From the IMG/VR virus record IMGVR_UViG_3300009175_000061, positions 1-29,119 of that record: a stretch of 29,119 bases of DNA. One strand, written 5' to 3'. This DNA is from a virus. A model generated the notes under the pieces. It searched no databases, was not told the DNA's origin, and worked only from the letters and a program-made list of their open reading frames with translations. The position numbers and the translations under genes were made by a program. Below are positions 1 to 29,119 of the stretch, in pieces (the stretch's first letter is position 1; each line of letters starts with the position of its first letter).

Positions 1-55
1 GGCTCATCAACAGCGCCATGCGCGCCATATACGCTTGATTCATGATCGTTTTCAT
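1..55 (-). CDS. Start of a head gene, probably the major capsid protein (partial)
   Basis: Only the first 18 codons are present; the gene runs off the left edge. The start is the ATG complementary to 53-55, preceded on the minus strand by an AAGGAG Shine-Dalgarno sequence. The visible N-terminus, MKTIMNQAYMARMALLMS, is too short to assign by itself. The call rests on order: in many phages the genes run protease/scaffold, decoration protein, major capsid protein, and this gene directly follows the first two at 17 bp spacing on the same strand. The assignment is inferred from context only. Confidence 0.45.
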   Translation of the reverse strand, partial: MKTIMNQAYMARMALLMS

Positions 56-71
56 GGTGGGGGTGTTCTCC

Positions 72-434
72 TTACAGCACCAGCCGGAACTTGAGCAGGC
101 CGCTTTCGACGGCGATGGCGCGGGCGATGACATGCTCACCCTGTTGCACACCGGCGCTGAGCTTGCCGTTTGTCGACACCTTCAGATCGTCACCGGCCTG
201 AATGGTGCCGTCGAACACATCGGTCTCGTAGACGCCGCCGTTACAGTAGATTCCCGGCATATCGCCGTCTTTATAATCCCTGGCGAGAATGCCAAAACTC
301 TTCAGCGCGGGATCGATGTTGACGGCGAAACGGTCGTTGCCGATTACCCGGACAACTTGCCCAAGCGCGCCCGCGCCTTGCAGCGTGCCGTCGCCGTAGC
401 TCAACCCCTGATGGACGGGGGTAATATAGGACAT
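72..434 (-). CDS. Probable head decoration protein
   Basis: A 120-residue protein starting at an ATG with the strong signal AAAGGAG eight bases upstream, 20 bp after the protease/scaffold gene. It is rich in Gly, Val and Asp with a predicted all-beta look. The C-terminal half, with AGDDLKVSTNGKL followed by an alternating hydrophobic stretch (IARAIAVESGLLKFRLVL), resembles the small beta-barrel decoration/stabilisation proteins (lambda gpD-like or DUF2190-like) that sit on the capsid surface. There is no signal peptide or membrane segment. Size, composition and position between protease/scaffold and the presumed capsid gene support the role. It could be another small head protein. Confidence 0.55.
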   Translation of the reverse strand: MSYITPVHQGLSYGDGTLQGAGALGQVVRVIGNDRFAVNIDPALKSFGILARDYKDGDMPGIYCNGGVYETDVFDGTIQAGDDLKVSTNGKLSAGVQQGEHVIARAIAVESGLLKFRLVL

Positions 435-454
435 GATTTTCTCTCCTTTGCTGG

Positions 455-1024
455 TTAGGCTTGCGCCCGCGCGATGCGCTCGTCATAGGCTTGCTGGAAC
501 CCCCGCTTTAGCTGGTCCTCCAGCGATTCATTGCGATCATCCACGTCCAGCGGACGCACGCCGGCATCGGTGCGCAACGGTGCGGTGGCCTGGTCGGCAG
601 CCCTGGTCTTGTCGCAACCACAATCGGCTTTGTCAGCCTTGTCCGTCGTGTCGGCTTTGCCGGTCATCGATTGCGTCATACGCCCATAGGCGGCTTCGCT
701 GGCGGTAAACGCCTCGTCTGATAGCCCGGCCAGCCGGGTGATCTCGGCGTCCTTCTCCTCGTCGTTGCCGAACTTCAGTCCCTGGCGTTCCAGTTTGCGC
801 ACCAGCGCCTGCGCTTTCGCGCGATTGGCGGCGGCTTTCTGTGCGGCCAACAATTCGTCGACTTGCTTCTGGAGATCGAGCACCTGCTGTTTCAGTTGCT
901 TGTTCTCCTGCTCCAGCACTTTGAGTTGCGCTGCAGGGTCTGCCGGGGGCGTACCGCCCCCGGCGGGTGGGGTAGTTTTCTTGGCGGCGTCGCTGTCAGC
1001 CGCGTCGCGGATCGGTTCGTCCAT
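455..1024 (-). CDS. Nested in-frame scaffold protein (internal start)
   Basis: Codon 989 of the 1177-residue fusion is an ATG preceded on the minus strand by GGAAGGAGACACA, a near-perfect ribosome binding site with AAGGAG at good spacing. Initiation here would give a separate 189-residue protein beginning MDEPIRDAADSD. It would contain the Pro/Gly-rich linker, the coiled coil and the acidic/basic C-terminus, but neither the methyltransferases nor the protease. This copies the classic arrangement in which scaffold is made from an internal start within the protease gene (lambda Nu3 inside C). The site lies exactly at the protease/scaffold border. The signal is seen in the sequence; use of the start is inferred. 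Confidence 0.65.
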   Translation of the reverse strand: MDEPIRDAADSDAAKKTTPPAGGGTPPADPAAQLKVLEQENKQLKQQVLDLQKQVDELLAAQKAAANRAKAQALVRKLERQGLKFGNDEEKDAEITRLAGLSDEAFTASEAAYGRMTQSMTGKADTTDKADKADCGCDKTRAADQATAPLRTDAGVRPLDVDDRNESLEDQLKRGFQQAYDERIARAQA

Positions 1025-3988
1025 TGTGTCTCCTTCCGGGATGTCGGCCCCGTGCGAGGCCACCTGAGTGATGCGGGCGTTCTCGTCGGCACCTTTACGG
1101 TCGAGTAGACCTAGACCGCTGAACGTCACGCCATGCAGGATTTCGTAGACGGGCTGCCCCTGAAAATCGCCGCCCTTGTATTTGCGTAGGTGCAGGCAGT
1201 AGTCGTTCTTTGAGGCGGCGCGCTTGCCGCAGACCGAGCATTCGCCTTCCGTGTAATCGCACTCCATCGACACCTGCGCGATAATGCCGGACTTCATCAG
1301 CCGATAGGCCAGTTGCGCATTGGGCGCATCCTGGACGTACAACTCGCCGACGCACTCGACGCGACCGCCGGTTTCATCCTCGATATAGTCCGAGCCGACG
1401 ATACCGCCGACGATATCGGTGACATCCTGCGAGTGCTGCAGATCGACTTTCTTGTTGACTGCCGTCACATAGCGGCTGGCCAGTTCCTCGGCGGTGAAGT
1501 GGTCGCCATTTTTGTTCGTGCCCACCCGGCAGAGAATGCAGGTGAAACGCGGATCGCCGGAACCAGGCGCAGTCGCCTGGCCTTCCGTCGAGAGCCGGAT
1601 GTCCACCGGCAGGCTGGTATGGCAATTGGCCGGGCGATGATCGGCCTGCGCCGTTTTCGCCGTCTGGCGCGGCTTCGAAGATACGAAGAGCAACTCCTTC
1701 GCGAATTGCCCGCCGGTGCCATAGGTGCGCGCCATGTTGTACTCCACCTCCATGGCTTTCCGGCGCACCAGCCCGTAATGCTCGGCGAAGATACGTTGAA
1801 TGTCCGCTTCAGCGGGAAACGCTTTATCGCGATACGAGAGCAGCACCGTGTCATACTTGCCGCGCGACTCACGGGCGAGCGATGCCATCATTTCCTGCAT
1901 CGACTCACGTGTAAAAGTGGTGCGCGAGGGATAACTCCGGCGGCCATTGTCGAGAATCTCCTTGTCGGCCCAGCGATTCATCAAGCCTTCGACGAAATGC
2001 AGGTCGTTCTCGTAATCGTTCCGATTGAACTCGGTGATATACGGCGGATCGAGATAGAGCGCATCGGCGCCGACCTTTTGCACCGCCTCTACCGCGTCGA
2101 GATTGGTCGCTTTGCACTCCTGGCCATTATCAAAGACCAGGCTGTTGAGCCGTTTGGCGGTCTTCCGGAAGGTCGCCACGAACTCGGATACCGGCACATT
2201 CGTCAACTGCGAATTGCTCAACCCGGCCTCCGTCTCCAGCTTGTCGGACGTAGCTTTAGCGAAGTCTGAGGACGCCTTGCTATTCTTCTTCGAACGGTTG
2301 AACTGCCCGAAGGCCGACTTCGCCTTGACCGTGGTGCCGAGCGTCGCCAGTGCCAGATCTTTCTTGTAGCCAGGCAGCTTCTGGATGTTTGCCCACACCT
2401 GATCCAGCCACGCCAGCACCGGCTTACTGTAGTAGTAGCCATGGAAGGTGCGCACGATAAAATCACCGGCGTCGGCATTCGGCGCGAGGATGCGCTCGAG
2501 ATCGCCATCGCTGAGCGTCTCGTGGCTGTTCTCGACCACCGCGCGCGCCAGGTGATAGGGATAGCGCAGCAGGTCATTGGCGACCACTTTCAGCCCCTGG
2601 CGTTTGAAGTGGTAGGCGACATTCGCCCCGCCGCTGAACGCGTCCAGGATGGACTTCGCCTCCTTCGGCACCTGCCGGGCGATCCAGCCGAGCATGACGT
2701 ATTTCGAACCCATGTAGCCGGTCACGCGCACCGGGTCGTCATCGGCTTTACCGGCCATGCAGGACAACAATTCCAGGTCATCCAACTCGCCGGAAGCTTC
2801 CAATTCCTCCGCATCCTCATCGGCCTTGGCTTGCGTGCTGGCATCATGGGCACAGATGAACAGGTACTCCTTGGCATCGGACGCATCGCCATGTCGCGAG
2901 GAGATCGAGTAATGATGGTCGTGCGAGCGCAGGCTGACGCCTTTGCCGGCATCAGCAATGATCTGGCGCATCTCCGTTTCATTCGGATAGGCGTGATCGC
3001 GATAGGAAATTAGCCAGTGCGGGATCTGCTTGGCGTTCGCCAGGAACGCGGCGAAGAAGGCATTCGCGTTCGCCTTGGTCACCGTCTGGTGGTCGGTGAC
3101 GTAGTGATGGGTCTTCGTGTCCTCTTTGATTTCCAACCCGTCCCAGTAGCTCATCAAGCCTTCGACGAAGTGATACGACTTCTCGTAATTGGTGGTGCTG
3201 AACTCGGTCGCATACGGCGGATCGAAATAGGCGAGATCGGTTTTGACCTCGGGCAGCAGCGCGTTGATATCCTTCTGATTGGCCTTGCATTCCTTGCCGT
3301 TGCTGAACACCAGCGCATTTATGCGCGCCACGTTTTTGGCGAAGCGCTGCTTGAATTCATCCGGCGTATCCTGCCGCTTGCCGTAATCGGTGCTGCTGGA
3401 GAAATGCCCGAAGCCGCCTTTACCGCTCATGCAGGTCTTGCCGAGGGCAAAGAGCGCGATGTCTTTCTTGTAACCGGACAGCGTGTCGATGTTGGCACGC
3501 ACCTGGTCGATGATGGCATGCACGCCGTTGGCGAAAAACAAGCCTTTGAAGTTATCCTGCACGAAGGTGGCTGCTTTCCCATTCGGCTGCAGCAAGGCAT
3601 TCAGTTCTTCACTGCTGATACGGGTGTCGTCATTCTCCACGATGGCGCGCGCGGCATGATAGGCGTAGCGCAGCCGGTCATTGGCGACGACGCGCAACCC
3701 TTTGGTCTTATACATGTAGGAGACCACCGCCGAGCCGGAGAAGGCATCGCACACCGACGCCACGCCGTCCGGGGTGTGCTTCCAAATCCACTCGACGAGT
3801 TTCTGCTTGCTGCCGATGTAATTGGTGACATATTTCGGACGCTCGCCTTCCGGGAGTTCCTCGGTGGTGATGTCAACCGGCGCTTCCTGCGCGGCTCCCT
3901 CGGCGGTGAGATCGAGGAAGCACTGCAGGTCGGCGTCGGCTTCCAGCAGGAAGGCCAGGCGTTCTTGATCAGTGGCAAAGAGATGCAT
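455..3988 (-). CDS. Fusion: two tandem D12-class adenine methyltransferases + prohead protease + scaffold
   Basis: A single open frame of 1177 residues. Methyltransferase 1 (about 52-380) has YIGSK at 57-61, a SAM-binding DAFSGSA near 81-87 and catalytic DPPY at 256-259. Methyltransferase 2 (about 420-770) has YMGSK at 425-429, DAFSGGA near 449-455 and DPPY at 647-650. The two copies share many blocks, for example VVAND-LRY, GYKKD-ALA, ECKA and HFVEGLM, so they arose by duplication; both keep their catalytic motifs. Residues about 808-985 resemble a His/Ser prohead protease, with H852 in VDLQHSQD and S907 in VSMEC as candidate catalytic residues. A zinc-type C917-x2-C920-x10-C931-x-H933 cluster follows. 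Residues about 1018-1070 are a Gln/Lys/Leu-rich coiled coil, as in scaffolds. The start has GAAGGA upstream. Promoter-like element 4029-4072 lies just ahead. Methyltransferase class is confident; protease catalytic residues are inferred. Confidence 0.85.
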   Translation of the reverse strand: MHLFATDQERLAFLLEADADLQCFLDLTAEGAAQEAPVDITTEELPEGERPKYVTNYIGSKQKLVEWIWKHTPDGVASVCDAFSGSAVVSYMYKTKGLRVVANDRLRYAYHAARAIVENDDTRISSEELNALLQPNGKAATFVQDNFKGLFFANGVHAIIDQVRANIDTLSGYKKDIALFALGKTCMSGKGGFGHFSSSTDYGKRQDTPDEFKQRFAKNVARINALVFSNGKECKANQKDINALLPEVKTDLAYFDPPYATEFSTTNYEKSYHFVEGLMSYWDGLEIKEDTKTHHYVTDHQTVTKANANAFFAAFLANAKQIPHWLISYRDHAYPNETEMRQIIADAGKGVSLRSHDHHYSISSRHGDASDAKEYLFICAHDASTQAKADEDAEELEASGELDDLELLSCMAGKADDDPVRVTGYMGSKYVMLGWIARQVPKEAKSILDAFSGGANVAYHFKRQGLKVVANDLLRYPYHLARAVVENSHETLSDGDLERILAPNADAGDFIVRTFHGYYYSKPVLAWLDQVWANIQKLPGYKKDLALATLGTTVKAKSAFGQFNRSKKNSKASSDFAKATSDKLETEAGLSNSQLTNVPVSEFVATFRKTAKRLNSLVFDNGQECKATNLDAVEAVQKVGADALYLDPPYITEFNRNDYENDLHFVEGLMNRWADKEILDNGRRSYPSRTTFTRESMQEMMASLARESRGKYDTVLLSYRDKAFPAEADIQRIFAEHYGLVRRKAMEVEYNMARTYGTGGQFAKELLFVSSKPRQTAKTAQADHRPANCHTSLPVDIRLSTEGQATAPGSGDPRFTCILCRVGTNKNGDHFTAEELASRYVTAVNKKVDLQHSQDVTDIVGGIVGSDYIEDETGGRVECVGELYVQDAPNAQLAYRLMKSGIIAQVSMECDYTEGECSVCGKRAASKNDYCLHLRKYKGGDFQGQPVYEILHGVTFSGLGLLDRKGADENARITQVASHGADIPEGDTMDEPIRDAADSDAAKKTTPPAGGGTPPADPAAQLKVLEQENKQLKQQVLDLQKQVDELLAAQKAAANRAKAQALVRKLERQGLKFGNDEEKDAEITRLAGLSDEAFTASEAAYGRMTQSMTGKADTTDKADKADCGCDKTRAADQATAPLRTDAGVRPLDVDDRNESLEDQLKRGFQQAYDERIARAQA

Positions 3989-4028
3989 TCAGGTATCCTT
4001 CACATACTTGCGCCAGGAAAAAGACTCT

Positions 4029-4072
4029 CCCAACCGTTACATAAACGCTGGAAGCGCAAAGTGACGATAAAA
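4029..4072 (-). promoter_or_regulatory. Promoter-like bipartite element, copy D
   Basis: Read on the minus strand, TCGTCACTTT is followed by nine variable bases and then CGTTTATGTAACGGTT, ending about 40 bases before the fusion-gene start at 3988. It matches the elements at 17745, 18737 and 27918 in both halves and in exact spacing, but is the most divergent: the leading ATGAC is missing, and AGCG replaces ACCG. A T-rich stretch lies upstream. It sits in a 293-bp gap (3989-4281) after the small gene at 4282, where no convincing gene was found. It probably drives the protease/scaffold, decoration and capsid genes separately from the terminase-portal unit. Confidence 0.7.
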
Positions 4073-4281
4073 ATCTGGGGTATTTTGAGAAAAGTTCGAA
4101 AAAAGTCGATCCTGGAGATAACGCAACGTGTCCGACTGACCAAGCCTTGTGCAGAGAATACGTCGATGTAGCACTTCAGGATAAAGAGCGATGGACGAAA
4201 CACACCAAAGCGACAACGCCGCTTCTCGGTAGAACCGGAAACAGCGTTGCGTGTGCATGGTATGGTGTGAGACGAAGGGTG

Positions 4282-4656
4282 TTAGGAGGCTGGGGACGGT
4301 AATGGCGGATCGCCAAGTGGCTTTCCAGCGGTGATCAGCGTCAATACGTATTCAGCGACATCATCCACATTGCCGGCGTCGGTGGCATAGACCGGGGAGC
4401 AATCACCGCGATAGAGCGAGATGCGCCCCTGCCATTGTTCCAGAAAATCCACCGGCAACGCGCGTTCACCCTGCTCGATGAGATCGTTGATGATGCCGTC
4501 GGCGATGGCCTGGGCGTCCTCATTGCCGGGCACATACCGCATGACGATATCCAGGCCCAGTCCGGGACCATGCGCCCACACGCCGATAGGCTCGAAGTAT
4601 GCATGCCCGTTCGTGTCCCGCCGCATGGCGTATTCGATGAAGTAGCGTACCCGCAT
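4282..4656 (-). CDS. Small protein of unknown function
   Basis: A 124-residue protein beginning MRVRYFIEYAMRR. The ATG at 4656 was chosen because GGAGGAG lies nine bases upstream and it avoids overlapping the neighbour's stop at 4662; a GTG at 4677 would add seven residues. The protein is acidic, with no signal peptide, membrane helix or recognised motif. Alternating short hydrophobic stretches suggest a compact alpha/beta fold. It is the last gene before promoter-like element D and lies downstream of the giant Mu-F fusion. A role as partner or immunity protein of that fusion is possible from position only. No family was recognised. Confidence 0.6.
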   Translation of the reverse strand: MRVRYFIEYAMRRDTNGHAYFEPIGVWAHGPGLGLDIVMRYVPGNEDAQAIADGIINDLIEQGERALPVDFLEQWQGRISLYRGDCSPVYATDAGNVDDVAEYVLTLITAGKPLGDPPLPSPAS

Positions 4657-4661
4657 TATGC

Positions 4662-5099
4662 TTACTCCTCCGGCCACGTGGCCGCGATCTGTCGATGTTC
4701 CTCATGCAACGCCGCGTCGATGCTCGCGAACAGCGCCTGCTCACGATCTCGAAACGCCTGCCATGCTTGCCAGACCGCCGCTTCATCCGGTTCAGTGATT
4801 GGCTCGATGGCTTCAATATGAAACTGTCGACCTCGCTCGTCCACCAGATCGATCTCCAACGGTGGATCGTCCGACGACCAGCGCACGACGTTGATGGTGT
4901 GAACGAACTGCCATCCTTCCTGGTAGCCGACGCTCCAGAGCGTCACCCAGACGGCAGCCGCGTCATCAGCGACGCGGGTAATCTCCAACCGCGCCTGTAC
5001 GCCGAGGCGCGTGTAATCACCGTCGGGCCAGAAGATACCGAGCCAGCAGCCCACGGTGTTCAGATGTTCCAATACGGTTTTCAGTGCTTCAAGGGTCAT
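4662..5099 (-). CDS. Small acidic protein of unknown function
   Basis: A 145-residue protein starting MTLEALKTVLEHLN at an ATG with GTGAGGA upstream, 18 bp after the Mu-F fusion. It is strongly acidic and Trp-rich. Residues about 20-100 look like a beta-rich core, and the C-terminal 45 residues (WQAWQAFRDREQALFASIDAALHEE) look helical. No motif, signal or transmembrane segment is seen. It is in one operon with the Mu-F fusion and the next small gene. Small acidic proteins behind toxin-like proteins are often immunity factors, but nothing in the sequence proves that here. Confidence 0.6.
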   Translation of the reverse strand: MTLEALKTVLEHLNTVGCWLGIFWPDGDYTRLGVQARLEITRVADDAAAVWVTLWSVGYQEGWQFVHTINVVRWSSDDPPLEIDLVDERGRQFHIEAIEPITEPDEAAVWQAWQAFRDREQALFASIDAALHEEHRQIAATWPEE

Positions 5100-5117
5100 A
5101 GGAAGTCCTCACCTGAG

Positions 5118-8100
5118 TTAATGTACGACAATCACCTGCTCCACCGTGCGCCCATCCGGGAGTTTGCTAATCCCGTGCTTACGAAATACCTCAAGGAGGG
5201 CTTTTTTTCGCTGGTTGCCATTCACGACGATCACGTCGATATTGTCAAGCAATGTCACCGAGTTTTTGAAGATGGTTTCATTGCCGCTTTTGGCATGAAT
5301 CTTTTTCCAGGCGCTCACCGTGCTCTGCCGGTGCTCCTCCACATAGCCTCCGATGACTTTCCCGAACGCATCGTGATCGTAGCTGATGGCGTCCATGCGC
5401 CGGATCATCTCGATTTTGAAATAGAAGCCTTCGGAAGCTGACGTATCACGGCCTGGATGTTTCGCGATACGGGTAAAGCAGTAGCTGGCCCCGCCGGTAT
5501 TCATATCCTCCACCGGCGACATTCCGCCGACCGGGACGCCGACACGCATTTTTTCCACCGTACTCACCATCGCGCCGTTATTGGAGAGCATGGTATCCAC
5601 CAGTGTGGTGATATCGTTGCTGTTGGTGACATGATGTTTGAGCGCGAACCCATCCAGTTGACGCCGTATATCCGCATCGGAGAGATCGAAGCGCAATTGC
5701 TGGCGGTAGCCCGCCTTCGCACCGTGATCCAGGTAGCCCAACTGATAGACACCGTGGGGGTCGTATCCGGGCAGTTTCGTTACATCGGCCACCCCCAGCT
5801 TCGCGCCCCAGTAGGTCCGCAGCGTATTGACGCGCGTCGGTGTATCAGCGCTGCGCGCATCGAGATCAGCCAGCAGTTGCCGGTAGGGTGATTCCTTGTG
5901 CTCCAGGCTCAGATAGGCTTGCTTGTGCAGATAGAGCAACTCCATCTCTTCCGGGGATGCCACGCGCGCCGGGATGCCCACCTGCTCCATCATTTCCATC
6001 GCGCGGTCGATGGCCTTCGCCGCCGGCTTGTCCGGCAAACGCAATTCAAATTCCCCGCGCTGGGCGAAGAGGTTCTCGCCGGTCCACGGACGATAGACCG
6101 CATGCATGCCGTCACCGAAGTCGATTTCGTATTGCACGCCGCTTTTCCCACCCCCATGCAGCAAGTCACTGAGCGACGCGGCATCATTGACCACGGTGAG
6201 TTCGCCATGCTCGATTTGCTTTTTCGGCATGCGCACGGTGCTCTTGGTCACCGTAAACGCGGAGGCTTTTTTACTCTGCCTGGGCGCGGTGGCGACGAAC
6301 TGCGAGAAGGCAGGTAGTCGATCCGTACTGCGATTCGCCACCGACACTTCGATCTGTCTCAAGGTATCGAGGTAGTGCCGGGCCATGGCCTGGATATCCG
6401 GTTGCTTCGACGTGAGGAGTTTTTCCATATCCGCGCGTACCGCAGCGGCTCCCTGGATTTTCGCAAGGTTATACTGCCCATCGCCGAGATGATGATTCAC
6501 CGTCTTCACGCCTTGCAGAATGGCGTCGTAAAACGTGTCTTCCGGCAACGGCGACCCCACCTGTACCGTGCCCCCCGCGCTCAACGCTTGTTGAATCGCC
6601 TTGAGTAAGGGACGTTCCGCGTCGGGCCGCACTTTCATGCGCATGACCGTGCGCGTGCTGGTCGCGCCGCGCGCCCCCTTCACCTGCTCGGTGTAGATCA
6701 GCAGGTTCTGATCCTCTACCATATCCGTATCGAAGGGGATGGCTTTCCCCTGGTAGCCGAGTTTCGAAATGTCGGTCGTGATCTCATCCACCATCGCCTG
6801 CGGCAAGCGCGTAAAATCTTTCCTTCCGAGGAGTTCGAAGGAGAATTTGGGATCTCCCAGGATTTCCCGATAGAGCGTTTCGAAATCCTGGCGCAGACCA
6901 TGTTTGCGTTCGAGCGCCGCGTCATAGAATCCCTGTAATCCTCGCGCATCACCGACAAAACGACGCTCGGCATAGGAGCGCAGGATAGCCAGGTACTCGG
7001 CATCGGGCAGCGACTCCACCCGTTCGATGGTCGCCAGCGTGTGCGACGGGTCGAGCTGGAGCTTGCCGGTCTTCGCGGCGTGCAGCATATCGTTGTAGAG
7101 CGTGCGCGGATGCTGTCCGGTGGCGTTCGGGTTGTAGCCGATGTCGAGGCGATCCCGTCCGAAATACTTGAACGCTTGTGCCCGATCAATGCCGACGATG
7201 CGCCCGTTGGACAGGCGCAGGAAGTTTTCGGCATGCGCGTCATGATTGGAAAGCAGCCAGTCGATGACCTGCTGGTGTTGGAGTTGCGCCTGTTCCTCGG
7301 GGGCAATGGTGTTCACGGCCACGCCTTCATAGTTCGACTGCGCAAGCAACCCCGTCTTCATCCTCTGGATGGTCCCGCGCTGCCCGTGCATACTGACGGC
7401 GCGCACTTCCACCGCATCGGGATCGAACAGGCGAGCGACGTGATAAGTCATTTCATCCCCATGCGCCAGAAACTCCTCCGGCATCGGCTTGAAGAGCCAT
7501 TCGTTGCCCTCCGGATCGCAATAGATCTGTTTCGCATGCACGCCGCCCAGGTCTTTGGCATCCTTGACGAAGGTGAAATGCCCTGACGGATTGGCGGTCA
7601 CTCGTGTCCATTGCGCATCGACCGACACGAAATCAGGACCGGCCACCACCGGCGATGGAGGTGACGGGGCAACCGGCATTGCCGCTTTGACTTTGGCCGC
7701 CTGTTGCGCGCCATGTCCATAGCCGGCAACCTTGGCCGCCAAGGCGTTCGAGACCTCACTGACCTTCACCGGATCGGTTTCCGACATGAGGGTGATGAGG
7801 TCATCCTTGGTGGCGAACGCCCAGTTTTTGATCTTCTTTTCTTTGGCGATGGCTTTAAGATCGGTGAGCTTCAGCCCCGACAATTGCTGTTGGAAGGCCG
7901 CTTTCTGCTGACTCAACTTCTTCTGCACCGTGGCGATCTGCTCGGGGGTCAGGTGTTCCGCCTGGCTGATGAAGGTCGAGGTAGCATTTGAAAATGCTTG
8001 CAGGAACGATTCATACTGTTCGGGCGCCATCGTGCCCGGCATCGCGTTGACCGCCGCCGTGATCGTATCGACCGCATGCTGCTGCGCGACTTGCGCCGCC

Positions 8101-10115
8101 TGCGCGGCCGCTTCCTGTGCGGCTTTGTCCGCCGCCTTCTTCGCCGCACTCCCCCCAGCGGCTTGCTGGAGTTTCCACTGCTGCCACTTCGCCTCGATGG
8201 CATCCCTGGCCGCTTGTACGGCAGTCGGATCGGTCTCCGACATGAGCGTCACGAAATCACTTTTCGTCGCCCACTGCCAGTGGGGAATCTTCGCGTCCTT
8301 GGCCAGCCCCTTCAGATCATTCGCGGAGAGCGCGGACACCTGCTGCTGGAAGACAGCTTTCTTCAGCGCCAGTTCCTGCGCCGCTTTCTCCAGTGCGGCT
8401 TGCGGTAAGCCGTTGCTCGTGGCCAGCACCTGCTCGGCGGACTGCAATGCCGCCAGAAAATCGGGAAAGCCTTGCGGGGATGCTGGCAACACCACTTTGA
8501 GCGTGGCGTCGTCGAGCGCCTGTTGCGCGACTTTGAGCGCCGACTGTTGCGCCGCGTCGATAGCGGCCTGCTTTGCGGCGTCGCCCAGCTCCTGCCCGGC
8601 GACCTTTTCGATGGCGGCGATCAGTTGCCCCTTATTCTTCAGCGGGCCGATGTGGAACTGCTTCTTCGCGGCCATGAGCGCCTGCCCGGATAGCCCGCTG
8701 TGATCGACGTCCGGCTCCAACTGGTCGAGCAACGCGATGACATCGGCCTTGGTCATATTGAGGGAGACACCCTTCTTTACGGCCAAATCCTGCAAGTCTT
8801 TCACCGTCAGCGAGTCCAGACCGGTAGCGGTCTGCTGTGCAGCGTGCAATAGTTCGGCTTGCAGTTTCGCCTGGAGAAAGACGGCCTGTTTGGCGGCAAG
8901 GAGTTGTACAAGTTCGTCTTTCGAGCGCAAGGCGCCAATGGCATATTGCTTGAGTTTCGCCTCCAACGCCTTCCCGCCAAGACCGCTGTGATCAATCCCT
9001 GGTTCGGCGAGATCAAGCAGGTAGTGGAAGTCCGCCTTGGTGCGCGCGATAGCAACCCCCTGGCCTTTTGCCAGCGTCTGCACCTGCTTCATGGTGAGCG
9101 CGCCAAGCTTCGTGGGATCGCCGCCCTCGAAGGCCGCCTTGAGGGTCTTCTGCTCTTCAACTTGGGCTGCGGCCATGCCCTCGATACTCTGCGGCGGCAG
9201 GATGCACGCATCACCGATGCTCGGAGCGGCGCTGGCCGCCAACACGCCTTGCCCGCAAATCACCAACGGCCAGGCCGGGTTATGCCCGCACCGGCATTGC
9301 GGATGGGCCGGCTGCGCGGGAAACTCGTCGATGGGGTACTGCCGGCCATCACGCGGGCCGCAGACCGGGCAGACCCGCTCGTCATCCATGGTGAACCATT
9401 CCAGCCGCTGGATGCCGACCGCCTGGTGGAATTTGAGCTTGCCGAGGTTATGCGCGCGCAGCACCTCGGTGCGGGCAATCACCTCCATGCGATATTGCGC
9501 CTTGCTGAACACCTTCGTCCCGGCATGGCGGAAGGACTCCTGATCTTTCACCACCTCGCCGAGATCGCGCACGATGTCATCCACCCCTTTGCCGGTGGCG
9601 ATGGCGCCGCGGATGGTCCGCATGATGCCATCGGTCGTCTCCCGGTTCACGTCACCCGCCAGGGTGGTGGTGTAATTCGCCAGGAAATCCAACGCATCGG
9701 TATCGACGATATGTAACGCCCTGGTGGTGAGCTTGTCCAGGCCATCCGGCGTCAGGTCACGATAGACCGGCAACTGCGCGGTGGCGAATTCCTCGATGCC
9801 GTGGTTAACCCCGAGCCGGAAGGCGGCTTTGGCTTCCGTGCGGCAGCGGACGGTGTGCGACCGTTTAAGCCCGCTCATGATGGATCTGATCTCGGTGTCC
9901 AGCCGTTCCAGTCCCTTCAATCCCGCCAGCTTATTGTCCGGCAGGGAGCCAAGAGACTTGTACCGTAAGATGGCCACGCCCACCTGCTCGCGCGCGGACG
10001 CCAGCTCATCGGTAAGATCATTCACCACTTGCTCGACATAGCGATTCCGCGCGTCGAGGCTCCGCGCGACAGCCTGGCGAATCAACTCGTGTTGTGATGC
10101 GGCTTCGACCGGCAT
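5118..10115 (-). CDS. Giant Mu-F head protein fused to helical repeats, a kinase-like domain and an unassigned C-terminal domain
   Basis: 1665 residues; the ATG follows AAGGGG, 11 bp after the portal. Residues about 90-280 are a Mu gpF-like domain: ARTEVLRAHN at 214-223, then C249-x2-C252 and H271-x2-C274-x-C276, a likely metal site. About 335-790 hold at least four SAP/HeH-like units, for example LTVKDLQDLAVKKGV (436-450), LSANDLKGLAKDAKI (596-610) and LKLTDLKAIAKEKKI (748-762), separated by Ala/Gln-rich helices. About 840-1095 look like a PI3/4-kinase or HipA-type fold: candidate ATP lysine K876 in WLFKPM, catalytic-loop-like NHDAHAEN (957-964) and GIDRAQAF with D977. About 1290-1665 are unassigned; the tail (GGMSPVEDMNTGGASYCFTRI, 1530-1550) looks like a compact enzyme or toxin domain. 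Polymorphic Mu-F toxins are a known class. Mu-F is confident, kinase fairly so, C-terminus unknown. Confidence 0.85.
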   Translation of the reverse strand: MPVEAASQHELIRQAVARSLDARNRYVEQVVNDLTDELASAREQVGVAILRYKSLGSLPDNKLAGLKGLERLDTEIRSIMSGLKRSHTVRCRTEAKAAFRLGVNHGIEEFATAQLPVYRDLTPDGLDKLTTRALHIVDTDALDFLANYTTTLAGDVNRETTDGIMRTIRGAIATGKGVDDIVRDLGEVVKDQESFRHAGTKVFSKAQYRMEVIARTEVLRAHNLGKLKFHQAVGIQRLEWFTMDDERVCPVCGPRDGRQYPIDEFPAQPAHPQCRCGHNPAWPLVICGQGVLAASAAPSIGDACILPPQSIEGMAAAQVEEQKTLKAAFEGGDPTKLGALTMKQVQTLAKGQGVAIARTKADFHYLLDLAEPGIDHSGLGGKALEAKLKQYAIGALRSKDELVQLLAAKQAVFLQAKLQAELLHAAQQTATGLDSLTVKDLQDLAVKKGVSLNMTKADVIALLDQLEPDVDHSGLSGQALMAAKKQFHIGPLKNKGQLIAAIEKVAGQELGDAAKQAAIDAAQQSALKVAQQALDDATLKVVLPASPQGFPDFLAALQSAEQVLATSNGLPQAALEKAAQELALKKAVFQQQVSALSANDLKGLAKDAKIPHWQWATKSDFVTLMSETDPTAVQAARDAIEAKWQQWKLQQAAGGSAAKKAADKAAQEAAAQAAQVAQQHAVDTITAAVNAMPGTMAPEQYESFLQAFSNATSTFISQAEHLTPEQIATVQKKLSQQKAAFQQQLSGLKLTDLKAIAKEKKIKNWAFATKDDLITLMSETDPVKVSEVSNALAAKVAGYGHGAQQAAKVKAAMPVAPSPPSPVVAGPDFVSVDAQWTRVTANPSGHFTFVKDAKDLGGVHAKQIYCDPEGNEWLFKPMPEEFLAHGDEMTYHVARLFDPDAVEVRAVSMHGQRGTIQRMKTGLLAQSNYEGVAVNTIAPEEQAQLQHQQVIDWLLSNHDAHAENFLRLSNGRIVGIDRAQAFKYFGRDRLDIGYNPNATGQHPRTLYNDMLHAAKTGKLQLDPSHTLATIERVESLPDAEYLAILRSYAERRFVGDARGLQGFYDAALERKHGLRQDFETLYREILGDPKFSFELLGRKDFTRLPQAMVDEITTDISKLGYQGKAIPFDTDMVEDQNLLIYTEQVKGARGATSTRTVMRMKVRPDAERPLLKAIQQALSAGGTVQVGSPLPEDTFYDAILQGVKTVNHHLGDGQYNLAKIQGAAAVRADMEKLLTSKQPDIQAMARHYLDTLRQIEVSVANRSTDRLPAFSQFVATAPRQSKKASAFTVTKSTVRMPKKQIEHGELTVVNDAASLSDLLHGGGKSGVQYEIDFGDGMHAVYRPWTGENLFAQRGEFELRLPDKPAAKAIDRAMEMMEQVGIPARVASPEEMELLYLHKQAYLSLEHKESPYRQLLADLDARSADTPTRVNTLRTYWGAKLGVADVTKLPGYDPHGVYQLGYLDHGAKAGYRQQLRFDLSDADIRRQLDGFALKHHVTNSNDITTLVDTMLSNNGAMVSTVEKMRVGVPVGGMSPVEDMNTGGASYCFTRIAKHPGRDTSASEGFYFKIEMIRRMDAISYDHDAFGKVIGGYVEEHRQSTVSAWKKIHAKSGNETIFKNSVTLLDNIDVIVVNGNQRKKALLEVFRKHGISKLPDGRTVEQVIVVH

Positions 10116-10126
10116 GATTCAGCCCC

Positions 10127-11620
10127 TTACTTCCGGTCGAAGAACCGGCAGGCACGCGCCGCAAACGTCGTCTCATTCCGTTGCACCGCGCAACGATTCT
10201 CCGCGTCCTCGAAATGCCGGCACTCGTCACAGATGGCGTCATCGGCAAAGGCGCGCGCGGCGGGACCACCGAGGGCCAGCGCTGCCGCTGCCGCCGGCGT
10301 GGTGCTCTTCGGCCCCAGCCCCAGAAAACTCCGCGCTTCATCCACGTCGAGCACACCGAGCGTAACCATATCGACGATGGGCTTGGCCTGCTTCTCGTCG
10401 AGCACGTCGATGCCCGGTTTTTCCTGCGCGCGGTTGGCCGCCTCGACATCCGGGTCCAACTCCATCTTCACCTGCAGGCTGGAGCGGGAGATGAGTTTCC
10501 GGTCGTAGAGTTCGAGCAGCAGCTTTTTGAGATCGACCGCATCGTTCGGATCGAGGTCGTTAAAGAGATACTGGACGGTGGCATCCTCGTGCCCGCTCAA
10601 GGTGAGCCAGTCATCCACCACCCAGTCGAGCAATTGCCGGGCGATTTGCTTGATTTCACGAATCATCACCAGCATCTTCTGCATGGAGACGGACGCCGTG
10701 GCGAAGTTCGGGCCGTCACCGGTGACCAATGAGCGCGAGAGCCCGAGCCCGACGATGATATCCTCCTTGACTTCCCTCACCTTTTCCTCGACGTTGAGCA
10801 CGCTCCCCTCGGCGCCATGCGTTTCCACCCCGACGTAGAACGGCACCACCAGGCCGGACTTCATGTCCATCTTGTTGACCATGTCGCGAATGTCCTGAAG
10901 CATCTTCTGATCGGGGGTGATGACGCGCTGGTTGAAGGCGCCACCGACCTTGATGAGACGAAACGGCGTGGCCCAGCGTTTGGCGATGGCCTGCTCGGCC
11001 TTCCGGTAATCGCGCAGCAGTTCGATGGACTGGAACGCGGGCAGCACCAGGCTGTTCCCGCGTGGCGAGAATGGCGGCGCATCCCAGCGCAGATGAATCA
11101 CCTGTTCGACTGGCAGCGCCAAACCATCCCCGGCGGCAGGCGCATCCTCGGGATACTGCTGCATCTCCATCAGCGTGCCCTGCGCATACTTCACTTTCAC
11201 CGAGGTGGGATTGACGCAGGTGATCGCCTCGATATCCCGCCCATCCTGGCTGTAGCGTTTATAGCCGACCGCGTCTCCCTTCACCAGCAGTTGCAGGATC
11301 ATGTCCTTGACGAAGGTGGAGAGCGCCAGCCGATCATGCAATGCGCACACGCCTTCTTTTACCGTCTCATCATCGCTGGCGAGCTTGATCTCATCGCCCA
11401 CGGCAAAGCAGCGCCAGGAGTTAACGCAGTTCTTCACCAGCGGTTCCTCGATGTAGTAGGTCCATGCTCGGCGGGCGCGCTCGTCCCAAGTCACCGGGAT
11501 CGGATCGGTGGGCGTGACGCTAATGAACGCCGAGCCATCGATGACGGCGGCGCTTGCCTGCGGGAGCGGCTGCGCGAGCGCGCCGGTGGTCTGTGGAGTG
11601 CGATAGCGTGATTTGGCCAT
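10127..11620 (-). CDS. Portal protein
   Basis: A 497-residue protein starting MAKSRYRTPQ after CAAGGA on the minus strand, 12 bp behind the large terminase. It would form the ring at the capsid vertex through which DNA is pumped. Portal-type features include a central segment on refolded helices (IELLRDYRKAEQAIAKRWATP), the VNKMDMKSGLVVPF stretch, and GDGPNFATASVSMQKML with following helices typical of the clip/stem region. The C-terminus carries an extra cysteine cluster, C464-x2-C467-x9-C477-x13-C491, likely a small metal-binding knuckle not usual for portals. Order terminase-portal-MuF supports the call. Confidence 0.88.
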   Translation of the reverse strand: MAKSRYRTPQTTGALAQPLPQASAAVIDGSAFISVTPTDPIPVTWDERARRAWTYYIEEPLVKNCVNSWRCFAVGDEIKLASDDETVKEGVCALHDRLALSTFVKDMILQLLVKGDAVGYKRYSQDGRDIEAITCVNPTSVKVKYAQGTLMEMQQYPEDAPAAGDGLALPVEQVIHLRWDAPPFSPRGNSLVLPAFQSIELLRDYRKAEQAIAKRWATPFRLIKVGGAFNQRVITPDQKMLQDIRDMVNKMDMKSGLVVPFYVGVETHGAEGSVLNVEEKVREVKEDIIVGLGLSRSLVTGDGPNFATASVSMQKMLVMIREIKQIARQLLDWVVDDWLTLSGHEDATVQYLFNDLDPNDAVDLKKLLLELYDRKLISRSSLQVKMELDPDVEAANRAQEKPGIDVLDEKQAKPIVDMVTLGVLDVDEARSFLGLGPKSTTPAAAAALALGGPAARAFADDAICDECRHFEDAENRCAVQRNETTFAARACRFFDRK

Positions 11621-11632
11621 GGTGAGTCCTTG

Positions 11633-13183
11633 CTAATAGAAAATCGGTGCGGTTAGCAGCGGCAGCACGCAGACCGATTGCGTTTCGCCGAGGTTGAGTC
11701 GTCCCAACTCGCGCACCAGCACGGCGCAGCGCACTGCGTCGATGATGTGGTCGTTGCCCTTCGAGTAGACCACCGCGTTGTTGGTCATCGTATAGGTGTG
11801 CGTGGTGAATTGCTCCTGCAGTTCCAGGTCACCTTGCGGGAAACGAATCTCCCGGCGCTGGAGCATGCCGTTGATGATGGAGGTCATCAGTTCCTTGGTG
11901 CGCTTGCGTATTTCACCGCCATCCGGGGTAGGCAGCGCCGTGACACCACCGAAATCGACCCCGCGCAGACGACCGCTCATGTTCAGCGGACGATAGCCAT
12001 CCAGCGTCAGTAACTCCTGGACCACCGCGCCGCCGTTCCCGCCGTTGTCGATGCCGATGCCCGCCGGGGTGAAATACCGTTCCAACAGCGAGATGAGCAT
12101 GGAGAGTATGGGATACGCCACGTGTTCACAGTGGATGCGCAGCACCAGGCTGGCCACCGGCTTCTCCCCAGCGGCATCCTGGAAGACCACGATCTCCGTG
12201 GGGTCATTCGTATACCCCAGGTCAGCGCCGATCCAGAACACCCCGGCCTGCGGCACCAGATCGAGCAGCGCTTCCAGCAGGTCGAAGGTCTGTGCGTTGT
12301 CCTGGCAGCCGGAGAGATGATCGCCGGTAATGCGCACGGTGCGATACTCGATGATCTCCTGGCAGGCGGCGTCCAGGTGTTCCTGGATGAAGGCGCCGTA
12401 GCTCGGTTTGCCGTGCTCGCCCGACACCTCATGCTGCCAGCCGGCGGTATCTTTCCCGCCATAGAATTCCACCAGTTCCCGCTCACGCTCTTCCGACCAG
12501 GTGGGATTCAACCAAGACGGCCAGCGAAAGACGGTGAACTGCTTCGAACTGGTTAAGCGAAAGTAGGTCGAGTTCCGTAGCCCATTCGGGGTCGAGTAGA
12601 TGCGCAGGCGCCCCCCGGATTTCAGGCACTGGCGCAACGCTTTCCAGGCGGCCTCGGTCAGCCAGGCCCCTTCATCGACCCAGACGCGTTCGACGTGCAG
12701 CGACCGAAACGCATCGCCATAGACGCCCGCGGGCCGGAAATACAGCACCGATCCGGTGATGAACTCGATTCGGTAATACGGCTTCCGCATGATTTTCAGC
12801 TTACCGAACTGGTTAAGCGCCACCAACGCGCGCAACATCTCGCTCGTTTCGATCTGGTAATCGATCTCCTCGATCAGCGAATCGAGATGGCCTTGATGCG
12901 GCGCGGCGATCAGCCCCTGACCGCCCTGGGTCGTGGTGGCGAAGTGCAGCGCATCGGTGGAGAGCACCACGCTTTTGCCGGTGTCCCGTCCATCCAGATG
13001 AATGATGTTGCGCGACGGACAATGGAGATCGAACATCTGATGTTCCCAATAACGACGAGGCGTGCCATCCCGATTGATGAGCACCGCTTCGCCCCACTGG
13101 GCGGCATCCTGCATTACCTCATCGAACAACACGTCATCCACGGGAATGTCGGCTTCGAGAATCCGCGTGACAGCGTCCGTCAT
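11633..13183 (-). CDS. terL: Terminase large subunit (packaging ATPase/nuclease)
   Basis: 516 residues from the ATG at 13183, which sits one base after the upstream methyltransferase stop (TGA-C-ATG), with AGGCAGGG just upstream. A longer open frame reaching 13369 lies inside the methyltransferase gene and was not used. The ATPase domain has Walker A GRDTGKS (65-71) and Walker B VERVWVDEG (164-172, D170/E171). The RNase H-like nuclease has D321 in GADLGYTNDPTE, D379 in GIDNGG and D482 in DHIIDAVRC, the three expected acidic positions. The protein pumps DNA into the procapsid through the portal encoded next and cuts concatemers. The candidate small subunit is not adjacent; the integrase lies between. 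Confidence 0.93.
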   Translation of the reverse strand: MTDAVTRILEADIPVDDVLFDEVMQDAAQWGEAVLINRDGTPRRYWEHQMFDLHCPSRNIIHLDGRDTGKSVVLSTDALHFATTTQGGQGLIAAPHQGHLDSLIEEIDYQIETSEMLRALVALNQFGKLKIMRKPYYRIEFITGSVLYFRPAGVYGDAFRSLHVERVWVDEGAWLTEAAWKALRQCLKSGGRLRIYSTPNGLRNSTYFRLTSSKQFTVFRWPSWLNPTWSEERERELVEFYGGKDTAGWQHEVSGEHGKPSYGAFIQEHLDAACQEIIEYRTVRITGDHLSGCQDNAQTFDLLEALLDLVPQAGVFWIGADLGYTNDPTEIVVFQDAAGEKPVASLVLRIHCEHVAYPILSMLISLLERYFTPAGIGIDNGGNGGAVVQELLTLDGYRPLNMSGRLRGVDFGGVTALPTPDGGEIRKRTKELMTSIINGMLQRREIRFPQGDLELQEQFTTHTYTMTNNAVVYSKGNDHIIDAVRCAVLVRELGRLNLGETQSVCVLPLLTAPIFY

Positions 13184-13184
13184 G

Positions 13185-14309
13185 TCAGCCCTGCCTTTCC
13201 GGCACACACGTTCGTTCTCGCGCAAGCCGTGCATACGCCAGTGCGCAATAGTCGGCGTTGAGTTCGATCCCGAGAAAGCGCCGGCCATGCGCCAGCGCCA
13301 CCATCCCGGTCGTGCCCGCCCCGGCGAAGGGATCGAGCACGGTGGCCGGTACAACCTCGGTCTCGCCACAGGCGCAGGTGGGTTGCCAGCCGACAGTCAT
13401 ACGGCGCGTGACATATTCCTCCCCCTGTGCGCGAGCGGCCTGGCGCAGCAACGCCATGCGGTTCGCGCGGCTGCCCATGCCATAGGCGCTGTCCGTCTCG
13501 CCGTCGTGGGCGGTGACGCTTTGCCGCTCGACCAGGCGCGTCCACGGCACCCCGCACGTCGGACAAACCCCATGCGCCGAGGTGCCGGCGAGCAAGCACG
13601 GCTCCACCAGTCGCGGTGGGAACACGGCGAAATGTGCGCCACGGAACGGTTTGGTGGGGATGCGCCAGACGGTACGCCGATTGCGCCCGGCGGCGTTCAT
13701 ATACGCGCCCATGCAGTCGGATTGCGCCATGTTGTGGGAGTGCTTGCCGCCATACGCCTGTGCGTCACCATAGGGGCTGTGCAGCCCGGAGGTGTATCGC
13801 CGCATCGAATCAGCCATGAGCGGTTCCATGATGGCGTCGGCGTCGTAGAAATATCGTCGCTGCTTGGTGAGCAGGAAGACGAATTCATGGCTGCGCGTCG
13901 GGCGATCCTTCACGCTCTCCGGCAGGCAGTTCGGTTTCTCCCACACGATATCGGTGCGGAGATACCAGCCATCCTCCTGGAGGGCGAAGGCGACGCGCCA
14001 CGGCAACCCCAGCAAATCCTTGGGCTTGATGCCATGCGGAACTCGCTGCCCCGCATTGCCGGCATAACAATCTCCCAGATTGAGCCAGAGGGTGCCGTCA
14101 TCGCGCAGCACGCGCCGCACATCCCGGAAGATGCTCACCAGCGTGGCAACATAGGTCTCCGGCGTGTCTTCGCGCCCGACCTGGCCGGCGACCCCATAAT
14201 CGCGCAGCCCCCAGTAGGGTGGCGAGGTAATGCAGCAATGCGCACTGCCAACCGGCAGCGTCGGCAACACCTCACGGCTATCTCCACACAGTAATTCGTA
14301 TCCCGGCAT
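13185..14309 (-). CDS. Site-specific DNA methyltransferase (TSPPY class)
   Basis: 374 residues, ATG after GGAAGGAAG. It has the catalytic motif TSPPYWGLRDYG at 28-39 near the N-terminus and the SAM-binding DPFAGAGTTG near 326-335 at the C-terminus, the circularly permuted (beta-type) order found in N4-cytosine or N6-adenine enzymes of phages. Between them is an insert with CPTC (249-252) and CAC (312-314), probably a zinc site helping target recognition. No restriction gene is adjacent, so it is an orphan enzyme, likely protecting phage DNA from host restriction. It is tightly joined to terL. Target sequence cannot be read from the protein. Confidence 0.9.
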   Translation of the reverse strand: MPGYELLCGDSREVLPTLPVGSAHCCITSPPYWGLRDYGVAGQVGREDTPETYVATLVSIFRDVRRVLRDDGTLWLNLGDCYAGNAGQRVPHGIKPKDLLGLPWRVAFALQEDGWYLRTDIVWEKPNCLPESVKDRPTRSHEFVFLLTKQRRYFYDADAIMEPLMADSMRRYTSGLHSPYGDAQAYGGKHSHNMAQSDCMGAYMNAAGRNRRTVWRIPTKPFRGAHFAVFPPRLVEPCLLAGTSAHGVCPTCGVPWTRLVERQSVTAHDGETDSAYGMGSRANRMALLRQAARAQGEEYVTRRMTVGWQPTCACGETEVVPATVLDPFAGAGTTGMVALAHGRRFLGIELNADYCALAYARLARERTCVPERQG

Positions 14310-14327
14310 GGACTTGACTTCCTTCCG

Positions 14328-14358
14328 CCTCCTCGCGCATGAATTGCGCAGAAGGAGG
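14328..14358. promoter_or_regulatory. Inverted repeat holding the integrase Shine-Dalgarno, in the divergent gap
   Basis: The 58-bp gap between the divergent methyltransferase and integrase contains CCTCCT (14328-14333) and GCGCA (14335-14339), pairing with TGCGC (14345-14349) and AGGAGG (14353-14358) around a TGAAT loop. The AGGAGG arm is the integrase ribosome binding site. In a transcript crossing the gap rightward, the site would be locked in a hairpin; a transcript starting inside the gap would leave it free. Pairing is seen; regulation is inferred. Confidence 0.45.
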
Positions 14359-14367
14359 ACTTCACCA

Positions 14368-15252
14368 ATGACACTCGATCAGGCGCTCGACGCCTTTTGC
14401 ACACACCAACGGGCGCAGGGGCGGTCGCAAAAAACCATTGACATCTACGCCCATGACCTTCGCAATGTGTTCACCCGGCTGGATGACATGGGGGTCGCGA
14501 ACATCACGGCACGGCGACTCATCGCGGTCATGTCCGATCCCACCCTCATCACCAGCCCGACAGGAACACCGAAAGCGCCCGCCACGCTCAACCGGGGCCG
14601 TGCCGCCGTGCGTGCGTTCTTCGCCTGGGCGCTCGACACGGGACACATCACCGAGAACCCCGCGCTCGGTATCCATCTGCAACGAGCGCCGCGCACGCCA
14701 CCGGCCTTTCTCACCGATACCGAGGTGCGCCGACTGCTCAAGGCATTGACCGGACGCACCAGCCCACTGGCCAAACGCGACCGGACGTTAATCGAGACTT
14801 TCCTCGCCACCGGCATCCGCCTGCAAGAACTGGTGGCGCTTGACCTTGCCGACGTTGATCTCGACGCCAAGCACCTGCATATCCGCCGGGCGAAAGGTGG
14901 GCAGCCGCAGGTAAAATTCCTAAACACCCATCTGCGCGGCATCCTTCGCACCTATCTCCAGTGGCGTAGGAAACAAGGCGAGCAGTGTTCGGCGCTGTTC
15001 ATCAGCCAGCGGGGAACACGCCTGTCGCCACGGCAGGTGGGCTATCGCTTTGCACACTGGCTCCATGAAGGCGGGATCGAGAAGGCCATCTCCCCCCACG
15101 GCCTACGCCATACCTTCGCCACCCGGCTCTATAGCCGCACCGGCGATCTGCTGGTCGTCCAACGCGCACTCGGCCATCGCAACATCGCTACCACCGAGAT
15201 TTACACCCACCTGGTGGACGGCGCTCTCGAAGAGGCGCTGGAACGGCTGTAA
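14368..15252 (+). CDS. Tyrosine recombinase / integrase
   Basis: 294 residues. The ATG at 14368 was chosen for AAGGAGG nine bases upstream; a longer frame to 14230 would overlap the divergent methyltransferase. The N-terminal SAM-like core-binding domain covers about 1-95 and the catalytic domain about 112-290. All active-site residues are present: R151 (ATGIRLQEL), K176, H244 and R247 (PHGLRH), H270 (LGHRN) and nucleophile Y279 (EIYTH). Length and motifs match Xer/phage integrases of the simple two-domain kind without an arm-binding domain. It lies on the strand opposite to its head-gene neighbours and is followed 57 bp later by a dif/lox-like inverted repeat. Expected role: prophage integration/excision or dimer resolution. 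Confidence 0.92.
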   Translation: MTLDQALDAFCTHQRAQGRSQKTIDIYAHDLRNVFTRLDDMGVANITARRLIAVMSDPTLITSPTGTPKAPATLNRGRAAVRAFFAWALDTGHITENPALGIHLQRAPRTPPAFLTDTEVRRLLKALTGRTSPLAKRDRTLIETFLATGIRLQELVALDLADVDLDAKHLHIRRAKGGQPQVKFLNTHLRGILRTYLQWRRKQGEQCSALFISQRGTRLSPRQVGYRFAHWLHEGGIEKAISPHGLRHTFATRLYSRTGDLLVVQRALGHRNIATTEIYTHLVDGALEEALERL

Positions 15253-15276
15253 CCAGTCATTTCGGTCAGGCATTGT

Positions 15277-15310
15277 CGCCACGGCTCTTCACTCCAGGAG
15301 GTCCGTGGCG
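15277..15310. repeat. 8-bp inverted repeat beside the integrase
   Basis: CGCCACGG at 15277-15284 pairs perfectly with CCGTGGCG at 15303-15310 around an 18-base loop. It directly abuts the larger 13-bp inverted repeat, sharing base 15310. GCATTG occurs at 15270 and 15310 and inverted at 15336, so the stretch looks like a cluster of related binding sites. Alternatively both are convergent-gene terminator stems. Confidence 0.45.
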
Positions 15311-15341
15311 CATTGCGGAGAACAGACCTTCTCCGCAATGC
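15310..15341. repeat. 13-bp perfect inverted repeat with 6-bp spacer: candidate recombination (dif/lox/attP-like) site
   Basis: GCATTGCGGAGAA (15310-15322) and TTCTCCGCAATGC (15329-15341) are perfect inverted arms around the asymmetric spacer CAGACC (15323-15328). A GGC/GCC extension continues with one unpaired base. The design of two 11-13 bp arms and a 6-8 bp asymmetric spacer is that of Xer dif, lox and FRT sites, and the site lies 57 bp behind a tyrosine recombinase gene. The main alternative is a terminator between convergent genes, but no run of T follows the stem on either strand. The repeat is certain; its function is inferred. Confidence 0.55.
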
Positions 15342-15362
15342 CGCCTAAGAATCACCGCCGGT

Positions 15363-15935
15363 TTACGCGTGATCTTCCCCGGACTCCGCAGGTGTTCTCT
15401 GCACTGTTTCCGGCGTTTTCTTCGTGCCGGGCTTGCGCTCGGTCGCATCCACCTCGTCTTTGCGCGCTTTCACCCGCTGCAGTAACTGGTTCGCCCAGTC
15501 CGTGGCGTTCATCCCCTGCGAACCCGGCGTCGCCTCACCCTCGCGGGTACGCTTGGTCGCCTTCAAATCGGAGAGGTGCCGGCGCATCATGCGATCCAAC
15601 CGTTCCGCCGTCTCCCAGTCTTCCAACGCGATGGCGCGGCCCATCTGGGTGTAATACAGACACACCAGTTCCAACTGCATAAAGTCGGCGCTGTCGTTCA
15701 GCGCGTACTCCTCGTGGAACCGGTCGATCATCGCCTCGAAGATCTCCTGCTCGTCAGTCGTCAGGAAACGCGAGGCGTAAATCCCATGCTTCATGTTGTT
15801 CATACGGCTGGCCGAGTTCGGTGAACTCCGTCCGCCTGGTATCCGTCCCGTCACGCGCTGTAACCTCCCCAAGTAATCGAGTTCACGGCTCGTCAGATGC
15901 GCTCGACGCCGTGGCTCCTTCAAATCCGCACGCAT
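15363..15935 (-). CDS. Candidate terminase small subunit
   Basis: A 190-residue protein whose ATG follows CGGAGGAG. It is highly charged. The segment NNMKHGIYASRFL (46-58) resembles the N-x-x-KHG-x-Y signature seen in many small-terminase-like phage proteins. Residues about 60-130 are helical with a conserved-looking LEDWETAERLDRMMRRHLSDLKATK stretch (a likely oligomerisation helix pair). The C-terminal 55 residues are basic and low in hydrophobics, probably disordered. It would recognise phage DNA and hand it to the large subunit. Doubts: no clear HTH, and it is separated from terL by the opposite-strand integrase. It might instead be another DNA-associated phage protein. Confidence 0.45.
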   Translation of the reverse strand: MRADLKEPRRRAHLTSRELDYLGRLQRVTGRIPGGRSSPNSASRMNNMKHGIYASRFLTTDEQEIFEAMIDRFHEEYALNDSADFMQLELVCLYYTQMGRAIALEDWETAERLDRMMRRHLSDLKATKRTREGEATPGSQGMNATDWANQLLQRVKARKDEVDATERKPGTKKTPETVQRTPAESGEDHA

Positions 15936-16022
15936 GGTGTTCTCCTCCGAGAGGCGATTTCAGAGATGCGGCGGGGAGGAGGCATTTCGCCAACCTCACG
16001 ATGGCTTGCTATCTCCCACGCA

Positions 16023-16304
16023 TCAGCCCCGATGGAAATCACGACTAAAAATTCCCCGACGCCGTTCTTTGTCAATAATCTGCCAGACACGCTGCGGCGT
16101 CAGCTTCACGATGCGGGCAATGTCCACCTGTTTTCGCCCTTGCATGTAGAGCGCCAGCACCTGGGCTCGCCGACGACGTGCCGGATTCACGGGCGTCGGC
16201 ACCCATAGGTGGCCGGTATAGTGTTTTTGCACCTGCTTGAGCACGGATTCCGGTAAGACATCCCGCGCATTGGCGCATCGGTCATGTCGCTTGTGCGCTC
16301 CCAT
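16023..16304 (-). CDS. Small helix-turn-helix DNA-binding protein (Mor/CD3324-like)
   Basis: 93 residues with AGGGGGTG upstream of the ATG, its first 23 bases overlapping the end of the preceding gene, which suggests coupled translation. The ANARDVLPESVLKQVQKHYTG opening (11-31) followed by a basic HTH (RRRAQVLALYMQGRKQVDIARIVKLTPQRVWQIIDKE, 44-80) resembles the small CD3324/Mor-type regulators of phages. It is very basic. It lies in the leftward unit behind element C, so it could be a regulator of later genes. HTH is confident; family and target are tentative. Confidence 0.7.
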   Translation of the reverse strand: MGAHKRHDRCANARDVLPESVLKQVQKHYTGHLWVPTPVNPARRRRAQVLALYMQGRKQVDIARIVKLTPQRVWQIIDKERRRGIFSRDFHRG

Positions 16305-17358
16305 GTGTCACCCCCTGACGTCGCGGACGATGAAACCGCGTACATTGCTCACGGTTGCCCTTCTCGGCGAATAACTCGATAGCCTCAGCGGTCACCGCAC
16401 CGAGGGCACGCCCATGGACAAAACAGATCAGACCATAATCCTGTCCGCACGGCATGGCGAATTGTCCCCGATTCTGAAACAGATCGGCATGCGACCAGCC
16501 CAATCCCATCGCCGTGTCCTTGATCTCCTCGACCTTGAAGTAATCGAGCAGATCAACCTTCTCGGTAAATCGCCATGTCCCCGTGGCCGGATAATTCAGG
16601 TCGGGCAGGAGATCGTCGAAATCCTCGGGACGTTCTTCAGCCGCCAGTGCGATGGCTCGTTGCTCATACGGCGTATAGGTCATTGGCACGAATCGCCGGC
16701 CATATATGTCGGTGATGTAGCGCGTATCGGCCTGCGCGCGTTGACCATCCGTCGTGTTGATCTCCACCCATCCGCCAGGCAACTCAGCTTCCGCCACATG
16801 GATGACCGTCACGACCCCGTCACCTCCGCCGAGTATCCGCACGGGCACGCCCACGACCAACACCGGTGGGGCGCTGGGGTCAGGCAGCATCGCGCGCGCC
16901 AACCCGGAACCCGAAACAGACTGCTGGGGAGTGGTCCCCGCGGATTGAGCATCCTGCAGCAACGCCAGCAAACGGGATGCGGACTGCGCGCTCGGGGGCT
17001 CATACCCCTGGATATCCAGCGATTCCAGCATCGCCAGCAGCGTCGCTTCCCCGTAGAGCCGAATCGCATCATCCTGCATGACGTTGAATCGCTCGCGAAG
17101 CTGGTCATAGACCGCTTCCGGCAGCAAGCCACGCCGATGCTTTTCCTGGGCATGCGTCATGCGAGAGCGCAGCCAGGCATAATACTCAGGCGTCAAGCGC
17201 CGATAGGCTTTGCCCTGCAGTACCAGATCCTGCTCACCAGTGATCTGCTCAGTGGCATCTTCCCAGCGGGATAGATCGGTGGCATACCAGAGGGAAGTGC
17301 TCGGCTGAGTGTTCCGGGCTTGATCCTGGGCAAAGAGGGATGGTGTCGCATCAGACAT
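16282..17358 (-). CDS. Protein of unknown function, 358 residues
   Basis: The ATG follows AAGGGGGA at good spacing. No enzyme motif was recognised. Residues about 50-110 are charged and helical (LTPEYYAWLRSRMTHAQEKH). About 115-170 form a low-complexity Ser/Gln/Ala linker. About 170-230 look beta-rich and SH3/KOW-like (VPVRILGGGDGVVTVI, then GGWVEINTTDG and YITDIYGRRFVP). The last 100 residues contain a possible small alpha/beta domain, and the final 20 are basic. It is the first gene after element C, behind a long leader, and overlaps the HTH gene. Function is unknown; a DNA- or RNA-associated role is only a guess from the beta unit and basic tail. Confidence 0.75.
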   Translation of the reverse strand: MSDATPSLFAQDQARNTQPSTSLWYATDLSRWEDATEQITGEQDLVLQGKAYRRLTPEYYAWLRSRMTHAQEKHRRGLLPEAVYDQLRERFNVMQDDAIRLYGEATLLAMLESLDIQGYEPPSAQSASRLLALLQDAQSAGTTPQQSVSGSGLARAMLPDPSAPPVLVVGVPVRILGGGDGVVTVIHVAEAELPGGWVEINTTDGQRAQADTRYITDIYGRRFVPMTYTPYEQRAIALAAEERPEDFDDLLPDLNYPATGTWRFTEKVDLLDYFKVEEIKDTAMGLGWSHADLFQNRGQFAMPCGQDYGLICFVHGRALGAVTAEAIELFAEKGNREQCTRFHRPRRQGVTHGSAQAT

Positions 17359-17744
17359 GAGGCAGTCCCCCTTGGTTCACGCTCACGGGACGGTGATGTT
17401 CCGTGTCCATGCCATTGGCCTCACGTATATATACATATACGCGACGTGAAAGAATGATGGGGTCTATCACGCTATCCGTCTCGGTCATCCCAGTCACCTC
17501 AGCTTCCTCTGTCCTCAGGTCTTCTTCTTTCTTCTCCCTTCAGACAGCTCGCGAGGAGAGAGAGAATAAATATAAGAACGAACGCATCGTCTCGGGAGTC
17601 TGTCCCGCTTCGTATTACGAAGGTAGAGCGGTGCGCATATGCGCGTATGTAATAGCTGGAACTACTCGGACACCGGAACACCTCCCGAATACTGGATGAA
17701 TGCGCAGACGCTTCCCCCCGACGAACACGCCGAAAAAAGAGCCT
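17359..17744 (-). other. Long untranslated leader or regulatory region with several palindromes
   Basis: About 386 bases separate element C from the start of the 358-residue gene, with no convincing gene on either strand. The region holds TCACG (17421-17425) and CGTGA (17445-17449) around an AT-rich core with CGTATA/TATACG arms. It also has the perfect 12-bp palindrome GCGCATATGCGC (17633-17644) and TTCGT-ATT-ACGAA (17609-17621). Around 17500-17560 a strongly pyrimidine-rich tract gives a purine-rich minus-strand transcript. These look like operator or RNA-structure sites. Confidence 0.4.
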
Positions 17745-17788
17745 CCTAACCGTTACATAAACGGTGGAGGCGAAAAGTGACGAGTCAT
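17745..17788 (-). promoter_or_regulatory. Promoter-like bipartite element, copy C
   Basis: On the minus strand it reads ATGACTCGTCACTTTT, eight variable bases (CGCCTCCA), then CCGTTTATGTAACGGTTAGG. Both halves equal copy A except for the spacer. It points left toward the 358-residue gene. If TATGTA serves as the -10 and the GTCAC block as the -35, the gap is close to the usual 17 bases and transcription would start near 17745. Confidence 0.75.
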
Positions 17789-18145
17789 TCTCAGGGTCTG
17801 GCGAACTATTTCTTGAAAAATCGCTGTCGGACGCCGATGCCAGGGAACTGACGCCATGCCGTCATGTCATCCTCATCTCGCGATTTCACCTCGGTTCCCC
17901 GCTAACAATGCCCTTGGCTGGAATTCCAGCGAGCGCCTAAAAAAAGTTCCAAAGAATTTTCACCCCACATGCCGCCCATTTCACGCTCGATAGCCCCTGG
18001 CAGATGCCTCCCAGCTATCGTCTCCACGGCCTCCTACCCGCCGTTTCGCTGGGATTCCACCAGATGGAAGTGAGAGGTCGTGCGCTCACTCCCCAATCAT
18101 CCTTGCGCCGTGACGCCGGCCTCATCACCCATCGAGGAGGCCGAC
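17789..18145 (+). other. Upstream region of the sigma-like gene
   Basis: A 357-bp stretch without a supported gene. It contains the perfect 14-bp palindrome GCTGGAATTCCAGC (17917-17930), followed by an A-rich run (17938-17945) and AT-rich sequence to about 17965. No copy of the bipartite element faces the sigma gene, so its promoter must be of another type. A TTGGCT/CTAAAA pair at 17 spacing flanks the palindrome but matches the sigma-70 consensus poorly. The palindrome is a candidate operator. Confidence 0.35.
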
Positions 18146-18754
18146 ATGGCTATCTGGTTTCAGTACTACGACATCGACCCGTACATTGTGCGGGCCATCG
18201 ACCACAAAGTCCGGCATCTGTACGACAAGTACCACTTGACCTGTGATGACCTGGACGACTTGCGCCAGGAGTTGTTTGTGCATGCGCTGCAATACGCGCA
18301 CACCTTCAATCCGCAACGCGCGCAATGGACCACCTTCATCGACCGGCTGCTCAAGAGCGGCATCGCCAACTTCCTGCGGGCGCGTGATGCCGAATGCCGT
18401 TGTGGAGAGAAGAGCGTGCCGTTGTGTGAGGCGGATGATCGGGAGCACAGCGCCGAATACGTGACCGCGTTGGATGGCGTCTATACCGGAACGCGCCTGT
18501 CGCCCGACGGTCAGACGATGGACACCTCAACTGAAGCTATCGATTTGCGCCTCGACGTTGCCGCGATCCTGGCGACGCTGTCTCCGTTGCTCCAGCAGAT
18601 CTGTCGCCTCCTGATGGACGGGGAAAATGTCACGGCGGTCGCTCGCACGCTCGGCATGCCGCGCACTTCCCTCTACTTCTACCTGGATCAACTCCAACGC
18701 ATCTTCGTGGCGCACGGCTTCGATTTTTCTTTGCGAATGACTCGTCACTTTTGA
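18146..18754 (+). CDS. Phage-encoded sigma-70-like (ECF-sized) transcription factor
   Basis: 202 residues from the ATG at 18146, chosen for GAGGAGG five bases upstream; an upstream in-frame ATG at 18080 lacks a site. A region-2-like part (about 34-82) contains DDLRQELFVHAL and RAQWTTFIDRLLKSGIANFLRAR, as in core-RNA-polymerase-binding sigma helices. A region-4-like HTH (about 137-190) contains LSPLLQQICRLLMDGENVTAVA followed by RTLGMPRTSLYFYLDQL, fitting -35 recognition. The middle (83-130) is a linker with a CRC and a nearby Cys. It is the first gene of the rightward unit. Its final codons (RMTRHF-stop) are formed by the first half of element A. The two-domain layout is that of small sigma factors; identity is fairly secure, promoter specificity inferred. 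Confidence 0.78.
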   Translation: MAIWFQYYDIDPYIVRAIDHKVRHLYDKYHLTCDDLDDLRQELFVHALQYAHTFNPQRAQWTTFIDRLLKSGIANFLRARDAECRCGEKSVPLCEADDREHSAEYVTALDGVYTGTRLSPDGQTMDTSTEAIDLRLDVAAILATLSPLLQQICRLLMDGENVTAVARTLGMPRTSLYFYLDQLQRIFVAHGFDFSLRMTRHF

Positions 18755-18780
18755 CGTTGGCCGTTTATGTAACGGTTAGG
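18737..18780 (+). promoter_or_regulatory. Promoter-like bipartite element, copy A
   Basis: ATGACTCGTCACTTTT, spacer GACGTTGG, then CCGTTTATGTAACGGTTAGG. It overlaps the last six codons and stop of the sigma-like gene and ends 34 bases before the nuclease start at 18815. It faces the recombination/replication genes. CCGTT-TATGT-AACGG is a small inverted repeat, so an operator function on top of promoter function is possible. Confidence 0.75.
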
Positions 18781-18814
18781 GGCAGCTTTTTCGCTGACCC
18801 GGAGAGGATGCGAG

Positions 18815-19828
18815 ATGCACGAGAGCCGTCTACTGACAACCTACACATTCTGGAACACCTACCGGAATTGCCCACGGGCTTGCGCCTGGCGCTATCTCCA
18901 CGAACTGGTGCCCCAGGGACGAAGCGCGAACTTGCGCTTTGGCTCGCTCATCCACCGGTGCCTTGAGCACTGGCACATACACCGAGACATCGGCGCCATC
19001 CAGGAGATCATCGACCAGGCCTGCGCCCAGCGCGCGCAATACCCTGACGTGCAACAAGCGTGGCATCTGGCCTCAGCCATGATGCTGGGGTATGCCATGC
19101 GCTATCGCGAGGAAACGTTCACGATCACCGATGTCGAGCGCATCTTCTCCGGTCCCATCATCAACCCCGCCAGCGGGAAACCGTCCCGCACCTTCCTGCT
19201 GGCGGGCAAGATCGATGGGCTGGTCGAGCTGGATGGCGAGATCTTCCTGCTGGAACACAAGACGACCGGCTGCCTGGACGGCGAGTACCTGGAGAAGCTC
19301 TGGATGGATTTCCAGTTGCTGCTCTACGCCTATGCGCTGGAGCGCTATGAAGGCATCCGGGTCGCCGGCGCCATCTACAACATCCTGGTCAAGGCGAAAC
19401 TGCGCCAGGGGCAGGGGGAAACGGAGTTGGAATTCCAGCAGCGCGCGGCGGAACTGGCTGCCAAGAACAAGTCCGGCAAAACCACCGCCACGCGCAAACA
19501 GCCCGAAGCGGATGCCGATTTCCAGGCACGACTGCGCGCGAAATACGCCGACTCTGAGATGTTCCACCGGGAAGTGCTGTATTTCTCCCGCGACCAACTG
19601 GCCGAAGTCGAGGCGGAACTCTGGCTGCTGACCCAGCAGTTTCTGGAAGCCCGCAAGCATCGCTGGTTCATTCGCAACACCGCCTATTGCTTCCACTACG
19701 GCGCGCCATGCGCCTATTACCCGCTGTGCCGGGCCAATGGCGCCGAGCACGTCATCGACAATCTGTATGAGCGCCGTCCGCCGCACGAAGAGTTGACCGC
19801 GACGCGTGATGACGCTCCCGTCTTTTAA
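18815..19828 (+). CDS. PD-(D/E)XK nuclease with Cys cluster (Cas4/RecB-like)
   Basis: 337 residues, ATG after GGAGAGG. The RecB/AddB/Cas4-type nuclease pattern is complete: YRNCPRACAWRY at 16-27, GSLIH with H47, AGKIDG with D134, LLEHK with E147 and K149, and Q167 in the following QLLLYAYAL helix. Cysteines C19, C23 and a C-terminal C292-x6-C299-x5-C305 set suggest an iron-sulphur or zinc clamp joining the two ends. The region about 195-250 is a charged insertion. It is first in the recombination block with a Sak4-like ATPase and DUF669-like protein, so it probably processes DNA ends as the exonuclease partner of phage recombination. Confidence 0.88.
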   Translation: MHESRLLTTYTFWNTYRNCPRACAWRYLHELVPQGRSANLRFGSLIHRCLEHWHIHRDIGAIQEIIDQACAQRAQYPDVQQAWHLASAMMLGYAMRYREETFTITDVERIFSGPIINPASGKPSRTFLLAGKIDGLVELDGEIFLLEHKTTGCLDGEYLEKLWMDFQLLLYAYALERYEGIRVAGAIYNILVKAKLRQGQGETELEFQQRAAELAAKNKSGKTTATRKQPEADADFQARLRAKYADSEMFHREVLYFSRDQLAEVEAELWLLTQQFLEARKHRWFIRNTAYCFHYGAPCAYYPLCRANGAEHVIDNLYERRPPHEELTATRDDAPVF

Positions 19829-19844
19829 CCGAAAGGAACCATCC

Positions 19845-20075
19845 ATGACTGAGATCATCCGTGTCTTGCGCGTGCTCGAATATGTCGGGCCGCGACAGAT
19901 CGTCGAGGACACCCTGCGCCGTGGCGGCGTGCCGGCCAACGGTGAGCATACCGTTGCCATACGTCGCGGTGATCCGCCGGCGTCGGGCACCTTGCGGATT
20001 TCTTCCGCGCTTATCGGCACTTTCGGCGACGTCGTGCAGGTCATCGACGACCCGCAAGAGACGCTCGTTCCCTGA
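19845..20075 (+). CDS. Small protein of unknown function
   Basis: 76 residues from the ATG at 19845 (GAAAGGA upstream); the longer frame starting at 19806 lies over the previous gene's end and lacks a site. It begins MTEIIRVLRVLEYVGPRQ and has a mixed alpha/beta character, with no motif, signal or membrane segment. It is cotranscribed between the PD-(D/E)XK nuclease and the Sak4-like ATPase, so a role in phage recombination or replication is suggested by place only. Confidence 0.65.
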   Translation: MTEIIRVLRVLEYVGPRQIVEDTLRRGGVPANGEHTVAIRRGDPPASGTLRISSALIGTFGDVVQVIDDPQETLVP

Positions 20076-20098
20076 CCTATTTTTCACAAGGAGACACT

Positions 20099-20809
20099 AT
20101 GTTACCAACCGCGAAAACCCCGCCCAAGCAGGCATTGGCTGACTTGTCGGTGCTCGTGTATGGCCGCCCGAAAGCCGGCAAGAGTTCATTCTGCGCGCAA
20201 GCGGATGATGCGCTCTTCCTGGCAACCGAGGCTGGACTCAACCATCTCGACACCTACCAGGCGCCGATCAATTCCTGGGAGGAGTTGCTGGAGGCCTGCG
20301 CGGACATCGCGACGGGCAACCATCCGTTCCGCACCATCATTCTCGACACGGTCGACAATGCGTATCGCCTTTGCGCCGAGTATGTCTGCAAGAAACATCG
20401 CATCGACCATGAGAGCGATCTCGGCTATGGCAAAGGCTATGCATTGATCTCCAATGAGTTCACGCGCGTCCTGACCAAGCTGTCGCTGCTGCCCTACGGA
20501 CTCTACATTGTCTCGCACGCCCAGGATATCGAGATAGAGACACGGACGGGCAAGTATAACCGCACCGTGCCGACGCTGCCGGAGAAAGCCCGGAAAGTCG
20601 TGCTCGGTCTGGTGGACATGATCCTCTTCGTCGATTTCGAACCCTATACCGACGAACACGGCGACACGCAATATCGCCGCGTCATCCGCACCAAACCCTC
20701 CACGACCTATGAAGCGGGAGACCGCACCGGGCGCTTACCGGAAACACTCCCGCTCGACTACCAGGTCTTCATCGAGGCCTTCACCAACGATCCGTTCAGC
20801 GACCAATAA
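20099..20809 (+). CDS. Sak4-like RecA-fold ATPase (phage recombination)
   Basis: 236 residues, ATG after CAAGGAG. Walker A is GRPKAGKS at 22-29 and Walker B is RTIILDTVD around 78-86, followed by the Arg/Cys-containing helix and a GLYIVSHAQDIE strand (about 138-149), as in the AAA_24/Sak4 family. The length fits single-domain Sak4 proteins. These act in single-strand annealing or strand exchange together with a single-strand-binding partner. The next gene, DUF669-like, is the usual partner, which strengthens the call. There is no DNA-binding extension beyond the core. Confidence 0.85.
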   Translation: MLPTAKTPPKQALADLSVLVYGRPKAGKSSFCAQADDALFLATEAGLNHLDTYQAPINSWEELLEACADIATGNHPFRTIILDTVDNAYRLCAEYVCKKHRIDHESDLGYGKGYALISNEFTRVLTKLSLLPYGLYIVSHAQDIEIETRTGKYNRTVPTLPEKARKVVLGLVDMILFVDFEPYTDEHGDTQYRRVIRTKPSTTYEAGDRTGRLPETLPLDYQVFIEAFTNDPFSDQ

Positions 20810-20838
20810 CCGATGACCCGTGATAAGGAGAACAACCC

Positions 20839-21348
20839 ATGAGTACCCCTGATTACACCGCCGATCTCGCCCAACTGGACGATGTCTACACCGAGGTGGA
20901 ACCGGCTGAGCGCAAAGAACTCGATGATGTCCCGCCGGGTCATTATCAGGCCTACGTCGACCGGGCGTATCTCGACCGGGCGAAAACCAGCCGCCGCCTG
21001 CTGCTGAAATGGGAACTGGTGATTGCCGCCGGCGAGTTGAAGGGCCGACGTCTGTTCCGCAACAACATGGTGGAAACGCCGGACAACCTGCGCTGGCTGA
21101 AAGCCGACTTGCAGACTGCCGGCGTCACGCTGCGGAAGCTGTCCGATCTGCCACTGCAACTGGAGCCGCTCATCGGCGTGCTGCTCGATGTGACCGTCTC
21201 CGTGAAAGGCACGGGCGATCAGGCCTTTACGAACGTGTATTTGAACAAACGCGTTGACCGCACCGAGGGAAGCGGGGCCGAGGCGACGCCGCCGTCATCC
21301 CCCGCGTCCGCCAAGTCAGGAGGGAGTCGTGGACTCTCGCGCTTCTAA
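20839..21348 (+). CDS. DUF669-like single-strand-DNA-binding protein
   Basis: 169 residues, ATG after AAGGAG. The core PPGHYQAYVDRAYLDRAK...LLLKWELVIAAGELKGRRLFRNN (about 32-76) matches the OB-fold-like DUF669 pattern of phages. The C-terminus is Ser/Pro/Gly-rich and ends in RGLSRF, a flexible tail with an aromatic end as in many SSB-like proteins. It follows the Sak4-like ATPase, a pairing common in phage genomes. The last 20 bases overlap the start of the ERCC4 nuclease gene. Confidence 0.75.
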   Translation: MSTPDYTADLAQLDDVYTEVEPAERKELDDVPPGHYQAYVDRAYLDRAKTSRRLLLKWELVIAAGELKGRRLFRNNMVETPDNLRWLKADLQTAGVTLRKLSDLPLQLEPLIGVLLDVTVSVKGTGDQAFTNVYLNKRVDRTEGSGAEATPPSSPASAKSGGSRGLSRF

Positions 21349-21784
21349 ACCGATCATTGTGGTCGATTCGCGGGAGCAGCGGCCCTGGACGTTCGATGCA
21401 GCACGCGTGGGGGGTGTCGTCCAGGCGGCACTCCCCGCCGGGGACTATTCGCTGCAAGGCTACGAAACGCAGATCGCCATCGAGAGAAAATCGCTCGACG
21501 ACTACGTGCAAACGGTGATTCATGCCCAGGAGCGTTTCGCGCGTGAATTGAGTCTGCTGCGCGCCTATCCGCGCGCATGGATCGTCGTGGAGGCGACGCT
21601 GGACGATGTGCTGCAGGGACGCTATGCGTCACGGGCGCATCCGCAGTCGGTGCTGGGGCTGACGGCGGCGCTGATGACGCGCTACGGCATTCCGGTGCTC
21701 TTCGCCTCGGATCGTCCCAGCGCCATTGCGCTGGTGGAAACGCTACTGCTGCACTGGCACGCGCAGCAGCAGAACGGGAGGTAG
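21329..21784 (+). CDS. ERCC4/XPF-type nuclease, single domain
   Basis: 151 residues from a GTG at 21329, chosen because CAGGAGGGAG lies just upstream inside the end of the previous gene; frame and motif agree. The ERCC4 signature is intact: VVDSREQRPW with D13, AGDYS with D39 and IERKSLDD (E52, R53, K54 and D58), i.e. GD-x(n)-ERK-x3-D. It lacks the helicase and HhH domains of cellular XPF, so it is the compact phage/archaeal-like form, a structure-specific endonuclease for branched DNA. It is in the recombination operon, translationally coupled to the DUF669-like gene and one base ahead of the RecD2-like gene. Confidence 0.85.
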   Translation: MDSRASKPIIVVDSREQRPWTFDAARVGGVVQAALPAGDYSLQGYETQIAIERKSLDDYVQTVIHAQERFARELSLLRAYPRAWIVVEATLDDVLQGRYASRAHPQSVLGLTAALMTRYGIPVLFASDRPSAIALVETLLLHWHAQQQNGR

Positions 21785-21785
21785 C

Positions 21786-24026
21786 ATGCCAGTAGATATG
21801 GCGCCCGCAACGGAAGAGATGACCTTACGTGGACGCGTCGTCCACTTGTTTTATCAATCGCCGGCATTTACCGCCGGGGTGTTGAAGCATGCCGGCGAAG
21901 GCCAGGTGCGCTTCAACGGCAAGTTCATGGTGGCGGAAGGGGATGACATTTCCCTGGTCGGCCATTGGAGCACCCATCCGCAGTATGGGCGGCAATTCGC
22001 GGCCAGCGGACTGAAGCAGGAATTGCCGATTGATGCCGAGGGCTTGGCGCGGTACCTGGCGAGCGAACCCGCCTTCTTTCAAATCGGCGAGGCCAAAGCG
22101 CGTAAAATCGCCGACGCGTTTGGCAATACCTTCGATTTCGTCATTCGCGACGAACCCTGGAAAGTCGCCCAGGTCGCCCGCCTCTCAACGGAGACGCTGA
22201 ACACCCTGCGCACGGAATGGCTGAAACGGGCAGAGGTGAACGCGCTGAGCAGTTGGCTCGGAAGCTTCGGGCTGACGCACCGGCAGATCACCCGGATGGT
22301 GGAGCACCTGGGGCACAACGCGAAAGCGCTGCTCACGGATAACCCGTATGAACTCTGCCGCGTCCTGCCCGGTTTCGGCTTTGGCCGCGTCGACGAGATC
22401 GCGCAAAAACTCGGTGTCGAGAAGGAGCACCCCGAGCGCATCGCCGCCGCGTTTCGGCACCTGTTGCTGAAAGCCGAACACGACGGCCATTGCTGGCAGG
22501 AAGAGCAGGCCGTGGAACAGGAGGCGTTCAAACTGCTGTGCCTGGATTCACTCCATGCCCATCGGCTCATCGCGGAACTGCTGGATCGGGAAGTCGCGGC
22601 GGGGCGGCTCTTCCGCTATGACGGCGGTGGCCGCTGGGTCATTGCCCTGCCCGCGCTCGCGCAGCGGGAGTTGGACATCCTTCGTTCAGTCGTGACGCAT
22701 GGCGCACGTGAACGGGAATTGTCCGAGCGCTGGTTGGAATTGCTTGACGAGGTCGCGTCCGAGTTGAATCCGAGTCAACGACAAGCGGCGCTGATGGTCC
22801 ACCGGCATGATCTGTCGCTCATCGCCGGCGCCGCCGGGTCCGGGAAATCCTACACCATCGCGGCGATCTATCGCGCGTTTGTGCGGCTGTACGGTGAAGA
22901 GGAAATCGCGCTCGCCGCGCCCACCGGGAAAGCCGCCAAACGGCTGGAAACCCTCTGCGAAGTCGAGGCGAAAACGATCCATCGCTTGCTGGAGTACAAC
23001 ACGGTCACCTGGGGACGGAGCCATGAGAACCCGTTAGCGGAACACGTGGTCATCGTCGATGAAGTCAGCATGGCCGACGTCCACTTGATGTGGCGTTTGC
23101 TGGATGCCATTGATTTCGACACGACGCGTCTCATCCTGGTGGGCGACCCGAACCAGTTGCCGCCGGTCGGCCCGGGCAACGTGCTGCGCGATCTTCTCGC
23201 GCGGCGGATGCTCCCTATTACCGTATTGGATCAGGTGGTGCGCCAGGCCGGTACGCTCAAGGAGAATTGTACCGCCATCCTGCGCGGGGACGTGCGGGAC
23301 ACCGCCGAGGGGGAGAATGGCGTGCTGCGTCCCTGGTATCTCATCGACGACTGCCGGGGGGAACAGGCGGTATTGGACGCTCTCGAACACATCGTGCGTG
23401 ACGTGGTACCGCGCTTGGGGTTGGACCCGGTGCGGGATATCCAGGTGCTGACGCCCACCAATAAAGGGCCGCTGGGCACACGCGCCCTCAATATCCTGCT
23501 CCAGCGCCTGGTGCAGGAGCAACGCTTCGACGTGCAAGTACCTCCCGTCCCGGAGCACCGTCGTCCCGAGTTCTTCATCGGCGACAAGGTGATGCAAGTG
23601 CGCAACAACTATGGCCTCGAGCTGATGAACGGCGCCATCGGCGTGGTGCGTGACATCACGCAGGAGGAGGATGAGAAGACGAAACGTCCGGTCGAGGTTC
23701 TGGTGCTGGATTTCGATGGACGGAAAGTGCATATCCCCCGGCAGGCGGAGGACGCCGATGACTTGATGCTGGCCTATGCCTCCACCGTGCATAAAAGCCA
23801 AGGGTCGGAGTTTCCGGTCATTATCGCCGTGGTGCATCGCGCGCAGTCGTTCATGCTCAACCGCAATCTGCTCTACACCGCCGTCACGCGCGCGCAGCGG
23901 TCGGCCATTCTGCTGGGCGATGCCGTGGGCATCCGGCGGGCGATTGACCGGCGTGACGTGGATGCGCGCCGGACGTTTCTCGCGCTGGTCGATCCGGCGG
24001 ACACGATGAAGGGAGTCGGCGTATGA
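21786..24026 (+). CDS. RecD2-like superfamily 1 helicase
   Basis: 746 residues from the ATG at 21786 (GGGAGGTAGC upstream), one base after the ERCC4 stop. The N-terminus has an OB-like segment and HhH-type helices (about 80-210), as in RecD2. The helicase core has Walker A GAAGSGKS (348-355), Walker B VIVDEVSM (422-429), motif III GDPNQLPPVG (453-462), VVRQ (484-487), a STVHKSQGSEFP motif V and YTAVTRA motif VI near the end. Expected 5'-3' unwinding in replication/repair. The length is typical of RecD2/TraA-like proteins. The stop overlaps the next start by four bases (ATGA). Confidence 0.9.
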   Translation: MPVDMAPATEEMTLRGRVVHLFYQSPAFTAGVLKHAGEGQVRFNGKFMVAEGDDISLVGHWSTHPQYGRQFAASGLKQELPIDAEGLARYLASEPAFFQIGEAKARKIADAFGNTFDFVIRDEPWKVAQVARLSTETLNTLRTEWLKRAEVNALSSWLGSFGLTHRQITRMVEHLGHNAKALLTDNPYELCRVLPGFGFGRVDEIAQKLGVEKEHPERIAAAFRHLLLKAEHDGHCWQEEQAVEQEAFKLLCLDSLHAHRLIAELLDREVAAGRLFRYDGGGRWVIALPALAQRELDILRSVVTHGARERELSERWLELLDEVASELNPSQRQAALMVHRHDLSLIAGAAGSGKSYTIAAIYRAFVRLYGEEEIALAAPTGKAAKRLETLCEVEAKTIHRLLEYNTVTWGRSHENPLAEHVVIVDEVSMADVHLMWRLLDAIDFDTTRLILVGDPNQLPPVGPGNVLRDLLARRMLPITVLDQVVRQAGTLKENCTAILRGDVRDTAEGENGVLRPWYLIDDCRGEQAVLDALEHIVRDVVPRLGLDPVRDIQVLTPTNKGPLGTRALNILLQRLVQEQRFDVQVPPVPEHRRPEFFIGDKVMQVRNNYGLELMNGAIGVVRDITQEEDEKTKRPVEVLVLDFDGRKVHIPRQAEDADDLMLAYASTVHKSQGSEFPVIIAVVHRAQSFMLNRNLLYTAVTRAQRSAILLGDAVGIRRAIDRRDVDARRTFLALVDPADTMKGVGV

Positions 24027-24427
24027 CGACGGCATTTTATCTGGCGTTTATCGTCGATCATGACATCCGGGAGCGCGGACACGTGGTCGTCGAGGCGGGA
24101 ATCGATCTCCTCGCCGGGCCGTATCCTACGCGCGCCGTGGCGGAAACCGCCATCCGCGACACCTGCCGCGCGCATCCGCGCTTGGCGGCATTCGCCGGGC
24201 TCGCTACCTACCTAACAGGCGCGCATGGCCGGTCACCGGTGCGCCTTGAGGTCATTCCGGTCACCCTCTCGCAACTGGCCCACTATAACGGTCGCCACAA
24301 CCATGCGGCACTGCCCTGGCCACCGCCCGTGGTGGCGCCGACCGCAACGGCGCAGGTTGACCGGTCGCCGAAAAAAACATCGACCACACCATCATTACGC
24401 AAAGGAGCAGCCCATGCAACAGCATGA
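24023..24427 (+). CDS. Small protein of unknown function
   Basis: 134 residues; its ATG overlaps the stop of the helicase gene (ATGA), a coupling signal. The first 90 residues look like a compact alpha/beta unit (MTTAFYLAFIVDHDIRER, then TRAVAETAIRDTCRAH). The last 45 are a basic, Pro/Thr/Ala-rich tail, suited to contact DNA or a protein. Its end overlaps the start of the primase-helicase by 14 bases. No family was recognised. A replisome accessory role is inferred from position. Confidence 0.55.
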   Translation: MTTAFYLAFIVDHDIRERGHVVVEAGIDLLAGPYPTRAVAETAIRDTCRAHPRLAAFAGLATYLTGAHGRSPVRLEVIPVTLSQLAHYNGRHNHAALPWPPPVVAPTATAQVDRSPKKTSTTPSLRKGAAHATA

Positions 24428-27400
24428 GATCAAAGAATATTATCGCCAAATCACTTCGGTGAACATCGGCGAGGTGGCCCGTGAATTGCTTGGGGCGCGC
24501 ATCACCGAAGATGGCGGCACCATCATCCACATCGACTGTCCGGGGCATCCCTCCACCAGCGGAAAATCGCTGCACGTGGAAGTGGAGAAGCAACTCTGGC
24601 GCTGCTGGGGATGCGGCATCAGCGGCGATGTGCTGCATCTGGTGGAGTTCGCGCGGCATGGGATCGTCACGACGGGCATCGCCGGGGTGATGACCGAGAC
24701 CCACCGCGACGCGCGCGATTGGCTGGCCGAGAAAGCCGGGCTGTCCAAGCTAGCGCACCTGGGCCTGTCCGACGCGGAGATCGCCGAGATCGAGCGCCGG
24801 GAAGTCACCCTCCAGCGTGCGCGGGAGGTGCTGACCGCCGCCGCCGAGTGGTATCACGCGCGGCTGATGGCGAACGACGAGGTGAAGGCCTGGCTGCGCG
24901 CGCAGTATGCCTTCACCGACGAAACGCTGATGGCGCATACCATCGGGTTCGCGGATATCCATGGGCTGCGTGATCATCTCTATGGGTTGGGCTTTTCCAC
25001 CGGAGAGTTGCTGTCCAGCGGGCTCTTCCGCCCCAATGAGACCGGCGATGAAGCCAAGGTGCTGCCGTTTTTCAACCAGCGGGTGATGTTTCCGTACCGC
25101 AGCCGGGGGCGTGTCACCTACTTCATCGGGCGCAAATGCCCGCAGACACCCGACGAGAAATGGGAGAGCGGCAAGTATAAGAAATTGCTGACCTATGACC
25201 CGGACAAGCGTCCCTGGGTGGCGGACGGCATTGAAAACACTCAACTCTTCAACGAGGATTGTCTGCTCAGCCGCCCGCGTCAGGCGATCATTACCGAGGG
25301 TATTACGGATTGCATCTCGCTGATCGCACGGGGCTTTCCCTGCGTCAGTCCGGTGACGACGCGTATCCGTCAGGATGATTGGCAACGCGTGCTGCCCAAG
25401 CTACGCGGCGTGAAAGAAGTGCTGATCTGCCAGGACAACGAGGTGTCGGAGGCGGGATGGCTCGGCGCGCTGACCACGGCCCAACACCTGGAGAGCGCGG
25501 GCATCACCTGTCGGATTGCGCAATTGCCGCTCGATCCCGCGCAGGAGGAGGCGCGCGTCGAATTGCGCGACCGCTTTGGGATCACCGGCGCCGCCGGGCA
25601 GCGCTCCGTGCAGGCCCACCTCGTAGATCGTTCCGAGAGCGAGCGGGCAGCGGCGCATCAACTATTGGAAATCGCCAAAGTCGACATCTGCAGCTTCTTC
25701 GTGCATGGCCATAGCGTCGGGGAATTTCAATGTGTGCTGCAGACCGCGAAAAGCAGTGTCGAGTATGCGATTGATGCTTTTCCCGCCGATGCGCCCTCCG
25801 CTGAGCGCATCACGCTCATCGACGATATCCTGGGGCATATCGCACGGCAACCGAACCTGGAGCATGACCGCTTGCTCAAAGCACTGCAAGAACGCCTGGG
25901 GAACGCCTACCGATTGACAGCGTTGCGCGGGCGCATGAAAGACTGCCAGCAGGCGATACAGGCAGCCAGTCGTGAGTCGCAAGCCCAGCACGCCAACGAG
26001 GAACGGGGCGGGCCAGTCTTCACCACCGGACGCCTTCGCTACTACCTGGTCGATCAGGGCATCGTGCGCGAAACGGTGCGGGAGACGCCGCAAGGCCCGA
26101 TGGTCTCCTCCCCGGAGCTGCTGACGAATTTCCACATCAAAATCGACCGCGAAGTCCTCTCCGATGACGGCGATATCCATGAGGATGGCTCGACGATTGC
26201 CGACAATGCGATGCATGGAGAGATCATTGGCCCTACCTGGCGGAAACCGTTTCAAATCAGCGGAGCGGACTGGGGGTCGAATGCCGACCTCGCCCGAAAG
26301 ATTACCTCCGTGGCTCGACAGCGGGCGGTGTTCTCGACGCGCCATCTCGATGACATTCGTCTCATCACCACCCAGGTGTCGACGGAGACCACCGAGGAAC
26401 TGGTCTATACCATCTTCGGCCAGCATCCGAGCGCGGGATTCGTCACGCCGTCGGTCATCATCCGCAACGGGGACATCGTCGCCACCGAGAGCACGCATGC
26501 CAGCGTGGATGTGCATGCCGACTATAACAAGGCGCGCAATCTCGATTTGCTGGCGGCGCCCACGGAGGAGGTGCGCGAGCTGGTGCGACACCTATTGACG
26601 GATTTCCTGCGGCTGCAGCCCTATGCGGTCACGCTGCCGATTCTGGCCCATGCGTTTTTAGGTCCGATCCTGTTTAGCCACGATTTCGTGAAGGAGTATT
26701 CGCCGTTCATCCTCTTCATTGCCGGGTCGTCCGGCAAGGGGAAAACGGAGACCGCCCGCTTTGCGCAATGTTTGTGGGGCGATTTTACGACCAAGGATAA
26801 GCTGGCGGGCTGGGGTTCGACGCCGGAGATCAACCGGCAGGAAGCCGCGCGCTGTCGCGGGGGGCTGTGGCTGATCGATGACTTCAAGCGTCAGAAAATC
26901 GGCCACATGCAATGGACCAATGCGCTTCGCTTATTGACGGACTATGCCGACCTGCAGGCGCGAAAACGCGCGACGCCCGGCGCCAAGGTCATCACCGGCG
27001 CGGTGATTCAGGCCATGCTGCTGATTACCGGGGAAGATCTTCCCTTCAACGAAACGGCGGCACTGGCGCGTTCGTTGGTGGTCGAATTCGAGAGCGATCC
27101 GCAAACGCACCCACAGTACCTGGCGTGCTTGCAGCGGCATCAGGACTATCGCAAAATTCCCGCGGCGTTCATCGCTTGGTGGCAACGGCAAGAACCCGCC
27201 TACTGGCATGGGCGATTGCGAAGCGCGGAAGCGGACTTCATGGGCTTCATGCGCGCGGAAGGCCTGCAGTCGGATAATAGCCGGCGCCTGGCCTCCAACG
27301 CCGCGCTCTCACTCATCGGCATGGAGGCGTTTCTCGACTTCGCCTATGCCATCGGCTGTGACCCGTTGGCCATCACCGGACAGGACTTGCTGGTGGAGCA

Positions 27401-27875
27401 TACCGGCGTGTTGCGGGACATCCTCCGTCGTATGATCGCGTCGGTGAATGACGCGCGTCCCGGCGAGAGCTTCCTGACGACGCTGGCGCAGTTGTTGACC
27501 GCGGATCGGGTGCGCATCAAGGACCATTACATCGAAGATCACAAAGAGCACGGCATCCCCATCATTGGCTACTACGCGAAAGATCGCACAGTGATTTATT
27601 TGCTCACCCGTCTCGCCATGGGCGCGGTGCGTGACGCCTACAAGCGTGGAGAAGACGAGCCGCTCTATTTCAGCACCACCGCGATTGGCAAGCAACTCAC
27701 GGAAGAGGGCATGTTGCTTCCCGAGGATGCGGCGGGCGGCTCACCCATGCGCCGTGTCCGCATCCCTGGTGGCGGGCGAGCGACGCATCCCGAATGGGCC
27801 TGGCGGGTGGATGCGCGAAAGCTCGAAGCGTTGCTGGATCGCTATGGCAAGGGGCGTGACGCGTTGGATGCGTGA
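24414..27875 (+). CDS. Primase-helicase (CHC2 zinc finger, Toprim, AAA+ helicase)
   Basis: 1153 residues from the ATG at 24414 (AAAGGAG upstream). The zinc finger C42-x2-H45-x18-C64-x2-C67 lies in an N-terminal DnaG-type domain. The Toprim part (about 285-375) has IITEG with E295 and CQDNE with D341/E343; the second acid is Glu in a DNE pattern instead of DxD. A central alpha-rich region (about 410-620) follows. The helicase has Walker A GSSGKGKT (771-778), Walker B LWLIDDF (818-824), a sensor-like LLITGED (869-875) and R886 as candidate finger. The length is near that of other phage multidomain primase-helicases. It primes and unwinds phage DNA. A longer frame at 24225 was not used. Confidence 0.9.
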   Translation: MQQHEIKEYYRQITSVNIGEVARELLGARITEDGGTIIHIDCPGHPSTSGKSLHVEVEKQLWRCWGCGISGDVLHLVEFARHGIVTTGIAGVMTETHRDARDWLAEKAGLSKLAHLGLSDAEIAEIERREVTLQRAREVLTAAAEWYHARLMANDEVKAWLRAQYAFTDETLMAHTIGFADIHGLRDHLYGLGFSTGELLSSGLFRPNETGDEAKVLPFFNQRVMFPYRSRGRVTYFIGRKCPQTPDEKWESGKYKKLLTYDPDKRPWVADGIENTQLFNEDCLLSRPRQAIITEGITDCISLIARGFPCVSPVTTRIRQDDWQRVLPKLRGVKEVLICQDNEVSEAGWLGALTTAQHLESAGITCRIAQLPLDPAQEEARVELRDRFGITGAAGQRSVQAHLVDRSESERAAAHQLLEIAKVDICSFFVHGHSVGEFQCVLQTAKSSVEYAIDAFPADAPSAERITLIDDILGHIARQPNLEHDRLLKALQERLGNAYRLTALRGRMKDCQQAIQAASRESQAQHANEERGGPVFTTGRLRYYLVDQGIVRETVRETPQGPMVSSPELLTNFHIKIDREVLSDDGDIHEDGSTIADNAMHGEIIGPTWRKPFQISGADWGSNADLARKITSVARQRAVFSTRHLDDIRLITTQVSTETTEELVYTIFGQHPSAGFVTPSVIIRNGDIVATESTHASVDVHADYNKARNLDLLAAPTEEVRELVRHLLTDFLRLQPYAVTLPILAHAFLGPILFSHDFVKEYSPFILFIAGSSGKGKTETARFAQCLWGDFTTKDKLAGWGSTPEINRQEAARCRGGLWLIDDFKRQKIGHMQWTNALRLLTDYADLQARKRATPGAKVITGAVIQAMLLITGEDLPFNETAALARSLVVEFESDPQTHPQYLACLQRHQDYRKIPAAFIAWWQRQEPAYWHGRLRSAEADFMGFMRAEGLQSDNSRRLASNAALSLIGMEAFLDFAYAIGCDPLAITGQDLLVEHTGVLRDILRRMIASVNDARPGESFLTTLAQLLTADRVRIKDHYIEDHKEHGIPIIGYYAKDRTVIYLLTRLAMGAVRDAYKRGEDEPLYFSTTAIGKQLTEEGMLLPEDAAGGSPMRRVRIPGGGRATHPEWAWRVDARKLEALLDRYGKGRDALDA

Positions 27876-27917
27876 GGATAGGGTTATTTTTCGCATGGAT
27901 TGTGTGAAATGCCCGAA

Positions 27918-27961
27918 ATGACTCGTCACTTTTCTCGTTCACCGTTTATGTAACGGTTAGA
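27918..27961 (+). promoter_or_regulatory. Promoter-like bipartite element, copy B
   Basis: ATGACTCGTCACTTTT, spacer CTCGTTCA, then CCGTTTATGTAACGGTTAGA. It ends only 13 bases before the hub gene's ATG at 27975. If transcription begins at the end of the element, the leader would be about 16 bases with AGAGGA as the ribosome site. It separates the replication and tail transcripts. Confidence 0.75.
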
Positions 27962-27974
27962 GGACACAAATTGG

Positions 27975-28835
27975 ATGACACCCGATGCGCCCATCGTACT
28001 GCTCGAAATTGACGGCACGCGCCTCTCCCTCGATCTGACGGGAGACCTGATTGCCTTCACCTATGAGGATCACGAGAAGGAGATGGATCTGCTGGAAGTG
28101 ACGCTGGCCGATCCCTATTTGCTATTCATCGACAATCCGCTACTGCAAGAGGGGAAGGACATCCGCGTGCGTTTCGGCTATGCGGACAATCTCTCCCCCA
28201 CCAAGGTGGCGGTGATCAAGGAAATCGGCTACGACTTCCCGGAATCGGGAGCGCCGACCATCACCATCAAGGCCTACGACAAAGGCTGTAAATTGTCCGC
28301 CGAGCAGGTGCAGCGAGTGTGGGAGAAGCCGGGCGGGATGCGCGCGAGCGACATCGCGGAAACCATTGCCAACGAACATGGACTGACGCCGGTGGTCACG
28401 CCGAGTATCGACCAGCTCGCCCGGCTCCATCAAAGCAAATTGTCGGACGCGCAATGGCTGGCGCATCTGGCGAAGACCGCGAGGGCATCGGATGGCGAGG
28501 GGACGACCGACTATGTGTTCTATGTCGAGGGTGAGGAACTGCACTTCCATCCGCGTGGCTTGGAGAAGCCCCCGGCACTGGCATTGGAGTACTTCACCAG
28601 TCGGAAAGGGATACTGCGGTCATTTCGCCCGCAGACCAATACGCAAGGCACTGCCGCCAGCGGGCAATCGGCGAAAGCGGTCGGCGTCGATCCGAAAGCC
28701 AAAGCGCCGACAGCGGCACATGCGGATAACGCCTCGACCCCGGATCGTCCGGTGCTCGGGAACAAATCCGCGCTGACGCAGGGACCGCCAGCCAAACCGG
28801 TGGTCATCGATGCGAATTCCGGCAAGCGCCGGTAA
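27975..28835 (+). CDS. Baseplate hub, late control D-like (N-terminal part)
   Basis: 286 residues beginning MTPDAPIVLLEIDGTRLS; AGAGGA lies ten bases upstream. Early strand-rich segments (LLFIDNPLLQEGKDIRVRFGY, a conserved-looking P-x-I-T-IKAYDKG near 95-105 and LHQSKLSDAQWLAHLAKTA near 152-170) match the gpD/VgrG-type hub that seats the tail spike. The tail from about 225 on is Ala/Pro/Lys/Gln-rich and looks like a linker. The frame stops at TAA 28833-28835, but the same frame continues with the C-terminal hub domain. Confidence 0.78.
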   Translation: MTPDAPIVLLEIDGTRLSLDLTGDLIAFTYEDHEKEMDLLEVTLADPYLLFIDNPLLQEGKDIRVRFGYADNLSPTKVAVIKEIGYDFPESGAPTITIKAYDKGCKLSAEQVQRVWEKPGGMRASDIAETIANEHGLTPVVTPSIDQLARLHQSKLSDAQWLAHLAKTARASDGEGTTDYVFYVEGEELHFHPRGLEKPPALALEYFTSRKGILRSFRPQTNTQGTAASGQSAKAVGVDPKAKAPTAAHADNASTPDRPVLGNKSALTQGPPAKPVVIDANSGKRR

Positions 28836-28847
28836 GGGGACATGAGC

Positions 28848-29119
28848 ATGAGTCAACCCGGAGGACAACGCGCGGGGAAGATCACGCCAGCGGCGGGCAC
28901 GGCGAAGACCCAGCCTGCCGCCGAGTACGCGTTCGTGACCGGGGAACTCGGCCATGTGACGGCTGAGGCAACGACTATCGGCCTGCCGTCCATGCGGGCC
29001 AAACAGAATATCGAAATGCGCGGGGTGGGACGGAAATTCTCCGGCGTCTATTACGTCGAAGCCGTCCGGCACCGCATTGACGGGAGCGGCTACAGTTGCG
29101 AACTGACGCTCCGTCGCAA
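28848..29119 (+). CDS. Baseplate hub C-terminal domain (partial, runs off the right edge)
   Basis: Starts at the ATG at 28848, with AAGGGGA seven bases upstream that overlaps the preceding TAA; an ATG at 28842 is too close. It is in the same frame as the 286-residue hub gene. The end of the visible part, GVGRKFSGVYYVEAVRHRIDGSGYSCELTLRR, is the usual final domain of late control D proteins (aromatic-Gly-Tyr-x2-Glu-x-Val-x-His pattern). So the hub seems divided by a single stop codon. It could be two natural subunits, a re-initiation, or a mutation. Confidence 0.65.
   Translation, partial: MSQPGGQRAGKITPAAGTAKTQPAAEYAFVTGELGHVTAEATTIGLPSMRAKQNIEMRGVGRKFSGVYYVEAVRHRIDGSGYSCELTLRR

Follow-up and report, generated by a model that had tools for sequence, protein, structure and literature searches.

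In phage lambda, the scaffold gene Nu3 is nested at the 3′ end of the protease gene C. The prohead protease of phage T4, gp21, cleaves after L/I-x-E and liberates internal head proteins (PMC9026906), and the long form of the herpesvirus protease–scaffold cleaves itself, its protease remaining in the nucleocapsid (PMC12474303, PMC4498786). In phage P1, DarB is a head-borne adenine methyltransferase (MTase) that protects DNA from restriction (PMC5512222, PMC12810830); it consists of an EcoKI/TaqI-type MTase and an SF2 helicase (PMC5512222), and the Dar proteins are injected (PMC12810830).

In the window (the whole stretch of viral DNA analysed, 29,119 nucleotides), an ORF on the minus strand at positions 455–3988 begins with ATG and continues without an internal stop over 1177 aa. 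It encodes, in this order, two D12 adenine MTases, a prohead protease recognized from its predicted fold and a coiled-coil scaffold, as the original prediction had claimed.

Organization of the polyprotein and its relatives

Pfam MethyltransfD12 (PF02086) matched the protein in two stretches (E 3.6e-44, 151.8 bits vs a cut-off of 22), and the DPPY and SAM motifs, predicted to be intact, were found in each copy: copy 1 has DAFSGSAVV with DPPYAT, and copy 2 has DAFSGGANV with DPPYIT. The score for the Dam subfamily TIGR00571 (35.1 bits) was below the curated cut-off of 114.85, and the Dam assignment was not made; a sequence search with MTase1 gave no solved-structure relatives at E 1. DPPY was intact in 122/122 fused domains and the dN/dS of the MTases was as low as 0.02–0.11, near the value of the protease, suggesting that the MTases are conserved as active enzymes. 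The second MTase forms a single clade in the tree and is present in some relatives and missing in others. Many relatives also contain a module of ~110 aa (WEETxNEIRYRVRDP) between the MTases, for which there was no match in Pfam or PHROG. The same phage carries a further, unfused MTase gene (13185–14309), so a second route besides the fusion exists.

The AF2 model of the protease domain alone had a pLDDT of 86 and matched T4 gp21 (5jbl) with Z 11.1 and herpesvirus proteases with Z 7–10, which points to a prohead protease of the T4 gp21/assemblin type; this fold result applies to the domain by itself. A joint model with the scaffold, built from 21 sequences, was of low quality and gave no informative fold matches. 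The putative catalytic residues His852 (1433–1435) and Ser907 (1268–1270) were invariant in the alignment of relatives, and a CxxC..CxH cluster occupies residues 917–933 (1190–1240). Matches to Pfam Peptidase_S78 were below the gathering score (sub-threshold in 9/21 members, best E 0.0046), and the domain was not classed as S78. When the protease–scaffold profile was searched against solved structures, just zinc-finger and coiled-coil matches were obtained, and these were judged to be due to chance.

Table 1. Positions of the polyprotein, its parts and the neighbouring head genes in the window.
Feature	Position	Strand	Evidence or remark
Whole polyprotein ORF	455..3988	(-)	1177 aa; residue numbering counts down from 3988
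N-terminal peptide, residues 1-30, FATDxxRxxFLLEADA	3899..3988	(-)	Conserved in alignment
Candidate cut site LTAE/G, residues 27-31	3896..3910	(-)	Motif before MTase1, 28/37 relatives vs 2.4 in shuffles
MTase1, D12 adenine MTase, residues 51-385	2834..3838	(-)	PF02086; DPPY/SAM motifs; dN/dS 0.035-0.10
Weak candidate cut site LEAS/G, residues 396-400	2789..2803	(-)	17/27 MTase1-MTase2 linkers vs 4.2 in shuffles
MTase2, D12 adenine MTase, residues 419-772	1673..2734	(-)	PF02086; motifs; dN/dS; one clade
Candidate cut site LSTE/G, MTase2/protease, residues 799-803	1580..1594	(-)	Gibbs motif; 36/44 vs 2.8 in shuffles
Prohead protease domain (by predicted fold), residues 812-980	1049..1555	(-)	AF2 model, fold search, BFVD, invariant residues
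Internal Shine-Dalgarno (SD) AAGGAG (1030-1035) and ATG (1022-1024), Met989	1022..1035	(-)	Conserved in relatives
Nested scaffold ORF, 189 aa	455..1024	(-)	Putative product
Scaffold coiled coil, about residues 1018-1068	785..937	(-)	Model helix, coiled-coil matches
Candidate cut site LRTD/A, M-site-like, residues 1138-1142	563..577	(-)	36/43 C-tails vs 2.3 in shuffles
Conserved C-tail, residues 1142-1177	458..565	(-)	Alignment
120-aa head protein (phrog_673)	72..434	(-)	Upstream of major capsid protein in relatives
MuF head protein (1665 aa, long extension)	5118..10115	(-)	PF04233, TIGR01641
Possible cut site LAASA behind MuF domain, residues 292-296 of MuF protein	9228..9242	(-)	Looser motif
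Portal protein	10127..11620	(-)	Profile matches
Terminase large subunit (probable true start within the ORF)	11633..13369	(-)	Profile matches

A homologue search for this domain order, proposed with the original prediction as a check, showed one or two fused MTases in 59/61 distinct closed ORFs from independent contigs, and the count also stood when the protease–scaffold part alone was the query. Because these full-length relatives keep the fusion on independent contigs, the ORF is not an assembly error, and the prediction of a genuine fusion was borne out. No unfused relatives of the lineage were found among the 61 distinct closed protease ORFs; the two closed ORFs devoid of an MTase (L154 and L158) have a broken frame, and the MTase lies directly upstream of each. 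This phage group appears to produce its head-maturation protease only as the rear half of an MTase-led chain. Links to MAGs tentatively suggest a host among the Armatimonadota.

PHROG 27806 (798 positions) matches residues 418–1173 almost end to end and is the one-MTase form of the chain, the two-MTase form being unrepresented. The family is named only "DNA methyltransferase", with protease and scaffold missing from the name, and the polyprotein reading supplies this missing half. We found no description of an MTase–prohead protease fusion in the open-access literature searched, which does not prove that there is none. The polyprotein gene is located between the portal/MuF genes and those for phrog_673 and the major capsid protein; there were no tRNA or Rfam families within the window.

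The nested start and the candidate cut sites

An SD and start between the protease and the coiled coil were found in 41/44 relatives vs 5.5 expected from synonymous shuffles. The SD of this nested start is 6–8 nt in length, and that of the main start mostly 4 nt. Since the internal ribosome-binding site and start are conserved, a free scaffold can probably be made. The coiled-coil helix had high confidence in the structure model, in addition to coiled-coil matches. The strong conserved start (ATG 1024) had been missed in the original prediction, which dealt with the MTase/protease junction and claimed that no start was present there. As a conserved feature this holds, the frequency of SD and start pairs at the junction (4/44 relatives vs 5.2 expected) being no higher than chance for a start that would release the protease from the MTase, but the window itself contains ATG 1735 preceded by GGAGGTG, a pair that looks like chance.

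A short motif like known prohead-protease sites occurs at four borders, namely those of N-peptide and MTase1, of MTase1 and MTase2, of MTase and protease, and of scaffold and C-tail; the counts (Table 1) were taken over related sequences, and the pattern was drawn after two of the four borders had been seen. The motif was absent from the coiled coil and not evident in the major capsid protein, and it was found in 0/44 of the protease–scaffold linkers, the place of the herpesvirus R-site, where a different motif could serve. A looser form was present after the MuF domain in 24/24 distinct linkers vs 4.2 in shuffles. The peptide preceding MTase1 is possibly a targeting peptide and the C-tail possibly a dock for the capsid protein, the latter by analogy with the herpesvirus scaffold.

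How the methyltransferases may reach their DNA

The explanation that we favour, with a probability of about 0.58, is that a self-processing scaffold–protease polyprotein takes the MTases into the procapsid and releases them inside it, and that the enzymes enter the next cell with the DNA. The main start, with its weaker SD, would yield a minor full-length MTase1–MTase2–protease–scaffold–tail protein, and the strong nested start at Met989 would yield the bulk of the scaffold, sharing the coiled coil and the C-tail. The two proteins may co-assemble via what they have in common, with docking on the major capsid protein as the probable role of the C-tail; one or two MTases per protease would in this way reach the procapsid. 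The protease would then cut the LxxE/A-like sites; loss of the C-tail would let the scaffold leave, and MTase1 and MTase2 would be released within the head. The freed enzymes may stay alongside the DNA in the head, accompany it into the next cell and methylate the adenines of the incoming genome ahead of the host restriction enzymes. The basis for this model consists of sequence features (fusion, conservation, catalytic motifs, purifying selection, predicted fold, nested start, motif enrichment and gene order), from which we infer packaging, cleavage and the timing of methylation. The original prediction had likewise proposed that the scaffold/protease targets the MTases to the procapsid and that the protease frees them, and this part gains support from the fusion, the nested scaffold, the border motifs and the T4 gp21/assemblin fold. 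Methylation within the packed head was its weaker half; the supply of S-adenosylmethionine there is doubtful. The MTases more plausibly act when the DNA enters or, should cleavage occur early, in the cytoplasm.

The fusion could also do no more than couple expression of the MTases to that of the late head operon; cut off early or still fused, they would methylate phage DNA in the cytoplasm of the producing cell before packaging. S-adenosylmethionine and DNA are abundant in the producing cell, and the apparent conservation of active enzymes and the presence of candidate cut sites are consistent with this explanation. However, T4-type prohead proteases act once the prohead has assembled (PMC9026906), the weaker SD should keep the fused product at a low level, this product should appear late, and the separate MTase gene of the same phage could do that job; we consider cytoplasmic methylation rather unlikely. 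That procapsid-held MTases act on DNA as it is pumped in, and are later trapped or lost, shares the sequence evidence for procapsid entry with the favoured explanation, but cofactor would have to be available inside the shell and the enzyme would have to move on densely packed DNA; we found no precedent and regard it as improbable. Nearly all relatives fuse an MTase to a structural protein, as if the MTase domains served the scaffold core chiefly in DNA binding or as structural elements rather than as enzymes, but the invariably intact DPPY, the very low dN/dS and the gain or loss of the second domain among relatives make such a role highly improbable. The window is a metagenomic record, yet misassembly of separate genes is ruled out: many independent contigs, as well as MAGs, have the same junction, and an existing PHROG spans it.

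If loading into the procapsid by the polyprotein is true, fusion to a minor protease–scaffold would be a simple genetic means of loading enzymes into a phage head, with the nested scaffold supplying the bulk and maturation releasing the enzymes. The predicted cut sites and the free-scaffold start are each testable. At somewhat less than even odds, this lineage may have turned a herpesvirus-like protease–scaffold into a cargo loader, in which obligatory N-terminal MTases are self-cleaved in the procapsid, every virion brings its own DNA-protecting enzymes, their ratio being tied to the protease, and the protease also frees the MuF extension.

Comparison with known proteases and head-borne enzymes

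The polyprotein resembles lambda C/Nu3 in that a scaffold ORF is nested 3′ of the protease; the lambda C protease is of a different family and carries no enzyme cargo. Likeness to T4 gp21 extends to the predicted fold (Z 11.1), a short candidate cut motif with an acid before Ala, and a protease that would free head cargo (PMC9026906), whereas T4 encodes its protease, scaffold and cargo in separate genes, and a capsid-targeting sequence of its own brings the cargo in. Herpesvirus UL26/UL26.5 shares the order of protease then scaffold in frame, the nested in-frame scaffold gene and a similar protease fold, and cutting at the candidate site would remove ~36 C-terminal residues here vs 25–37 in herpesviruses (PMC12474303, PMC4498786). 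The window protein differs in having MTases in front and a candidate site before the protease, with none seen between protease and scaffold. The closest annotated relatives of the protease (~27–33% identity) are Bacillus phage G gp19, Gordonia phage Pupper gp94, Mycobacterium phage I3 gp103 and a protein of Streptomyces plasmid pRLB1-9.1, all without an MTase; gp19 is short (300 aa), and the other three have long C-terminal extensions.

P1 DarB, to which the original prediction had turned as a precedent, holds as a functional analogue but differs in its MTase class, its helicase and the lack of a protease fusion: the window protein is of the D12 class with no helicase match, and DarB is unfused to protease or scaffold. 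The polyprotein, if it acts as proposed, would represent an MTase delivery route distinct from the P1 Dar system.

Methyltransferase–protease fusion across relatives

The original prediction of two D12 methyltransferases in one 1177-residue frame was borne out by two MethyltransfD12 matches (Pfam) within the stop-free ORF. Residues 418–1173 were covered almost end to end by PHROG 27806, named 'DNA methyltransferase'; thus a one-methyltransferase chain is already present in PHROG with its protease half unnamed. The window comprises the entire IMG/VR record of 29,119 bases, and the terminase, the portal and a MuF head protein that carries a long extension are encoded on the same strand as the polyprotein. 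A 120-aa head protein (phrog_673) lies downstream, followed in relatives by a major capsid protein (phrog_2522). Prohead proteases and scaffolds are usually encoded at this position.

With the complete protein, an alignment of it, and the protease–scaffold part alone as queries, the searches together returned well over a hundred loci. At least one D12 domain was present in 59 of the 61 distinct closed ORFs containing the protease (two domains in 32, one in 27, the latter including the loci L141 and L146, where the upstream frame is seemingly broken), and the remaining two were frame-broken copies with a methyltransferase directly upstream. Many of the 61 are closely related; 44 were left once the protease domains had been clustered at 93% identity. 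The fusion is real and widespread. Some matches came from MAGs whose labels, Armatimonadota and bacterium ADurb.Bin236, hint at hosts, but phage-contig binning is unreliable.

Frames broken within the protease or methyltransferase domains were seen at L084/L158, L146, and L154 (sequencing error or decay). One 133-kb viral contig carries two copies of the gene approximately 88 kb apart (L148 and L150), and the MAG ADurb.Bin236 (that of L092) carries several; these may be joined phages, tandem prophages, or mixed assembly.

Methyltransferase and protease domains

The fused domains (METHYLTRANSFERASES) appear to be active. The two copies in the window have intact motifs, as originally claimed; across relatives, each of the 122 fused domains inspected retains DPPY, and the SAM motif is nearly unchanged in form. 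Pairwise dN/dS was 0.02–0.11 for the two methyltransferases and 0.02–0.09 for the protease, the linkers and tail being looser. In a maximum-likelihood tree, rooted by midpoint and with a long second-copy branch, the second copies formed one fully supported clade, with first and single copies intermixed around it; the second copy therefore has a single origin.

Many relatives carry a module of ~110 aa (WEETxNEIRYRVRDPxxFxxxSFR...GWTxxKAxxWIxxHE; L005, about residues 384–490; L080, two tandem copies; L072; L040) between the two methyltransferases or between methyltransferase and protease, often directly behind a candidate cut site; no known family was found for it. At its upstream end, the terminase ORF is overlapped by a separate, unfused DNA methyltransferase gene (N6_N4_Mtase, phrog_67; 13185–14309, minus strand), and L006 encodes, among tail genes, a protein resembling by eye a C5 methyltransferase (4058–5377).

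The protease was weakly recognisable by sequence (Peptidase_S78 sub-threshold in 9 of 21 members), with further matches to phrog_2774, phage G gp19, and Gordonia and Mycobacterium phage proteins. The best structural match of its predicted structure (pLDDT 86, pTM 0.78; 44 sequences) was T4 gp21 (5jbl; Z 11.1, 2.5 Å over 126 residues), and the herpesvirus proteases formed the next block (Z 7–10), above unrelated rows; Foldseek alone ranked the herpesvirus proteases top with weak E-values. BFVD matches included phage G gp19 and many prohead proteases. His852 and Ser907 did not vary among relatives, and the pattern of the CxxC..CxH cluster at 917–933 suggests a small zinc site.

Two BFVD proteins of uncultured phages named Ferritin/DPS or Dps (A0A6J5N5R9, A0A6J5RFH1) also match the protease fold, so that fusions of prohead proteases with further enzymes or with DNA-binding proteins may exist. 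On plasmid pRLB1-9.1 (L169, 5854–9327), a 1158-aa protein annotated as ParB-family begins with a protease relative, and an HK97-fold capsid gene lies a few genes downstream.

Nested scaffold start and candidate cut sites

The protease–coiled-coil linker varies freely, and almost all relatives keep in it AAGGAG or AGGAGG shortly before an in-frame ATG, GTG, or TTG. Of the 44 relatives, 41 have an internal start with a Shine-Dalgarno match of at least 6 nt (synonymous-codon shuffles: mean 5.5, maximum 10); the match in these was 6–8 nt, and that of the main start, where placeable, was mostly 4 nt. The identical test at the methyltransferase/protease junction gave 4/44 against 5.2 expected. The original statement that the junction has no internal start holds there in the sense that none is conserved; a conserved internal start does lie between protease and coiled coil. 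These counts indicate that free scaffold can be made, and that the protease, as far as the sequence tells, is produced solely with a methyltransferase attached.

Gibbs sampling gave the motif L-[SA]-[ATS]-[ED]-A in the methyltransferase/protease linkers; the C-tails carry [LM]-R-[TS]-D-A-G-V-R-P. The pattern [LM]x[STA][EDQSNR][AG], derived from these two regions and used unchanged elsewhere, matched 36/44 of the linkers (shuffles 2.8), 36/43 C-tails (2.3), 17/27 linkers between the methyltransferases (4.2), and 28/37 stretches directly before the first methyltransferase (2.4), counts that are inflated by kinship of the sequences. It was found in 0/44 protease–scaffold linkers and in 0/43 coiled coils (8.6 expected). 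T4 gp21 cleaves after L/I-x-E, and the sites of the SPN3US and phiKZ proteases are likewise short motifs cleaved after a glutamate (PMC9026906, PMC5694885). In the neighbouring MuF head protein, a looser form of the pattern stood directly behind the MuF domain in 24/24 distinct linkers (shuffles 4.2).

Polyprotein features in the window (slashes mark guessed scissile bonds)
Feature	Position	Strand	Remark
Polyprotein ORF	455–3988	minus	1177 aa, ATG start, no internal stops
Candidate cut site LTAE/G	residues 27–31
Weak candidate cut site LEAS/G	residues 396–400
Candidate cut site LSTE/G	residues 799–803
Candidate cut site LRTD/A	residues 1138–1142		cut would take off 36 residues
Internal start	AAGGAG 1030–1035, ATG 1022–1024	minus	Met989, 189 aa

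The MuF protein (5118–10115, minus strand) contains in its extension, at about residues 850–1010 of the protein, a stretch, DWLLSNHDAHAENFLRLSNGRIVGIDRAQAFK, that resembles by eye a HipA-like kinase catalytic loop; no match to this was found in Pfam, PHROG, or NCBIfam. In some relatives the MuF protein is short (about 290–340 aa). A gene for a sigma-factor-like protein (18080–18754, plus strand; phrog_1740, Sigma70_r2 slightly under the cut-off) lies near the point where the head genes on the minus strand give way to replication genes on the plus strand.

Proposed mechanism and known systems

Most likely, a minor full-length chain and the major nested scaffold would assemble together, the protease would cut off the C-tail and the scaffold exit, and the methyltransferases, released inside the head, would stay with the DNA and pass into the next cell, where they would methylate the incoming genome. 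The early steps are drawn from the architecture and the T4 and herpesvirus precedents, and the final ones from the Dar proteins of P1, which are head-located and co-ejected (PMC5512222, PMC12810830). Early cleavage followed by ordinary cytoplasmic methylation is the main rival; the DNA might also be methylated while it is being packaged, but this is less likely.

The individual elements, namely a packaged methyltransferase, a cargo-freeing prohead protease, and a nested protease–scaffold gene, are already known; a single polyprotein uniting them across a phage lineage was undescribed in the searched collections and open papers. The polyprotein is not counted as a DarB member, since a defining feature of DarB was tested for and was absent. 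In plan and predicted fold, the polyprotein with its nested scaffold resembles herpesvirus UL26/UL26.5, where about one-tenth of the scaffold comes from the long form (PMC12474303), and the 36 residues that the candidate C-tail cut would remove compare with the 25–37 taken off at the herpesvirus M site, where cleavage detaches scaffold from capsid protein (PMC12474303, PMC4498786).
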